DNA from: Oscillatoriales cyanobacterium
GTDB taxonomy: Bacteria; Cyanobacteriota; Cyanobacteriia; Cyanobacteriales; Laspinemataceae
Direction of reading: 5' to 3'
Assembly: GCA_011390955.1 (NCBI GenBank)
Contig: JAABRM010000016.1
Location: forward strand, 1-64,000
DNA length: 64,000 nt
The notes beneath the pieces were generated by a model. That model was not told where the DNA came from and made no database searches. It saw only the letters and a list, made by a program, of their open reading frames with translations. Of this stretch, positions 1 to 64,000 are shown one piece after another (the first letter of the stretch is position 1; the number at the start of each line of letters is the position of its first letter). Made by a program: the position numbers and the translations under genes.

Positions 1-828
1 TTGAGGACTAAATGTAAATTTTGGCATAGCGTCATGCCATATTTCTAGTGGAAAGGGACAGTTATCATAACCCACTCGCAAAAGACAAAGACCATGAGCG
101 GGGGCAGCGTACTTAACTTGTTCTCGGAGTTCGTGAGTCCAAATTTGGTTAAAATTTTCCAGCGATCGCTCACCGCGACCAACTTGGACTAACATCCCGA
201 CCAGCAGCCGCATCATCCCGTAAAGAAATCCATTAGCCTGTACTTCTATGTGAACGAATGGTCCATGCCGATAACAGATGGCTTCTTGTACATCCACCCA
301 AGAGTGCTGCCGTTGGGATCCAGCCCGATGAAAAGCCGCCAAATGGTGATGACCAACCAAAGGACTGAGAGCCGCTTGAACTAGGGATTCATCCAACGGT
401 TCATAATAATAGTGCCAAGTAAAAGGCTCAACAAAAACATTGGGCGGTGAATCGGTGTAAAGGGTGTAGCGATAGCGTCGCCACTTTGCGGAAAACCGAG
501 CGTGCCAATCTAAAGGGACTGGCGCTGATGCCAGAACTTTAATATCCTTGGCCACCGCATGATTCAAAACCGATGCCCATTTATGGGCTGGAATTGAACT
601 ACTCGTGTTAAAGTGAGCTACTTGGGCAGCCGCATGCACCCCTGCATCAGTTCTCCCGGCAGCATAGACTCCCACTGGTTCGCCGAGGATGCCAAAAAGA
701 GCTTTTTCCATCTCTTCTTGTACCGTTCGTTGCTTAGGTTGTCGCTGCCAACCATGAAAATCAGTCCCATTATATTGAAAAACTAAGGCAATTCTTTGGT
801 TAGGGATCGCACCAGTGGAGTACATCAT
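1..828 (-). CDS. truA: tRNA pseudouridine(38-40) synthase TruA, 3' end cut by window edge
   Basis: The minus-strand frame is open from an ATG at 828 to position 1, giving 276 codons without a stop, so the last few residues lie outside the window. The product begins MMYSTGAIPNQRIALVF and contains the TruA active-site motif AGRTDAGVHA with the catalytic Asp, followed by the family-typical HARFSAKWRRYRY segment. TruA isomerises uridines 38-40 in the anticodon arm of tRNAs. It lies 66 nt downstream of rplQ at the end of the ribosomal superoperon, a usual place for truA in cyanobacteria. The second ATG at 825 is an equally possible start. Confidence 0.93.
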   Translation of the reverse strand, partial: MMYSTGAIPNQRIALVFQYNGTDFHGWQRQPKQRTVQEEMEKALFGILGEPVGVYAAGRTDAGVHAAAQVAHFNTSSSIPAHKWASVLNHAVAKDIKVLASAPVPLDWHARFSAKWRRYRYTLYTDSPPNVFVEPFTWHYYYEPLDESLVQAALSPLVGHHHLAAFHRAGSQRQHSWVDVQEAICYRHGPFVHIEVQANGFLYGMMRLLVGMLVQVGRGERSLENFNQIWTHELREQVKYAAPAHGLCLLRVGYDNCPFPLEIWHDAMPKFTFSPQ

Positions 829-894
829 CAGGTCAACAGTACCAAGTAAAAAGGCTGGATTTTTTGTGGGAATATCTTTTTACTGGTCACGGAT

Positions 895-1245
895 TTAAAC
901 TAGCTCAATAATTGCCATTGCAGCATTATCACCCCGACGAGGAATAGTTCGCAGGATGCGAGTATATCCACCGTTACGATTACCGTAACGATCTTTGGCC
1001 TGCTCAAACAGTGCATGAACTAGCTGCTTATCATACATATAGCCCAAGGCTCTCCGCCGAGCGGATAAGCTACCATCTTTGGCTAAAGTAATCATGCGTT
1101 CGGCTTCGGACTGCACTGCTTTAGCACGAACTTTAGTCGTGGTAATTCGACCATAACGAATCAATTCTGTGGTCAGCGATCGCAAAAGTGCTTTGCGCTG
1201 ATCGGCGGGTTTACCTAGTTGAGGGACACGACAACGGTGACGCAT
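895..1245 (-). CDS. rplQ: 50S ribosomal protein L17
   Basis: 116 residues starting [17 protein letters not shown], the standard L17 N-terminus, and ending in the conserved GGYTRILRT...[11 protein letters not shown] segment. L17 sits near the peptide exit tunnel of the large subunit. The gene follows rpoA (gap 1246-1387, 142 nt) and precedes truA, the usual end of the alpha operon. Length matches bacterial L17. Confidence 0.98.
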
Positions 1246-1387
1246 AACGATTAAGTTTTACTGATGAACAATCAATGTATGAACTGAAAAATGATTTGCC
1301 CTGGATGATCTGGAAAAATAAATTTTTTGACCAAATCACCAAAGCTGCCAAAACCTAAAGTCAAAAATCATCAAATACTTCCGAAGA

Positions 1388-2338
1388 TCAGCTACTAGAC
1401 TTAGCAGATTTTTCTTGAGGCAACGTAATCCCTAAACGTTTTTGCAGAGCTTCAATAACTTCTTCGGCGGATTTTTGACCAAAGTTTTTAATTTCAAGCA
1501 GGTCTTCTTGACTATACCCAAGCAAATCTGCCACGGAGTTAATTTGTGCCCGCTTCAGACAGTTATAAGCACGGACACTCAACTGTAACTCTTCAATCGG
1601 AATCTGACTGGTGGGATCAGAATCATCGGTAGATTCTTTATGGGTCGATTCTAGATTGACTTCTTTAACCTGGGCAAACAGATCGACCAAAATATTCGCA
1701 GATTGGCTGAGTGCTTCTTGGGTTGAGATACTGCCATTTGTCCAAATTTCCAGAATCAATCGGTCTTGTTCTAGAGATTCCCCAATTCTCGCGTCCTCAA
1801 CGGTATAGTTAACCTTGCGAACTGGCATAAATACTGCGTCAATCAAGAGAAAGTCTAAAGCGATATTGTCTTCGCGATCGCGATCGACTGCTTGATATCC
1901 TTTCCCCTGCTCCACTCTAAATTCCATTTCTAGAGTGGCACCTTCTGAAAGAGTAGCGATATACTGACTTGGGTCAACAACTTCTACCTCTGAGGGCAAC
2001 TCAAAGTTTGCCGCAGTAACGGTTTTCGAACCCTGAGCCACTAATCGACCAATCTGTGGTTGAGAGGAATGACTTCTGAGGACAATTTCCTTCATATTCA
2101 GGAGGATTTCCAAGACATCCTCCCGCACACCGGGAATTGTAGCAAACTCGTGATTGACACCAGCAATGCGAACGGCTGTGACTGCTGCCCCTTCTAAATT
2201 AGACAGCAGAACTCTTCTGAGGGCATTACCTACAGTGATTCCTTGGCCCCGCTCCAGCGGCTCCAGAACAAATTTGCCGTACTGACCCTGGTTTTTGTCA
2301 GTGCTTGACTCTACACACTCAATCTGAAACTGCGCCAC
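1388..2338 (-). CDS. rpoA: DNA-directed RNA polymerase subunit alpha
   Basis: 316 residues. The N-terminal dimerisation domain shows GNALRRVLLSNLEGAAVTAV (about 38-57) and the C-terminal domain has the helix-hairpin-helix fold (IEELQLSVRAYNCLKRA and LLEIKNFGQKSAEEVI). The alpha dimer is the scaffold for RNA polymerase assembly, and its C-terminal domain contacts UP elements and activators. The start is a GTG preceded by a strong GGAGGT Shine-Dalgarno six nt upstream. A 180 nt non-coding gap separates it from rpsK; I see no gene in that gap. Confidence 0.98.
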   Translation of the reverse strand: MAQFQIECVESSTDKNQGQYGKFVLEPLERGQGITVGNALRRVLLSNLEGAAVTAVRIAGVNHEFATIPGVREDVLEILLNMKEIVLRSHSSQPQIGRLVAQGSKTVTAANFELPSEVEVVDPSQYIATLSEGATLEMEFRVEQGKGYQAVDRDREDNIALDFLLIDAVFMPVRKVNYTVEDARIGESLEQDRLILEIWTNGSISTQEALSQSANILVDLFAQVKEVNLESTHKESTDDSDPTSQIPIEELQLSVRAYNCLKRAQINSVADLLGYSQEDLLEIKNFGQKSAEEVIEALQKRLGITLPQEKSAKSSS

Positions 2339-2518
2339 GGAGTGACCTCCCTTCTCCTTTCTCCCTGGAGGGCAAACATAGCCTTCCTAGCCTTCCTATT
2401 TTGGTGCTTGTGCGGTTCCGCCAGCGATGCAGAAGCAAATTCGATATGTTTGTTTCTGCCAACTGACGATTAGCCGATTGACTAATCAATCGCCAATAAT
2501 GATCTTGAAAACCAATTC

Positions 2519-2914
2519 CTAAACCCGACGACGCTTGGGTGGTCGGCAACCATTGTGAGGAATTGGCGTAATATCTCGAATCAAGGTAATTTCTAGACCT
2601 GCGGCTTGCAGAGCTCTAATTGCTGTTTCCCGACCCGATCCAGGCCCACTAACCATCACCTCAACTTGGCGCATACCTTGATCCATAGCTCGACGGGCGG
2701 CATTTTCTGCGGCGGTTTGTGCCGCATAAGGAGTGCCTTTTTTTGCCCCTTTAAAGCCACTGGAACCGGCTGAAGCCCAAGAAATCACTTCACCATTAGG
2801 ATCGGTAATTGTGACGATCGTGTTGTTAAACGTAGACTGAATGTAGCCCACACCATTGGGTACATTTCTTTTTTGTTTGCGAGATCCGCTTTTTTTAGTT
2901 GATTGTCGCGCCAT
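2519..2914 (-). CDS. rpsK: 30S ribosomal protein S11
   Basis: 131 residues. It has the S11 hallmarks [16 protein letters not shown], the [13 protein letters not shown] loop and the C-terminal [19 protein letters not shown]11 forms part of the small-subunit platform near the E site. It lies between rpsM and rpoA, the conserved alpha-operon order. Confidence 0.98.
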
Positions 2915-3000
2915 ATCTATATATTTTTTCGACTATTCTATCAATCGCGATTACAGCAGAATACAGGTGGGCTTGATTATCCCACCCTTGTCGCCACTGT

Positions 3001-3384
3001 CTATTTCTTAGCAGGAGCCTTTTTCTTACCGGCCACAGTGCGACGGGATCCCCGACGAGTCCGTGCATTGGTTCGAGTTCTTTGGCCACGAACAGGTAAA
3101 CCCATCCGATGGCGGCGTCCTCGGTAACAGCCAATATCCATGAGGCGCTTGATATACATGGCCTCTTGGCGTCTCAGGTCTCCCTCAACTTGATAATTCG
3201 TTTCGACGGCTTCTCGCAAAGCCGCCACATCAGACTCACTAAGGTCTTTGACTCTGGTATCAGGATTGACACCTGTTTGAGCGAGAATCTCTTTGGCCCG
3301 AGTCGGGCCAATTCCGTAGATATATCTTAGACCTATTTCTACTCGCTTATCGCGAGGAAGGTCTACCCCGGCAATCCGTGCCAC
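3001..3384 (-). CDS. rpsM: 30S ribosomal protein S13 (GTG start)
   Basis: S13 of 127 residues, beginning (V/M)[17 protein letters not shown] and containing the H2TH signature [21 protein letters not shown] longer in-frame start exists at 3453, but I choose the GTG at 3384: it gives the family N-terminus and has the Shine-Dalgarno AAAGGAG nine nt upstream. S13 contacts the P-site tRNA and makes inter-subunit bridges. Its Lys-rich tail ([10 protein letters not shown]) is normal for the family. Confidence 0.97.
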
Positions 3385-3473
3385 GCTTTTGTACTCCTTT
3401 GTCTTACGCTGTTGCTGCAAATTTTTCGGGTGACAGATGTCGGTGTTTGACACCTGAATTCAATGGGAATGGA

Positions 3474-3587
3474 CTAACCTTGGCGTTGTTTATGTTTAGG
3501 GTTAGAACAAATCACCATTACCCGCCCACGACGACGAATGACGCGGCATTTCTCACACATTTTCTTGACAGATGCTCTAACTTTCAT
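3474..3587 (-). CDS. rpmJ: 50S ribosomal protein L36
   Basis: A 37-residue ORF read on the minus strand from an ATG at 3587 to a TAG at 3474. It starts [19 protein letters not shown] and ends NPKHKQRQG. The zinc-ribbon ligands are C11, C14, C27 and H32 (CxxC...C...H), the C+ form of L36. It lies between infA and rpsM, its conserved position. Confidence 0.97.
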
Positions 3588-3701
3588 GTTGTTTTTGCAA
3601 CACTACAAACTTAATATTATATCATTTTTGCCTAATTTGACAACAGGAAATTAGATTTACCTGTATTCTTTAACATAGATGACTTCAGGGCGAAGCTACT
3701 G

Positions 3702-3926
3702 TTACTTTTTCCGCAGACGATAAGTGATTCTTCCCTTGGTTAAATCATAGGGAGTCAACTCCACTTTCACGCGATCGCCCGGCAGAATCTTGATGTAATT
3801 TCGCCGAATTTTCCCAGAAATATGGGCCAAAACGTTAAACCCGTTATCCAGGTCAACCCGAAACATAGCATTGGGTAGGGACTCGGTGACCGTACCTTCC
3901 ATTTCAATCAAATCTTGTTTAGCCAA
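3702..3926 (-). CDS. infA: Translation initiation factor IF-1
   Basis: 74 residues, a single OB-fold. It starts [22 protein letters not shown] and contains the RNA-binding [19 protein letters not shown] stretch. IF-1 occupies the A site of the 30S subunit during initiation. It lies between adk and rpmJ. The 290 nt between it and adk (3927-4216) contains no convincing gene; it may hold an internal promoter, but I cannot pick one out. Confidence 0.98.
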
Positions 3927-4216
3927 ATTATCTTGACCTCCCTGCTAAAAATCGACTAACTTGATGGATTTAAGGTGAAATAAGCTGCATTTAACTTCAT
4001 CAAACTAAATCCAGAGTCGAAAAATCGAATGCCTAATTTAGTCTGAGAAGCTTCCAGCAGTAGAGGCTGAAAGTTTATACACCCGATCCGGGAATATCTG
4101 GCTGGATCTGAATTCCGGGTAATTCTGTGAGAGCAACCAGTCAAGGAATTTCCCAAGAAACTACATGACTGGCTAACTCTCTGATGGTTGACATATTGGA
4201 TCAAGAATTAACAGGA

Positions 4217-4783
4217 TTAGGGATGAAGCATGTTTTTCAAGGCATTCGTCACCTCATCCATTGACAAATTGCCATTCACCGAAACAAGCTGATTGCGTTC
4301 CCTATAGTAATCAATCACAGGAGCGGTGTCGTGATGATAAACTTCCAAGCGATGTCGAATGGTTTGTTCGTTATCATCTTTGCGTCCCCGCCCCAACATC
4401 CTGCCCACTAAGGTTTCGTCTGGGACTTCCAGATTCACCACACAATTGCACTTTTGATGAATTTCTGCTAAAAGATGATCCAAAAAAGATGCCTGAGAAA
4501 CGGTACGGGGGAACCCATCAAGAATCCATCCTTTTACCACATCATCATCTTCCAGACGATGCAGAACCAGGTCTAACATCAGATCATCGGGGACTAAATC
4601 CCCCTGATCCATATATTCTTGAGCTTTTTTACCCAGAGGAGTTTGCTCTTGCACAGCAGTACGCAGCAGATCCCCAGTAGAAATATGCGGAATTTCATAG
4701 AGATTAGCCAATCGCATGGCTTGAGTTCCTTTTCCCGCTCCTGGTGGCCCCAAAAAAATTAAGCGTGAAATTAAGCCTGTCAC
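4217..4783 (-). CDS. adk: Adenylate kinase, short-LID form
   Basis: 188 residues. The P-loop GPPGAGKGT is at residues 12-20, followed by HISTGDLLR, the nucleotide-binding LDGFPRT and the C-terminal Arg-rich GRGRKDDNEQTIRHRLEVY. The LID is short and lacks the zinc cysteines of long adenylate kinases. The enzyme interconverts AMP+ATP and 2 ADP. Its GTG start shares one nucleotide with the secY TAG stop (TAGTG), suggesting translational coupling. secY-adk-infA is the conserved order. Confidence 0.97.
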   Translation of the reverse strand: MTGLISRLIFLGPPGAGKGTQAMRLANLYEIPHISTGDLLRTAVQEQTPLGKKAQEYMDQGDLVPDDLMLDLVLHRLEDDDVVKGWILDGFPRTVSQASFLDHLLAEIHQKCNCVVNLEVPDETLVGRMLGRGRKDDNEQTIRHRLEVYHHDTAPVIDYYRERNQLVSVNGNLSMDEVTNALKNMLHP

Positions 4784-6087
4784 TACTGTTTCACCATTCC
4801 TTCATAACGCTGGGAAATCACATAAGTCTGGATTTGCTTCGCCGTATCAATCGCCACACCAACAATAATCAGCAGTGAAGTGGCACCCAGACCCCGAAAT
4901 GTCTGCACTCTAGTGGCACTTTCCACTGCTGTGGGCACAATTGCCACCAGACCGAGAAAAATCGCCCCCAAAAAAGTTAAGCGATTCAACACCCGTTCTA
5001 TATACTCGCTAGTAGTGCGACCGGGACGAATCCCAGGAATACTGGCTCCCATCTTCTTCAAATTTTGAGCCATATCAACTGGATTGATAATCAAAGAAGC
5101 GTAGAAATAGCTGAAGAAGAGAATTAAGAGTAGATAAAACGCGACATAAAGCCAAGGAGTGGGACCACCTGGACTCAAGTAATTAGCCACTTGAATTAAA
5201 AAAGAATTATTGGCAAATTCTGCCAAGGATCCAGGAAGAATCAACACAGCGGAGGCAAAAATAATTGGCATCACGCCACCTTGATTCAAGCGTAGGGGCA
5301 AATAGCTACTCCGCTCACGGTATAACTTTCGTCCCACCTGGCGTCGGGCAGATAAAATCGGAATTCTGCGGGTTCCTTCTTGGACAAAAACAATCCCGAC
5401 AATCATAATCAGGAACACCAGAAGCAGAAGAATCACCCGACCAACAATCGCTTGATCTTGTTGAGCTAATTCAATCGTTTGACCCAAAGATCGTGGCAGA
5501 ACTGCCACAATGTTCAGAAAAATTAACAGAGAAGCACCATTGCCAACACCGCGCTCAGTAATCAGTTCAGAAACCCACATGACAAACATGGATCCGGCAG
5601 TCAGAGCCAGAGCGGTCTTAAACAAAAATACCGGGCCGGGGTTTTCCGCATAAGCGCTCACCCAAATGGCAATACCAGTGCTTTGTAGCAAAGCCCATCC
5701 TAAAGATACATAACGAGTAATCTGAGAGATTTTTCGTCGTCCTGCTTCCCCTTCGTTTTTCTGCAAATCTTCCAAACTAGGCAAAGCAGCGGTCAAAAGT
5801 TGAATGATAATTGAAGCATTAATGTAAGGCAAAATGCCTAAAGCAAAAATGCCTAACGCCCGTAAACCTCCGCCAGAAAATAAATCTAAAAAACCGATTA
5901 ACGGACTACCACTGACGTTTTGTTCAAATGCTTCTCGATCGATACCTGGAACTGGTAAGAAAACCCCAAACCGCACTAGAATTAACATGCCAACGGTGAC
6001 AAGCAGCCGACCTCTAAGGCCAGCTGCTTGAGCCATCTGCATAAAAGTCTCCTGAGCAGTTGGTGCCTTATCTCTACTAACAACCAT
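4783..6087 (-). CDS. secY: Preprotein translocase subunit SecY
   Basis: 434 residues with the ten-helix SecY pattern. Recognisable pieces are VRFGVFLPVPGID after TM1, GIFALGILPYINASIIIQLL in TM2, ERGVGNGASLLIF in TM4, and the cytoplasmic loop with RRIPILSARRQVGRK. SecY is the protein-conducting channel of the plasma membrane and, in cyanobacteria, also of thylakoids. The stop overlaps the adk start by one base. The gene follows rplO after 142 nt (6088-6229). Confidence 0.98.
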   Translation of the reverse strand: MVVSRDKAPTAQETFMQMAQAAGLRGRLLVTVGMLILVRFGVFLPVPGIDREAFEQNVSGSPLIGFLDLFSGGGLRALGIFALGILPYINASIIIQLLTAALPSLEDLQKNEGEAGRRKISQITRYVSLGWALLQSTGIAIWVSAYAENPGPVFLFKTALALTAGSMFVMWVSELITERGVGNGASLLIFLNIVAVLPRSLGQTIELAQQDQAIVGRVILLLLVFLIMIVGIVFVQEGTRRIPILSARRQVGRKLYRERSSYLPLRLNQGGVMPIIFASAVLILPGSLAEFANNSFLIQVANYLSPGGPTPWLYVAFYLLLILFFSYFYASLIINPVDMAQNLKKMGASIPGIRPGRTTSEYIERVLNRLTFLGAIFLGLVAIVPTAVESATRVQTFRGLGATSLLIIVGVAIDTAKQIQTYVISQRYEGMVKQ

Positions 6088-6229
6088 TAAGGAGTCCCTC
6101 TACTTATAATTGCAGTGGCATCGCCAGGGTTAAGCACTCACTCTGACATAAGGTGTTTGACCTTATGTCATCACTAGCCGCTTGATTGGTTAGTTCATCG
6201 CTGAAGATGAATAATGCCCGCATCCTTTA

Positions 6230-6688
6230 CTAACCCCTGGCTGGATCCACTATTTCGCAACTCCCCCCTGCGGCTGAAATCTTAGTACGGGCATTAGCGG
6301 TAAAAGCAGCGGCTTTCACATTGAGGGCAACATTGAGTTCCCCATCACCCAAGATTTTCAGCGGACCGTCATTGGTTGTCACAATGCCGGCCTCCATCAA
6401 CGAGGCAAGTGTCACCTCGCTATTGGCAGGGAGAGAGGCTAGTTTACTGACATTAATAATAGTGTAATGTTTTCGATTGATGACAGTAAAGTGTTTTAGT
6501 TTAGGTATGCGACGATAAAGAGGCTGTTGCCCGCCTTCAAAACCTGGTCTAGTGCTGCCACCAGACCTAGATTTTTGACCGCGCATTCCCTTACCGGAGC
6601 TCGCACCTTGACCAGCGGAAATCCCCCGCCCTAACCGTCGAGGACGCTTTGATGAGCCTTTTTTGGGCTGTACATCTTGCAATCTCAT
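6230..6688 (-). CDS. rplO: 50S ribosomal protein L15
   Basis: 152 residues starting [18 protein letters not shown], with the glycine-rich [19 protein letters not shown] segment typical of L15 and the [14 protein letters not shown] motif. It is read directly after rpsE; rpmD (L30), found here in many bacteria, is absent, as in other cyanobacteria. The following gap leads to secY. Confidence 0.97.
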
Positions 6689-6726
6689 TACTTAAAACCC
6701 CATTGGATTAAGAACTTACAATCAAT

Positions 6727-7254
6727 TTATGATGCATAGAGCTTTTCGATCGCAATCCCACGTTCTTGGGCCACATCTGCTAATGTGCGAAGACTATCGA
6801 GGGCTTCAACGGCTGCTCTAGCATTATTTAGAGGATTGCTGGAACCAAGTTGCTTGGCTAAAATATTCCGAACTCCGGCCAACTCTAAAACTGTTCTAAC
6901 CGCTCCACCGGCAATTACACCAGTCCCAGGGGCGGCTGGTCTCATAATCACTTTGGCACCGCCGCTACTGCCATTGGCTGGGTGAGGAATCGAATTAGAT
7001 TTGTTGAGCGGTACATCAACTAGGTGCTTTTTGCCATCGGCCACGCCTTTTTTGACGGCGCCGATCACATCACCAGCTTTGCCAACGCCTACACCGACTT
7101 GGCCTCGTTCATTGCCCACAACAACTACAGCCCGGAAACTGAGCTTTTTACCGCCTTTGACGACTTTGGTGACGCGACGGATTTGCACAACCCGCTCTTG
7201 CCAATCGGTTTCTTTTTCCCGATTCCGACTACTTTTTTTCCGACGATCTGCCAT
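6727..7254 (-). CDS. rpsE: 30S ribosomal protein S5
   Basis: 175 residues. The double-stranded RNA-binding N-domain carries [20 protein letters not shown] and [17 protein letters not shown]; the C-domain has [18 protein letters not shown]5 contributes to decoding accuracy near the mRNA entry site. The N-terminal extension [17 protein letters not shown] is Lys/Arg-rich. It lies between rplR and rplO. Confidence 0.97.
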
Positions 7255-7358
7255 AATTTTGTCCGTTATCAGTGTTTCGAAAGCCTTTGTTCCGTTGACG
7301 CTTTGTGAACTCTTTATGCTTAAAAAGGAAAGGTCAACGGTTCAACGATCCTGGATGC

Positions 7359-7721
7359 TTAAAAATCCAAACCAGCTTCACGAGCCGCATCAGCTAAAGA
7401 TTTAATCCGGCCATGATAAAGATTACCACCTCGGTCAAAGACCACCTTTTCAATCCCCTTTGCCTTAGCGCGTTGGGCAATTAACTGACCAACTTGAGCC
7501 GAAGCATCACAGGTAGCACCAGTGCTTAATTCAGGCTGTAATTCGCGATCTAAAGTTGAGGCAGATACTAGGGTATGGTGTTTTGTATCGTCGATCACTT
7601 GAGCATAAATATGTTTATTTGACCGAAACACTGCCAAACGAGGCCGTTCTGAAGTCCCAACGACTTTGCGCCGGACGCGCTGATGGCGACGCTGAATGAA
7701 TTCCTTACGAGTCAGCTTCAT
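7359..7721 (-). CDS. rplR: 50S ribosomal protein L18
   Basis: 120 residues beginning [20 protein letters not shown], with the L18 5S-rRNA-binding features [20 protein letters not shown] and [20 protein letters not shown]. It starts only 3 nt after the rplF stop, so the two are probably coupled. The 104 nt between it and rpsE hold no gene. Confidence 0.97.
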
Positions 7722-7724
7722 AAT

Positions 7725-8264
7725 CTATTTCTTCCCTGCCTTGCCAGCTTTAAGTTTAATCACTTCGCCTTCATAGCGAATGCCTTTACCTTTGTAAACT
7801 TCTGGTGGGCGTACCGCACGGATTCGAGCCGCTTGATTACCAACCAATTCTTTATCAATGCCGCTGACTATGACATTGGTATTGGTTTCTACGGCTAATT
7901 GGATGCCTTCAGGGGGAACAATCTCTACAGGCTTACTGTAACCAACGTTTAAAATCAGATTCCGGCCTTGGATTTGCGCCCGATAGCCAACTCCCTGAAT
8001 TAATAACCGTTTTTGAAAGCCGTTGGAGACTCCCTCAACCATATTCGCAACCAATGTGCGAGACAAACCATGACGTTGACGGGCATTGCGAGATTCATCT
8101 CGCCGTTTCACCATCAGGGTGTCATCCTGTTGTTCCACGATGACTTCAGGTGGTAGCTCTCTACTGAGAGTCCCTTTTGCCCCTTTGACGGATACGTTCT
8201 GCCCCTCGATGGTAACCGTCACTTTGTCAGGAACTTTGATGGGGCGCTTACCAATTCGAGACAT
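7725..8264 (-). CDS. rplF: 50S ribosomal protein L6
   Basis: 179 residues starting [20 protein letters not shown], with the two L6 repeats and the C-terminal [20 protein letters not shown] motif. L6 sits near the sarcin-ricin loop and the factor-binding site. It lies between rpsH and rplR. Confidence 0.98.
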
Positions 8265-8358
8265 AAATCTTGTTACTCCTTAAGAATTTAGAATTCATAA
8301 TTCAGTTTTTTTCAGGAAACTGTCCTGTGTGCGAAAAGCTGAATGCATGAGTTCTTTT

Positions 8359-8760
8359 CTACCAGACATAGCAAAGCACTTCTCCACCCAAGCCTTGGCT
8401 GCGGGCATCTCTGTCGGTCATAATTCCCGATGATGTCGAAATGATGGCAATGCCAATTCCGCCTAAAACCCGTGGTAACTCTTTCCTATTAGAGTAAACT
8501 CGTAAGCCCGGTGTACTTACTCGCTTTAGGGTTTTGATAATAGGCTGACGGTTTTTGCCTTTATATTTCAATGAAATCATCAAGTTTTTCTTGACGCCTT
8601 CCCCAACTTCTTTGTACTCCGTAATAAAGCCTTCTTCCAATAGGACTTTGGCAATAGAACGGGTCATTTTTGTTGATGGAACTTCAGTTGTTTGGTGCCT
8701 TGCCAGACTAGCATTGCGGATGCGTGTAAGCATATCTGCAATCGTATCGTTAGCCGCCAT
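8359..8760 (-). CDS. rpsH: 30S ribosomal protein S8
   Basis: 133 residues starting [20 protein letters not shown] and ending in [20 protein letters not shown], the conserved S8 16S-rRNA-binding end. rpsN (S14), which often precedes rpsH in bacteria, is missing here, in line with cyanobacterial gene order. Confidence 0.98.
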
Positions 8761-8782
8761 TATTCCCTCCTTAATTAACCCG

Positions 8783-9328
8783 CTATTTGTCCCGGAAGGG
8801 CATACCCATTTCTTTGAGCAAGGCGCGGCCCTCTTCGTCTGTGTTTGCCGTTGTGACGATTGAAATGTCCATTCCTCGGATTTGATCGATGCGATCGTAT
8901 TCTATTTCTGGAAAAATTAGCTGTTCTCTCAAGCCTAGGTTGTAATTGCCTCGGCCATCAAAGCTTTTTGGACTAATGCCGCGAAAATCCCGAATTCTAG
9001 GTAATGCTAAGTTGATCAAGCGATCCAAAAAGGCATACATCCGATCTGAACGGAGTGTCACCATGACGCCAATCGGCATTCCTTGACGGATTTTAAATCC
9101 GGCGATCGCCTTTTTTGCTCGAGTCACAACTGGCTTTTGACCCGTAATCAGAGCGATTTCTTGAATCGATGATTCCAGAGCTTTTGCATTCTGAGATGCA
9201 TCACCTAAGCCTCGGTTTACAGTGACTTTCACCACCTTCGGCACCTGATGGATGTTCTTGTAGCTAAATTGTTCCATCAATTTGGCTACAATTTTATCTT
9301 CATACCGACTTTTGAGTGTTTCTGACAT
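8783..9328 (-). CDS. rplE: 50S ribosomal protein L5
   Basis: 181 residues with the L5 motifs [36 protein letters not shown] and [20 protein letters not shown]5 binds 5S rRNA together with L18 and contacts the P-site tRNA. It lies between rplX and rpsH. Confidence 0.98.
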
Positions 9329-9433
9329 AGTTTTTTAGGGTTGGTTTTTTCCTGGTCTTTGTCAGGAGCGTGATATATTTTTGCCCAGTTTTTAGTTGTT
9401 TAACTCGAAAATTATGGGCGTTTTTTCCTAGCT

Positions 9434-9784
9434 TTAGTCAATAATTTCACCAGTTTTTTTGAGCATTCTCACTTTACGACCGTCTTCGGTGAAAGTGTAG
9501 CAGACTCGGCTGGCTACTTCATTTTTAGTTGAATAAAGCATCACGTTAGAGCTATGAATCGGCGACTCAAAAGTTTCAATTCTACCAGATTCACCCTCTT
9601 GTTGAGGTTTGACGTGCTTAGTTCTAATATTCACGCCTTTCACAACCACTTGGCTAGTTTTGGGAAGTGCTTTAATAATTTCGCCAATTTTGCCTTTTTC
9701 TTTGCCAGCAATCACTTGTACAGTATCACCTTTTTTAACGTGCATTTTGTAAGTGACGGGCGTTTTGCTTTGCTTGGTCGCCAT
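9434..9784 (-). CDS. rplX: 50S ribosomal protein L24
   Basis: 116 residues with the KOW motif [20 protein letters not shown] and the [19 protein letters not shown] segment typical of L24. L24 starts large-subunit assembly. Its ATG overlaps the rplN stop by one base (TGATG), suggesting coupling. It has a slightly extended N-terminus ([13 protein letters not shown]). Confidence 0.97.
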
Positions 9785-10149
9785 CAGAGTACCTCCGGCG
9801 CTAAGGAAACAATTTTAGTGTAGTTTTTATCGCGTAATTCGCGAGCGACCGGACCAAAGACGCGAGTTCCTTTGGGGTTCCCATCTTGGTTCACGATCAC
9901 GGCAGCGTTGTCGTCGAAACGAATACTCATGCCACTGGATCGGCGAATTGCTTTACGAGTCCGAACTACAACGGCTCTAACGATATCGGACTTTTTGACT
10001 GCCATATTGGGAATGGCATCTTTAACCACTGCAATAATCACATCGCCTACACCTGCGTAGGTTCTGTTACCGCCTAAGACCCGGATGCACATTAATTTAC
10101 GAGCTCCGCTGTTGTCGGCAACATTAAGATAAGACTCTTTCTGAATCAC
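9784..10149 (-). CDS. rplN: 50S ribosomal protein L14
   Basis: 121 residues starting [19 protein letters not shown], with CIRVLGG and the C-terminal [20 protein letters not shown], diagnostic of L14. L14 takes part in an inter-subunit bridge. It lies between rpsQ and rplX. Confidence 0.98.
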
Positions 10150-10167
10150 CTTCAGTCTCCCTTTTTC

Positions 10168-10425
10168 CTAGCGTCCGCTGTCGCTGGCCTGATTAAGAAT
10201 TTCGATCACTTTCCAGCGTTTAGTTTTACTCAGCGGTCGAGTTTCCTGAATTCGGACGCGATCGCCTTCATTACACTGGTTTTCCTCGTCGTGAGCTTTA
10301 TATCGCTTGGTTTTAACGACGATTTTGCCATATTTAGCGTTGGGGGCGCGGTTTTCCACAGCCACCACCACTGTTTTATCCATTTTGTTGCTTACAACAA
10401 AGCCGACTCTTTCTTTAACTGCCAT
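10168..10425 (-). CDS. rpsQ: 30S ribosomal protein S17
   Basis: 85 residues with the S17 pattern [36 protein letters not shown] and [14 protein letters not shown]. It binds the 5' domain of 16S rRNA. It lies between rpmC and rplN. Confidence 0.97.
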
Positions 10426-10447
10426 TGCAACTTACTCCTTAATCACA

Positions 10448-10669
10448 TCAAGATTCAACAGATGTCTGTTGGCTACGTTTTCTTTCCGATTCAACGGTTA
10501 GTAATTGAGCCAGCCGATGTTGAGCATGAGTGAATTCGTGAGTTTTATCCAAGCGGCGGGTTGCTTTTTGCAAACGAAGTTCAAATAGCTGTCGCTTTAC
10601 CGCGATAATTTCTTTGACGATTGCTTCATCGGTCAAATCTCGCACTTCTGAAATCTTAGGCAATGCCAT
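10448..10669 (-). CDS. rpmC: 50S ribosomal protein L29
   Basis: 73 residues forming two helices: MALPKISEVRDLTDEAIVKE, then LFELRLQKATRRLDKTHEFT. L29 lies at the exit tunnel where trigger factor and SRP dock. It starts 4 nt after the rplP stop and is followed by rpsQ. Confidence 0.96.
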   Translation of the reverse strand: MALPKISEVRDLTDEAIVKEIIAVKRQLFELRLQKATRRLDKTHEFTHAQHRLAQLLTVESERKRSQQTSVES

Positions 10670-10673
10670 AATC

Positions 10674-11093
10674 TTAAGACTTCTCCTCTTCTCTGGTGAT
10701 TACCTTGGTCTTAATCGGCAACTTATAAGCAGCTAATCTCATTGCCTCGCGGGCTGTTGCTTCTGGCACACCGCCAATTTCAAATAAGACGCGACCGGGT
10801 TTAATCACGGCGACCCAATACTCTGGGGAACCCTTACCAGAACCCATCCGGGTTTCCGCTGGACGCATGGTAACGGGTTTATCTGGAAACACACGAATCC
10901 AGATTTTGCCACCTCTGCGGATATAACGAGTCATTGCTCGACGGCTGGCCTCGATTTGTCGAGAGGTAATCCAAGCGGGTTCTAAGGCTTGTAAGGCAAA
11001 CTCGCCAAAATTGACTTGATTACCTCTTGTGGCTAGACCCCGCATTCTTCCCCGCTGTTGCTTGCGGAATTTAGTTCTTCTCGGACTTAACAT
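10674..11093 (-). CDS. rplP: 50S ribosomal protein L16
   Basis: 139 residues starting [20 protein letters not shown], with the conserved [20 protein letters not shown] and [20 protein letters not shown] motifs. L16 organises the A-site region of the large subunit. It lies between rpsC and rpmC. Confidence 0.98.
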
Positions 11094-11142
11094 GACTTTT
11101 CTCCTGGGTTATTCCTGAGTTCAAAAACAAAGGATTCTTTAT

Positions 11143-11874
11143 TTAACCTTCACCCGATCGGTCTTCAAATTGTTGGCGACGACCTTTACGACGTCGCGGA
11201 ATACCTGTACCGGCTGCATCGGTTTGTTCATCTTGTCCAGGAATAATTTCCCCTTTGAATATCCAAACTTTCACGCCAAGAATGCCATAAATGGTTTTGG
11301 CAGTGCAGTAAGCGTACTCAATATCAGCTCTTAAGGTATGGAGCGGAACACGACCTTCCCGAGTCCACTCAGTGCGAGCAATTTCTGCGCCATTCAGACG
11401 ACCACTCACTTGCACTTTAATCCCTTCTATCCCAGCTTTTTGGGCGCGTGTAATTGCTTGGCGCACCACTCGGCGAAAAGAAACCCGACGTTCTAACTGT
11501 TGGGCAATATATTCCCCAATCAGGGTGGCATCAGCATCTACTTTGGCAACTTCCACCACGTTGATGCGGATTTGTCGATTGCTATTGCCTAACAAATCTT
11601 GTAAGCCAGTTCGCAACGACTCAATCCCCGTGCCACCACGTCCAACCACAACACCGGGTCTAGCGGTGCGGACTTCCAAATCAATTTGGTCGGCTTTTCG
11701 CTCAATGCGGACTTGAGAAATTCCAGCATTATTGAGCGTTTTTTGGACGTACTCGCGGATTTCAAAGTCTTCTTGCAGTAATTCTGAGTAGCGATTGCCA
11801 TCGGCATACCAACGGGAGCGATGTTCTTGAGTCGTTCCCAGCCGAAAGCCAATTGGATGAATCTTCTGTCCCAC
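11143..11874 (-). CDS. rpsC: 30S ribosomal protein S3
   Basis: 243 residues. It begins [20 protein letters not shown], has the KH domain with [14 protein letters not shown], and the C-terminal [20 protein letters not shown] and [12 protein letters not shown]3 helps form the mRNA entry channel. The C-terminal tail is basic (RRRKGRRQQ). It lies between rplV and rplP. Confidence 0.98.
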
Positions 11875-11934
11875 GGATAAAATCCCTTTAATTTTGTGCT
11901 GATTTATGCTTGGTTTATGACAATGAAGTCATAA

Positions 11935-12297
11935 CTAATCTTCTTTTTCTTCAGGAGCCACTTTCACAGTGATGTGACAGCTTGGCTTGCGAATCATGTA
12001 CGCACGACCCTGGGCGCGAGGACGATAACGCTTCAAGCTTGGGCCGCCGTCAGCATAGGCTTCAGAGACAACTAATGTTGCCGGATCTAAGCCAGAATTA
12101 TGCTCTGCATTTGCCACTGCTGAACGCAGGACTTTTAGCACCGGATCGCAAGCGCGGTAAGGCATGAATTCCAAGATAATCAACGCTTCTCTGTAGGAGC
12201 GACCGCGAATTTGATCGAGAACTCGTCGCACCTTATAGGGAGACATCCGAATGTAACGGGCGACTGCTTTGACTTGTTTAGTAGTATCAATAGGCAT
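11935..12297 (-). CDS. rplV: 50S ribosomal protein L22
   Basis: 120 residues with [20 protein letters not shown], the extended tunnel-lining hairpin around [19 protein letters not shown] and a C-terminal SCHITVKV. L22 lines the exit tunnel. It lies between rpsS and rpsC. Confidence 0.97.
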
Positions 12298-12398
12298 AGA
12301 TTTCTCCTGTTGAATCTGGAATTTAATTTTGCATGATGGCTTGTGAATCTATTGAAATTTACCCACAAAATGCCTCCACAAAATTACAAATTCCCCCA

Positions 12399-12677
12399 TT
12401 ACCTCCGGGCTTTTTTATCGCTTTTTGAATGTCCCCTAAAGGTGCGTGTTAGAGCAAATTCGCCCAGCTTGTGACCCACCATTTGTTCAGAAATGTACAC
12501 AGGGACGTGCTGCCGACCATTATGAACGGCAATGGTATGCCCTACCATATCTGGAATGATGGTTGAAGCTCTTGACCAGGTTTTTACAACCTGTTTTTCA
12601 CCTTTTTCATTCAATTTTTCGATTTTCGTTAGGAGATGGTCGGCAACAAAAGGCCCTTTTTTTAGCGAACGACCCAT
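12399..12677 (-). CDS. rpsS: 30S ribosomal protein S19
   Basis: 92 residues starting [20 protein letters not shown], with the family signature [21 protein letters not shown]19 sits in the small-subunit head with S13. It lies between rplB and rplV. Confidence 0.98.
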
Positions 12678-12777
12678 AGTCTTTAATCTCTAAATTTTGA
12701 GCAGAATGAACGAACAATTAAGACGTAACTAATTGATTGACGGTTAATTAAAATTGGCTACCAAGAACCATTCTGGC

Positions 12778-13641
12778 TTAACCATTTCTGCCGCCACGAC
12801 GACGCTTGGAAGAACTGCGACGGCGACGGACAATCAAAGAGTTGCTTAATTTCTTTTTCTTCCGAGTTTTTGCGCCTAAAGCTGGTTTGCCCCAAGGGGT
12901 TACCGGTCCACTCCTGCCGATTGGTGCCCGACCTTCACCACCACCATGAGGGTGATCTACCGGGTTCATCACACTGCCTCGAACCTGTGGTCTGCGACCT
13001 TTCCAACGATTTCGCCCTGCTTTACCGATCTTGATGTTTCTGGCATCAATGTTGCCAACTTGACCGATAGTGGCGTAGCAATCTTTGCGGAAGAGCCGCA
13101 TTTCCCCTGAAGGTAATTTTAAGGTGACAAATTGACCTTCTTTGGCTTGAATTTGGGCACTAGCACCGGCACTTCTCACCATTTGTCCACCCCGACCTGG
13201 GGTCAGTTCTACGTTGTGGACACTGGTGCCTAGAGGAATATTGCTCAGTGGCAAGGCATTGCCCACTTCCAAAGGTGATTCGGGGCCAGCGATGACTTCG
13301 GTGCCAACTTTCAACCCTTCTGGATGAAGGATGTACCGCTTTTCTCCATCTTGATATTGGAGCAAAGCGATTCTGGCGTTACGATTGGGATCGTATTCAA
13401 TTTCTACGACTTGGGCAGGGATATTGTGCTTGTCGCGGCGAAAGTCGATCATTCGATATAGACGCTTGTGACCACCACCGCGATGTCGGCAGGTGATGAT
13501 GCCACGATTGTTCCGGCCTTTGGCACGGTGAATCCATACCGTTAGGGATTTTTCAGGCTCATTCCTGGTGATTTCCGCAAAGTCTGAACCCGACTTTTGG
13601 CGACTACCAGGAGTGTATGGCCGATAAAAACGAATACCCAT
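12778..13641 (-). CDS. rplB: 50S ribosomal protein L2
   Basis: I place the start at the ATG at 13641 ([15 protein letters not shown]), which gives 287 residues and matches the N-terminus of cyanobacterial L2. A TTG-initiated form eight codons longer (13665) is possible and has an AGGA further upstream. Diagnostic motifs are [14 protein letters not shown] and the C-terminal [20 protein letters not shown], containing the His implicated in peptidyl transfer. It lies between rplW and rpsS. Confidence 0.96.
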
Positions 13642-13741
13642 AACTGGAGAATTTTTTCCTGACAATTGTTTGGTCTACGGATGAGACATGGATGTCTCTG
13701 CAATTTCGATCGCCTAAAAAGCGATCGCCTCGGAAATTTTA

Positions 13742-14050
13742 TTAGACTTCCGGGAAGAAGATACTCTGTAAGGAATAGCCTTCTGCCAATGTCACAATTG
13801 CTCTCTTATATTGCGACCGATAGCCGACAAACTTACCAACACGGCGTTTTTTACGCGGTGGTTGATGAGTGTTGACACTCTGAACTTTGACTTCAAAGAT
13901 TTGTTCGATCGCTGCTTGAATTTCTGGCTTTTTGGCTTTAGAAACAACATCAAATGTGTATTTGTTTTGTTCCATCAGCATGGTCGCCTTTTCAGTCAGG
14001 ATCGGGCGAATGACTAAATCGATGATGTCACGGGCATTATATTTAGTCAC
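13742..14050 (-). CDS. rplW: 50S ribosomal protein L23
   Basis: 102 residues: [20 protein letters not shown], then [20 protein letters not shown] and the basic [11 protein letters not shown] loop. L23 is the docking point for trigger factor and SRP at the exit tunnel. Its start overlaps the rplD end by 8 nt, indicating coupled translation. Confidence 0.97.
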
Positions 14051-14675
14051 TGTAGACCTCCTGAATTTTTGCCATCGCCCCTGCGGTCGTTACAATTTTG
14101 TCGGCTTCTAGCACATCATAAACATTCAGGCTATCTGCCGGAATCATCTTCAGGTAAGGTACATTCCGAGCCGACAAATAAATGTTTTCTGAGGACTCGG
14201 CTAAAATTAATAGCACTTTTGCGTTAGATTCGATGCCCCAGCGATTCAAAGCACTCATTAGTTCTTTGGTTTTTGGCCGTGGCAGATGTTCCGCAAAATT
14301 TTCTACTACAATTAAGTCTTCGTAACGACTCTGAAACGCGGTTCTCAATGCTAACCGACGTTCTTTGCGGTTCATTTTGATGCCATAATCTCTGGGTTGC
14401 GGCCCAAAGATCACACCGCCACCTCTCCAGAGAGGCGAGCGAATGGAACCGGCACGAGCTCGCCCTGTTCCTTTTTGTCTCCAGGGTTTTCTGCCCCCGC
14501 CTCTGACTTCAGCTCGGGTTTTGCTGGCGGCTGTTCCCTGACGACCATTACACGTAATCCGTCTGAGAGCCTTGTGGACAATATGAGAAGAATTTTCTTC
14601 TACGGCGACTTTTAATTCTAAAGTCGCTTGTCCAACTTCTTCCCCTTGCCAATTTTTTACGACACAGTTAACCAT
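14043..14675 (-). CDS. rplD: 50S ribosomal protein L4
   Basis: 210 residues. The tunnel-lining loop [20 protein letters not shown] and [19 protein letters not shown] are typical of L4. In some bacteria L4 autoregulates the S10 operon; I see no direct evidence for that here. It overlaps rplW by 8 nt. Confidence 0.97.
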
Positions 14676-14800
14676 TTCAGCTGTCCAAAATATGCATTTT
14701 TGTCGATTGTTGATTGTTGAATGGTGAAATGGTCATTATTGTGGCAAAACAACAAGGCGCCGCTCACCGACAACTCAACCAACAACAATTTGGGCTTCAT

Positions 14801-15478
14801 TTATTTGCCCACGCTTTTGGTCGGGCGAATACTTACCAATGCACCAGGTTTACCGGGCACTGCCCCTTTCACTAGAATTAGGTTGCGTTCTCGATCTAGT
14901 CGCACCACTGTTAGCTGTTTGGTTGTGACTTGTTTACCACCTAGACGCCCCGCCATTCTTTTACCAGGATAGACCCGACCTGGGGTTGTCCCAGCACCGA
15001 TGGAACCGGGCTTACGATGATTTTTTGAGCCATGAGACATCGGTCCGCGGCCAAAGTTATTCCGTTTTTGGTTTCCGGCGAAACCGCGACCAATACTCTT
15101 AGATGTCACATCGATGATTTGTCCAGCTTCAAAAATATCGACCCCAATTTCCTGACCTAGCTCAAAATTTGCTGTGTCTTCTAGGCGATATTCACGCAAG
15201 TGACGCAGTAGCGGCGCTCCCGCTTTAAGCAGATGGCCTTGCTCTGGGTTTGTCAAATATTTATTGACGGTTTTGGGCGTTTTGGTGTTTAGCTGACGGG
15301 TTTTGTCTTTGACTGCACCGTAGCCCAACTGAATGGCGCTGTAGCCATCAGTTTTTGGCGTTTTAATTTGTGTTACCACGCATGGCCCGGCTTGGATGAC
15401 GGTGACGGGAATGGCTTTCCCTTCTTCGTCAAATACTTGGGTCATGCCGAGTTTTGTGCCGAGAATACCGACAGACAC
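14801..15478 (-). CDS. rplC: 50S ribosomal protein L3 (GTG start), first gene of the superoperon
   Basis: 225 residues starting (V/M)[18 protein letters not shown], with [19 protein letters not shown] and [19 protein letters not shown], hallmarks of L3. It uses a GTG start at 15478. No rpsJ precedes it, as expected in cyanobacteria where rpsJ lies with tuf. The operon promoter must lie in the ~1 kb non-coding region upstream. The 125 nt between it and rplD contain no gene. Confidence 0.97.
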
Positions 15479-16535
15479 GGCTTTCTGGTCTCCCCTTTAT
15501 CTGCACTACAATATGGAGCTTTTGAACCGAGATCGATAGAATGCAGAATACGCAAGCAATTTCTCCGCTTTTGGGCGGCAAAGTTCGCCTCAGTGTCATT
15601 GACCTGAGACTGCTTTGTAGACTTTATGCAATGCAATATATCTAGAAGAAGAATAGTTTCTATTCTTGGGTTGAGCTATTGCTCTAACCTTGCTTGGTTC
15701 TGGCCAGGACTTGAGTAGCAATCTACTCAGTATCCTTCTACGGCCAATCTGAAAGCTTTGATTAAGGTTTTTTGATCTCCGATCGCGATCGCCTCGATGG
15801 ACTTTCGCTCTTAGATCAATGAATCCCGTTAACTTTGGCGATTTGATTGGCTATGGGCGATCGCCCATAAGCTCCGTTCGTGACTCTGTATTTAAGAGGC
15901 TATTCGTTGTTCGGTAGTCGCTTCGGCTTTGGTTCGCTACAATTATCTGATAGCGCTTTTAGCTGTGTGCTTTTCCCTAGGAACGAACGGCGATCGCTTA
16001 ATTTGAGCCACAATTTAACAATATATATAATTTTTGTGCATTTGTCTAGTCTTTTTGTCAAAAATTTGACAATTTTTATTTTTTCTCAACCACGAACGGC
16101 AATTTAAATGTGGAATTATTGAAGTAACCGCAGTAATAAAAGCAAAAAATATAGACGAATCTCCCATTAAATGAGGCGGTCGATCGCGTAAAAAAGCCAA
16201 TTGCACGTTGAACATCTAGTGCCAGATATTCGTCGATCGGACAATGATGGCATTGGCGGATTGAACATAAAAAACATTTAAAATAACTATTAGGGGCCAG
16301 AGAGATCGATCGCTCCACGGGCAAAATCCAGAAAAAGACTTGGAGACAACCGGGCAGTTATACTTTTTGAAGCTTTTGGTTGTGTTACCCAGTCCGGCGA
16401 TGATTAATTGATATCTTGTACCAATATTGGGGAAGATATGAGTAGATTCGCCGATCGCCTTTGGTCAGCCTTGGGTGAGTGAGTCGGCAACCGAAAACTA
16501 TGAAAATAAAACAGATCGGGTAGAACTTAACATTT
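15479..16535. other. 1.06 kb non-coding divergent region between rplC and ndhN
   Basis: No ORF here has a recognisable family or believable codon use. It should contain the promoters for the leftward ribosomal superoperon and for rightward ndhN, but I cannot single out -10/-35 boxes with confidence. It holds several HIP1 octamers, including an 18-bp perfect palindrome centred on GCGATCGC at 15852-15869. It is A+T-rich around 16010-16160. Confidence 0.6.
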
Positions 16536-16994
16536 ATGGGACTGATTACAACTGGCAAACCACTGATTCGGGATCTAGAAAAAATGGGAGCCGTGGCAGT
16601 GTACGCTCCCTTGGAAGGAGGATTTGAAGGTCGCTATCTCCGTCGGATCAGAGCGACGGGTTATACGAGTTTATCTCTTTCGGCGCGAGGACTTGGGGAT
16701 TTGTCGATGTACCTAACTGGGGTTCACGGGGTTCGTCCCCCTCATTTGGGGAAAAAAGATATCCGCACTTATTTTATTCCGCCGATTTTGAACTATCACT
16801 TGGAAAAGCTGCCACCTAAGTCCAAGGGATTGGTGCTATGGATTCTGGAAGGATATGTTCTTTCTAGTCAAGAGATTTCTTACCTGACGGTGTTGCCAAG
16901 TCTGGAACCTCGCGTGAAAGTGGTGGTGGAAATGGGGGGCGATCGCTCTTTCCGTTGGACTCCCCTCAAAGATATGTTAATTCCCACCGCTTAG
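16536..16994 (+). CDS. ndhN: NAD(P)H-quinone oxidoreductase (NDH-1) subunit N
   Basis: 152 residues starting MGLITTGKPLIRDLEKMGAV, matching cyanobacterial and chloroplast NdhN along its length (YAPLEGGFEGRYLRRIR, RGLGDLSMYLTGVHGVRPPH, WILEGYVLSSQEI). NdhN is an oxygenic-photosynthesis-specific stromal subunit of NDH-1, which carries out cyclic and respiratory electron flow in thylakoids. It is transcribed away from the ribosomal operon and followed by a good intrinsic terminator at 17114-17140. Confidence 0.96.
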   Translation: MGLITTGKPLIRDLEKMGAVAVYAPLEGGFEGRYLRRIRATGYTSLSLSARGLGDLSMYLTGVHGVRPPHLGKKDIRTYFIPPILNYHLEKLPPKSKGLVLWILEGYVLSSQEISYLTVLPSLEPRVKVVVEMGGDRSFRWTPLKDMLIPTA

Positions 16995-17013
16995 AGTGGT
17001 GCGCTTAAGCCTG

Positions 17014-17056
17014 CCCCCGCGTTGGCGGAGCCTGCGCGTTAGCGCTTAGGCGGGGG
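17014..17056. repeat. GC-rich hairpin repeat downstream of ndhN
   Basis: An imperfect palindrome bounded by CCCCCGC (17014-17020) and GCGGGGG (17050-17056), with further internal symmetry around AGCGCT. It resembles the dispersed GC-rich hairpin elements of cyanobacterial intergenic DNA. It lies between the ndhN stop and the terminator. Confidence 0.55.
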
Positions 17057-17113
17057 TCTAGAAACTCTGACATATAGGGTCTAATTAAGAAAAAACGAAA
17101 GGGAGAAACCCAC

Positions 17114-17140
17114 AGGGAGTGCGATCGCACTCCCTTTTTT
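17114..17140 (+). terminator. Intrinsic terminator of ndhN, with a HIP1 octamer at its centre
   Basis: A perfect 22-bp palindrome (17114-17135; arms AGGGAGTGCGA and its complement) is followed directly by TTTTT. The palindrome centre is the HIP1 site GCGATCGC, so the hairpin tip is a HIP1 octamer. It lies 120 nt after ndhN and before the VWA genes. Confidence 0.8.
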
Positions 17141-17317
17141 CGTGTTAGGACTAAAGGCACGGGGGATTGACGATTCTGTTCATTGAGCAACCATCAACCC
17201 TAGCATCCGAGCCGTAACATACTAAAGAATACGAAATAACATAGAAGAGAAGCATTGACTTATCTGCTATCTCTCCCTATCTCTCATTAAATTTGATCAA
17301 AAATCAACAAAAGGATT

Positions 17318-17938
17318 ATGACAGACCCAGGAATTTTGCAAAACCGTGACTACACCCTGATTATTGACAAAAGCGGGAGTATGTCGATCCAGGATCAACC
17401 GGGTGGCAGAAGTCGATGGCAAGAGGCTCAGGAGTCTACTTTGGCATTGGCGGCTAAATGTGAAGAGTTCGATCCCGATGGGATTACGGTTTATGTCTTT
17501 GCCAGACGCTTTAAGCGGTATGACAATGTGACGGCGAGTAAAGTGACTCAAGTTTTCCAGGAAAATGACCCGATGGGATCTACGGATCTCGCGGCGGTGC
17601 TGCAAGATGCGGTGGATAACTATTTTGCGCGGAAAGCAGCCGGTGAAGCTAAAGCTCATGGGGAAACGATCTTAGCGATCACAGATGGAGAACCGGACGA
17701 TCGCAAAGCGGTGATGGAAGTGATTATTAAGGCATCTCGAAAGATCGATCGAGATGATGAACTAACGATGTCTTTTATTCAGGTTGGCAAAGATCCACAA
17801 GCGAAGCGATTTCTCAAAGCTTTGGATGATGAACTCCAAAGTGTTGGGGCAAAGTTTGACATTGTGGATACGGTGACAATTGATGATATGGAAGATATGA
17901 CTCTGGCAGAGGTCTTGCTCAATGCCATTATTGACTAG
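17318..17938 (+). CDS. VWA-domain protein, copy 1
   Basis: 206 residues made almost entirely of one von Willebrand factor A domain. A full MIDAS metal site is visible: DKSGSMS (D17, S19, S21), the Thr in MGSTDLA, and the Asp in AITDGEPDD. No signal peptide or membrane segment is seen, so it is probably cytoplasmic. The sequence resembles TerY-type stand-alone VWA proteins, but no tellurium-resistance, MoxR ATPase or kinase partner is adjacent. The next gene, 15 nt downstream, is a close paralogue. Function unknown; a metal-dependent protein-binding role is the family expectation. Confidence 0.88.
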   Translation: MTDPGILQNRDYTLIIDKSGSMSIQDQPGGRSRWQEAQESTLALAAKCEEFDPDGITVYVFARRFKRYDNVTASKVTQVFQENDPMGSTDLAAVLQDAVDNYFARKAAGEAKAHGETILAITDGEPDDRKAVMEVIIKASRKIDRDDELTMSFIQVGKDPQAKRFLKALDDELQSVGAKFDIVDTVTIDDMEDMTLAEVLLNAIID

Positions 17939-17953
17939 GAGAATTGATCTAAT

Positions 17954-18571
17954 ATGGAGGCAAGTATTTTGCAAAATCGTGACTATACCCTGATTATTGA
18001 TAAAAGCGGCAGTATGTCGATTCCCGATCGACGGGGTGGTCGGACTCGGTGGGAAGAAGCCCAAGAGTCTACTTTGGCAGTGGCGAGAAAATGCGAACAG
18101 TTTGATCCCGATGGGATTACGGTTTATGTGTTTTCTGGTCGATTTACCAGATATGACAATGTGAATTCGAGTACCGTGGCGCAGATTTTCATGGAAAATG
18201 AGCCAATGGGTCACACCGATCTGGCTGGAGTGCTCGAAGATGCGCTGAATAATTACTTTCACCGCAAAGCCCAAGGCCAAACTAAACCCGAAGGTGAAAC
18301 CATTTTAGTGGTGACTGATGGAGAACCGGATGACCGGAAGGCAGTGATCCGGGTGATTGTGGAAGCGTCTCGGAAAATCGATCGGGATGAAGAATTGGCG
18401 ATTTCTATGATTCAAGTAGGCAATGATGCCCAAGCGACTCGTTTTCTGAAAGCTTTAGATGACGATCTCCAAGGAATTGGCGCCAAGTTTGACATTGTGG
18501 ATACGGTGACGATTGATGATATGGAGAATATGACTCTGGCTGAGATGTTGCTGAGTGCGATCGCTGATTAA
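17954..18571 (+). CDS. VWA-domain protein, copy 2
   Basis: 205 residues, colinear and highly similar to the preceding gene (shared blocks LQNRDYTLIIDKSGSMSI, FDPDGITVYVF, VTDGEPDDRKAV, GAKFDIVDTVTIDDM). MIDAS residues D16, S18, S20, the Thr of GHTDLAG and the Asp of VTDGEPDD are intact. AGGAG just upstream overlaps the end of copy 1, so the two form a bicistronic unit. The pair is a recent tandem duplication; differences concentrate on surface stretches such as QDQPGGRSR versus PDRRGGRTR. Confidence 0.88.
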   Translation: MEASILQNRDYTLIIDKSGSMSIPDRRGGRTRWEEAQESTLAVARKCEQFDPDGITVYVFSGRFTRYDNVNSSTVAQIFMENEPMGHTDLAGVLEDALNNYFHRKAQGQTKPEGETILVVTDGEPDDRKAVIRVIVEASRKIDRDEELAISMIQVGNDAQATRFLKALDDDLQGIGAKFDIVDTVTIDDMENMTLAEMLLSAIAD

Positions 18572-18623
18572 ACTGCCGCTTTAAGTAACGATCTGCTAAC
18601 GATCTGTTAGTTCCTGACTATAG

Positions 18624-18651
18624 CCCGTTTTCTCTCCAGGGGGAAGACGGG
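18624..18651 (+). terminator. Probable terminator after the VWA pair
   Basis: CCCGTTTTCTCTCC (18624-) and GGGGGAAGACGGG (to 18651) can pair with G-U wobble around a short loop, followed by TTTATCGTT. It lies 50 nt after the second VWA stop. The U-tract is weak, so confidence is moderate. Confidence 0.5.
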
Positions 18652-18727
18652 TTTATCGTTCAACGGGTGACTCAGAAACACATCGGTTAAAATATGGTAA
18701 ACGGCAAGTTGTTTTAGAGTCATTCTT

Positions 18728-19231
18728 ATGGATCCTATTGATAAACTTTTGGCTGAGGTGCAGGCAGAATATCAAGAACCCAAGACATCTAATCGGCCAC
18801 AAAATCTGCCAAATCTGCAAAATCTGCAAAATCTATTAGAAAAACCAATCGAAAAACCAATCGAGAAAGCAATCGGAAAACCAATAGGGAAACCAACTCA
18901 GAGTTTGCCCAAAGCCACAACATCTTTTACTTCAGATCGAGGATTAGATAATTTGCTGGGTCAGGTGAAATCTGAATTTGACCAAACCGATCGCTTTGAG
19001 GCGGAAAAACGAGCGGAAGAGTTGAAACAAGAAGCCCTGAAACAAGAGCAAATTAGACAGGCAAAACAGGCACAATTAATGCGGCAAGCACAGGAGTGGT
19101 TAAAGAGTTTAGATCCTTTGTCCGATGAAGGATTCTGGTTTGAACAGTTTGCAGAAAAATATCCAACGAGGTTAGATGCGGCGATCGCTTATTTAGAAGT
19201 GATTCCAGCATCTAACCCCGATTCACAATAA
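18728..19231 (+). CDS. Small charged hypothetical protein (possibly Slr1339-type)
   Basis: 167 residues starting MDPIDKLLAEVQAEYQEP. The region around residues 25-60 is low-complexity with short duplications (LQNLQNL and EKPIEKPIEKAIGKPIGKP, encoded by a ~12-nt repeat). A Lys/Glu/Gln-rich coiled-coil-like helix follows, then a conserved-looking end LDPLSDEGFWFEQFAEKYPT. From memory it resembles cyanobacterial proteins annotated as Slr1339-family salt-stress proteins; I could not verify this. No membrane segment or catalytic motif is seen. Confidence 0.75.
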   Translation: MDPIDKLLAEVQAEYQEPKTSNRPQNLPNLQNLQNLLEKPIEKPIEKAIGKPIGKPTQSLPKATTSFTSDRGLDNLLGQVKSEFDQTDRFEAEKRAEELKQEALKQEQIRQAKQAQLMRQAQEWLKSLDPLSDEGFWFEQFAEKYPTRLDAAIAYLEVIPASNPDSQ

Positions 19232-19269
19232 GTCATCGGTCTGGATCTTGACTTCAAAGTATTACGGGT

Positions 19270-20100
19270 TTATTCTGTTTCGGAAATCAATGGTTGTGTG
19301 AGCAGTGGTTGATTGGCGATCGCCTCTAATCCCACTGAATCTTGACTTAAAAAATTTGCCCATTGATTGGCATACTCGCTGAAATTTTGCGGGGATTTCC
19401 GCCATAGATTCCCTAGAATATTTAAAGAGTCATACCAGATGCCATTTTTGGCATAAAATGCCGCCAATTCGATGCCGGTTTGATTCTGTGGTTGGTTCAC
19501 AGTCATGGGCAAAGGTGCTACTCGCTTGACCCAGGAAGTAATCCGAGGACTATCCGGTCTCATGGTTTGATTACAAATCAGTACCATTGACCATTGATAA
19601 TTTTTACCGATTTCCAGAGAAGGGGCAGTTTCGGGCAGCGAAAAGCTAATAATACCTCCTGTTTTAGGGATAGAAAACTCGTTTTGATAAAGGGTTTGAT
19701 TGTCTTGATCTCTGAGGCTAAAAAATACTCTTTCTGCATTCGTTTCGGGAACATTCGCATAAAAAGTAGGCCGGTCAGCAATGGTTAACCCATGATTATT
19801 TTGGGGGATCAGAGGCAAAAAGTCTGTCAATAAATTGTGGGTTTGTTCAGGCACATTATCTGGTAAGCACAGAAGTATTCCGTCACGAGATGCCCCACCT
19901 ACTGTATGTGAAGGTTGGTCTTCATCCGGGGGTTCAAAAGTGACTCTTTGGACTGGGTTTCTTAATGTCAATGCCTGCTCTTTACTGGACGATGAGGCTG
20001 GGTTGGCATGAGTTAAGCCCTGATTCATAAGCAAAAAGTTGAGGCATATTCCCAGGGAACCCAAAGATAAAACTAAAGATTTTTTCGGCGACATGCTCAT
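19270..20100 (-). CDS. DUF928-type exported protein, copy 1
   Basis: 276 residues. An N-terminal signal-like segment (LVLSLGSLGICLNFLLM) is followed by FEPPDEDQPSHTVGGASRDG and an Ig-like beta-rich body (DRPTFYANVP, VFFSLRDQ, GKNYQWSMVLIC), the pattern of the cyanobacterial DUF928 family. The C-terminal helices include AAFYAKNGIWYDSLNIL. It ends convergently 38 nt from the preceding plus-strand gene. A paralogue lies at 45377-46129. DUF928 genes often neighbour CHAT and CHASE2 genes in cyanobacteria, as here. Function unknown; export to the periplasm is inferred. Confidence 0.85.
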   Translation of the reverse strand: MSMSPKKSLVLSLGSLGICLNFLLMNQGLTHANPASSSSKEQALTLRNPVQRVTFEPPDEDQPSHTVGGASRDGILLCLPDNVPEQTHNLLTDFLPLIPQNNHGLTIADRPTFYANVPETNAERVFFSLRDQDNQTLYQNEFSIPKTGGIISFSLPETAPSLEIGKNYQWSMVLICNQTMRPDSPRITSWVKRVAPLPMTVNQPQNQTGIELAAFYAKNGIWYDSLNILGNLWRKSPQNFSEYANQWANFLSQDSVGLEAIANQPLLTQPLISETE

Positions 20101-20287
20101 TATGTTTAACTCCGATTTATTGATAATTTAACCTGTTTTTGGTCAAATAAATAGATGGTTCGAGGCTTGATATAAAATTAGCGAATTGGTGATATTTTTT
20201 CAGAATATCGACTGATACCAAATCCGGTTCTCAAGTACGGGCGAGAAAGCGAATCGCCCCTACTATGGTAATCCCCTAAAACGCTTG

Positions 20288-20314
20288 TGGATTCCCGCCT
20301 TCGCGGGAATGACA
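20288..20314. repeat. Dispersed hairpin repeat (ATTCCCGC...GCGGGAAT core)
   Basis: The inverted repeat ATTCCCGC/GCGGGAAT followed by GACAG is the same core that recurs at 56207-56259, inside the MITE at 56420-56571, and at 57962-57988. It is a short palindromic element of the kind dispersed in many cyanobacterial genomes. Confidence 0.65.
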
Positions 20315-20325
20315 GATGACCTTAT

Positions 20326-20409
20326 GACTTACGCACCAACACATAGGGGCAACCACCGCCAACGGAAGAGCCCCTACAAACCACCAAATATGGATGTTTT
20401 GCGTAAGTC
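20326..20409. mobile_element. 84-bp miniature inverted-repeat element
   Basis: Bounded by perfect 10-bp inverted repeats GACTTACGCA (20326-20335) and TGCGTAAGTC (20400-20409). It encloses a second hairpin with arms AGGGGC and GCCCCT. No coding capacity. Size and ends fit a non-autonomous MITE; no matching transposase is in the window. Confidence 0.6.
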
Positions 20410-20653
20410 CTGAAATATCAAAAATCCGGTAAATTGAATGTGGAAGGGTGGAGAATTGCCGAGGGCTAAATAGCGGGGCGAAGGCGATCGCCTGCTATGA
20501 GATACATCGATTAACCGATTATCAGATATGCCGATAATATGTCACTGTTGAACTAATCAAAATGGATGATGGAGTAGGGCTGCGGGAATTTTCCGCCCGG
20601 TACGTCTTATTTTATCACAAACAATATGACTGACCGGCAATCTCACAACCAAT

Positions 20654-23395
20654 TCACAACCAATTACCGATCAGGACGAAAGGTGCCCAGAAAAAAGGGT
20701 GTTCAAATTGACTATTTTTTAAGATGGCAATTTGGGCTTGACGCAATGCTTGGGCTTTGTTGACTTCTGAGGTGGCGATCGCTCGGTAAAATTCACTCAT
20801 TAACTCTACTGTTGATTCGTCTGACACTGACCACAGGGTGGCTAAGGTACTCCGGGCACCAGAGCGCACGGCAACTCCGGCTAAACCTAAAGCCGCTCGG
20901 TTGTCACCCAAAGCGGTTTGACAAGCACTCAAGACTAATAATTCAATTTGAGAACCCTGACGATCTGAAGTTGGTGTGAGTAATTCATATAATTCTTGGA
21001 CGTTAATTTTACCATCCCAGGCGAGGAGAAAGGTTTGTTCTGGGTTGGAACTAAATTGCCCATGAGTGGCTAAATGCACTATCGGGAAGTGCGATCTATT
21101 TATTCTGGATTTCAAGTTAACTTTGGTGAAGTTTTGATTCAAGATGATTTCCCCGGCCACTTTTGCGGCAATTTGCTCTATTTCTAATTGGACTCCTGGT
21201 AGGGCGGTGAAATTTTGACGAGCTTCGCTGAGTCCAGCGGATAAGACCTGGAGTTTTTCTTGTCGGAGCGATCGCGGGGAGAGTAATTGCAAACCGGGGG
21301 CGACGGCAATGGTATATTTTTCGATTAAATACTCTTGACCATCATAAAGAGCAGCCATAGGCATGTTCTGCAGGAAACCATCCAGGACAAAAACTAAAGT
21401 TTTGATTTCATTGGCGGCTAAGTCCGCAGTAGCAGGTTGAATTAACCAGTTATATATTTGTTGAGAAATCCGCAGTCGCTCCGCGTTGTCATAGACTGGA
21501 TTGAGGGACATTAGCCAGTGTTTCAGTATATTTTCTACTCGATCTGCGGGTATATGGGTTTCGTAGTAACGGAACCGTTGACCGGGCAAGGAAAGGATTA
21601 CCCCTAAGCGATCGGGTAAAGTAATCGGATAGATGACCGCAGCGGTGGGATCGACTCGATCGATTTGTTCGGGAAAGAATTCTACACAGCTATTCCGAAA
21701 AAAGTTATCTAGTTCTGCGAGGTTTAATGCTTCGATGATTTCCCTGGCTTGTTGGAGATTTTTTTCGGGATGCGTGCGGATATTTTCTGGGTAATTCCGC
21801 CCATCTAACGTACCCGGTTGAGTTGCAGTATAGTCAGTATTTGTTAATAGCAATGCGACCAGTTCTCGATAGATCGGTTCGACGGTATCTTGAAAGGAAA
21901 ATTGCAGTTCAGAACCCGCTGCTACCAGTTCGTTGCGGAGAGATTTTAGGGTTTGAAATGCTGCGGTATAAGCGGCGATCGCTTGTGGGATATTTCCTTG
22001 TTGTTTGTGAATTCTGCCTAGTTGCCATTGAGCCAGGGCGATAATATCCTGCGCCTGAATTTTTTCTGCTTGAATAATTGCTTGCTCAGTCAGTTGACTG
22101 GCATCTGCCCATTGGGCTGCTTGTTCGTAAACAGATCCTAATTGCTTCAAAGCATAACATTCGGCTCGGATATCTTCCAGGTTTCTCGCCCCTTGCACCG
22201 CTTGCGCCAAAATTAAGGCAATTTCTTTCAGGTTAATTAATTGGCTTTGGTTGTGGATATGTGTTCGAGATGCTTGAGAATTTTTGGCTTGAATTTGAAA
22301 TATTTTGACTAATTTATTGGCAAAGTTTACTTGGGCATAAATTGAGAAGCGACTCAACGGTAAGCCGATGATAAGCGATTCTATGTGGGGAATTAAAGCG
22401 ATCGCTTCTGGCAATTTTTCGGTTTCAATGAATAAGCTGAGTTGATTGAGTTGGGCTTCTATTTGACCGATTGGGGTAGAGGCGATGGTGGCAGCTTGTT
22501 GATAATATTTTTGGGCAACTTCTGGCTGTTTTAAGGCTCTGGATGTGTTGCCTAAAGCAGTTAATGTAGCACTGATTTCACCGGCGTTGTGAACCTGATG
22601 GGGGTTAAGTTGTTGGGATATGGCTAAACTGGTTTCTAATGCTTGTTGCGATCGCTCCAAGTCACCCATAATATATAAAGAAATGCCAAAACTGCGTAAG
22701 CCTAGGGCTTTAATTGGCGATGCTGGCATCTGGGCTAATGTTTCCTCGATCTGGGTTAAAATTTGCTGCGATCGCCGATACATTCCTAGCTGTTGTAAAG
22801 CCTGGGCTTGGTTAATTTTACTGCCTAAAATTCCTTCTATGTCACTGATTTGACTATAGAGTTTTTCCCCTTGTTGCCAAGTTTCTAACGCGGCGGCATT
22901 GTCACCCATATCTAACTGAATATGTCCCCAAATGTTTAATAATTGGGCTTCAACTTTGAGGCTTTCATTAGTCGTTCGATCCAGGTTATTTAGGAGGTGG
23001 CGGCTGGTAAATATTGCCTGTTGTGCTTCTTCCCACTGGCCTAATTCTTGATAAATATTGGCCAGATAGACGCCGATTAATGCTTGACCAAGAAAATCGC
23101 GATCGCTTTGATAAATTTCGGCGGCTGACTGCCAAGTGGCGATCGCTTCTCGATACTGTCCAGCTTCATATAGTCTCTTGCCTCTGGTTAATAACTCAGC
23201 GGGATTGATTTCAGCGATTACGGAATTTTTTATATCGGTTGGTGCGGCCTGTTTTTGCCCGTTTTTGAAGTTCTGGCTAGGAAATGAGTAAGAAACCTGC
23301 GGATATTGAGTAATTTGACAAGTTATTATCAGAGATAATAGAACATAAATAAATCTCTTTTTTAGCTTTTTGAAATATTTAGTCAACCGATTCAT
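20654..23395 (-). CDS. TPR-CHAT protease-like protein, exported or membrane-anchored
   Basis: 913 residues. A basic N-terminus and hydrophobic stretch (FIYVLLSLIITCQITQY) suggest a signal peptide or anchor. Residues ~60-500 are tetratricopeptide repeats (for example AGQYREAIATWQSAAEIY and GDLERSQQALETSLAIS). The C-terminal third is a CHAT (caspase-HetF-associated) domain with the His/Cys dyad in VHLATHGQF (H778) and LSACQTALG (C825), and the usual ending HPFFWAPFVLIG. CHAT domains are clan CD cysteine peptidases, some acting in regulated proteolysis. The dyad is intact, so activity is plausible; substrate unknown. The adjacent DUF928 gene is read the same way but 550 nt away. Confidence 0.92.
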   Translation of the reverse strand: MNRLTKYFKKLKKRFIYVLLSLIITCQITQYPQVSYSFPSQNFKNGQKQAAPTDIKNSVIAEINPAELLTRGKRLYEAGQYREAIATWQSAAEIYQSDRDFLGQALIGVYLANIYQELGQWEEAQQAIFTSRHLLNNLDRTTNESLKVEAQLLNIWGHIQLDMGDNAAALETWQQGEKLYSQISDIEGILGSKINQAQALQQLGMYRRSQQILTQIEETLAQMPASPIKALGLRSFGISLYIMGDLERSQQALETSLAISQQLNPHQVHNAGEISATLTALGNTSRALKQPEVAQKYYQQAATIASTPIGQIEAQLNQLSLFIETEKLPEAIALIPHIESLIIGLPLSRFSIYAQVNFANKLVKIFQIQAKNSQASRTHIHNQSQLINLKEIALILAQAVQGARNLEDIRAECYALKQLGSVYEQAAQWADASQLTEQAIIQAEKIQAQDIIALAQWQLGRIHKQQGNIPQAIAAYTAAFQTLKSLRNELVAAGSELQFSFQDTVEPIYRELVALLLTNTDYTATQPGTLDGRNYPENIRTHPEKNLQQAREIIEALNLAELDNFFRNSCVEFFPEQIDRVDPTAAVIYPITLPDRLGVILSLPGQRFRYYETHIPADRVENILKHWLMSLNPVYDNAERLRISQQIYNWLIQPATADLAANEIKTLVFVLDGFLQNMPMAALYDGQEYLIEKYTIAVAPGLQLLSPRSLRQEKLQVLSAGLSEARQNFTALPGVQLEIEQIAAKVAGEIILNQNFTKVNLKSRINRSHFPIVHLATHGQFSSNPEQTFLLAWDGKINVQELYELLTPTSDRQGSQIELLVLSACQTALGDNRAALGLAGVAVRSGARSTLATLWSVSDESTVELMSEFYRAIATSEVNKAQALRQAQIAILKNSQFEHPFFWAPFVLIGNWL

Positions 23396-23571
23396 TTTCC
23401 CTGGTAAGCGATAAACAATTAACCCAAATTATTGGGGATCGAACCGATAATCCGGTGCTTTGATGCAATTTTAATTCAGCAGGTGGTTTGGTCTGCAAGC
23501 CTAGAGAATAGGATTTTTAGACCAAACCCCGACATTTTTTCGCAAATCATTGAGAATATTCAGAATTGCGA

Positions 23572-23853
23572 TGGTTGATGGGTAGGGATTCTATGGTTGA
23601 TTGTTGTTTGTTGATGGTTGATGGTTGATGGTTGTTTGTTGATGGGTAGGGATTCTATGAACAGGGAACAGGGAACAGGGAACAGGGAACAGGGAACAGG
23701 GAACAGGGAACAGGGAACAGGGAACAGGGAACAGGGAACAACGAACAACGAACAACGAACAACAAACAACAAACAACAAACAACAAACAACAAACAACAA
23801 ACAACAAACAACAAACAACAAACAACAAACAACAAACAACAAACAACAAACAA
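23572..23853. repeat. Heptanucleotide tandem repeat array (STRR), CHAT-xthA gap
   Basis: The array starts T/G-rich ((GATGGTT)n and GTTTGTT variants), passes two copies of GGGTAGGGATTCT (~23580 and ~23644), and then becomes A/C-rich: about a dozen GGGAACA units, a few AACAACG units and about a dozen AACAAAC units. All units are 7 bp. ORFs here (-MLFVVCCLLFVV- like) are products of the repeat, not genes. Heptameric STRRs are known from filamentous cyanobacteria. Confidence 0.9.
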
Positions 23854-23902
23854 CAGCGATCGATAGGTCTAAATTAGACAGAAACCGTAAGTCTGAAAAA
23901 AT

Positions 23903-24682
23903 TTAGAGTTCGAGGATAACCGGAGTGTGGTCGCTAGGCTTTTCCCAAGTTCTCGGTTCTTTATCGATGATACAGCTTTGGGCGCGATCGCTTAAATTTT
24001 CTGTGAGATAAAAATGGTCAATTCGCCAACCCCGATTTTGGGGAAAACCACCGCGACGATAATCCCACCAAGTATAATGTCCAGCATCAGGGGTAAATTT
24101 CCGGAAGGCGTCGATAAAACCGAGATCGAGAATTGCTTGTAAACTTTGGCGTTCTTGTGGGGATGCCATAATGTCTGTATCTTTAGTTTGGCGATAAATA
24201 TCTCGACTTTCCAGGGCAATATTAAAATCACCGCAAATACAGATATGAGGAGTTGTTTTCAGGGCTACTTCCAGGTATTCGCGCAGTACCTTTAACCATT
24301 GCAGTTTATATGCATATTTTTCACTGCCAACCTCACTGCCATTGGGGACATAAAGATTGAGAATCAAAATGTCTTCAAATATGCCAGCGATCGCTCTTTT
24401 TTGCTCATCGAATTCCTCAACTTTGTTGCCCAGGATGGAGGTAAATCCGACGCTGACATTCTGGAGGGGAATTTTGCTAAAAATCGCGACCCCGTTGTAA
24501 GATTTTTGCCCGGAAATATCAAGGTGATAGCCCAGTTCCTCGAAGGGCGATCGCGGAAAATCTGAGTCAATCACTTTGGTTTCCTGCAAACAAATTACGT
24601 CAACGGGGTTCGCTTGCAACCAGTTAGTGAGATGTGCTTGACGAGAACGAATTGAGTTAACGTTCCAAGTAGCAATTTTCAT
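23903..24682 (-). CDS. xthA: Exodeoxyribonuclease III (AP endonuclease)
   Basis: 259 residues from an ATG at 24682: MKIATWNVNSIRSRQAHLTN. The frame stays open upstream to 25105 only because it runs through 7-bp repeats, so I reject the longer start. Catalytic motifs of the exonuclease III family are complete: WNVNSIR, LQETK, LYVPNGS, GDFNIA, WRIDHFY and SDHTPV. The enzyme nicks abasic sites and digests 3' ends in base-excision repair. It is flanked on both sides by STRR arrays. Confidence 0.96.
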   Translation of the reverse strand: MKIATWNVNSIRSRQAHLTNWLQANPVDVICLQETKVIDSDFPRSPFEELGYHLDISGQKSYNGVAIFSKIPLQNVSVGFTSILGNKVEEFDEQKRAIAGIFEDILILNLYVPNGSEVGSEKYAYKLQWLKVLREYLEVALKTTPHICICGDFNIALESRDIYRQTKDTDIMASPQERQSLQAILDLGFIDAFRKFTPDAGHYTWWDYRRGGFPQNRGWRIDHFYLTENLSDRAQSCIIDKEPRTWEKPSDHTPVILEL

Positions 24683-24690
24683 TAATTTTG

Positions 24691-25108
24691 ATGGTTGATG
24701 GTTGATTGTTGTTTGTTGTTTGTTGGTTGTTGTTTGTTGATTGTTGATTGTTGGTTGTTGTTTGCCCCCCCTTGAAGGGGGGTTGGGGGGGTGTTGTTGT
24801 TTGTTGGTTGTTGATGGTTGATGGTTGATTGTTATTTCTTGATGGTTGATTGTTGATAGTTGATTGTTATTTGTTGTTTGTTGATGGTTGATGGTTGATG
24901 GTTGACAAACAACCAACAACAACGAACAACGAACAAACAACAACGAACAACCAACAGGGAACAGGGAACTTCGGATCTGGGAACAGGGATACGACTTTTC
25001 TCTTTCCCCGTTCCCTGATAACCGTTCCCCGTTCCCCAACAACCAACAACCAACAACCAACAACGAACAACCAACAACGAACAACCAACAACCAACAATT
25101 AACAATTA
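24691..25108. repeat. Heptanucleotide repeat array, xthA-decarboxylase gap
   Basis: About 420 nt of degenerate 7-mers. The left half is T/G-rich (GATGGTT, GTTGTTT, GTTATTT) and switches at about 24904 to A/C-rich units (CAACCAA, CGAACAA, GGGAACA, CAATTAA). An interposed GC hairpin, CCCCCCTTGAAGGGGGG (near 24766-24783), and a small inverted GGGAACA/CCGTTCC block (24956-25040) interrupt it. No gene. Confidence 0.88.
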
Positions 25109-25109
25109 A

Positions 25110-26768
25110 CTAAATATGACAAGTTAAGCCACCGGCTTTTTTGCTAAAGCGGAGGTTTTCCCGGTAGTCTACGGGGCAGTCAATGACGACGGGGACATCT
25201 TGTTCTAATGCTTCTTTGAGAATAGGCACTAAATCCAGGGTGTTTTCCACGCGGTAGCCTTTGAGTCCCATGCTTTCGGCAAATTTGACAAAATCAGGGT
25301 TGGTAAATTTAATAAAGCTGGATTCGTCGTAGTGATTGTGTTGTTTCCACTCAATCAAGCCGTAGCCGCCATCATGGAAGATAATGGTGACGAAGGCAGT
25401 CCCCACCCGTAAGGCGGTTTCTAGTTCTTGGCAGTTCATCATAAAGCCACCGTCCCCGGTTGCGGCGATGACTTTGCGGTCAGGATAGACGAGTTTGGCC
25501 GCGATCGCCCCGGGAATGGCAATCCCCATTGCGGCAAAGCCGTTAGAAATTAAGCAAGTATTGGGGCGATCGCAGTGGTAATGGCGGGCAATCCACATTT
25601 TGTGCGCCCCCACATCAGAAATGAGAATATCTTCTGACCCCATCACCTGCCGCATATCATAGACGAGTTTTTGCGGCTTAACCGGATATCCTTCATCATG
25701 GGCATATTGCTCATAATCCGCCCGAATATCATTGCGAAGTTGGCACGCATAAGGGGTGGCTTTGCCTTGGCGATCGGACCGCCGCAAAATTTCCAACAGG
25801 GAATCAGAAATATCTCCCACCACTTCCACTTGAGGAATATAGCTGCTGTCAATTTCCGCATGATCTGCCCCAACATGGATTATCGGAATACTGCCTTGGG
25901 GATTCCACTTTTTCGGCGAATATTCAATCAGGTCATAACCGACGGAAATAATTAGATCGGTTTGTTCAAAAGCACAGGTAATTAAATCGCGCTGTTGTAG
26001 TCCCGTCGTCCACAATGCCAGGGGATGAGTGTAAGGAATCACTCCTTTACCCATAAAAGTATTGGTGACAGGGATTTGCAAGCGGGTGGCAAATTCCGTC
26101 AGTGCGGCGGAAGCATTAGCCCGAATTGCCCCATTGCCTACCAAAATTAAAGGATTTTCAGCGCGGGAAATTAATGCCGCTGCTTCGTTAAGGCTTTGGT
26201 AGGAGGCATAACTTTTTTCTTGTTTATCTTTAGTCAGAGGTCGCCCAAGTGCTGGCATGGCGGCAATGTTTTCCGGCACATCAATATGGACAGCCCCTGG
26301 TTTTTCGGTTTGGGAGCGTTTAAACGCCCGTCGCACCAGTTCTGGGGTAATGCTAGGGCGGACAATTTGAGCATTCCACTTGGTGACGGGCTCAAACATG
26401 GCCACCAAATCTAAGTATTGGTGGGATTCAATATGCATCCGGTCGGTGCCCACTTGTCCGGTGATGGCAACTAACGGGGCACCATCCAGGTTGGCGTCAG
26501 CGACCCCAGTCATTAAGTTGGTGGCACCGGGGCCGAGGGTGGAGAGACAAACTCCGGCTTTGCCGGTGAGTCGTCCGTAAACGTCCGCCATGAAAGCGGC
26601 GCCTTGTTCGTGTCTCGTGGTAATAAATTTAATCGATGAATTTTTCAGGGCTTGGAGGACGGCGAGATTTTCTTCTCCGGGTAGTCCAAATATATATTCA
26701 ACGCCTTCGTTCTCTAAACAGCGCACCAAAAGTTCTGCTGTGTTCATTTCACTGTTAATTTGACTCAT
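25110..26768 (-). CDS. ThDP-dependent 2-oxoglutarate decarboxylase (often annotated as acetolactate synthase)
   Basis: 552 residues with the three-domain fold of ThDP decarboxylases/ALS: YIFGLPGEENLAV, catalytic Glu in RHEQGAAFMADVYGR (E54), TLGPGATNLMTGVADANLDG, and the C-terminal ThDP site GDGGFMMNCQELETAL ending HDGGYGLIEW. Automatic annotation would say acetolactate synthase. Zhang and Bryant (2011) showed that a cyanobacterial homologue paired with succinic semialdehyde dehydrogenase is a 2-oxoglutarate decarboxylase that completes the TCA cycle. The adjacent SSADH gene (27161-28528, same strand, upstream) supports that reading. The 392 nt between them are 7-bp repeats. Confidence 0.85.
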   Translation of the reverse strand: MSQINSEMNTAELLVRCLENEGVEYIFGLPGEENLAVLQALKNSSIKFITTRHEQGAAFMADVYGRLTGKAGVCLSTLGPGATNLMTGVADANLDGAPLVAITGQVGTDRMHIESHQYLDLVAMFEPVTKWNAQIVRPSITPELVRRAFKRSQTEKPGAVHIDVPENIAAMPALGRPLTKDKQEKSYASYQSLNEAAALISRAENPLILVGNGAIRANASAALTEFATRLQIPVTNTFMGKGVIPYTHPLALWTTGLQQRDLITCAFEQTDLIISVGYDLIEYSPKKWNPQGSIPIIHVGADHAEIDSSYIPQVEVVGDISDSLLEILRRSDRQGKATPYACQLRNDIRADYEQYAHDEGYPVKPQKLVYDMRQVMGSEDILISDVGAHKMWIARHYHCDRPNTCLISNGFAAMGIAIPGAIAAKLVYPDRKVIAATGDGGFMMNCQELETALRVGTAFVTIIFHDGGYGLIEWKQHNHYDESSFIKFTNPDFVKFAESMGLKGYRVENTLDLVPILKEALEQDVPVVIDCPVDYRENLRFSKKAGGLTCHI

Positions 26769-26782
26769 TGTGGTTTACCTCA

Positions 26783-27160
26783 CGATTTTGTTCTTTGTTC
26801 TTTGTTCTTTGTTCTTTGTTCTTTGTTGTTTGTTGGTTGTTGGTTGTTGTTCGTTGTTCGTTGTTGGTTGTTGTTCGTTGTTTGTTGCCCTTCGGCTTCG
26901 CGGTAGTTGAGCCTGTCGAAACTCAGGGCAAGATTGTTGTTCGTTGTTTGTTGGTTGTTGGGTAGGGATTCTTTCGTTGTTGGGTAGGGATTCTTTGGTT
27001 GTTGTTTGTCAACCATCAACAAACAACCATCAACAAACAACCATCAACAAACAACCATCAACAAACAACCATCAACCATCAACCATCAACAAACAACCAT
27101 CAACAAACAACCATCAACAAACAACCATCAACAAACAACCATCAACAAACAACCATTTCT
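26783..27160. repeat. Heptanucleotide repeat array inside the TCA-bypass gene pair
   Basis: The left part is T/G-rich (TTCTTTG, GTTGTTT, GTTGTTC), then come a short GCCCTTCGGCTTCGCGG-type segment (26887-26932) and two GGGTAGGGATTCT copies (~26960 and ~26982). At ~27008 polarity flips to (CAACCAT CAACAAA)n to 27154. The 14-bp alternation of two heptads is very regular. Putative ORFs rich in NNHQQTT are repeat translations. Confidence 0.9.
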
Positions 27161-28528
27161 TTATTTGATCCAAACGGTTTTGACATTCACAAATTCGTGA
27201 ATGCCTTGAATGCTGAGTTCTCGTCCGTACCCAGAACGCTTAATCCCACCAAAGGGCAAGCGAGGGTCGGATTTGACTAAGCCATTGATGAAGACTGCAC
27301 CGGCTTCTAGTTCTTTGATGAAGCGATCGCGTTCTGTGGCATGATTCGTCCACGCACTTGCCCCTAAGCCAAAACAAGTGCTGTTGGCAAGGGCGATCGC
27401 TTCATCAATTCCTTTGACCCGGAATAGCAATGCCACTGGGCCAAAAAATTCTTCCGTATATCCAGGGCAACCGGGGGGTAAGTCCGCTAGTAAAGTCGGG
27501 GCATAAAAGTTACCGGGGAGATCGCGCAACCGCTGACCCCCAGCGACAACCCGGGCGCCCTGAGAGACGCAAGCTTTAACCAGGTCATCGATTTCTTGTA
27601 AAATATCTGGAGTAGCGAGCGGCCCAATGTCTGTTTGTGGATCCATTGGGTCGCCTACCCGCAAGGCTTGAATTTTTTCGCCCATGCGTTGCTCAAATTC
27701 ATCGGCGATCGCTTCTGCCACAATAAAGCGTTTTGCCGCAATACAAGATTGGCCATTATTAATCATTCGGGCTGTCACCGCTGCGATCGCAGCGACTTCT
27801 ATATCCGCACTTTCTAGAACAATAAACGGATCGCTCCCTCCTAATTCTAGGACTGTTTTCTTAATTTGCTTGCCACAATTGGCCGCTAAAGATGCCCCAG
27901 CAAATTCGCTGCCGGTTAAAGTCGCTGCTTGCACCCGGTCATCTTCGACAATTTTGGCGACTTGACTGGCCCCAATTAATAAGGTTTGAAATACCCCTTC
28001 AGGAAAACCCGCTTTGTCCACAATTTCTTGAATGGCTAAGGCGCATTGTGGCACATTAGAAGCGTGCTTCAGAATCCCCACATTTCCCGCCATTAAAGCG
28101 GGGGCAAGAAACCGAAACACTTGCCAGAAAGGAAAATTCCACGGCATCACCGCGAGAATAATTCCTAAAGGATCGTAAGCCACAAAGCTTTGGGCTGCAT
28201 CAGTCGCGATCGGCACATTAGCTAAAAATTCTGGGGCTTTTTCCGCATAAAAACGGCAAACTAAAGCACATTTTTCCACTTCTGCCACGGCAGATTTGAA
28301 AGTTTTGCCCATTTCCAGGGTCATCATGGCCGCAAATTCTGATTTGCGCTGTTCTAAAATATCCGCCGCTGCATTCATCCATTGGGCTTTTTGTTCAAAG
28401 GGCAGATGCCGATATTGTTTATAAGCCCTTTCTGCCGCCACCAGTTTCGCTTCTATTTCAGCGTCCGTTAGCGGTACAAACGTTTTAATCGTCTCTCCAG
28501 TTGCCGGGTTAATCGTAGCGATACCCAT
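27161..28528 (-). CDS. NAD(P)-dependent succinic semialdehyde dehydrogenase
   Basis: 455 residues, aldehyde dehydrogenase superfamily. NAD-binding/active-site elements are PWNFPFWQVFRFLAPALMAG, the general-base Glu in VLELGGSDPF (E228) and the nucleophile Cys in NNGQSCIAAKRF (C262). The start MGIATINPATGE and the length match the SSADH branch found beside 2-oxoglutarate decarboxylase in cyanobacteria. It oxidises succinic semialdehyde to succinate, step two of the cyanobacterial TCA bypass. Substrate is assigned from context plus family. Confidence 0.88.
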   Translation of the reverse strand: MGIATINPATGETIKTFVPLTDAEIEAKLVAAERAYKQYRHLPFEQKAQWMNAAADILEQRKSEFAAMMTLEMGKTFKSAVAEVEKCALVCRFYAEKAPEFLANVPIATDAAQSFVAYDPLGIILAVMPWNFPFWQVFRFLAPALMAGNVGILKHASNVPQCALAIQEIVDKAGFPEGVFQTLLIGASQVAKIVEDDRVQAATLTGSEFAGASLAANCGKQIKKTVLELGGSDPFIVLESADIEVAAIAAVTARMINNGQSCIAAKRFIVAEAIADEFEQRMGEKIQALRVGDPMDPQTDIGPLATPDILQEIDDLVKACVSQGARVVAGGQRLRDLPGNFYAPTLLADLPPGCPGYTEEFFGPVALLFRVKGIDEAIALANSTCFGLGASAWTNHATERDRFIKELEAGAVFINGLVKSDPRLPFGGIKRSGYGRELSIQGIHEFVNVKTVWIK

Positions 28529-28555
28529 TCGCTTATCTCCAAATCAACAATAAAA

Positions 28556-29254
28556 CTTGTTGTTTGTTACTGGTTATTAGTTATTGGTTATTGGTTACTA
28601 GGTTTCTGATTCAAATAACCAATAACCAACAAGTGTTGTCGGTTATTGGTTATTGGTTGCTGTTTATTCGGTTTATGATGCAAATAACAAATAACAATTA
28701 CAGAGTTTTATTGACTACCCCACTATTCTGTCAAACTTGCAACGCTTTAAATATTAAATTTTAGTTTTGTTTTTCCATTTTATTTGTTATTTGTTATTTG
28801 TTATTTGTTATTTGTTCGTTGTTTGTTGTTCGTTCGTGGTTGTTTGTTGTTCGTTGTTTGTTATTAGGCAACGATAACAAATAACTAATAACCAACAACA
28901 ACCAACCACCAACCACGAACAAACCACAAATTATAGGGTATTGGTGCGTTACGCTTTGCGCTTTCACACCCTACTAACTAACTTATAAAGTATTGGTGCG
29001 TTACGCTTTGCGCTTTCACACCCTACACCACACTAATAACAAATAACCAACAACAAACAAAAGAATCCCTACCCACAAATTATAGGGTATTGGTGCGTTA
29101 CGCTTTGCGCTTTCACACCCTACACCCCTAATAACAAACAACAACCAACAACCAACAACCAACAACCAACAAACAACAAACAACAACCAACCAACAACAA
29201 ACAACAACCAACAAACAACAACCAACAACCAACAACCAACAAACAACTAATAAC
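28556..29254. repeat. Composite repeat region between gmd and SSADH
   Basis: 732 nt without a gene. Short 7-mers (GTTATTG, GTTATTT, GTTGTTC) flip at about 28867 to A/C-rich heptads (AATAACC, CAACAAA, CAACCAA) that run to 29254. Three near-identical 37-39 bp units (GGTGCGTTACGCTTTGCGC core) lie at 28936-28974, 28990-29026 and 29085-29123. One reversed GGGTAGGGATTCT copy is near 29062-29074. Confidence 0.88.
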
Positions 29255-29260
29255 AAATTA

Positions 29261-30217
29261 TCAAGATGCTTGTTTTGCCAAAATCATCATTCTGACTACA
29301 TCCTGCATCTTATATTTCGCTTGCCAACCGAGCACTTCTCTGGCTTTGGCGGGATGCCCCCGACCGACGGCAATGTCCGTGGGACGATATAAGCTGCGAT
29401 CGCTGGTGACACGATCGCGCCAGTTGAGGTTGACACAGGCAAACGCTTCGGCGACAAAATCTTCTAATTTATTGCTTTCTCCGGTGGCAATTACATAATC
29501 ATCGGGTTTTTCATGTTGCAACATTAAATGCATCGCCTCGACATATTCCGGCGCCCAGCCCCAGTCCCGTCTGATGGACATATTCCCTAAAGTCAGGGTT
29601 TCTTTACTCCCTTGGGCAATGCGGCAAGCAGCGGCGATAATTTTTTGGGTGACAAATCTTTCCGGTCTTAGGGGGGATTCGTGGTTGTACAAAATGCCGG
29701 AACAGGCAAATAATCCATAAGCTTCCCGGTAGTTGGCGACTTCCCAAAAGGCGGCTGCTTTGGCGACGGCATAAGGGCTGCGGGGTCGGAAGGGGGTGCC
29801 TTCGTCGGCAGAGCGATCGCTGGTATCCCCAAAACATTCGCTAGATCCGGCGTTGTACAGTTTGATCGGTGCCCCGGTAAAGCGAATCGCTTCTAATATA
29901 TTTAAGGTGCCCGTGGTGATACTATCCAGGGTTTCTACCGGCTGGTCAAAGGATAAGCCCACGGAACTCTGACCGGCAAGATTATAAATTTCATCGGGCT
30001 GAATTTTGTTGATTACCTGCAAGACACTGCGAAAATCGGTGAGGGACATGGAGGTTAATTTCACCTGTTCCCGAATTTCCAACCGTTGAAGATTTCTAAA
30101 GGAGGACATTTGAGCATCCCGTGAAGTGCCGGTGACTTCGTAGCCTTTTTCTAGGAGCAATTTGGCTAAATAGGCGCCGTCTTGCCCGGATATCCCACAA
30201 ATCAGTGCTTTTTTCAT
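29261..30217 (-). CDS. gmd: GDP-mannose 4,6-dehydratase
   Basis: 318 residues, extended short-chain dehydrogenase. The NADP-binding motif is GISGQDGAYLA (8-18); the catalytic YxxxK is SPYAVAKAA (Y149, K153). NHESPLRPERFVT and IRRDWGWAPEYVEAM are specific to GDP-mannose dehydratases. The enzyme makes GDP-4-keto-6-deoxymannose, the precursor of GDP-fucose and GDP-rhamnose for cell-surface polysaccharides. It is shorter than the ~370-residue E. coli enzyme. No fucose synthase partner is adjacent; a repeat-filled gap follows. Confidence 0.9.
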   Translation of the reverse strand: MKKALICGISGQDGAYLAKLLLEKGYEVTGTSRDAQMSSFRNLQRLEIREQVKLTSMSLTDFRSVLQVINKIQPDEIYNLAGQSSVGLSFDQPVETLDSITTGTLNILEAIRFTGAPIKLYNAGSSECFGDTSDRSADEGTPFRPRSPYAVAKAAAFWEVANYREAYGLFACSGILYNHESPLRPERFVTQKIIAAACRIAQGSKETLTLGNMSIRRDWGWAPEYVEAMHLMLQHEKPDDYVIATGESNKLEDFVAEAFACVNLNWRDRVTSDRSLYRPTDIAVGRGHPAKAREVLGWQAKYKMQDVVRMMILAKQAS

Positions 30218-30673
30218 TTAACCTCGATTAACCTCGACTAATTTTTGCCGCAATTACGATCGTTGACCGATGACCGATGCATTCCTGGTTAGGACTGATG
30301 TTAGATAACGATCGATTGTGCCGAAATTTCCTTTTTGGGTGAAATGGCTAAAAACCTCGATCGCCTGCGTTCGCGCAGCGTCCCGGAGGGATATCCCATA
30401 GCGTCCGGGAGGGAATCGGTTGTCGGTGTGCGATCGCTGCTCCTCTAAATTAGAAGTTAGCCAACAAATATGAGCAAAAGTGGCTGACATAGCTGACATA
30501 AATGATAAACTATGTTTTGTCTCCCCAGAATCGTGAATTTTGATTTTTGATGGGGAATGTTTCAGGGCGATCGCCAATTTTAAAGTTAAACTCCATAAGT
30601 CTGCCTTGGGGCGGATGGTTATTTCTTGAATATTTCTTGAAAGTTTATCTGTGTTTATTATTTTTAACGTTCA
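30218..30673. other. Non-coding gap upstream of the ATPase island, with a GC-rich hairpin repeat
   Basis: 456 nt between divergent gmd and the first ATPase gene. It contains a palindromic repeat at ~30364-30413 (GTCCCGGAGGGATATCCC and GCGTCCGGGAGGGA arms) of the type dispersed in cyanobacterial genomes. A 107-codon minus-strand frame (30254-30577) runs through that repeat and is not credible. The island promoter is expected near 30600-30660, where the DNA is A+T-rich, but I cannot define it. Confidence 0.55.
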
Positions 30674-32803
30674 ATGACTAATATCGATCGAATTATTCAA
30701 CAAGAACCCAATCCATTTGATGCCGAAACTTTTTGGTCGGGGAATTTTTGGCAAGAAGACCAAAATCCTGAGTTTGTGGTGGAGTCAATCCATCAAGAGG
30801 CAATTAAGGCGATCGGGCAAACCCTGGATCTGATTTCCCAAGATCACCGTACTCGGACGCTAATGCTGGAAGGAGAAACTGGATCGGGGAAGACTTATTT
30901 GTTGGGACGGCTGAAAAGTTTGCTAAACCGCAAAGCCTTTTTTGTCTATATTGAACCTTTCACCGCGAGTGATTATATTTGGCGACATATTTTACGTTAT
31001 ACCGTTGATAGTTTATTAAAAGTTCCGGCAGGAGAACAAGATTCTCAGTTAATTTTATGGCTGAAAGGTTTGTGGGGTTTTAAACAGAGAGGCTTGTTAG
31101 ATTGGTTGCGCGGGGAACGGCTTATGGTGATTAAGAATCTCCGGGCAATTTACTCAGCGGGAATTTACAATGCTAATGAATTTTTTGGGGTTTTGTATGA
31201 TTTAACTAATCCCAAATTAAAGGATTTAGCTTGTGAGTGGTTGCGCGGGGATGATTTGGATGAAGATCGGTTAAAATCTTTGCACGTTCAACATTCCATT
31301 GATACGGAAGATGCTGCCCAAAAAATTCTGGCAAATTTTGGCCGCATTGCCGCTGAAAGTAAGCCGATTGTGCTCTGTTTTGACCAAATTGATAATATTG
31401 CCCGCTTGAGTGATGGCACCATTGATTTACAAAGTTTGTTTAGCGTGAATTCCGTAATTCACAATCAAAAGCTGAAAAATTTTCTGGTAATTATTAGTAT
31501 TATTACGGATACTTGGCGACAAAATGCCCACCGCATCCAACCGACGGATAAAGACCGCATTGATGCTACGATTGTGTTGAAAAAAATTAATTTATATGAA
31601 GCAGAAACTTTATGGAAAAGTCGCCTAAATCGGATCTATCGTCAGGCAAATCCTCGGCCAGTTTCTTCTATTTATCCGTTGAGTAGAGATGTCTTGGAAA
31701 TTAAATTTCCCGGTGGCAAAACTCGTCCGCGAAATACGCTGATGTTGGGTCGGAAGTTATTTCAAGATTATAAAGTCAGTTTAGTAGAAAATGGCCATGC
31801 TGTTTCCAGGCAAAACTCGGAGGCAGAGGCAGAAACTTTAGAACCTTTGGAAATTTTGCAGGCGGAGTTAATTGTTGATGACTCTCGTTCTTGGACCGAG
31901 ATAACTTTAGATTCTTTGGCAGATGAAGCGGATGCCCAAGGGGATAAAAATGGCTCAAATTTAGCGACTACGGCAGCGTTTAAGTTGGTTTGGTTGCGGA
32001 AGTTTAAGCAAACGGTCGATCGCATTTCTCGGATTCGCCAATATTCTTCCCCAGAATTAATTACTATGTTGGCTGAGGCGATCGCGGCAATTCAACCCGT
32101 AGAAATTAAACCCCGTTTTCTATCTTCAAGTCGGACTTATGCCAGTTATTCCATGAGTTATCAATTACCGGGTAAATCAACCCAGTTCGGGGTGGTTTGG
32201 TCGGAAGATTTGAATCTGGTGAAATTTTGCAATTTGATGAAGGTCTGCCAAGAGGCGATCGCGGAAAATCTCTGTCAAAAGTTCTATTTAATTCGCTCGG
32301 AAAGCGTGGGAAATCCCTCTAACCAAGGTTATCAACTGCACCAGAAACTATTTAGCCAGCCCCAGCATATCCATATTATTCCCGATCTGAATTCGGTTCA
32401 CTATTTAGTGACTTATCATGGGTTAGTTAATGATGCGATCGCTGGGGAATTAGTCATCGGAGATACCACCCCAAATCTGGCTGAGTTAGAATCCTTAATC
32501 CGCGAGTCAAATATTTTAGCTGATTGCCAATTATTACAAGACTTAGGCATGATTTCTGTCATTCCTGTGGCTGCGGATCCTGATAATTTGCTCAATGTCC
32601 AAGAATTTATTCTGAATCGATTAATGACTCAGCAGTGTATTGCCCGTCAGCGGTTAATCGAAGAATCCCGCAGTCAATTTAGCCCCGCGAGTGAGTCCCA
32701 AGTCCAATCAATTATCGACCGTTTATGCCAAGAAAACGAAAAAATTAGCATTTTAGACCCTAATGCCAAAATTGAAGAGCAATTAATTTATTTTGCAAAA
32801 TAA
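30674..32803 (+). CDS. Large P-loop ATPase, paralogue 1 of 3
   Basis: 709 residues. A short N-terminal lead (IDRIIQQEPNPFDAETFWSG) precedes an AAA-like domain: Walker A GETGSGKT (67-74), then FVYIEPFTASDYIWRHILR, and Walker B IVLCFDQID (232-240) with Gln where Glu is usual. A long alpha/beta C-terminal region includes FKLVWLRKFKQTVDRISRIR and SVHYLVTYHGLVNDAIAGEL. The overall shape recalls ORC/STAND-like ATPases that use a fused partner domain. Two full-length paralogues follow (32971-35034, 37141-39174). I do not recognise a named family. It probably works as an oligomeric ATPase on nucleic acid or protein; this is inference. Confidence 0.88.
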   Translation: MTNIDRIIQQEPNPFDAETFWSGNFWQEDQNPEFVVESIHQEAIKAIGQTLDLISQDHRTRTLMLEGETGSGKTYLLGRLKSLLNRKAFFVYIEPFTASDYIWRHILRYTVDSLLKVPAGEQDSQLILWLKGLWGFKQRGLLDWLRGERLMVIKNLRAIYSAGIYNANEFFGVLYDLTNPKLKDLACEWLRGDDLDEDRLKSLHVQHSIDTEDAAQKILANFGRIAAESKPIVLCFDQIDNIARLSDGTIDLQSLFSVNSVIHNQKLKNFLVIISIITDTWRQNAHRIQPTDKDRIDATIVLKKINLYEAETLWKSRLNRIYRQANPRPVSSIYPLSRDVLEIKFPGGKTRPRNTLMLGRKLFQDYKVSLVENGHAVSRQNSEAEAETLEPLEILQAELIVDDSRSWTEITLDSLADEADAQGDKNGSNLATTAAFKLVWLRKFKQTVDRISRIRQYSSPELITMLAEAIAAIQPVEIKPRFLSSSRTYASYSMSYQLPGKSTQFGVVWSEDLNLVKFCNLMKVCQEAIAENLCQKFYLIRSESVGNPSNQGYQLHQKLFSQPQHIHIIPDLNSVHYLVTYHGLVNDAIAGELVIGDTTPNLAELESLIRESNILADCQLLQDLGMISVIPVAADPDNLLNVQEFILNRLMTQQCIARQRLIEESRSQFSPASESQVQSIIDRLCQENEKISILDPNAKIEEQLIYFAK

Positions 32804-32809
32804 ATTAAT

Positions 32810-32940
32810 TTGTTGGTTGTTGGTTGTTGGTTGTTGGTTGTTGGTTGTTGGTTGTTGTTTGTTGTTTGTTGTTTGTTGTTTGTTGTTTGTTTTGGCCTAG
32901 GTCGCCAGAACAACAAATAACTAATAACCAATAACCAAGA
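32810..32940. repeat. Heptanucleotide repeat array between ATPase genes 1 and 2
   Basis: Six TTGGTTG units and four TTGTTTG units on the left, a GGCCTAGG palindrome around 32894, then A/C-rich ACAACAAATAACTAATAACC units to 32940. It has the same T/G-to-A/C polarity flip as the other arrays. It interrupts an otherwise tight gene series. Confidence 0.85.
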
Positions 32941-32970
32941 ACAAAATATAATCAAATGAGGTAATATTCT

Positions 32971-35034
32971 GTGACATCTATGGCATCTATCCAGCAAATT
33001 ATTCAGCAAACGTTAAACCCGTTTGACTCGACAACTTTTCGCCCTGGAAATTTCTGGCAAGAACAGCAAGAAACGGATTTAACTGTAGATTCTATTCATC
33101 AAGATGTGGTGCAGGAAATTGAAGATTTATTGCAACAAGTTAATCAGGATCGTCGTACCCGAACTTTGTTATTAGCCGGTGATTCTGGGGCTGGCAAAAG
33201 TTATTTGTTAGGGCGAATTAAAGAACGGTTAAATTCTCAGGCGTTTTTTGCTTATATTGGCCCGTGGCCCGAAAGTGATTTTATTTGGCGGCATATTTTA
33301 CGCAATACGGTAGATAGTTTGATGTATGTGCCAACCGGAGAAAAATCATCTCAATTACTGCTTTGGATTAAGAGTTTATCGGCTTTTCACTCGGAAGGGT
33401 TTATGAAACGCTTTTTGGGTGAAAGGCAGTTGTTTATCCATAATCTAAAAGGTCAGTTTCCTTCGGGAATTTATAATCCTAACGAGTTTTTTGGGGTTCT
33501 CTATGATTTGCATAATCCAGATTTGTATCCGATCGCCTGTGAATGGTTGAAGGGCGATCGCTTAGATGAAGAAAGTCTCAAACTGTTGCGGGTAAAAAAT
33601 GCTATTGATACGGAAAACGCTGCCCGGAATATTTTAGGTAATTTGGGCAAAATTGCGGCGGTGACTCAGCCGATTGTTTTATGTTTTGATAATTTAGATA
33701 ATATTGACCGGGCTTTAGATGGATTTATTAATTTACAGGCTTTGTTTAGCGTTAATTCTATCCTGCATAATGAAAAGCTGAAAAACTTTTTCGTGATTAT
33801 CAGTGTGGTTACGAATACTTGGAAGCAGCATCAAAAGCGGGTACAAGGGGCGGATATTGCCCGAATCGATCGAGAAATTCGCCTGCAACCGATTAGTTTA
33901 GATCAAGCAGAAGCATTATGGGCAACCCGACTTTACCCCCTACATCAACAAGCAGAAATTCAGCCGCGATCGCGCATTTATCCCCTGTCTCGCGATGCCC
34001 TAAATTTTAAGTTTCCTGGGGGCAAAACCAAGCCCCGTTATGTGTTGATGTTGGGACGACAGCTTTTTCAAGAAGCCAAACAAGTGGGACTCGATGACTT
34101 TCATCAATCCCAACAAGAAAAGTACCAAAAATATGCGGTTCATATTAGCAGACCCGATCCTTTAGCGGCGTTTAAATTACTCTGGCTGAAAGAATTTAAG
34201 CAAACCGAGCACAAAATTAGCCGAATTCGTCAGTTTTCCGCCCCGGAATTGATCAAAATGCTGCGAGAAGCTTTGGCAGCTTTGCAGGTAATTGGCATTG
34301 AAGCGAAACTATTGCCTAGTCCCAAGTATGCTAGTTATTCTTTAAGCTACCATTTGCCGGTACAAATTGGCCGAATTGGGTTAGTTTGGACAGAAGATCC
34401 GAATTTAGTGGGGTTTTTTCATTTGATGAAAGCTTGTGAAAAAGCTTTGCTGATGGAACGGTGTAAAACTCTATTTTTGGTTCGGGCTGAAAATTTGGGG
34501 ACGCGGAAAAATCAAGGCAATCAATTATATAGTAAAATTTTTACCGGATATCCCCATCGTCATTTATTACCGGATATGCTTTCGGTGCATTATTTAGCGA
34601 CTTATCATAATTTGGTGAATGCCGCTTGTGCTGGTGAGTTGGTGTTAGGCGATCGCACTCCTAATTTAAAAGAGTTACAAGAGGTAATCCGCGAGTCCAA
34701 TATTTTACAAGATTGTCCTTTGTTGGATGCTTTGGGGATTTTTGCCGGTTATACTCGGATTATTGGGGTGACTGGAACTCCCCAGAAAAAGCTGTCTGCC
34801 GGTCAGGATATGACCCAAGAGTTGCCAAAGGTAAAAGGTTATTTGTTGGCTTTAATGCAAACTCAGCAAATGATGGGGCGTTATGTTTTGATGCAAAATA
34901 CTTTGGATCAGTTTACTGATGTTGATGATGTGGTGGTTAATCAGTTAATTACTGAACTTTGTCAGGAGGAAAAAATTATGATTCTGGATGAAACGGCGCC
35001 GGTACATTCTCAGTTATTATGTTTGTTGAATTAA
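32971..35034 (+). CDS. Large P-loop ATPase, paralogue 2 of 3
   Basis: 687 residues, aligning end to end with the gene before it. N-terminal IQQIIQQTLNPFDSTTFRPG, Walker A GDSGAGKS (70-77), FAYIGPWPESDFIWRHILRN, Walker B IVLCFDNLDN with Asn after the Asp. C-terminal SVHYLATYHNLVNAACAGEL is shared by all three paralogues. I keep the GTG start at 32971 because GAGGT lies eight nt upstream; an ATG three codons later (32980) is possible. It is followed after 64 nt by a small gene of the same island. Function unknown. Confidence 0.87.
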   Translation: MTSMASIQQIIQQTLNPFDSTTFRPGNFWQEQQETDLTVDSIHQDVVQEIEDLLQQVNQDRRTRTLLLAGDSGAGKSYLLGRIKERLNSQAFFAYIGPWPESDFIWRHILRNTVDSLMYVPTGEKSSQLLLWIKSLSAFHSEGFMKRFLGERQLFIHNLKGQFPSGIYNPNEFFGVLYDLHNPDLYPIACEWLKGDRLDEESLKLLRVKNAIDTENAARNILGNLGKIAAVTQPIVLCFDNLDNIDRALDGFINLQALFSVNSILHNEKLKNFFVIISVVTNTWKQHQKRVQGADIARIDREIRLQPISLDQAEALWATRLYPLHQQAEIQPRSRIYPLSRDALNFKFPGGKTKPRYVLMLGRQLFQEAKQVGLDDFHQSQQEKYQKYAVHISRPDPLAAFKLLWLKEFKQTEHKISRIRQFSAPELIKMLREALAALQVIGIEAKLLPSPKYASYSLSYHLPVQIGRIGLVWTEDPNLVGFFHLMKACEKALLMERCKTLFLVRAENLGTRKNQGNQLYSKIFTGYPHRHLLPDMLSVHYLATYHNLVNAACAGELVLGDRTPNLKELQEVIRESNILQDCPLLDALGIFAGYTRIIGVTGTPQKKLSAGQDMTQELPKVKGYLLALMQTQQMMGRYVLMQNTLDQFTDVDDVVVNQLITELCQEEKIMILDETAPVHSQLLCLLN

Positions 35035-35098
35035 GCTGGATAACCGATTGGCAATGGATATGTTGGACATTTGATTTGATGAGTTTTAAATAAAAGCA

Positions 35099-36103
35099 AT
35101 GGATTCTAAAGCCTTGAAATTTATGTTAAGTTTATTGAGTTTTCCCAATTATCGGGCGCCGATTAGTCATGTGAAACCGACCCCGAAAATTAAGGCAGCG
35201 GAAAGAAATCATCTTTGCCAAGAACTGCGCGATCGCGAGTGGGTAGCTTGTTCGGAAAAAATTAAAACTTTGAAAATTTCAGCCCAAGGGAAAGCTTTGC
35301 TAAAACTGGGTGAAGTTGAGGGTGGTTTGACTCCAGAAGAATTCCAGGTATTACAAGGAATTTCTGCGGGTAAAAGTTCTCCTAATAAAATAGATTTGCC
35401 TGAAAGCGATCTCCTGAATATAACTGAGATAATTGAACATTTAGCCCGTCGTGAATTATTAGTTCTGGAAAAAGAAATAGATGAAGTTTGGTTAACGGAA
35501 AAAGGTCAAAAGTTTTTAATCGAAGATTACGATCCAACTGACCAGTCGGGGACTATTACTTTTAGTCTGTTAGCCGATTATTTGCGTCTAGTTCGGCAAT
35601 TTTCTCCACCAACTGCCCCTGGGGTCATAAATACCCCAAGGGATGTCAGTGAAAATCATTTACCGCCATCAAAGCTAATCAATCAATCAGCCACTTTTTC
35701 AATTAATGAACTGGATATTTTACAAACCATTCGCCAATTAGATATTCACTTAGGGGCGTTAAAAAATATGCCCACAGATATGCCCACAGATATCTCACCG
35801 AGGCTACCCAGTGATGAGGATATTTTACAACTGATTTTACAGTTAGATCGAGAGTTGGGTACAGAAAATTATTTGCCAATTTTTCATGTTCGGGAACAGT
35901 TAAAAGATTTATTCATCCGGGAAGAATTAGACCAAGTTTTATATCGCCTGCAAGCCAATCAGCAAATTCAACTAAAATCCTTAGAGGAGGTGATCCATTA
36001 CAGTCCAGAATATTTTGAAGCGGCAATTCCTCAAGAAAAAGCATGGTCATTATTTTTTATTGTCAGAAATTATCCCGAAATCTCTGGAGAAAATCAGGGT
36101 TGA
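35099..36103 (+). CDS. Island protein with winged-helix-like segments, paralogue 1 of 2
   Basis: 334 residues. N-terminal block MDSKALKFMLSLLSFPNYRA, then ERNHLCQELRDREWVACSEK with a beta-hairpin-like tail; a second similar unit ends KEIDEVWLTEKGQKFLIED; a third at the C-terminus is LGTENYLPIFHVREQL, DQVLYRLQANQQIQLKSL. The pattern (helices, then a short basic or hydrophobic hairpin) suggests three winged-helix modules, so nucleic-acid binding is plausible. The middle (residues ~175-240) is a variable linker containing a duplicated MPTD. It has a clear paralogue 133 nt downstream. Not assignable to a named family. Confidence 0.8.
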   Translation: MDSKALKFMLSLLSFPNYRAPISHVKPTPKIKAAERNHLCQELRDREWVACSEKIKTLKISAQGKALLKLGEVEGGLTPEEFQVLQGISAGKSSPNKIDLPESDLLNITEIIEHLARRELLVLEKEIDEVWLTEKGQKFLIEDYDPTDQSGTITFSLLADYLRLVRQFSPPTAPGVINTPRDVSENHLPPSKLINQSATFSINELDILQTIRQLDIHLGALKNMPTDMPTDISPRLPSDEDILQLILQLDRELGTENYLPIFHVREQLKDLFIREELDQVLYRLQANQQIQLKSLEEVIHYSPEYFEAAIPQEKAWSLFFIVRNYPEISGENQG

Positions 36104-36236
36104 ACATGAGGATGACAGCAAGGGTTTGATTAATTTTGATTAAAAAATGTTTAATTTTGAAAAAAAATGTGGCAATTGCCCCAATTTGAGCGATCGTATT
36201 ATAAAATACTAATAAATAAAGATGAGGTAAGAGACA

Positions 36237-37091
36237 ATGGATGCTAAAGAACTGAAGTTTCTGTTAAAGCTATTGAGTTTTGCTAATTACCGTGCTCCGC
36301 TGAGTCAAATTCAACCAACCCCGAAAATGCGATCGCCTGAACGAAATAGCATTTGTCGAGAACTACGCGATCGCGATTTAGTAGCTTGTCGGGAACAAAT
36401 TAAAAATTTGACTATTGCCCCTCCAGGCAAATCTTTGCTCAAAATTGACCCCACCAATTTGCCGGTGACTCCCGAAGAAATTAAAGTGCTGCAAGCAAGT
36501 AGTAAAGGCACTATTTCTCCGGGAAAAGTTGGCCTTCCTGCGGCTAATCGCGAAACCGTAATTGAGGGTTTAGCTAATCGCGGGTTTATTGCAGTCGAAA
36601 AAGAAATTAAAGAAGTTTGGTTAACCCCCAGAGGTGAGCAATTTTTAGTTGAAGAGTATCAGTCTAATAGCAGTTCGGCGAATATTACTTTAAAAATGCT
36701 GACGGATTATTTGCGTTTGATGCGAAAATTCCCGGTAAATTCTGCATATATTGCCACACCGAACCAGGCAATTTCATCGACAGTCGCAGCGGCAGATATT
36801 ACAGCAGAAAAATCTCTAGGTAAACCAAGCGATACACAGATTTTGCAAATGATCGGCGATTTAGATCGGAAACTGGGAACAGAGAATTATTTGCCAATTT
36901 TTCACTTGTGGGAAAAATTAAAAGCTTCTATGTCTAAGGATGAGTTCGATCGCGCCCTTTATCGCTTGCAACGGGAAGATAAAATAGAACTAAGTTCTTT
37001 ACAAGAAGGTATGAATTATACATCAGAGCAAATTGCCGCTGGAATTCATTTGGAATTGGGGGGCTATTTATTTTTTATCATCCTCAATTAA
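36237..37091 (+). CDS. Island protein with winged-helix-like segments, paralogue 2 of 2
   Basis: 284 residues, colinear with the preceding gene but with a shorter linker: MDAKELKFLLKLLSFANYRA, ERNSICRELRDRDLVACREQ, KEIKEVWLTPRGEQFLVEEY, and C-terminal LGTENYLPIFHLWEKLKASM with LYRLQREDKIELSSLQEGM ending LFFIILN. A GATGAGGT ribosome-binding site precedes the ATG. The third ATPase gene starts 49 nt downstream. The duplication mirrors the triplication of the ATPases, suggesting that the two components co-evolved. Function unknown. Confidence 0.8.
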   Translation: MDAKELKFLLKLLSFANYRAPLSQIQPTPKMRSPERNSICRELRDRDLVACREQIKNLTIAPPGKSLLKIDPTNLPVTPEEIKVLQASSKGTISPGKVGLPAANRETVIEGLANRGFIAVEKEIKEVWLTPRGEQFLVEEYQSNSSSANITLKMLTDYLRLMRKFPVNSAYIATPNQAISSTVAAADITAEKSLGKPSDTQILQMIGDLDRKLGTENYLPIFHLWEKLKASMSKDEFDRALYRLQREDKIELSSLQEGMNYTSEQIAAGIHLELGGYLFFIILN

Positions 37092-37140
37092 CGATGCGTA
37101 TTTGAACAAATTTTATCAATTTTTTAGGTGGAGTTAAGTT

Positions 37141-39174
37141 ATGGCAACTATTGATGCGATTATTCAACAAGAAGTGAATCCGTTCGATCCAGTTACTTTT
37201 TATACGGGTGATTTTTGGCAAGAATCACAACAGTCTGGATTGACGGTAGATTCAATTCATCAAGAGGCGATCGCAGAAATTACCGAATTACTGAACCAAG
37301 TCGCTAAAGATCATCAAACTCGCAGTATTTTATTATGTGGCGATCGCGGTTCGGGGAAAAGTTATCTGTTATCTCGACTCAAACAGCAACTTAATCAATC
37401 GGCTTTTTTTGCCTATATTGGTCCGTGGGTAGAACAGGGGCAAATTTGGCGACATATTCTCCGTTATACCGTGGATAGTTTAATGCAAAAGCCTGCTGGA
37501 GAAACCGAGTCCCAGTTATTGTTATGGTTAAAGAGTTTATCCGCATTTCGCGATCGGGGACTGAAAAAGAAAATCCTGGGGGAACGGGGTTTATTTATTC
37601 ATAACTTGCGGGGAACTTACCCGTCAGGAATTTATAACCCGAATGAATTTTTTGGTGCCCTGTATGATTTAACCAATCCTGACTTATATAATACCGTATG
37701 TGATTGGTTGCAGGGAAATGATTTAGATGAGGAAAGCTTAAAAGAGATTAGAGTTAAACGGTCAATTGAGACTGAAACCGATGCCAAAAATATTTTAAGC
37801 AATTTTGGCAAAATTTCCGCAAATACTCAGCCCATTGTCCTCTGTTTTGACCAGATCGACAAAGTGGCAGAACCTCCCAGTGGCTATCAAGAACTTCAAG
37901 CATTATTTACCGTCAATACTACCATCCATAATCAAAGGCTGAAAAACTTTTTCATTATTATTAGTCTGATTAAAAATACCTGGGAACAACATAAAAAAAA
38001 TATTCTAGAAGCGGATCAAGACCGGATATATAAAGGTATTTTGATCAAATCAATTACCTGGGATCAAGCAGAAAGCCTCTGGGCAAAACGTCTCGATCCG
38101 ATTCATCAACAAGCCACAGAAAAACCCCCTTCACCCATTTACCCTTTAACTCGACAAGAATTGGAAGCAAAATTTCCGGCAGGGAGAACATTTCCTCGCT
38201 ATGCCCTACAAATTGCCCGCCAACTCTATCAGAATTATAAGTTAAATTTGGCTGTTGATTTAAAGGCAAGTTCACAACCAGAAACACCGCAGCCAACAGA
38301 AACACCCCTAGACGCGATCGCTGCTTTTAATTTGCTTTGGCAGAGTCAATTCAAAAAAACTCAGGAAAAATTTCTGAAAATTCGGCATTTTGCTAATTCA
38401 GAATTGATCCAAATGTTACGGGAAGCCCTGCAAGCTTTGGAAGTAGCGGAAATTCAACCGCGACTGTTACCCAGTGACAAATATGGCAATGCTTCGCTGA
38501 GTTGTCAGTTGCCGGAAGTTTCTGGAAAAGTGGGGTTTGCTTGGACAGAAGATGAAAATTTGACCAATTTTTTCCACTTTATGAATGCTTGCCAGAAAAC
38601 AATTGACCAGAATCTTTGCCAAAAGCTATATCTGATCCGAAAAACCGGGGTGGGAAATGCCCGCAATAAAGGCTACACCCTTTACAAGCAGATTTTTACC
38701 GAGATGCCTCATGTGCATATTATTCCCTCCCTAGAATCGGTGCATTATTTGGCTACCTATCACAGTTTAGTTAATGCGGCTGCGGCTGGGGAATTAGTGG
38801 TGGGCGATCGCACTCCGAATATTTCTGAACTCCAAAGTATTGTGCGCGAAGCTAAAATATTGCCTGATTGCCAATTATTACAAGACTTAGGAATTTTTGG
38901 CCAAAATAAAAGCAAGCCATCAAACTTGGTGAACCCCGAAGCCAAACAATTACTCAAAGCCAAAAAATATATGTTGAGTTTAGTAGAAACTCAGCAACTT
39001 TTGGGGCGGTCTATTTTAGAAAATAATACGATCGTTTTTGATACGCGGCTGACGCAGGAAAATATCGATCGACTAATTGATGAGTTGGTGGCAGAGAAAA
39101 AGGTTCAGATTTCCGATCCGGGGACAAACCGGGCAAATCAATTTATTTTTTGGGTGCCTAAATCTGCCGTATAG
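37141..39174 (+). CDS. Large P-loop ATPase, paralogue 3 of 3
   Basis: 677 residues, colinear with paralogues 1 and 2. IDAIIQQEVNPFDPVTFYTG, Walker A GDRGSGKS (67-74), FAYIGPWVEQGQIWRHILRY, Walker B IVLCFDQIDKV. Residues ~380-395 carry a Pro/Thr-rich linker (SQPETPQPTETPL) before the C-terminal half. AGGTGGAG precedes the ATG. A strong terminator-like hairpin follows the stop at 39181-39236. Function unknown; see the island finding. Confidence 0.87.
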   Translation: MATIDAIIQQEVNPFDPVTFYTGDFWQESQQSGLTVDSIHQEAIAEITELLNQVAKDHQTRSILLCGDRGSGKSYLLSRLKQQLNQSAFFAYIGPWVEQGQIWRHILRYTVDSLMQKPAGETESQLLLWLKSLSAFRDRGLKKKILGERGLFIHNLRGTYPSGIYNPNEFFGALYDLTNPDLYNTVCDWLQGNDLDEESLKEIRVKRSIETETDAKNILSNFGKISANTQPIVLCFDQIDKVAEPPSGYQELQALFTVNTTIHNQRLKNFFIIISLIKNTWEQHKKNILEADQDRIYKGILIKSITWDQAESLWAKRLDPIHQQATEKPPSPIYPLTRQELEAKFPAGRTFPRYALQIARQLYQNYKLNLAVDLKASSQPETPQPTETPLDAIAAFNLLWQSQFKKTQEKFLKIRHFANSELIQMLREALQALEVAEIQPRLLPSDKYGNASLSCQLPEVSGKVGFAWTEDENLTNFFHFMNACQKTIDQNLCQKLYLIRKTGVGNARNKGYTLYKQIFTEMPHVHIIPSLESVHYLATYHSLVNAAAAGELVVGDRTPNISELQSIVREAKILPDCQLLQDLGIFGQNKSKPSNLVNPEAKQLLKAKKYMLSLVETQQLLGRSILENNTIVFDTRLTQENIDRLIDELVAEKKVQISDPGTNRANQFIFWVPKSAV

Positions 39175-39180
39175 AGATAA

Positions 39181-39236
39181 AAAAACCGGGGTCTTTGAAC
39201 TTAATTTAAATTAGATTAATTTAAAACCCGGTTTTT
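39181..39236 (+). terminator. Terminator-like hairpin after the third ATPase gene
   Basis: AAAAACCGGG (39181-39190) pairs perfectly with CCCGGTTTTT (39227-39236), and the internal TTAATTTAAATTAGATTAATTTAA can form a second stem. The run of T at the right arm gives an intrinsic-terminator shape; the A-run on the left makes it potentially bidirectional. It separates the ATPase/winged-helix genes from the nuclease-translocase gene. Confidence 0.7.
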
Positions 39237-39279
39237 GCTGAATGTTTAAACGTAAATAATCAATCATTTTTTTCGACTA

Positions 39280-41835
39280 ATGGTTTATTGGCAAAATCCC
39301 CAAGATATTCAACAGTTGATTAGGGAATTAACCCACTCAAAAATTATCTGGGCTGATACAGAAGTGGCTGATTGGCAGACACAGAAACCCCGACTATCTT
39401 TGATTCAAGTATTGAGCGATCGCCAGAAGTTGACTGGAAAAACTGGATATATCCTGGATGTATTGGATCGACCATATTTGCTGACATATTTTATTCAGCA
39501 AATTATGGTAAATCAGAGAATTGAAAAGGTGTTTCATAATGCCAGCTATGATTTAAGATTCTTGGGCAAATCCCAAGCCAAGAATGTCACTTGTACTTTA
39601 AAAATGGCGAAACAAATTGGCCGCGATCGCCTAGGAGTGACCAATTTAAAACTCAAAACTTTAGCCGCCGAACTGTGCCATTTTGCCGATATTCACCCCG
39701 AATCACAAACTAGCGACTGGGGTCAGCGTCCCCTGAGTCAAGCACAATTAAATTATGCTAAAATGGATGTGGTTTATCTGTCGCAAGTTCATCAGTATTT
39801 ACTGCATAAATTGGAACCAGAACATCCGCATTATCAGGATAACTTTATGCCTCAAGAAAAATCAGCAAGATCGACGGCTTTGACTGCCACAGATTTAAGA
39901 GTTGCCTTTGAATGTCCTCGGTTATTTTACTTGGGTCAGCGGTTTGGAGGAATGACCCTATTTTTCCCCCCCAATGAAATGGGAGGTATTGGCAACCCTT
40001 TTCACGACTTAGCGAAAAAATTTACTCTTTTAATTCAGGAAAACCCTCGATTTAAAGATGGTTTAAATTTGCCCATTGACCAGATTAACCCCGAAACTGT
40101 GGCGCTTCAGATGCAGCAGATTTTTTATGAGTTGGTCTTTTTGCCCTATCTGCAAAGTGCGATCGCCCAAGAACCGAAAAAAATCGCCACATTAAATCAA
40201 ATTTGGCAAGGATTACAAGGACTAATTCGTCGTTATGCGGAAATTTTAGTGGCAAATCGACGTGATTATTCTGCTGAAGAGGTGATTAATAAAACTTTTC
40301 TGGGTCAAGAATTAACGATTCACCATTGGTTTGATTTACCAGATGGGAAAAAGCAACTGGTTAGAGGACAATTAGATAGTTTAATTTTGAAGCGCGATCG
40401 CCTCTGTGTGGTAGAATATAAAACTTATGAAGCAGCAGATTTAACGGCGCAATTAGCCCAAGTTGCCTTATACAGTTATATGCTATTCCAAGAGAAAAAA
40501 CAGCCGGTAGACTCGGCGGTTTATTGCGTTTTGCCAGAATTTAAAGAATTGCTGTTTTCTTGGGAAGAACTAGCAGAAAAATTTCATCAGCTTATTCCCC
40601 ATAAGTTAGCCCAAATGCAGCAATGGTTAACCTGGGAACCGCCACAACCCAATCCCCCACCTCCGACCCCTCAGCCGCAACTTTGTGAGATTTGTTCTCA
40701 GCGGAATAAATGTCAAAGTTTTTTTGCCGAAAATTCCGCCCAACCTCCCCGTCAAAAGGTGAACTATTCCCCCCAACCCGATGGCGTTCAAAAGGGAGGG
40801 CTAGAGGAAAATATTGCCCAACAATTAATCGAAACCTTGGCATCTTTTAAAATAAACGTCGATTATTTAGGGGCGGCGGTAGGGCCAGCATTTATTAGAG
40901 TAAAACTGAAACCGCATCTGGGGGTAAAAGTGGCTGGTTTAATCAAATTATCCGCTGATTTACAAGTGCAATTGGGGATTAATTTTCCTCCGATGATATC
41001 CCCACAAGCGGGTTATGTGAGCGTGGATTTGCCCCGCAGCGATCGCCAAGTAGCCCAGTTTGAAAGTTATATTCAACGGCAGCAAAATCCTATTGATGCG
41101 GCGGTAAAAATTGCCATTGGCATTGATTTAGATGGTCAGCTAATTGAAGCGGATTTATCTGACCCCAATACTTGTCATTTTTTGGTGGGGGGAACCACCG
41201 GCAGCGGCAAAAGTGAGTTTCTGCGATCGCTGTTATTATCTTTACTTTATCGCCATTCTCCCGATCGGTTAAAAATTGCTTTAGTTGACCCCAAACGGGT
41301 GACATTTCCCGAATTTGCCCAGATGCGGTGGCTATATGCTCCTGTAGTCAAAGACAGCGAAAATGCCATAGAGTTAATGACCGAATTAGTGGCGGAAATG
41401 GCATCGCGTTATCAGCGTTTTGAGGCTGCCGGTTGCGCTGATATTCACAGTTATAATCAGAAAAAACTAAATCAGTTGTTACCGCGAATAGTTTGTATTT
41501 TTGACGAATATGCTGACTTTATGGCTGAGAAAGAAACCCGCAGCGAATTAGAACTAAGTATTAAAAGATTAGGGGCAATGGCGAGAGCAGCGGGCATCCA
41601 TTTAATTATTGCCACTCAACGCCCAGAAGCCAAAGTTGTCACCCCAATTATTCGCTCAAATTTACCCGGACGAGTCGCCCTGCGGACTGCCAGTGAAGCA
41701 GATTCTATGATTATATTGGGCGGAAAACAAACGGCGGCGGCTTATTTATTAGGTAAAGGGGATTTACTCTATCAAGTAGGCGCACAATTGCAGCGATTAC
41801 AAAGTTTATTTTGCGCGATCGCTCCTCGGTTGTGA
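39280..41835 (+). CDS. RNase D-like exonuclease / PD-(D/E)XK Fe-S nuclease / FtsK-type motor fusion
   Basis: 851 residues with three modules. (1) Residues 1-180: DEDDy 3'-5' exonuclease with ADTEV (D26, E28), FHNASYD (D91) and YAKMD (Y159, D163). (2) About 200-480: PD-(D/E)XK nuclease of the RecB/Cas4/AddB sort, with AFECPRLFYLG (C212), GQLD (D366), VEYK (E379, K381), QVALY (Q394, Y398) and CEICSQRNKC (C469, C472, C478), a C...CxxCx5C set typical of a 4Fe-4S staple. A Pro-rich linker closes it. (3) About 510-851: FtsK/SpoIIIE motor with Walker A GTTGSGKS (638-645), Walker B VCIFDEYADFM (D742, E743) and the IATQRPEAKVVTPIIRSNLP signature. It has no FtsK transmembrane part or gamma DNA-reading domain. 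All catalytic residues look intact. It likely tracks along and degrades DNA; the role is inferred. Confidence 0.93.
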   Translation: MVYWQNPQDIQQLIRELTHSKIIWADTEVADWQTQKPRLSLIQVLSDRQKLTGKTGYILDVLDRPYLLTYFIQQIMVNQRIEKVFHNASYDLRFLGKSQAKNVTCTLKMAKQIGRDRLGVTNLKLKTLAAELCHFADIHPESQTSDWGQRPLSQAQLNYAKMDVVYLSQVHQYLLHKLEPEHPHYQDNFMPQEKSARSTALTATDLRVAFECPRLFYLGQRFGGMTLFFPPNEMGGIGNPFHDLAKKFTLLIQENPRFKDGLNLPIDQINPETVALQMQQIFYELVFLPYLQSAIAQEPKKIATLNQIWQGLQGLIRRYAEILVANRRDYSAEEVINKTFLGQELTIHHWFDLPDGKKQLVRGQLDSLILKRDRLCVVEYKTYEAADLTAQLAQVALYSYMLFQEKKQPVDSAVYCVLPEFKELLFSWEELAEKFHQLIPHKLAQMQQWLTWEPPQPNPPPPTPQPQLCEICSQRNKCQSFFAENSAQPPRQKVNYSPQPDGVQKGGLEENIAQQLIETLASFKINVDYLGAAVGPAFIRVKLKPHLGVKVAGLIKLSADLQVQLGINFPPMISPQAGYVSVDLPRSDRQVAQFESYIQRQQNPIDAAVKIAIGIDLDGQLIEADLSDPNTCHFLVGGTTGSGKSEFLRSLLLSLLYRHSPDRLKIALVDPKRVTFPEFAQMRWLYAPVVKDSENAIELMTELVAEMASRYQRFEAAGCADIHSYNQKKLNQLLPRIVCIFDEYADFMAEKETRSELELSIKRLGAMARAAGIHLIIATQRPEAKVVTPIIRSNLPGRVALRTASEADSMIILGGKQTAAAYLLGKGDLLYQVGAQLQRLQSLFCAIAPRL

Positions 41836-42065
41836 CTCAGTAGTCCGTGACTAAAATATCGATCTTCAAGCGGTCATAGTCGATCCCTGAAGTGATGCAA
41901 CCAAAAAAACGGTGCGGCGATCGCCCCATCCTTGGTAGAATATGAAATTGATTTGAGTGAAATTCTCTAGGGAAAATTTACTGAACCAATCAGGAACCTA
42001 GCCATGAATGAAACTAAAATAGATGCTCATCAGTCAACCAAAACATTTCACCAGGACGATCTATT

Positions 42066-42941
42066 ATGAAAAAACCACAGATTTTTTTACTTCTCCCCCT
42101 GTTAGGTACGCTACCCGGATGCTTGGGAAAATCGGAAAATATGTTCTCCGCTTCCACTCAAACCAATCCAGCAGAAGTAGCGCAGTTAACCGAAGCCTTG
42201 GATACCAGTAATGATTTTACCGTCGTTTTTTCCGAGCCGGGGATTACACTGCATCAACATGAAAAAGATTATGTCCAAGAAATTGACTTGAGCCAAGGAG
42301 CTTCGGTACAACTGCTTAACGGATATATGACCGATCCGCGTACTGGAAAAGGCGCTTATGGTGGGAATGAACCCCTGTTAGCCCGTGAAACTCTCCAACA
42401 AGTTTGGGATTATTTTTCTAGCGCGAATTCAAAGGCTTTATGTATTACTAATGGTCAGTTTTTTAGAAATGATGACCAAGCCTCCACGGGTTTAGCTTTT
42501 CCCGTTAAAGCAAACGGCAATATCTTAACGGAAGGATATGCGGGAGATACGGAATATCCTGACGAACAATTAATGCTATTAATTTATGGCGATCGCGCTG
42601 ATATTGACGCCTTAGATATTAGAGAATTATATTCATCGGATGCGGCTAATATTATTGGGGGTTTAAAGCCCGATGCCGATAAAGGATTAAATACAGAAAC
42701 AGGCCGAACTTTTGTCGGGGTTAAAGATAGTAATTATGATGGATTATCGGAAACTTTGCTAATTTTTACTTCTCAATCTGCTACACAATATCGGGCTGCC
42801 GAAGTGCTGCGATATTTTGGCGCTAGTGAGGTGATTATGCTCGATGGTGGCGGTTCGACCCAACTGATTTGCAATAATACCAGTTATATTAGTTCTCCCA
42901 GAACTATTCCCCAAACGATTGGGGTCTTGCGCGGCGAATAA
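42066..42941 (+). CDS. Phosphodiester glycosidase (NAGPA)-family lipoprotein
   Basis: 291 residues. A lipoprotein signal peptide is visible: KKPQIFLLLPLLGTLPGC with lipobox LPGC (C19). The body matches the phosphodiester glycosidase family (PF09992): CITNGQFFRND, TFVGVKDSNYDGLSE, and the hallmark VIMLDGGGSTQL. Family members cleave or handle glycosyl phosphodiesters on cell-wall material; the bacterial substrate is usually unknown. It stands alone; 230 nt upstream (41836-42065) carry no visible gene, and a GC hairpin follows at 43077. Confidence 0.85.
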   Translation: MKKPQIFLLLPLLGTLPGCLGKSENMFSASTQTNPAEVAQLTEALDTSNDFTVVFSEPGITLHQHEKDYVQEIDLSQGASVQLLNGYMTDPRTGKGAYGGNEPLLARETLQQVWDYFSSANSKALCITNGQFFRNDDQASTGLAFPVKANGNILTEGYAGDTEYPDEQLMLLIYGDRADIDALDIRELYSSDAANIIGGLKPDADKGLNTETGRTFVGVKDSNYDGLSETLLIFTSQSATQYRAAEVLRYFGASEVIMLDGGGSTQLICNNTSYISSPRTIPQTIGVLRGE

Positions 42942-43076
42942 TGCGGCGAATAATTTAGCCCTATCTTGCCATCCAATTCTTAAACGCAGATGAGGAGTGA
43001 AACCTTCCTGTTTCGATTTATCCTTAAATTCACAGATATTAGACAATTCTGACAAAATACCCGCTTCGATCCTCCC

Positions 43077-43100
43077 AACCCCCCGGAAAAAGGGGGGGTT
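43077..43100. terminator. G/C hairpin between NAGPA and cyclase genes
   Basis: AACCCCCC (43077-43084) and GGGGGGGTT (43092-43100) form a stable stem around GGAAAAA, followed by TGTTATAATTTT. It looks like an intrinsic terminator, but similar CCCCC/GGGGG hairpins also occur as dispersed repeats (24766-24783, 47137-47160). Confidence 0.5.
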
Positions 43101-43118
43101 TGTTATAATTTTGCTTTC

Positions 43119-45107
43119 TTGTCTATTCTGAAAACAATTGATTTCCTAATCTTGAAGATTTTCCATAAGAATTTGAAATTTTTTTCTCAACTAAGTTTGA
43201 TTAGGCGCACTCTCCCAGGAGGGTATGCGATCGCCGGGATAATGATTGTCGGGTTATTACTCTGGGTGCGAGGATTGGGGGCATTGCAACCATTAGAACT
43301 GGTAGTTTACGACCAGATGGTGCGTTGGCGGCCAAATTATAGCCCAGACCCCCGCTTATTAATTGTGGGAATTACCGAAGCAGATATTCGGCGGTTTTCC
43401 TGGCCTCTAAGCGATCGCATTTTAGCCGAAGTTTTAGCCAAATTACAAACATTTGAACCAGCGGCGATCGGGTTAGATATAGTTCGGGATATTCCCATTG
43501 CCGATCGCCCAGAAAAACAAAAGGCTGACTATGAGCGATTAGCCCAACAGTTGCAACAACCTAACTTAATTGGCATTACTTTTATTGGTAGTACAGAAGA
43601 TGACACTATCCCCCCTCCACCGAGTCTGCCCCCGGAACAGGTGGGTTTTAGTGATGTACTGATAGACCCCGATGGTACGGTGCGGCGAAACTTGATGTTT
43701 GCCCGTCAAGGAGAAACAATTTTACCATCGTTTTCTTTACAACTTGCCCTCAAATATTTAGCAGATCGAAAACAGATTTCTCCCGAATTAACTGATAGTC
43801 AAGATTATCAGTTAAACCAAAAAATATTAAAACGATTAACCAAAACCTCTGGGGGATATCAAAACCTCGATGCTGGTGGTTATCAAATTTTACTTAACTA
43901 TCGCGATCGCCAAATAGCAGAAACGGTCACGTTGCAGCAACTAATTGATGGGCAAATCGATCCTAATTTGGTTAGAGATAAAATTGTCTTAATTGGGCCA
44001 ACCGCTGAAAGTCTCAAAGATAACTTTTTTACTCCCTATAGTGCCGGGGAAGCGGAAAAAGCCAAAATGTTTGGCGTGTTTATCCATGCCCAAATGATTA
44101 GTCAATTTTTAGGGGCAGCTTTAGACGATATTCCCACATTTTGGTATTGGCCAGAATGGGCGGAAATTTTCTGGCTGGTGGTGTGGATTTTTGTCGGTGG
44201 CACCATCGCTGGGATGACGAATCAGCCATTAATTTTGGCCTTCAGATTAGGGGGAGCTTTTGTCATTTTATTTGGCAGTAATTTTGGCCTATTTCTGCTT
44301 GGCGGATGGACGCCATTAATTGCCCCAGCTTTGGGATTTTTTCTCGCGATCGGTTCCACAATTACTTATCGCGTCCAATATACTCGCCAGCAGCAAAATA
44401 TGGTGATGAAACTTCTCGGTCAACAAACTTCTCCAGAAATTGCTCAAGAATTGTGGAATTCTCGCGATCGCCTATTGCAATCCGGTTTTTTACCGGGACA
44501 AACCCTAACGGTGACAGTATTATTTACGGATATTAGAGATTTCACCACAATTTCTGAGCAAAATTCTTCGGAATTGCTAATGAGTTGGCTGAATGAATAT
44601 ATGAGTGCGATGACTCAGGAGGTGATTAATCATCATGGCATTATTAATAAGTTTATTGGCGATGCTGTTATGGCGGTTTTTGGTGTCCCAATTCCCCGTA
44701 ATACCCAAGAGGAAATTACCGCTGATGCTCGCAATGCCGTCAATTGCGCCTTGGCAATGGGCGATCGCTTAAAAGAACTCAATCAAAGTTGGCGCGATCG
44801 GGGTTTACCGCAAATTCAAATTCGTGCCGGTATTTTTACGGGTCCTGTCACCGTCGGCAGTTTAGGAGGAAAAGAACGCTTAGAATACGCCATCATTGGG
44901 GATACGGTCAACATCGCTTCTCGGTTAGAAAGCTGTGAAAAACAGCGTCAAGATTCTCACACTCTTTGCCGGACAATCATTGCCCGTCAAACTCTCTCCT
45001 ATATCTATGGAGAATTTGAGGTCGAGTCCTGGGGGCCAATTGCCCTAAAAGGCAAGACCAAGACCGTTGACGTTTATAAAGTTATTGGTCGAAAATCCTC
45101 AATTTGA
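43119..45107 (+). CDS. CHASE2-domain class III adenylate/guanylate cyclase
   Basis: 662 residues. One N-terminal TM (GYAIAGIMIVGLLLWV, ~35-50), an extracytoplasmic CHASE2 sensor (~55-335; FEPAAIGLDIVRDIP, IGPTAESLKDNFFTPY), about three TMs (345-415), then a cytoplasmic cyclase domain (~462-640). Metal-binding aspartates are D471 (LFTDIRDFT) and D515 (IGDAVMAVFG); transition-state residues lie in GDTVNIASRLE. It should make cAMP or cGMP in response to a periplasmic signal. The start given is a TTG without a clear ribosome-binding site, so the true start is uncertain. Followed by a DUF928 gene, a recurrent cyanobacterial association. Confidence 0.9.
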   Translation: MSILKTIDFLILKIFHKNLKFFSQLSLIRRTLPGGYAIAGIMIVGLLLWVRGLGALQPLELVVYDQMVRWRPNYSPDPRLLIVGITEADIRRFSWPLSDRILAEVLAKLQTFEPAAIGLDIVRDIPIADRPEKQKADYERLAQQLQQPNLIGITFIGSTEDDTIPPPPSLPPEQVGFSDVLIDPDGTVRRNLMFARQGETILPSFSLQLALKYLADRKQISPELTDSQDYQLNQKILKRLTKTSGGYQNLDAGGYQILLNYRDRQIAETVTLQQLIDGQIDPNLVRDKIVLIGPTAESLKDNFFTPYSAGEAEKAKMFGVFIHAQMISQFLGAALDDIPTFWYWPEWAEIFWLVVWIFVGGTIAGMTNQPLILAFRLGGAFVILFGSNFGLFLLGGWTPLIAPALGFFLAIGSTITYRVQYTRQQQNMVMKLLGQQTSPEIAQELWNSRDRLLQSGFLPGQTLTVTVLFTDIRDFTTISEQNSSELLMSWLNEYMSAMTQEVINHHGIINKFIGDAVMAVFGVPIPRNTQEEITADARNAVNCALAMGDRLKELNQSWRDRGLPQIQIRAGIFTGPVTVGSLGGKERLEYAIIGDTVNIASRLESCEKQRQDSHTLCRTIIARQTLSYIYGEFEVESWGPIALKGKTKTVDVYKVIGRKSSI

Positions 45108-45376
45108 AAGCCATTTGTTACAATCTAAATGGGGAAATGGCCAAAACAGTTTTTCTGCAACCTTTTTCAATATTTCCCTCGATCGCCCTGAATTTGACGA
45201 GATGCTTGAGGTGGCTACACTTAGACTCTCGTGCTATTAAAAAAACACCCTGAGTAATACCGAATCCCCGATCAAAAATTACCCTTTAAATTCCTTGAAA
45301 TTTTCCCATCACTTATACCAGGGAGCAATCGCCGTAAAACCTTTACCAACCTTCACAAACTTTTTACTGATTTACT

Positions 45377-46129
45377 ATGAACTGGAAACTGAATAAAGCC
45401 ACTTTGCTGAAAACTTGTGTCATTACTTGTGTCATTTCATTTTTGTGCTTGCATCCTGCCTTGTACTTGCCCTTAGTCCAAGCCCAAGAAATGACTTCGG
45501 TTCGAGAACTTCAAGCGGTGATTCCACCTATAGGAGAAAATCCCGGTCGCCGAGAATCGGCGGGGGTTCGCGGGGCTTGTTTGCCTCCAAACCAGTCTCT
45601 CACGGTCTTAATTCCCGAAAATCAAGTGACATTAACGACTTCTCTCTATCCCACCTTCTTTTTCTATTTGCCAGAGACAAAAGCGGCAGAAGCTCTCTTT
45701 ATTTTATATGATGAAAATGAAAGAGAAATTTACAGAAGTATCTTTAGCATTAAGGAAATGTCCGGTTTACTTAAACTGAGTATTCCTGATGCAGTTACTT
45801 CACCAAAATTAGCACCAGGAAAGAACTATTACTGGCAATTTTCCATGTTCTGCGATCCGCAAAATCCTTCTCTCGATCCTTTTGTTGATGGCTGGGTGCA
45901 ACGAGTTCCTTTAACTCAAGATATCGCCAATAATTTAGCCCGGGCTTCAGACAGTGAAAAAGTTGATATCTATGCCACAGCGGGAATTTGGCAAGACGCT
46001 TTAACTACTCTAGCGGATTTGCGGCAAAATAATCCTAGCGATCGGAACTTGGCAGCCCAATGGAATCGATTGCTAGAAAATATTGGCTTAGAAAAAATTG
46101 CCCAAGAACCCATGATTCAGTCTCGTTAA
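45377..46129 (+). CDS. DUF928-type exported protein, copy 2
   Basis: 250 residues with a signal peptide (CVISFLCLHPALYLPLVQAQ) and the DUF928 features GVRGACLPPNQSLTVLIPEN, YPTFFFYLPET, FILYDENEREIYRSIF and GKNYYWQFSMFCDPQNPS. It shares architecture with 19270-20100 but is divergent. It lies 269 nt (45108-45376, nothing recognisable) after the CHASE2 cyclase. Probably periplasmic; function unknown. Confidence 0.85.
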   Translation: MNWKLNKATLLKTCVITCVISFLCLHPALYLPLVQAQEMTSVRELQAVIPPIGENPGRRESAGVRGACLPPNQSLTVLIPENQVTLTTSLYPTFFFYLPETKAAEALFILYDENEREIYRSIFSIKEMSGLLKLSIPDAVTSPKLAPGKNYYWQFSMFCDPQNPSLDPFVDGWVQRVPLTQDIANNLARASDSEKVDIYATAGIWQDALTTLADLRQNNPSDRNLAAQWNRLLENIGLEKIAQEPMIQSR

Positions 46130-46159
46130 ATGGCTTAATTTCTCAAATATTACAGCGGT

Positions 46160-46349
46160 TTCGCCCCTACTGAACCACCGTAGGGCGAAGCATGACCGTA
46201 GGGGCGTTCTCGCATTCGCCCCTACAATATTTTCAGCAATAATTTGTTTGCCGGAATGCTTCGCCCCTACAGATATTTCTGGTTTACTCGCGGATAAAAT
46301 TGCTGTAAGATTAGTACAATTATGTAGGGGCGCAAGCATTGCGCCCCTG
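46160..46349. repeat. Cluster of CGCCCCTAC-type hairpin repeats
   Basis: Five or more copies of CGCCCCTAC or its complement GTAGGGGCG, including the tight hairpin at ~46324-46348 (GTAGGGGCGCAAGC, then GCGCCCCT). The 264-nt gap between convergent genes is filled by them and contains no gene. The same element appears in part at 20256 and inside the element at 20326-20409. Confidence 0.8.
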
Positions 46350-46393
46350 ATGCCTTGTCTCAAGTATAATTGAAATAACTATACTGGCTATTT

Positions 46394-47191
46394 TTACTGG
46401 CTGACTTTTTCCGCTAATGCTTGACGGGCAATGCGAGTAACGTACACTGTGACGGCAACAGTGGCGATTAAACCAATGATTCTAATCGCCCATTGAATTG
46501 TACTATTAGTAGGCTGATTTTCGCTACCAATTTTGGCCAAGTCCCCGGCTATGTAACCGAGATAAACATACATAATTGTCCCCGGCATCATGCCAATAGA
46601 ACCGAGTATGTAGTCCTTCAAAGAAACGCCGGTAATCCCAAAAGCATAGTTGAGTAAGTTAAAGGGAAAAACTGGGGAAAGACGGGTTAATAAAACAATT
46701 TTAAACCCTTCTTGGGCAACCGCTTGGTCGATCGCCGCAAATTTATCATTCCCGGCAATTTTCTGACTAACCCAATCTCTAGCCAAATATCGACCCACTA
46801 AAAAAGCCGCGATCGCCCCTAGGTTTGCCCCAATAAATACATAAACAGAACCCCACAGAATGCCAAAGACAACTCCTGCCCCCAAAGTGAGGATTGAACC
46901 GGGCAAAAATGCCACGGTTGCTATTATATAAATGGCCATAAAAGCCAGACCGCCAACGAGTCCTAAACTTTTCACCCATTGTAAGGCATTCAGTAGCCAT
47001 TGTTGGGGGTTAAATTTGGATAAAATAACCGCATTTTCTGCATTTTCAGCCAATGCAGGAGAGGCGAATAAAAACCAGGCGATCGCACTGATGGTTAGGA
47101 ATACCAGTAAAGATATCCCTCCAACCGATCGCCAGCCCCCATTTTTAAGGGGGGTTGGGGGGATCGCCTGGAAACTTAGATTTTTTAACAT
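46394..47191 (-). CDS. TVP38/TMEM64-family membrane protein
   Basis: 265 residues with about six hydrophobic segments and the DedA/SNARE-associated (PF09335) core: VAFLPGSILTLGAGVVFG, GANLGAIAAFLVGRYLARDW, and LTRLSPVFPFNLLNYAFGIT. N-terminal residues 10-22 (IPPTPLKNGGWRS) are encoded by a dispersed CCCCCAACCCCCCTTAAAAA-type hairpin repeat. This suggests either a repeat-derived extension or a start nearer residue 25. It is last in an apparent operon with arsM and a flavoprotein reductase. Such proteins may act as membrane scramblases or selenite/metal-linked transporters; not settled here. Confidence 0.88.
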   Translation of the reverse strand: MLKNLSFQAIPPTPLKNGGWRSVGGISLLVFLTISAIAWFLFASPALAENAENAVILSKFNPQQWLLNALQWVKSLGLVGGLAFMAIYIIATVAFLPGSILTLGAGVVFGILWGSVYVFIGANLGAIAAFLVGRYLARDWVSQKIAGNDKFAAIDQAVAQEGFKIVLLTRLSPVFPFNLLNYAFGITGVSLKDYILGSIGMMPGTIMYVYLGYIAGDLAKIGSENQPTNSTIQWAIRIIGLIATVAVTVYVTRIARQALAEKVSQ

Positions 47192-47231
47192 TATATTTGT
47201 GGAATATTTGTGGATTTACCCTCGGTTTTTT

Positions 47232-48200
47232 TTAACAGCATCCACCGCCCTGGTAATGCCAAGTTGATTCGGTGACAATCACATCTTGAGGAAATTGCAG
47301 GGCAAATTTCGCCGCAGTTTTGTCACAAACCGCCAAAGGAATTCCTCGTTGCAATAAATGTCCGGCGCGATCGTCCAGGACTGATTCACTTCCCCCATAA
47401 GTCGCAGTTTTGCCGGTAAATACACAAGCCCCATCTTCGGGAATGGGTACTTTGAAAGAGACGGAATCGAGGCTTTCTAATAATAACGGTCGATCTAATT
47501 CATAATTGTGAGTATCCAGCAGCCGATACGGACGACGGGCGCGAATTTCAATCTGACCAAAACCTACGTCAATTAAGTGTTGAATATATTCTTCATAAGT
47601 GAGTGACCCAGATAGGCAAAGTGCTCTTAACCGTTCATCTTTTTGCAGATGCGCGGGAATGGGACGGGGGGCGATCGGGTCACTCATAATTAATTTTCCA
47701 CCGGGCTTTAATACGCGATAAGCTTCCGATAAAGCTTGTTGTAAATCGGCGGGTTCAAAGATATTAAATAGACAATTTTGGGCGACTATATCTACTGAAG
47801 CATCCGGTACAGGGAGGGCAAATGCATCTCCAGCCAGAATATTCACAAAATCGGGATTAAACCAATCATTTTCTTGGGCTGCAAGCTGTAAATTTCGGCT
47901 GGCTGCTTGGCGCATTTCTGCCACCGGATCTACGGCAATAACGCTGCCCGGTTGACGACAAAAATAAGCAAACTGAAGAGCTTCGATCCCCCCACCAACG
48001 CCGATATAAAGCACTGTTGGCTGACCAAATAATTCCGTGGGATGCACTGTTGACCCACAGCCATAGTTCATTTGTTGCATGATTTCCGGGATATTCAGTC
48101 CGGGCAATTGCAAAGGGGGAGTGCTGACACAGCAGAGTCCAACTTGCGGGGTTTCCGCAGCTTCGGCGTAGAATTGGGCAGTGGTTTCTAAATAGGACAT
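47232..48200 (-). CDS. arsM: Arsenite S-adenosylmethionine methyltransferase ArsM
   Basis: 322 residues. The SAM-binding Rossmann motif is VLYIGVGGGIEALQFAYF; the DVVAQNCLFNIFEP-like loop is present as DIVAQNCLFN. Cysteines matching the As(III)-binding set are C23/C24 (GLCCVST), C48 (YGCGST), C143 (QNCLF) and C195 (RALCLSG), and the chain ends WHYQGGGCC. This closely fits the cyanobacterial ArsM group linked to arsenosugar synthesis. It methylates arsenite to less retained or volatile species. It lies 40 nt upstream of TVP38 and downstream of a mercuric-reductase-like gene, same strand. No arsR or arsS gene is adjacent. Confidence 0.92.
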   Translation of the reverse strand: MSYLETTAQFYAEAAETPQVGLCCVSTPPLQLPGLNIPEIMQQMNYGCGSTVHPTELFGQPTVLYIGVGGGIEALQFAYFCRQPGSVIAVDPVAEMRQAASRNLQLAAQENDWFNPDFVNILAGDAFALPVPDASVDIVAQNCLFNIFEPADLQQALSEAYRVLKPGGKLIMSDPIAPRPIPAHLQKDERLRALCLSGSLTYEEYIQHLIDVGFGQIEIRARRPYRLLDTHNYELDRPLLLESLDSVSFKVPIPEDGACVFTGKTATYGGSESVLDDRAGHLLQRGIPLAVCDKTAAKFALQFPQDVIVTESTWHYQGGGCC

Positions 48201-48227
48201 AGTTGGTGATTTGGTGTGATTTTATAA

Positions 48228-48287
48228 CTAAAATTATACCTAAAATTAGAGCTAAAATTATAACTAATATTTTAACTATAATTCTAA
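48228..48287. repeat. Five tandem A/T-rich 12-bp units
   Basis: The consensus CTAAAATTATAA repeats five times with changes (units at 48228, 48240, 48252, 48264, 48276) in the gap between the flavoprotein reductase and arsM, and runs into the reductase stop codon (TAG at 48284-48286). Because it lies inside a likely operon it may affect spacing or mRNA stability. Confidence 0.7.
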
Positions 48288-49888
48288 CTAAACTTGCTTA
48301 ATAGTTTAAGCAAGGATTTTGTCCGGGGAGTGAGTAAGGTTCGGCGATAAGCATCAGCGGCTTTTTTAATCGCGTCTGCTTGGGTGGGATAGGGATGAAT
48401 CACTCCAGAAAGAGCATTTAATCCCTGTTTGGTGGCGATCGCGAGGGTAATTTCACTAATCATTTCTCCAGCATGCCGAGCCACAATTGTAGCACCTAAA
48501 ATCTGGTCAGAACCTTTTTTATGGAGAATTTTAACAAAACCTTCAGTTTCACCATCTGTTAAGGCGCGATCGACCGTAGAAAAAGGAATTTTAATGGTAT
48601 TTGTTTCTAATCCTTTGGCTTGGGCTTCTGGTTCATAAAGCCCCACATGGGCAATTTCTGGGTCGGTATATGTCACCCAAGGCATGACTAGATTACTCAG
48701 TTTACTCCGTCCCAAACCAAAGGGAGAAAATAAAGTATTTTTAATCACAATTCGCGCTGCCGCATCTGCTGCATGAGTAAATTTCCAGTTCATACAAATA
48801 TCTCCAGCGGCATAAATCCGAGGATTAGTGGTTTGCAAATAGTCATTGACTACTACACCACGACGGCGATCGTATTCTACCCCAACCGCGTCTAAATTTA
48901 AGCCATCAACATTTGGAGTTCTTCCTGCCCCCACTAAAATTTCATCGACAGTTACAGTTTTAATTATATCACTATTTTCTTGAAAATTTTCTCGGTAATA
49001 AATTACTTTACCAGTATCGGTAATTTCCACTTTTTCCAGGGTGCAATTTAAGATTAAATCTAGATTTTCTCGGAATAATTGTTGTTGGATGATTTCCGCT
49101 GCATCTCCATCTTCGCGATCGAGCAAATGTCCATGTTTATGAAATAAAATAACTTGGCTACCAAGGCGATGAAATGCTTGGGCTAATTCGCAACCAATCG
49201 GCCCACCCCCAATCACGGCTAAACGTTTGGGGCATTCTGTCAGAGAAAAAACGGTTTCGTTGGTTAAATATCCCGCTTCTACTAATCCTGGAATTTGGGG
49301 ACGAGTAGCCCTGGCCCCTGTGGCAATTACGGCTTTTTTAAAGCGGAGAAAAGAACCCGGTTGCGGCGACGAGTCTGAGATAGTTTTTGAGATAGTTTCT
49401 GAGACAGCGATCGCCTCTTTATTCACAAAAGCGGCATTGCCCAAAAATACATCAACCCCCAAATTTTTAAACCGTTCCGCTGAATCGTGATGGCTAATTC
49501 CGGCGCGAATTTGCCGCATTCGTTGCATCACCCCTGCAAAATCGATGTTAATTGAATCGGGGGGTTGAATGCCAAAAGCGGCGGTATCTCGCATATCCGC
49601 CACCACTCGCGAGGACCGAATCACAGATTTAGAGGGAACACAGCCCACATTCAGGCAATCTCCCCCCATGAGGCTTTTTTCCACAAGGGCAACTTTTAAG
49701 CCCAGTCCCAACCCCGCAGCCCCCGCAGCTACCACCAGTCCGGCAGTCCCAGCCCCAATTACGACTAAATCGTAACAGTTGACAGGCTGGGGGTTAACCC
49801 AATCCGGGGGATGGACATGGGACATTAGGGCTTGATTGTACCGATCTAAGGGTTGAAGGGCGGGTTCTTGGTGAATTGAGTTGGTCAT
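48284..49888 (-). CDS. Mercuric-reductase-like FAD-dependent disulfide oxidoreductase
   Basis: 534 residues of the class I pyridine nucleotide-disulfide family: FAD motif VIGAGTAGLVVAAGAAGLG, redox cysteines GGDCLNVGCVPSK (C78, C83), NAD motif VIGGGPIGCELAQAF, second FAD motif IYAAGDICMNWKFTHAA, and the C-terminal interface with HPYPTQADAIK. It lacks the N-terminal heavy-metal domain and the C-terminal Cys pair of true MerA, so mercury reduction is doubtful. It looks co-transcribed with arsM and TVP38, suggesting a role in metal/metalloid or redox handling. Confidence 0.9.
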   Translation of the reverse strand: MTNSIHQEPALQPLDRYNQALMSHVHPPDWVNPQPVNCYDLVVIGAGTAGLVVAAGAAGLGLGLKVALVEKSLMGGDCLNVGCVPSKSVIRSSRVVADMRDTAAFGIQPPDSINIDFAGVMQRMRQIRAGISHHDSAERFKNLGVDVFLGNAAFVNKEAIAVSETISKTISDSSPQPGSFLRFKKAVIATGARATRPQIPGLVEAGYLTNETVFSLTECPKRLAVIGGGPIGCELAQAFHRLGSQVILFHKHGHLLDREDGDAAEIIQQQLFRENLDLILNCTLEKVEITDTGKVIYYRENFQENSDIIKTVTVDEILVGAGRTPNVDGLNLDAVGVEYDRRRGVVVNDYLQTTNPRIYAAGDICMNWKFTHAADAAARIVIKNTLFSPFGLGRSKLSNLVMPWVTYTDPEIAHVGLYEPEAQAKGLETNTIKIPFSTVDRALTDGETEGFVKILHKKGSDQILGATIVARHAGEMISEITLAIATKQGLNALSGVIHPYPTQADAIKKAADAYRRTLLTPRTKSLLKLLSKFS

Positions 49889-49891
49889 AGT

Positions 49892-49935
49892 TATTTGTTG
49901 TTGGTTGTTTGTTGGTTGTTGTTGGTTGTTTGCTG
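49892..49935. repeat. Short heptanucleotide repeat tract
   Basis: GTTGTTG, GTTGTTT and GTTGGTT units directly upstream of the flavoprotein reductase start, in the 114 nt between divergent genes. It is a small version of the STRR arrays elsewhere in the window. Confidence 0.7.
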
Positions 49936-50002
49936 TTTTATCAATGACGGTTGATAGTCAGCAGTTAACCGTTATAGTTGCATAAGTCTTATTAAAACAT
50001 TT

Positions 50003-51805
50003 ATGACATTAACGAGCAAAAATAAAAAGTTTTTCACAGCCCCGATTAGTCAAACCTCAAAATCACCGCTAATTTTTTGGTTCACTCTGAGTCTAACGAT
50101 TTCGGCAGTTTATGGGTTTTTAGCCTGGGAAAAAGCCTTTAGTTCCGAGTATGTCATCCAAGATGATGCCCGACAACATATATTTTGGATGCAGCGATTT
50201 TTGGATCCAGAATTGTTCCCCCATGATTTAATTGCCGATTATTTCCAATCTGTTGCCCCCGCAGGCTACACCGCCTTTTATCAACTGATGGCAATATTTG
50301 GCATTTCTCCGATATTGTTGCATAAAATATTGCCCGTGTTCCTGGGTTTAATTTCCACAGGTTATGGGTTTTATCTTTGTTTAGAAATATTCCCCGTTCC
50401 TTTAGCCGGTTTTCTCTCTACTTTATTACTCAATCAAAGTTTATGGATGCAGGATGGGTTAATTTCTGCAACTCCTAAAGCTTTTATTTATCCGTTATTT
50501 TTACCCATGTTATATTATTTGATTCGTCAGCATATCTTAGGAACAAGTATTTCGCTGTTATTATTGGGTCTATTTTATCCCCAAGGGGTATTAATTGCGG
50601 CGGTGATTTTTATTTTTAGGTGCGTGCAGATCCCCCCAAACCAGAAACAGACCCAGAAACCGGGTTTCTTCTGTGGGTATCAGCAGTTATCTGTTAAATG
50701 CCTAAAAGAAACCCGGTTTCTTGCCCCTCGGTTTCTGGGCGATCGCTTTCTGGGCGATCGCTTTCATATTATCTGCTTAGGGTTAGCATTTTTCATATTA
50801 GCTTATTATGGCCTATCCTCTTCTGATTTTGGTCCTACCATTGCCCGTTCTCAAGCGCAAATATTACCAGAGTTCTTGCCCAAGGGCAGAAGTCAATTTT
50901 TTATTGAGAATGCTTGGAACTTTTGGTTTCATGGACGGAGTGGCATGGGACTAGCCACTATTTTGACGCCAGTTTTTATGGCATTTGGTTTTATTTTGCC
51001 CGTCTTACTCCGATTTTCTGCCCACTTTCCCCTGAGTCAAGAGATTAAACCCAAGGTAATAATATTGCCTCAGTTAATTTTATCCTCATTTACTTTATTT
51101 TTTGCGGCGCATATGTTATTATTTAAGTTACATTTACCCAGTCGTTATACCCAACATACCCTCAGAATGGTTCTGGCAATATCAGCCGCGATCGCCCTCA
51201 CCTTAATTCTCGATAGTTTATGGTCTTGGGCAATTAGCCAACCGGGGAAAAGACTATTTTTATTGCCGATAATGATGATTTTATTTACTGGGTTAATTTT
51301 TTATCCCCAGTTGACCATGAGTAATTTTCCCTGGACTTATTATCAGGTGGGAGAAAACCCGAAACTTTATCAGTTTTTCCAACAACAACCTAAAGATAGT
51401 CTGATTGCTTCCTTATCCGAAGAAGCGAATAACTTGCCCTCTTTTGCCCAACGGTCTATTTTAACCGGACGAGAATATGCCGTCCCCTATCATTGGGGCT
51501 ATTATCAGCAATTTCGCCAACGCACTTTAGACTTAATTCAATCTCAGTATAGTCCTAATTTAGCAGATGTGCAAGGGTTAATTGAAAAATATAATATTGA
51601 TTTTTGGTTAGTGGAACGGGGTGCTTTTACTCCCGGTTATCTTGCCCCAAATTCTTGGCTGAATCAATATGAAGAAACTAGAGAGGCGATCGCGCAATTA
51701 TCTGCCGGAATATCCCCAGCGATCGGGCAATATTTAGACCGTTGTTCTTTGTTCGAGGCTAATGGGTTAGTTGTTCTCAGTGGAGAATGTTTGAAGAATA
51801 ATTGA
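50003..51805 (+). CDS. Multi-pass membrane protein, GT-C glycosyltransferase-like, with repeat-derived insert
   Basis: 600 residues with roughly ten hydrophobic segments. The first extracytoplasmic loop carries SSEYVIQDDARQHIFWMQRF, an acidic pair followed by a helix, as in GT-C type transferases. Residues ~207-255 are unusual: they read PNQKQTQKPGFFCG, KETRFLAPRF and the duplication LGDRFLGDRF, all encoded by dispersed palindromes (AGAAACCGGGTTTCTT) and two HIP1-containing 15-mers. They fall between two TM helices. The next gene is a second GT-C-like membrane protein. A donor or acceptor cannot be assigned. Confidence 0.78.
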   Translation: MTLTSKNKKFFTAPISQTSKSPLIFWFTLSLTISAVYGFLAWEKAFSSEYVIQDDARQHIFWMQRFLDPELFPHDLIADYFQSVAPAGYTAFYQLMAIFGISPILLHKILPVFLGLISTGYGFYLCLEIFPVPLAGFLSTLLLNQSLWMQDGLISATPKAFIYPLFLPMLYYLIRQHILGTSISLLLLGLFYPQGVLIAAVIFIFRCVQIPPNQKQTQKPGFFCGYQQLSVKCLKETRFLAPRFLGDRFLGDRFHIICLGLAFFILAYYGLSSSDFGPTIARSQAQILPEFLPKGRSQFFIENAWNFWFHGRSGMGLATILTPVFMAFGFILPVLLRFSAHFPLSQEIKPKVIILPQLILSSFTLFFAAHMLLFKLHLPSRYTQHTLRMVLAISAAIALTLILDSLWSWAISQPGKRLFLLPIMMILFTGLIFYPQLTMSNFPWTYYQVGENPKLYQFFQQQPKDSLIASLSEEANNLPSFAQRSILTGREYAVPYHWGYYQQFRQRTLDLIQSQYSPNLADVQGLIEKYNIDFWLVERGAFTPGYLAPNSWLNQYEETREAIAQLSAGISPAIGQYLDRCSLFEANGLVVLSGECLKNN

Positions 51806-51961
51806 GAAACCGGGTTTCTTCAGACCAGCTTTGTCACCCCACCGAAAGCATCATAGAAACCCGGTTTCTTGTTTGCTTGTTGCGATCGCGCAATTGAGAA
51901 ACCGGGTTGCTTCAGACCAGTTTCTTGTGTAAGGTGGGCAATGCCCACCCTACGAAGAATA
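51804..51961. repeat. AGAAACCGGGTTTCTT palindromes and a GGTGGGCA hairpin
   Basis: Three copies of GAGAAACCGGGTTTCTTCAG or its variants (51804-51828, ~51851-51870, 51896-51915; the third reads GGTTGCTT). A hairpin GGTGGGCA/TGCCCACC follows near 51937-51953. These fill most of the 201 nt between the two membrane protein genes. The same palindromes occur inside both flanking genes. Confidence 0.75.
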
Positions 51962-52006
51962 GAAGGTTAATGCTATAATTGCTGAAAATTAGATCGGGAG
52001 TTTCCG

Positions 52007-53785
52007 GTGATTAATCAATATCATCCTTATTATAGATGGTTTTATATTTTGGTAGCGGTTATTTTGGGAATAGGGATATTTTTCCGTTTCTATAATATCG
52101 ACAAAAAAGTTTACTGGATCGATGAAGTTCACACCACCTTAAGAGTGGCTGGCTATGAAAAAGTAGAATTTGCCGAAACTGCCCCAGCGGGAAAAATTAT
52201 CACCATTGAGGAATTACATAAATTTCAACGACTGAATCCCGAAAGAGGTTGGGGCGATACTATTAATGCCTTAGCCCATAATGCGGAACATACGCCAATT
52301 TATTATTTAATTACCCGATTAGCGATGCAGTTGTTTGGCAGTTCTGTCGCTGTCACCAGAGGGGTAGCAGCAGTAATTAGTTTATTGGTATTTCCTAGTA
52401 TTTACTGGTTTTGTTTAGAGTTATTTAAATCCAGGATAGTGGGCGCGATCGCCATGTCTTTAGTTGCCGTTTCTCCCCTGCATATTATTTATGCCCAAGA
52501 AGCCAGACAATATAGTTTATTTACGGTGACTATTTTAATTTCTAGTATTGCTTTGCTGAAAGCAATATCAAGGGAAGAGGGAACAGGGAATAGGGAACAG
52601 GAAACAGGGAACAGGAAACAGGGAACAGGGAACAGGCAAAAAGTATTAGAAACCGGGTTTCTTGCCAAAATATCTGTATTTAATCATAATTTCCCGCAGA
52701 ACCCCGGTTTCTCTTGGGCAATTTATGCCGTTACTGTTTCGTTAAATTTATATTCACATTTAATTTCAATTTTAGTTTTACTTGGACATGGCATATATGT
52801 GCTTTTCTGCCACCGCAAACGAGATTTTTTTAACTATCTATTCGCATTGGGGGCAGGAATAGTCACCCTGATTCCTTGGATAGTGATTTATCTGTTAAAT
52901 TCTAATAAAATTGGCGGCTGGGTGGGTCGAGATATTTCTTTGCCCACTTTACTGCAACGTTGGTTCATTAATCTGACTGCCCTGTTTTTTGATGTACAAA
53001 TTAGCGTCAAACAGCGACTTTTTGACGTAGAAGCGGGACAAGATTGGGTGTTGAGTTTTGACAACCCCTGGATTTATGTGATGCCGCTGACTTTAATCTT
53101 AGTGGGATATGCCCTTTATTTTGTTTGTCGATATACAGATAAACCCGTTTGGTTATTTATTTTAACTTTGATTGGTTCCACCGCTTTACCATTGATGTTG
53201 CCAGATATTATTTCTGGAGGCCAGCGATCGGGAATTGCCCGTTATTTGCTGCCCGCTTATGTGGGGATTGAGTTAGCCGTTGCTTATGCCATAGCTTATC
53301 ATTTGAATCTGGGAAAAAATCTGGAAAAAAATAACAAGATTATCTCTATTAGTCCTGGAAAACAAAAACTCTGGCAAGGCTTTTTTATCGCATTAATAAC
53401 GTTAGGAATTATTTCCGCAACAATTAGCGCTGAAGCGGAAACATGGTGGCATAAATATAGTAGCTATTATAACCCAGAAGTGGCTGAAATTATTAATGAA
53501 ACGGAAAACCCATTGGTTATCTGCCCTCAAGAACGAGTCAGCCGCATCACTTCTTTGAGTTATAAACTCAAACCAGAGGCGAAAATTCTGTTAATCCAAA
53601 ATCAAGATATTTCTCTGCTGGATTCACCCTCATTCAACGATAATATTAATTCTAAGATTAGTTCTCAGAATTTATTTGTTTTTCGCCCTTCTGCCGAACT
53701 TTATCAAGTTTTAGAAGAAAATCCCAGTTATCAGTTAGTTTCCCTTCATCCATTCGGGCATTTGTTTAAATTGCAACGGGAATAA
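52007..53785 (+). CDS. GT39/GT-C-type membrane glycosyltransferase with in-frame heptad-repeat insert
   Basis: 592 residues, GTG start preceded by GGGAG. The first loop after TM1 has KVYWIDEVHTTLR, the acidic motif of the GT-C (PMT/ArnT-like) fold; then NAEHTPIYYLITRLAMQLFG and QEARQYSLFTVTILISS are typical of the dolichyl-phosphate-mannose-type family. About nine TMs. Residues ~189-235 are a hydrophilic insert (EGTGNREQ, ETGNRKQ, GTGNRQK) encoded by GGGAACA heptads plus a palindrome, located between two TM helices. It probably transfers a lipid-linked sugar outside the membrane. Confidence 0.83.
   Translation: MINQYHPYYRWFYILVAVILGIGIFFRFYNIDKKVYWIDEVHTTLRVAGYEKVEFAETAPAGKIITIEELHKFQRLNPERGWGDTINALAHNAEHTPIYYLITRLAMQLFGSSVAVTRGVAAVISLLVFPSIYWFCLELFKSRIVGAIAMSLVAVSPLHIIYAQEARQYSLFTVTILISSIALLKAISREEGTGNREQETGNRKQGTGNRQKVLETGFLAKISVFNHNFPQNPGFSWAIYAVTVSLNLYSHLISILVLLGHGIYVLFCHRKRDFFNYLFALGAGIVTLIPWIVIYLLNSNKIGGWVGRDISLPTLLQRWFINLTALFFDVQISVKQRLFDVEAGQDWVLSFDNPWIYVMPLTLILVGYALYFVCRYTDKPVWLFILTLIGSTALPLMLPDIISGGQRSGIARYLLPAYVGIELAVAYAIAYHLNLGKNLEKNNKIISISPGKQKLWQGFFIALITLGIISATISAEAETWWHKYSSYYNPEVAEIINETENPLVICPQERVSRITSLSYKLKPEAKILLIQNQDISLLDSPSFNDNINSKISSQNLFVFRPSAELYQVLEENPSYQLVSLHPFGHLFKLQRE
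52572..52636 (+). repeat. Heptad repeat array inside a coding sequence
   Basis: About nine GGGAACA-like 7-mers (with GGGAATA and GGAAACA variants) lie in frame in the GT-C gene. Three heptads make 21 nt, so the protein shows a 7-residue period (ETGNRKQ / GTGNRQK). The same unit forms the array at 23657-23740. A palindromic AGAAACCGGGTTTCTT copy follows at 52647. Confidence 0.85.
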
Positions 53786-53867
53786 GGCAGGGGTGCGGGG
53801 GTGCGGGGGAGCGTGGGATCTCTTTTGCAGGGGAGCAGAGGTGCAGAGGAGCGGGGGAGTAGAGTGA

Positions 53868-53961
53868 ATAATTGATAATTGATAATTGATAATTGATAAT
53901 TGATAATTGATAATTGATAATTTGTCTGTTTAATTGTCAATTGTTAATTGTTAATTGTTAA
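53868..53961. repeat. Heptad array of GATAATT then GTTAATT units
   Basis: Eight GATAATT units (53873-53930) are followed, after GTCTGTTTAATTGTCAATT, by three GTTAATT units. The two blocks are roughly complementary in polarity, as in the other arrays. On either side are G-rich (GGGGGTGCGGGGGAGCG) and C-rich (GCTCCTCTGCTCCTCTG) 8-mer tracts that are mutually inverted (53788-53862 and 53964-54036). The 242-nt gap 53786-54027 has no gene. Confidence 0.8.
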
Positions 53962-54117
53962 TTAGTTTCCTCCGCCCCTCTGCTCCTCTGCTCCTCTGCC
54001 CCTCCGCTTCTATGCCCCTGTGTCCCTGTGCAGAGGAGAATCGATGCGATCGCGGATTTTCGCAGTTATAGTAGGATGACGATAGTTTCTACTGCTGGCT
54101 TCACTAATAGAGTGAAT

Positions 54118-56145
54118 ATGACTGAATCTGAGAATTTGCGATCGCCCAACCCAAGTCCCAACCCCAGTCCGTATCCAAGTCCCAACCCCAGTCCGTATCC
54201 AAGTCCCAACCCCAGTCCGTATCCAAGTCCCAACCCCAGTCCGTATCCAAGTCCCAACCCCAGTCCGTATCCAATTCCCAACCCCAGTCCGTACCCGACT
54301 TCTGACCAGCCACCGTCAGGGGCGGAATTTGCATCGATGCCATTGCCGGATGCGGATCCACCAATACCCGTGACCGCTGCTGTCCCACGGGTGAAACCTC
54401 AGCGTCGGGCAAAAAGAAAACCCCAGACAATTCTTTGGGATTGGATTAGCAATTTATTGGGTGGTTTCTCCGATTACGATCGCGGTAATGAGATGTATGC
54501 CCAAAAAAAATATCAAAGCGCGATCGCATTCTATGACCGGGCGATCGCCAGAAAACCGAAATTTCGTTCTGCTTGGATCAAGCGGGGTTTAACCTTAATT
54601 GCCCTGCAATCCTATCTAGAAGCGATCGCCTGTTTTGATGAAGTAATCGCCATTAAATCTGAAGACAATTGGGCCTGGACATGGCGGGGTTGTTGTCTAT
54701 ATAACTTACACCGCTATGAAGAAGCATTGGCATCTTTAGATCAAGGGATTGAAATTAGTCCTCGGCAACACGAAGCCTGGTATTATCGCGCCCGGTGTTT
54801 AGATGAATTGCAACAATATCCAGGGGCAGTAAAAGCCTATCGCCAAACTTTAAAATATAATCCCCAACTTGCCCCAGCTTGGTATTATTTGGGGATAGTT
54901 TTGCTGAAATTAGAGGTAAATGGAGAAGCGATCGCGGCATTTCAAGAACACTTAAAATTAGAACCAAAAAATGCCGTCGCTTGGTTTAATTTGGGACTTG
55001 CCCAACAAAAATATCAAGACTACACCAGCGCCATCAGTTCTTACGATCGAGTAATTGAATTAGAACCAGAAAATGCCCCCGCTTGGTTTAATCGAGGGGT
55101 ATCTTTAGCCGAATTAGGACGTTATACTGATGCGGTGGTTTCTTATGACCGAGTGCTCAACCTGGTGCCCACCAATCCAGAAGCTTGGTTTTATAAAGGT
55201 ATGGCTTTAAAACATCAATGGTCAAAAGCGGCTGTTTCTTGTTTCGATCGCGCCTTAGAACTGCAACCCCAATGGCCCGAAGCTTGGATGAATCGCGGGT
55301 TAGCATTAACTGATGGTGGTCAATATATTGATGCCTTAACTTGTTTCGATCGAGCCACAAAATTTAATCCTACTTGGGCAATGCCCTGGTTAGGCAGAGG
55401 CATGGCATTGCATGGTTTAACCAAATATAAAGACGCGATTATTGCTTACAGTAATGCCCTACAAATTGATGCTAAATTAGTCCAAGCTTGGTATCAACGG
55501 GGGTTAGCCCTGGAATCTTTGCATCAATATAAAGATGCGATCGCGGCCTTTGATAAAGTGATTAGTTTACTGCCAGAATCCGATTTATTAGTCTATCAAG
55601 CCTGGTTAAAACGGCGGGATATGTTGGAACGATTGCAACTTTATGATGATGCCATTATTGCCAATGAAACGGTGATTAAAATTAAGCCGGATAACTTAGA
55701 TGCGTGGTTAAAACGCGGGGAATTTTTAAACAAAATGCAGCGTCATATTGATGCTTTGGCCGCTTATGACCAAGCGATTAATATCTGGCAACATCATTAT
55801 GAACCCTGGTTTAGACGGGGCAAAACTTTAGATAAAATGCGAGCCTATTCTCAAGCAATTAATGCCTTTGATAAAGTGATTTCCCTGAAGCCAAATTATA
55901 CCGCTGCTTGGGTAGAACGGGGCAAAGTATTTGAGAAACTACATCGCTATCAAGACGCGATTAGATCCTATGGGGTGGCCATTGAAATTCAGCCCAGTTT
56001 CATTGAAGCGGTCAACCATCGTCAACGGTTATTAGACCTCTTAGGCGATCCTTATAATCCGGGAGCAAATTTCGACGATTTGACAGCAGATTTATGGGCA
56101 TCGGACACTCAGGTAGAAAGCCCATCATCGGAGGATGAATTGTAG
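54118..56145 (+). CDS. TPR-repeat protein with a Pro-rich repeated N-terminus
   Basis: 675 residues from the ATG at 54118 (MTESENLRSPN). The frame extends upstream to 54028, with another ATG at 54076; the exact start is uncertain. Residues ~10-61 are a PNPSPYPS repeat from six 24-bp units. A basic segment (RVKPQRRAKRKPQTILWDW) leads to about fifteen tetratricopeptide repeats, many with the W-x-x-x-G-x-x-L pattern (AWYYLGIVLLKL, AWFNRGVSLAELGRY). TPR arrays mediate protein-protein contacts. No enzymatic domain is seen and the neighbours give no clue. Confidence 0.85.
   Translation: MTESENLRSPNPSPNPSPYPSPNPSPYPSPNPSPYPSPNPSPYPSPNPSPYPIPNPSPYPTSDQPPSGAEFASMPLPDADPPIPVTAAVPRVKPQRRAKRKPQTILWDWISNLLGGFSDYDRGNEMYAQKKYQSAIAFYDRAIARKPKFRSAWIKRGLTLIALQSYLEAIACFDEVIAIKSEDNWAWTWRGCCLYNLHRYEEALASLDQGIEISPRQHEAWYYRARCLDELQQYPGAVKAYRQTLKYNPQLAPAWYYLGIVLLKLEVNGEAIAAFQEHLKLEPKNAVAWFNLGLAQQKYQDYTSAISSYDRVIELEPENAPAWFNRGVSLAELGRYTDAVVSYDRVLNLVPTNPEAWFYKGMALKHQWSKAAVSCFDRALELQPQWPEAWMNRGLALTDGGQYIDALTCFDRATKFNPTWAMPWLGRGMALHGLTKYKDAIIAYSNALQIDAKLVQAWYQRGLALESLHQYKDAIAAFDKVISLLPESDLLVYQAWLKRRDMLERLQLYDDAIIANETVIKIKPDNLDAWLKRGEFLNKMQRHIDALAAYDQAINIWQHHYEPWFRRGKTLDKMRAYSQAINAFDKVISLKPNYTAAWVERGKVFEKLHRYQDAIRSYGVAIEIQPSFIEAVNHRQRLLDLLGDPYNPGANFDDLTADLWASDTQVESPSSEDEL
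54157..54300 (+). repeat. Six 24-bp coding tandem repeats (PNPSPYPS)
   Basis: Unit CCCAACCCCAGTCCGTATCC plus AAGT, repeated at 54157, 54181, 54205, 54229, 54253 and 54277. The first four are nearly identical; the last two diverge (CAATT and CCGACT endings). A half unit precedes them at 54145. Near-identity at DNA level points to recent slippage or unequal exchange. Confidence 0.92.
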
Positions 56146-56206
56146 TTAATATTTGATGATAATTGATTTATAGCACTTGTCATAGTTATGAATTACAAAA
56201 AAAACC

Positions 56207-56259
56207 TGTCATTCCCGCCGATGGCGGCCTTCGCGGGGGTAAACTCCTGCGGGAATCCA
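56207..56259. repeat. Hairpin repeat core, free copy
   Basis: TGTCATTCCCGCC, GATGGCGG, CCTTCGCGGGGGTAAACTCC and GCGGGAATCC in order. This is nearly identical over ~50 bp to the centre of the MITE at 56420-56571, but without the MITE ends. It sits in the 217 nt between the TPR gene and the broken antitoxin. Confidence 0.75.
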
Positions 56260-56365
56260 TAAAACCTCTGTAATCCAGATAATAAAGGCTGTATGGATTA
56301 TTTATTGACTATTTTTTGGCAAGAAGCAAGTGAAATATAAAAAGATATAAAGAGGAGTTTTTGTG

Positions 56366-56732
56366 ATGAAAGACGAATATGATTTTTCCAATTCAGTTAA
56401 GAATCCATACAGTCAGCTATTAAGTAGGTGGGCAGAAATAAATGCAGACCATATCAGAAGAAAAACTGTCATTCCCGCCGATGGCGGCCTTCGCGGGGGT
56501 AAACTCCGACGGGAATCCACAGCCTATCGGCCAGGAACGAAAAGTGCAATTAATTATGTTCACCTACTTAAATAAATCAAAAACCATCAGCCTTGAAGAT
56601 GATGTGATTCTTTATTTTCAAAAGTTGGCAGAAGAAACCGGGATTCCGTATCAAAACTTGATTAATCTTTATTTGCGAGATTGTGTTCGGACTCAAAGAA
56701 AACCATCAGTAGAGTGGGTGTCAATTGCCTAA
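56366..56732 (+). pseudogene. BrnA/CopG-like antitoxin gene interrupted by a MITE
   Basis: The 5' part reads MKDEYDFSNSVKNPYSQL in one frame; after the element at 56420-56571 the 3' part continues in another frame as NKSKTISLEDDVILYFQKL, then AEETGIPYQNLINLYLRDCV. Deleting 56420-56570 (151 nt) joins them in frame as ...NPYSQLNKSKTISL..., a 71-residue protein with the ribbon-helix-helix form of BrnA-type antitoxins. AGAGGAG precedes the ATG. No BrnT-like toxin gene is seen next to it. The insertion adds 1 mod 3 nt, so the intact protein cannot be made. A 96-codon frame starting inside the MITE could still give the C-terminal half. Confidence 0.82.
56420..56571. mobile_element. ~150-bp MITE, copy 1, inside the antitoxin gene
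   Basis: Inverted ends TTAAGTAGGTG (56420-56430) and CACCTACTTAA (56561-56571) extend as a 27-bp imperfect terminal repeat (22 of 27 matching: GGCAGAAATAAATGCA against AACATAATTAATTGCA). The centre holds the ATTCCCGC hairpin core. A TA lies just outside each end (56418-56419; 56569-56570 or 56573-56574), but exact duplication is ambiguous. No ORF of its own. A relative lies at 57910-58038. Confidence 0.8.
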
Positions 56733-56832
56733 GTGCTTAAAGGCGATCGCGGGTGACGATCGCCGCCCATCTTTCCATTGTTATGTCTCCCTTAATTGAA
56801 AGATTACCAGACAAAATAAAGGATTCAAAACC

Positions 56833-57852
56833 ATGACAAAACAAGCATCTATCACCGGCAAAGAACCTTGGCTGGCAGTCATCTTATCCAGCCTATTCCC
56901 TGGAATTGGTCAAATCTATGCGGGTCATAAAATCAAAGGCGTAATCCTGATTATTTCCTCTTTATACTTATTATTTCTCATTTTAACAGGTTCGCCGGGA
57001 GTTCAGTTTGGCATCATGTTTTTCCTGCTGGCTATTTTCAATCTTTTTGATGCTCATCGCTGCGCCAGAGAAGCGAATCACCCGGATTTTGAAAGAATCC
57101 GCAAAAGTGAAAAAGACCCCTGGTTAGCGGTATTTTTATCGAGATTTATTCCTGGATTAGGTCATGCTTATTTGGGAAAATGGGGATGGGCAAGTTTATT
57201 TTTTATCCTGCTAATCATCATAAGTTTCCTATCAATTAAATATGGTTTAATTGGATATTTACTCGGTTCTATAGTATTACCGATTTCATGCGTTTACCAC
57301 GCTTATATGTCTGCCAAGACGACCAGACCCAAATCCTCGCAATTAATTTTACGGATTACTCTGGTACTATTATTGCTGCAATTGCCTGGGGCACCTTCCA
57401 TCTCCGGTTTTGAGGCTCGTGGGATCCCATCTGGCTCAATGCTGCCCACCTTGGAAATCAACGATCGCATTTTGATCAATAAAGGTATCTATCGATTTAA
57501 AAAGCCCCAACGAGGAGATATTATTGTGTTTAATCCTACCGCAGCATTAAGGCAGCAAAACTTTAAGGATGCTTTCACTAAACGAGTAATTGGCTTACCC
57601 GGAGAAAAGGTTGAAATCAAAAAAAATGGAAAAGTTTATATCAACGATCGAGTTTTACAGGAAGACTACATTAAGGAACTTACTGATAACCCATATATGC
57701 CAGTAGTTGTACCGGAAAACTCTTATTTTGTCCTAGGCGATAACCGGAATAATTCCTACGATAGTCGCTATTGGGGTTTTGTCCCAGAAGAGAATATTAT
57801 TGGTAAAGCCACAAAACGATATTGGCCACTTAATAGAATTGGCAATTTGTAA
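56833..57852 (+). CDS. lepB: Signal peptidase I with an extra N-terminal double membrane domain
   Basis: 339 residues. The C-terminal ~150 residues are a type I signal peptidase (S26): IPSGSMLPTL with nucleophile S202, general base K250 in FTKRVIGLPGE, and box E GDNRNNSYDSRYWG. The N-terminal ~165 residues carry two similar units, EPWLAVILSSLFPGIGQIYAG and DPWLAVFLSRFIPGLGHAYL, each followed by hydrophobic helices, resembling TM2/DUF5683-type membrane modules. Standard cyanobacterial LepB is about 190-220 residues with one or two TMs, so this is an enlarged form. The gene is bracketed by the two MITE copies in opposite orientation. Confidence 0.9.
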   Translation: MTKQASITGKEPWLAVILSSLFPGIGQIYAGHKIKGVILIISSLYLLFLILTGSPGVQFGIMFFLLAIFNLFDAHRCAREANHPDFERIRKSEKDPWLAVFLSRFIPGLGHAYLGKWGWASLFFILLIIISFLSIKYGLIGYLLGSIVLPISCVYHAYMSAKTTRPKSSQLILRITLVLLLLQLPGAPSISGFEARGIPSGSMLPTLEINDRILINKGIYRFKKPQRGDIIVFNPTAALRQQNFKDAFTKRVIGLPGEKVEIKKNGKVYINDRVLQEDYIKELTDNPYMPVVVPENSYFVLGDNRNNSYDSRYWGFVPEENIIGKATKRYWPLNRIGNL

Positions 57853-57909
57853 TCCAGCGCTTTTCAATTTTGGCACAATTTACATTAAGTGAATTCTCTG
57901 TTGCAGAAA

Positions 57910-58038
57910 TAAGTAGGTGAACATAATTAATTGCACTTTTCGTTCCCCACCGATAGGCTTTGGATTCCCGCCTGCGCGGGAATGACAGCCTTTCTTCTCG
58001 TGGGGTCTGTAGTGCATTTATTTCTGCCCGTCTACTTA
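57910..58038. mobile_element. MITE copy 2 (~129 bp), opposite orientation
   Basis: Starts TAAGTAGGTGAACATAATTA and ends TTTATTTCTGCCCGTCTACT plus TA, i.e. the reverse complement layout of copy 1. ATTGCACTTTTCGTTCC and CCGATAGGCTTTGGATTCCC match copy 1 reversed. The hairpin core is the short form ATTCCCGCCTGCGCGGGAAT. It fills most of the 311 nt between lepB and the permease gene. Confidence 0.78.
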
Positions 58039-58163
58039 GGTGAAATTACTGTCATATAGCCATGAATTTTAAACCGTGGCTATATGGCGAAAAACTTGTT
58101 ATCATGGAGAAAATTGGCAAAAATTAGCCCCGATCGGTCCACCTCTACACCCCTTCCCGGTTC

Positions 58164-59381
58164 ATGGATTTTCTGGAAAGTCTTTCAATGGCCAGTCGAA
58201 CTTTACTGGCGAATAAACTCAGAAGCAGTCTGACAATGTTGGGCATTATTATTGGTAATGCTTCAGTGATTATCATGGTGGGAGTGGGACAAGGCGCCCA
58301 AAAATTAGCCTCGGAACAGTTTGAAGCCCTTGGCCCAAATGTGTTGTTTGTGGTGCCCGGTTCGCGAGAAACGCAAAATACCAGTTTGGATTTTCCCCGG
58401 ACTTTGGTATTAGCTGATGCAGAGGCGATCGCCGCGCAAGTGCCTTCGGTGGCAGCGGTGGCCCCACAACGACAAAATCAACAATTTATTACTTATCGCA
58501 ACAAAAATCTGCAAACTCTGGTGGTGGGGACGACCCCGGAATTTATGGCTGTCCGCAGCTTTGAGTTAGATCGCGGTCGGTTTATCACCGATTTAGATGT
58601 GAAACGGAATAATCAAGTGGTGGCGATCGGGTCGGATATTGCCGATCGCGTGTTTGGTCCGACCAATCCGATCGGCGAGTCTTTGCGGGTTAAAGGGGTC
58701 AGCTTTCAAGTGGTGGGGGTGATGAAACGCAAAGGGGCCTTTATGGGAGTGAACCAAGATGATGCGGTTTATGTGCCGATTACCACAATGGTGAATCGGG
58801 TCACGGGTCGCACTTCCCCTTATGGCTTGGATTTGACCTTTATTTCCATTTCCGCCGTGAATGAAGCCAGCGTGCCAGCGGCGCAATTTCAAATTACCAA
58901 TTTGCTCAGACTGCGGCACCAAATTACCACTGAAGATGATTTTACCGTTGAGAGCCAAAAAGATATTTTACAAATTGTCGGTGCCATCACCGGGGCTTTG
59001 ACCATTATGCTGGCTGCGATCGCGGGTATTTCCCTAGTCGTCGGCGGTATTGGCATTATGAATATTATGCTGGTGTCGGTGACAGAACGTACCCAAGAAA
59101 TTGGTTTACGCAAAGCGATCGGCGCTTCCGAGCAAGATATTTTAATTCAATTTATGATTGAAGCGGTGATTCTTTCCGTGGCTGGTGGCTTAGTTGGCAC
59201 CAGTATCGGGGTCGGTGGGATTCTACTGGTGGGCACTTTCACCCCCTTAAATGCGGGGATTTCTTGGAGTGCGATCGCCTTAGCCACGGGAGTCTCTGGG
59301 GCGATCGGGCTATTCTTTGGCGTCCTCCCGGCCCAACGGGCAGCCCAACTCGATCCCATCGTCGCCTTACGCACCGCGTAA
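58164..59381 (+). CDS. MacB/FtsX-type ABC transporter permease
   Basis: 405 residues with the MacB pattern: N-terminal TM segment with ANKLRSSLTMLGIIIGNASV, a periplasmic core domain (~45-265; FEALGPNVLFVVPGSR, GRFITDLDVKRNNQVVAIG), and three C-terminal TMs with GGIGIMNIMLVSVTERTQEI and GLRKAIGASEQDIL. It ends PAQRAAQLDPIVALR, as in MacB permeases. Such proteins form mechanotransmission-type exporters with an ATPase and a membrane-fusion protein; neither is next to this gene. 29 nt upstream of the amidase. Confidence 0.92.
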   Translation: MDFLESLSMASRTLLANKLRSSLTMLGIIIGNASVIIMVGVGQGAQKLASEQFEALGPNVLFVVPGSRETQNTSLDFPRTLVLADAEAIAAQVPSVAAVAPQRQNQQFITYRNKNLQTLVVGTTPEFMAVRSFELDRGRFITDLDVKRNNQVVAIGSDIADRVFGPTNPIGESLRVKGVSFQVVGVMKRKGAFMGVNQDDAVYVPITTMVNRVTGRTSPYGLDLTFISISAVNEASVPAAQFQITNLLRLRHQITTEDDFTVESQKDILQIVGAITGALTIMLAAIAGISLVVGGIGIMNIMLVSVTERTQEIGLRKAIGASEQDILIQFMIEAVILSVAGGLVGTSIGVGGILLVGTFTPLNAGISWSAIALATGVSGAIGLFFGVLPAQRAAQLDPIVALRTA

Positions 59382-59410
59382 ATAACGCCTAAATTCTCTA
59401 CTCTTATCCT

Positions 59411-60835
59411 ATGAATGCAACTGATTTGGCCTTTTCCCCAGCACTGGAACAAGCGCGACTGATTCGCCGTAAAGAAATTTCGCCCATAGAGTTAACCCAG
59501 GTTTACCTCGATCGCATTGAGCAAATAAATCCTCAACTCGGTAGTTATTTTACGGTGACGGCGGAATTAGCCAAAGCAGACGCGATCGCCAAAACCGAAC
59601 AACTAGCCACCGCTGACCGCGCCGAACTGCCGCCATTTTTCGGCGTCCCCATCAGTATTAAAGACCTAAATCCCGTTGCCGGTGTCCCTTGTAGCTACGG
59701 AGTCGCCGCCCTGCGATCGCAAATTGCCGGTCACGATGATGGCATTGTCCAACGACTCAAACAAGCGGGAGGCATCATCTTGGGCAAAACTGCCACCGCG
59801 CAACTAGGCAGCCTGCCTTATAGTGAACCGCCCGGATTTGCTCCCGCGAGAAATCCTTGGAATTTAAACTATACTGCCGGGGGTTCCAGTGGCGGTGCCG
59901 CTGCTGCGGTCGCCGCTGGGTTATGCGCGATCGCCCAAGGGTCTGACGGCGGCGGTTCCATTCGCGGGCCAGCGGCTTGCTGTGGCGTCGTCGGGGTCAA
60001 ACCGTCCCGGGGTCGGATCAGCTTTGCCCCCATTGGGGACTGTCTCAGCGGCATTGCCACCAATGGGCCAATTGCCCGCACCGTCACTGATGCCGCCGCT
60101 TTTTTAGATGTCGTCTCTGGCTACGTCACCGGCGATCCGTATTGGTTGCCAGACCCCAACCCGTCATTTCTCGCCGCTGCCACCGACGCCAACCCCGGTA
60201 CGCTACGCATTGCCTTTTCCAGCGTGGTGAGTCCTGTCGGTCAAGCCTCCCCAGAATTAGAGCAAGCAGTGCTAACCACGGCGCAAATATTAGATGTCCT
60301 CGGTCATACGGTGGAACCCGCAGGACTAGATTTTAGCGGCTTAATTGAGCCCTTTGTGGCGGTGTGGCAAACCAGTGTGGGGTTTTTTGGCATTCCCCCG
60401 GAAATCCTCCAACCGATGAATCAATGGTTGTTCGATCGCGCCAATGCCGTCAGCAGCGGTCAATATTTACAAGCGGTCGCCCAAATGCAAATCGTCGCCC
60501 GTCGCTTGGTGGCTTTTTTCGATAATTATGATGTCTTGGTCATGCCGGTTTATCTTCATTCCCCCATTGCCATTGGCGCATGGGCCGATCTCTCCCCCGA
60601 AGCTATTTTACAAAATGCGATTAATTGGATCGCCCCTTGTCCCCCCTTTAACGCCACGGGACAACCGGCGATCGCCCTGCCAATGGGCTTTGATCCTACT
60701 GTTCCGGGGGGTTTGCCCGTCGGAGTGCAAATCATTGGTCGTCCTGGGGCAGAATCCACCTTATTGGCTTTAGCGGCACAAATAGAAGCGGCGAAACCTT
60801 GGGGGCAACAGCGACCGGCGATCGGCAACCGCTAA
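59411..60835 (+). CDS. Amidase (amidase-signature family)
   Basis: 474 residues. The Ser-cisSer-Lys triad is visible: Lys in GVPISIKDLNPVAG, cis-Ser in AGGSSGGAAAAVAAG, and the nucleophile Ser in SDGGGSIRGPAACCGVVGVK. The N-terminus (LIRRKEISPIELTQVYLDRI) is typical of GatA-like amidases. It hydrolyses a linear amide; the true substrate is unknown. It is not GatA itself on context, as no gatC/gatB is near. It probably shares a transcript with the permease. Confidence 0.9.
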   Translation: MNATDLAFSPALEQARLIRRKEISPIELTQVYLDRIEQINPQLGSYFTVTAELAKADAIAKTEQLATADRAELPPFFGVPISIKDLNPVAGVPCSYGVAALRSQIAGHDDGIVQRLKQAGGIILGKTATAQLGSLPYSEPPGFAPARNPWNLNYTAGGSSGGAAAAVAAGLCAIAQGSDGGGSIRGPAACCGVVGVKPSRGRISFAPIGDCLSGIATNGPIARTVTDAAAFLDVVSGYVTGDPYWLPDPNPSFLAAATDANPGTLRIAFSSVVSPVGQASPELEQAVLTTAQILDVLGHTVEPAGLDFSGLIEPFVAVWQTSVGFFGIPPEILQPMNQWLFDRANAVSSGQYLQAVAQMQIVARRLVAFFDNYDVLVMPVYLHSPIAIGAWADLSPEAILQNAINWIAPCPPFNATGQPAIALPMGFDPTVPGGLPVGVQIIGRPGAESTLLALAAQIEAAKPWGQQRPAIGNR

Positions 60836-60845
60836 TCAGGAGTTA

Positions 60846-61103
60846 TCACCAAAAATGCCAAAATTTGACCAGCGATCGCCAAAAGCGATCGCCATATTTA
60901 ATCGACAAAACACCGCAAATTAAAGCGGAAATCGCACAAACGGCCATAATTCCCCATCCAATGGTCGTAACTTCCCAGAAAAACCCCCATAAAAACGGCA
61001 CAAATAAACCGATCGTAAAACCGCAACCAAATCGGACGGGAGATTCTAAATCTGGGCCACCCCCAGAAGGGGGAATAGGCGGAATATTTTTCGTCATCGT
61101 CAA
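60846..61103 (-). CDS. Small two-TM membrane protein
   Basis: 85 residues: MTMTKNIPPIPPSGGGPDLE, then two hydrophobic helices (CGFTIGLFVPFLWGFFW and IGWGIMAVCAISALICGV), then KYGDRFWRSLVKFW. The Pro/Gly-rich head and TM pattern look like a real small membrane protein of cyanobacteria. It ends 10 nt from the amidase stop, convergent. Function unknown. Confidence 0.65.
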   Translation of the reverse strand: MTMTKNIPPIPPSGGGPDLESPVRFGCGFTIGLFVPFLWGFFWEVTTIGWGIMAVCAISALICGVLSIKYGDRFWRSLVKFWHFW

Positions 61104-61151
61104 TTCTCCGCTCGTTTGATTTATCGTTTAATTTAATGACTCAATTCTGCA

Positions 61152-62393
61152 TCACTGGCAATAATTACTGGGAATCGTAAAACGAAATAACTGACCTGAA
61201 CCTGGGGTTGACTCAATCCAAAGACAGCCCCCATAACTTTCCACAATCTTGCGGCAAATCACCAAATTCATCCCAATAAGTCGGTCTTCTGGTGACTCAT
61301 ATACCTCCTGAAAAATATCAAATATTGTCCCATAATCTTGGCGCGGGATTACCATGTCATTATCATGGATGGTCAGCAGCCATTCTCCATCAATTTTTGG
61401 GGATTTATTCATCAAATCAGCCGCAGAAGTTTCCTCAGAAGCGCTCAAAGGATTTGCTGGGGAGGGAAATTCTCGGTACTCTGCGCTTAATTCAATTTTC
61501 CGGGCGCTTCCTGATGAACCACACTTAAGTAAATACCCCAGCAAATTTGCAAATAACTGCTTAATTTTCTGCGGTTCGGCCATGATATTGGGTAAATTTG
61601 CATAAGTAATATTAGCCCCGGTGTTTTCAATATCGGGGGCTAAATTTTTTAGCACCTCTGCTATAATATTTTCACAGTCAATGGGTTGTAATTCACTGGG
61701 AATGGGAGGTGCGATCGCCCGGGCATAATCGCCGAGACTATTCATTAAATATTGGCTGGAAATAGCCGCCTCGATCGTCTGCTGAAAATATATCTTATGT
61801 TCTGAATCTATTTTACTTTGATAGCGATCGAACAGCCGTTTTAAATTTGTCAATATAGATTGTAAGGGTAATTTAATCCGATAGCAAATCCGGTCAATCC
61901 AGCTTAACAGTTCGCGATTTTCTTTTAATAACCGGGCGTTAATTTGCTCTAATTTTTGCTTTTCTGCTTCAAGTTGCTGATTTGTTGTCTGAAGATTCTT
62001 TTGCAACAAGCTAATACTGATTTGATTTTCAATTCTGACCAATACTTCAGAAAAATGAAATGGTTTAGTAATATAATCTACGCCGCCAAAGCTCCAAGCC
62101 TTAACCTTATATTCAATATCATCAAGAGCCGTTAAAAAAATTACGGGAATATTGGCAGTTTTTTCACAAGCTTTTAACCGTTCACAAACTTCATACCCAT
62201 CCATATCTGGCATCAAAATATCTAGTAAAATCACATCCGGGGGATCCGCTTCCACCGCCTTTAAAGCTATTTCTCCATTTAAAGCTTGACGCACTTCATG
62301 GCCTTTTTGGATTAACAGATTTGATAGCACCTTCAAGTTATAAGGCGTATCATCAACGATCAATATTTTACCGATATATTTGTTAGAATTCAT
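61152..62393 (-). CDS. Response regulator fused to a degenerate histidine kinase (likely pseudokinase)
   Basis: 413 residues from the ATG at 62393 (a TTG ten codons upstream is the alternative). The REC domain is intact: LIVDDTPYN, phospho-acceptor D58 in VILLDILMPDMDG, T88 and K110 (ITKPF). A coiled coil follows, then a HisKA-like helix where the expected H-box His is Tyr (CYRIKLPLQ, Y171). The ATPase region is also altered: N-box LFANLLGYLLK lacks the key Asn, G1 reads DNDMVIP, G2 reads LIGMNLVIC. Autophosphorylation is therefore unlikely. It lies 51 nt after the complete kinase gene below, suggesting a joint module. Confidence 0.88.
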   Translation of the reverse strand: MNSNKYIGKILIVDDTPYNLKVLSNLLIQKGHEVRQALNGEIALKAVEADPPDVILLDILMPDMDGYEVCERLKACEKTANIPVIFLTALDDIEYKVKAWSFGGVDYITKPFHFSEVLVRIENQISISLLQKNLQTTNQQLEAEKQKLEQINARLLKENRELLSWIDRICYRIKLPLQSILTNLKRLFDRYQSKIDSEHKIYFQQTIEAAISSQYLMNSLGDYARAIAPPIPSELQPIDCENIIAEVLKNLAPDIENTGANITYANLPNIMAEPQKIKQLFANLLGYLLKCGSSGSARKIELSAEYREFPSPANPLSASEETSAADLMNKSPKIDGEWLLTIHDNDMVIPRQDYGTIFDIFQEVYESPEDRLIGMNLVICRKIVESYGGCLWIESTPGSGQLFRFTIPSNYCQ

Positions 62394-62444
62394 TTGGTTT
62401 TCTCTGGTAATTTTTACAGGCAATGACGATAAATTTACATAATT

Positions 62445-63767
62445 TTACTGTTTCAGTGGTAAAATAATTTTGAAGTTTGTCCCTTCTCCCGGCGTACTCC
62501 GACAACAAAGGTGTCCTTGGTGTCCTTCCACAACAGTTTGATAACTAATTGACAATCCTAAACCTCTACCCGACCCCACGGGCTTGGTGGTAAAAAATGG
62601 ATCGAACAATTGTTTTTTTACTTTTTCCGTCATTCCTGGGCCATTATCGGCAATGGTAATCTGTACTTGGTCTGGATCAATTAACTCCGTACTAATCTCA
62701 ATGGTCGGTATAATACATTCAGAATTGGGGCAAGAAGGGTTCCCGTCAATCAGGGATAAATTTAGGTTGGTCTGAGTCAGGGCATCGATCGCATTTGTCA
62801 AAATATTAATAAAAACTTGATTAATTTCTCCAGCATAACATTCTACCTGGGGAATTTTTTGATAATGTTTAATTACCTGAATTTTGGGGCGATCGCTGCC
62901 TTCTGGTTCTAGGCGATGTTGCAACATCATCAAGCTACTTTCTAACCCTTCATGCAGATCGACTTTTTTGAGTTTTGCCTCCCCTAAACGAGAAAAATTT
63001 CTTAAAGAATTCACGATATTTTTAATTCGTTCCGAACCGAATTTCATCGAATCCAAAATTTTCGCTAAATCTTCCATTAAAAAAATTAGATCGATGTCTG
63101 CGGCGAAATCTTGAATATGCTGGGGCGGATTTGGCAAAGCGGCTTGATAAAGATTGAGTAAATCTAGCAATTCAGAAGTATAAGACCTGAGATGGCTAAT
63201 ATTGCCCTGAATAAAATTAGCGGGATTATTGATTTCGTGAGCAATTCCCGCCACGAATTGCCCCAGAGAAGCCATTTTTTCTGTATGAATTAATTGAGAT
63301 TGAGTTTGCTTAAGTTCTTGCAAGGTTTCTTCTAACAACAAATTTTTTTCTTTCAAAGTGCGTTGCAGCGATCGCAAATTTAGCTGATTTTCCACTCGCA
63401 ACAGCACCTCCACAGGTTGAAACGGTTTAGTAATATAGTCTACCCCGCCACAGCTAAAAGCTTTCACCTTATCCCCCAACTCATCCAAGCCACTAATAAA
63501 AATTACCGGAATATCAGCAGTTTGGGGATTTTCTTTTAACTTTTGGCAAACTTCATAACCATCAATGCCCCGCATTTTAATATCCAGGAGAATTAAATCC
63601 GGTAAAATTTCCGCTGCTTTGGTTAAAGCCGTAAACCCATCTAAGGCTTGGAAAACTTCATACCCTTTTCGTTGCAAAATTCCCGCAGCCAAACGAAGGT
63701 TATAAGCCGTATCATCCACGACTAAAATTTTCTCGGCTTGAGAATCAACTGGTAAATAATCGTTCAT
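62445..63767 (-). CDS. Hybrid response regulator-histidine kinase
   Basis: 440 residues. REC domain with ILVVDDTAYN, D62 in LILLDIKMRGIDG and K115-region ITKPF; coiled coil; HisKA with GQFVAGIAHEINNPANFI (H178); HATPase with N-box VFINILTNAIDAL, G1 IADNGPGM and G2 GSGRGLGLSI. All catalytic motifs are intact. The REC-first layout is common in cyanobacterial sensor-less kinases that receive a phosphoryl group from another kinase. It is transcribed just ahead of the pseudokinase gene (51 nt to its ATG). Confidence 0.94.
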   Translation of the reverse strand: MNDYLPVDSQAEKILVVDDTAYNLRLAAGILQRKGYEVFQALDGFTALTKAAEILPDLILLDIKMRGIDGYEVCQKLKENPQTADIPVIFISGLDELGDKVKAFSCGGVDYITKPFQPVEVLLRVENQLNLRSLQRTLKEKNLLLEETLQELKQTQSQLIHTEKMASLGQFVAGIAHEINNPANFIQGNISHLRSYTSELLDLLNLYQAALPNPPQHIQDFAADIDLIFLMEDLAKILDSMKFGSERIKNIVNSLRNFSRLGEAKLKKVDLHEGLESSLMMLQHRLEPEGSDRPKIQVIKHYQKIPQVECYAGEINQVFINILTNAIDALTQTNLNLSLIDGNPSCPNSECIIPTIEISTELIDPDQVQITIADNGPGMTEKVKKQLFDPFFTTKPVGSGRGLGLSISYQTVVEGHQGHLCCRSTPGEGTNFKIILPLKQ

Positions 63768-64000
63768 GGTTAATGTGTTATTGCAAAAAAATCGCCCAAA
63801 AAATCAAATAATTTTGTTGAAGTTGGCTCGCCGAGAATTACCCGCGAAATATAAAGAAAATTGGCAGTTAAAAGTTCATCAATGCCGGTAGAAAGTCTAG
63901 CTAAAAACACCGATGACACAACGATGACACCCTTGGTGCTGTTATTATACAAAGATATATGGCTAAATGGCGATCGCACCCATTCACTTCTCCATAGCCG
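63768..64000. other. Upstream region of the kinase pair; no gene seen
   Basis: 233 nt to the window edge. It contains one HIP1 octamer and a duplicated CGATGACAC near 63909-63928. The 69-codon minus frame here has no recognisable features. Confidence 0.5.

Follow-up and report, generated by a model that had tools for sequence, protein, structure and literature searches.

The six genes that lie together in the window, by which we mean the whole 64,000-nucleotide stretch of Oscillatoriales DNA analysed here, form two related modules (Table 1). One is a complete W2-A3-N module, in which a winged-helix-like protein (W) and an ORC/TnsC-type AAA+ ATPase (A) precede a protein with two nuclease domains and an FtsK-type motor (N); the other is a W-A-A type pair, A1-A2(-W1). 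We regard W-A-N as the working unit and W-A-A as a duplicated loader module without N, and we tentatively favour, with a probability of about 0.45, a role for W-A-N as a genome-maintenance machine that degrades DNA over a role in anti-phage or anti-plasmid defence. A nuclease-ParA fusion (HP), accompanied by a ParB-like gene (ParBR), has taken the place of N at one fixed locus of the chromosome, although the exclusion is not absolute. A literature search of titles and abstract openings found no published description of W-A-N or HP-ParBR.

Table 1. Features of the two modules and of the replacing gene pair (positions in the window unless a locus is named)
Feature	Position	Strand	Description
ATPase 1 (A1)	30674..32803	+	709 aa; ORC/TnsC-like AAA+ ATPase, alpha clade, first A of W-A-A modules; AAA_16/KAP-type P-loop (Pfam)
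ATPase 2 (A2)	32971..35034	+	687 aa; ORC/TnsC-like AAA+, beta clade, second A of W-A-A modules; AAA_16 8e-9
Winged-helix protein 1 (W1)	35099..36103	+	334 aa; 44% identity to W2
Winged-helix protein 2 (W2), W-A-N core	36237..37091	+	284 aa; AlphaFold model with MarR-type structural matches
ATPase 3 (A3), W-A-N core	37141..39174	+	677 aa; N-terminal ORC/Cdc6/TnsC/RdrA-like AAA+, then alpha/beta domain, then C-terminal part
Stem-loop then T-run, terminator-like, A3/N intergenic	39181..39236	+	-19.5 kcal/mol, z -3.58
N	39280..41835	+	851 aa; DEDDy 3'-5' exonuclease 5-179, Cas4/AddB-like PD-(D/E)XK nuclease 201-479, FtsK alpha + motor 510-782
HP-ParBR pair, example	L031:12048-14281 and homologues		

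All six reading frames are where the sequence-only reading had placed them, on one strand (an ATG at 32980 is a possible alternative start for A2), and its two multiplied families are borne out by blastp, A1 to A3 sharing 47-54% identity over nearly their full length and W1 and W2 44%, far above chance. Its description of the sixth gene was likewise correct, Pfam finding DNA_pol_A_exo1, PDDEXK_1, FtsK_alpha and FtsK_SpoIIIE in N. What did not stand was the view of the six genes as a single system of three, two and one: the tree of A proteins and the locus maps give two modules, which rules out one unit. In the close relative Planktothricoides sp. SR001 (L033) the order A1-A2-W1-W2-A3 is kept up to the contig end, and N (93% identity) is on another contig. 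No further A or N was detected in the window's genome at the thresholds used, and one further W lies on contig C40. This lone third W (G000:C40:202480-203364; L098:8481-9374) lies beside X771 and GT416, two genes that also flank W-A-A at several loci of Oscillatoria, Laspinema and Microcoleus.

In a tree of 90 A proteins, built by a quick method and containing several long branches, A1 falls inside the clade of first ATPases of W-A-A modules (alpha; 26 rows, SH-aLRT 100) and A2 inside that of the second ATPases (beta; 23 rows, SH-aLRT 99), while A3 groups with the ATPases of W-A-N. Because the latter are basal under midpoint rooting, we infer that W-A-N may be ancestral and W-A-A derived. Among the fetched loci W stands directly before A 64 times and N directly after A 28 times, with gaps down to overlaps, and A follows A 25 times. 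The genes are arranged as W-A-N or as W-A-A, and both arrangements are present at some loci (W-A-A-W-A-N in L039). N is unlinked, far from A, in three genomes (G046, G227 and G095). Scanning contigs with two short peptide patterns returned 36 loci, from cyanobacteria only.

The families also occur together. Of 244 cyanobacterial genomes, 31 have a strong match to A, 30 have W and 25 have full N, and each of these 25 carries both A and W (Fisher ~1e-28, counting genomes as independent of kinship). The counts for A, W, N and HP were compiled by hand from per-family searches. For A, 35 genomes matched at 1e-10 and four with weak partial matches were dropped (G040, G072, G119, G187); for W, two partial matches (G164, G209) were removed from 32; and for N, 25 of 54 were kept, those dropped being mainly standalone exonucleases, together with fragments (G024, G040), a 677-aa FtsK (G085) and SspH-type proteins (G004, G113). 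The three families are therefore not scattered and unlinked in cyanobacteria, so that the first of the outcomes which the earlier reading had named as counting against it did not occur, and N belongs to the W-A system, co-occurrence and adjacency to A ruling out an unrelated downstream gene. The terminator proposed between A3 and N proved to be a real hairpin, which none of 200 shuffles equalled in stability, and which is missing from a consensus terminator scan whose loop limit is 3-8; the suggestion that it leaves N a separate unit fell, since elsewhere N lies directly 3' of A and often overlaps it.

The ATPase assignment rests on both fold and residues. The AlphaFold model of A3 (42 sequences; pLDDT 88.2, pTM 0.89) aligns over about its first 390 residues, mainly 5-390, with Orc1 (Z 13.9, 4.6 A over 257 residues), RdrA (13.6) and TnsC (13.3), and by sequence the PDB returned weak P-loop matches only (best E 0.11). 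Across 90 A proteins the Walker A lysine is kept in 90, the Walker B aspartate in 89 and Arg353 in 90; the ATPase residues are kept in all three groups, the few departures falling in neither the alpha nor the beta clade, and the Walker and sensor residues persist in 22 or 23 of the 23 beta rows. A thus has an ORC/TnsC-type AAA+ fold (Z 13-14) with its ATPase residues. It shares with ORC/Cdc6, TnsC and RdrA the fold of this N-terminal part and differs from them by a long C-terminal region without an identified relative, for which the structure search gave no fold match. The order of elements in the C-terminal model (helix, three strands, helix, strand) may resemble a restriction-endonuclease-like fold lacking the catalytic ExK.

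The winged-helix guess for W had a mixed outcome. Pfam gave no significant match for W1 or W2 and Foldseek none for the W2 model at E <= 0.001, but the predicted structure of W2 (37 sequences; mean pLDDT 88.8, pTM 0.56) aligns to MarR-type winged helices with Z up to 11.3 (2.3 A over 73 residues). These matches cover one unit only, model residues 1-144, and the whole model looks like three winged-helix units.

N retains its active sites throughout. In 34 aligned N proteins the Walker residues and the four cysteines of the PD-(D/E)XK domain (201-479) are kept in all 34 and the PD-(D/E)XK residues in 33-34; the exonuclease domain is present in 24, with its acidic residues kept and N87 replaced by S in two of these. 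That ten proteins lack the exonuclease and 24 keep its residues suggests that the PD-(D/E)XK-FtsK pair is the core of N, the DEDDy exonuclease having probably been added or lost. The motor scores 132 bits against FtsK_SpoIIIE (PF01580; 2.8e-38) and 18.1 bits against DUF87 (0.003; below the cut-off of 23.2), and is as near to E. coli FtsK (33% identity, 166 bits) as to the SspH of locus L109 (33%, 178 bits); in an FtsK-domain tree the outgroups were unresolved, on very long branches. FtsK_SpoIIIE was matched at 1e-10 in 35 of the 244 genomes, including the 25 with N, and 21 of these 25 have no other match. A second such protein (1036 aa, contig C105) occurs in the window's genome, and three other N genomes also have a second one. 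Plasmid-type FtsK proteins of about 680-725 aa were seen in L121 (Trichormus plasmid C) and L106, a few genes from an annotated terminase large subunit and near the DISARM gene drmD.

No named system matches, in agreement with the sequence-only reading. The closest in outline is SspFGH, which the cited part of its description gives as three genes, for a Walker-A ATPase, a second protein and a large protein with an FtsK-like C-terminus (PMC8092258). W-A-N has the same three-gene outline, but profile comparisons with the proteins of locus L108 gave a probability of 2.6, over the P-loop only, for A against SspF (hhalign, 42 A proteins) and 0.2 for W against SspG (37 W proteins), and N has 851 aa and two nuclease domains against 1773-1815 aa for the SspH proteins found here. 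PADLOC reported SspH (218 bits) and mad8 (98 bits) for the motor of N, no SspF, and nothing for W1 or W2; with FtsK scoring alike and SspF and SspG failing to match, the SspH hit does not identify an Ssp system. Phosphorothioate modification genes (sspBCD) were found neither among 36 of the 44 recurrent neighbour clusters (Pfam) nor among the 25 listed of 94 PADLOC families. Actual SspFGH modules occur in two cyanobacteria (L108:6279-15432 and L109:1455-12762), followed, by eye, by cysteine-desulfurase-like genes; the L109 module has a PglW/kinase-like region preceding SspF in one fused protein.

For BREX, BrxC/D (PF10923) reached 20.3 bits with A1, below the cut-off of 22.2, and is not listed for A2 or A3. 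FtsK/SpoIIIE shares with N the alpha and motor domains with their Walker motifs, whereas N has nucleases at its N-terminus, an AAA+ ATPase and a winged-helix protein as partner genes, and no gamma (KOPS-binding) domain among its Pfam matches. HerA-NurA and RecBCD/AddAB resemble N in coupling a DNA motor to a nuclease, and the nuclease of N matches Cas4 and presumably resembles the AddB type; its motor, however, is of the FtsK rather than the HerA kind and Pfam shows no NurA, nor is it a RecB/AddA helicase, and W-A-N has extra loader proteins.

HP consists of an HSDR_N-like domain (PF13588; 21.5 bits, below the cut-off of 25) fused to ParA, and ParBR of a ParB_N domain (27.3 bits, cut-off 26.3) with a Rho_N tail. 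HP was found in 40 of the 244 genomes, 35 of them within the order and 26 of those full length (in G089 and G229 the match starts only at about residue 170, although the frames have 458 aa); the window's genome gave no match, and the pair was not seen in the window. Among the 76 genomes of the order that were listed, a lower bound for the order, full N occurs in 25, full HP in 26 and both in none (Fisher 2e-6 by genomes), while G115 has N with a partial, ParA-only HP match containing a stop. Counted by genus, N is present in 15 of 43, HP in 17 and both in one, in different species (p 0.001). Within genus g11, N occurs without HP in 14 of 16 genomes and HP without full N in the remaining two (G066, G121), and in family f6, which we guess to be Nostocaceae, N or HP is present in 25 of the 28 genomes listed. 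Many cyanobacteria have neither.

Recurrent neighbours of the modules include a 294-aa ParA (ParA294), glycosyltransferases and HP with ParBR. At one locus ParA294 lies across genomes on one side and f241-f159-f126 on the other, and between these constant flanks stand W-A-N in L076-type genomes, A with HP-ParBR in L094, and HP-ParBR alone in L112. Remnants of N adjoin the pair, residues 1-177 beside ParBR in L087 and residues 670-865 (L105) or 687-865 (L117) beside HP; as either half of N can be left, HP-ParBR sits where the middle of N was. A remnant with two stops likewise lies next to HP in Baaleninema (G264). Among 19 other genomes picked for carrying A (from 20 loci chosen among the 36, with L056 left out), five have both N and HP, eight N only, four HP only, one HP with an N remnant, and one neither (G260), the last by genome search, yet its locus L042 holds an HP-like gene. 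Since full HP and full N never meet in the 244 genomes, HP-ParBR as a general partner of W-A is ruled out.

The surroundings of the modules were sampled through 150 of 238 non-redundant neighbour proteins, with those above 1000 aa dropped, later loci under-sampled and raw counts taken without a control set. At least one neighbour matches each of 94 PADLOC families, and none of the 25 families listed matches more than three; the commonest Pfam family is Uma2, 'putative restriction endonuclease' (5 of 150). Pfam showed no DNA-modification gene among 36 of the 44 recurrent clusters (one representative each), and two of six further clusters scanned with PADLOC only match candidate defence families. 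The neighbourhood is thus no clear defence island and consists mostly of ordinary neighbours.

Mobile elements rarely carry the module. A was confirmed on no viral contig and found in no phage record, and among 72,556 plasmid records a single one matches A, and likewise W. The same plasmid is the only one, among the best 15 of 808 records matching N, whose match reaches the PD-(D/E)XK nuclease; so many plasmid matches to the motor, in many bacteria, are expected of FtsK-type proteins, and the best after the Pseudanabaena copy are FtsK proteins from large plasmids, among them those of Nostoc, Tolypothrix and Trichormus, at about 40% over the motor. One module copy is carried by a conjugative Pseudanabaena plasmid (L107).

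Relative to Planktothricoides SR001, A1, A2, W1 and W2 have dN/dS of 0.13-0.30, indicating purifying selection (A1: 92% identity, 0.13; the A3 row compares paralogues and was set aside), and W has 0.29-0.30 against 0.06-0.10 in three flanking genes, 3-5 times as much. W1 shares 69% identity with the Planktothricoides copy (dN/dS 0.30, dS 0.54) and A1, A2 and W2 89-95% (dS 0.20-0.28); to judge from these divergences W1 has possibly been recombined or exchanged. RecC was found in 28 of the 244 genomes, mostly of family f25, and none of the 28 has N or HP.

From the parts of W-A-N a mechanism can be proposed. A and W would assemble on DNA, at a site or a structure, and load N, presumably an FtsK-type pump for double-stranded DNA, which would feed DNA to its own PD-(D/E)XK nuclease, the DEDDy 3'-5' exonuclease also degrading the pumped DNA in most members. 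The target under genome maintenance would be broken, unresolved or septum-trapped chromosome in cyanobacteria without detectable RecC and rarely with another FtsK-type protein, and the nuclease-ParA fusion with the ParB-like gene could take the place of the system. Chromosomal synteny with constant flanks, the near constancy of N or HP in g11 and f6, mostly ordinary neighbours and an all but complete lack of copies on plasmids, in phages and on viral contigs all argue for this reading. The lack of RecC in any N or HP genome gives weak support, because it follows whole clades, and the usual absence of another FtsK-type match in N genomes is to be set beside the four, the window's own included, that have a second one. 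The reading also has to accommodate the many cyanobacteria with neither N nor HP, the genomes in which N coexists with full or partial HP, the elevated dN/dS of W, and the decay and movement of the locus, as is common among conflict genes; the same replacement pattern would be expected if alternative immune or restriction cassettes shared one locus. A wider version, in which W-A-N and HP-ParBR are unrelated DNA machines that do the same maintenance job in filamentous cyanobacteria, one displacing the other in the same slot and supplying an FtsK- or RecBCD-like function where RecC is missing, seems to us somewhat doubtful. Still less likely is the notion that HP-ParBR has inserted as a selfish element, breaking N without having any function in common with it, so that exclusion is gene disruption; the N halves adjoining the pair in L087, L105 and L117 would be expected of such an element, which is compatible with each of the functions proposed for W-A-N, but full-length HP is kept in genomes of many families that lack N and coexists with N in five of the 19 genomes above.

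Immunity against phages or plasmids, the role put forward from the sequence at the outset, is a possible and less favoured reading, in which W-A would recognise foreign DNA and N shred it, by analogy with DndFGH or SspFGH, with HP-ParBR as another immune cassette occupying the shared locus. As no modification gene was found travelling along, recognition would then be by topology, ends or replication state. The SspFGH-like composition (PMC8092258, in the part cited), RdrA among the fold matches of A, the swapping and decay of cassettes at one locus, the conjugative plasmid copy, the fast-evolving W, the Uma2 neighbours and the two candidate defence clusters are all consistent with it, as are the PADLOC scores of the motor, except that the SspH score is unspecific, E. 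coli FtsK being equally near. The scanned neighbours, with their scarcity of recurrent PADLOC families among those listed and their lack of modification genes in the 36 clusters, lend it no support, nor do the fixed chromosomal synteny and the near-constant retention of N or its replacement, most evident in g11. If the role is defence, W-A-N would pair a loader with a shredder, no modification partner having come to light. DNA partition, in which N would be a soluble FtsK, HP-ParBR a ParA/ParB system, both would move copies of the chromosome or of plasmids, and the nucleases would trim catenated DNA, we consider improbable: ParA294, the ParA of HP and the ParB_N domain of ParBR do meet at one locus, and cyanobacteria are described, in the part of the source cited, as having no classical ParABS, and Anabaena as the only one in which an FtsK homologue has been identified (PMC7766704), yet Pfam finds no gamma domain in N, and a pure segregator needs no nucleases, of which N has two with kept active sites. 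Genome maintenance remains our preferred reading. In the part cited, recBCD is reported as frequently absent from larger cyanobacterial genomes (PMC5101192), and W-A-N and its replacement provide concrete genes for the question of how such cyanobacteria process broken or unresolved DNA, as well as a natural swap that is testable by complementation.

Several other features of the window were noted by eye. Minisatellite repeats of the TTGTTGG/CAACAAC type lie between A1 and A2 (32804-32960) and recur elsewhere, at 26999-27280, and a large TPR-CHAT-like protein is encoded at 20654-23395. Two tandem von Willebrand A-type genes, which we presume to be TerY-like, lie at 17318-17938 and 17954-18571.
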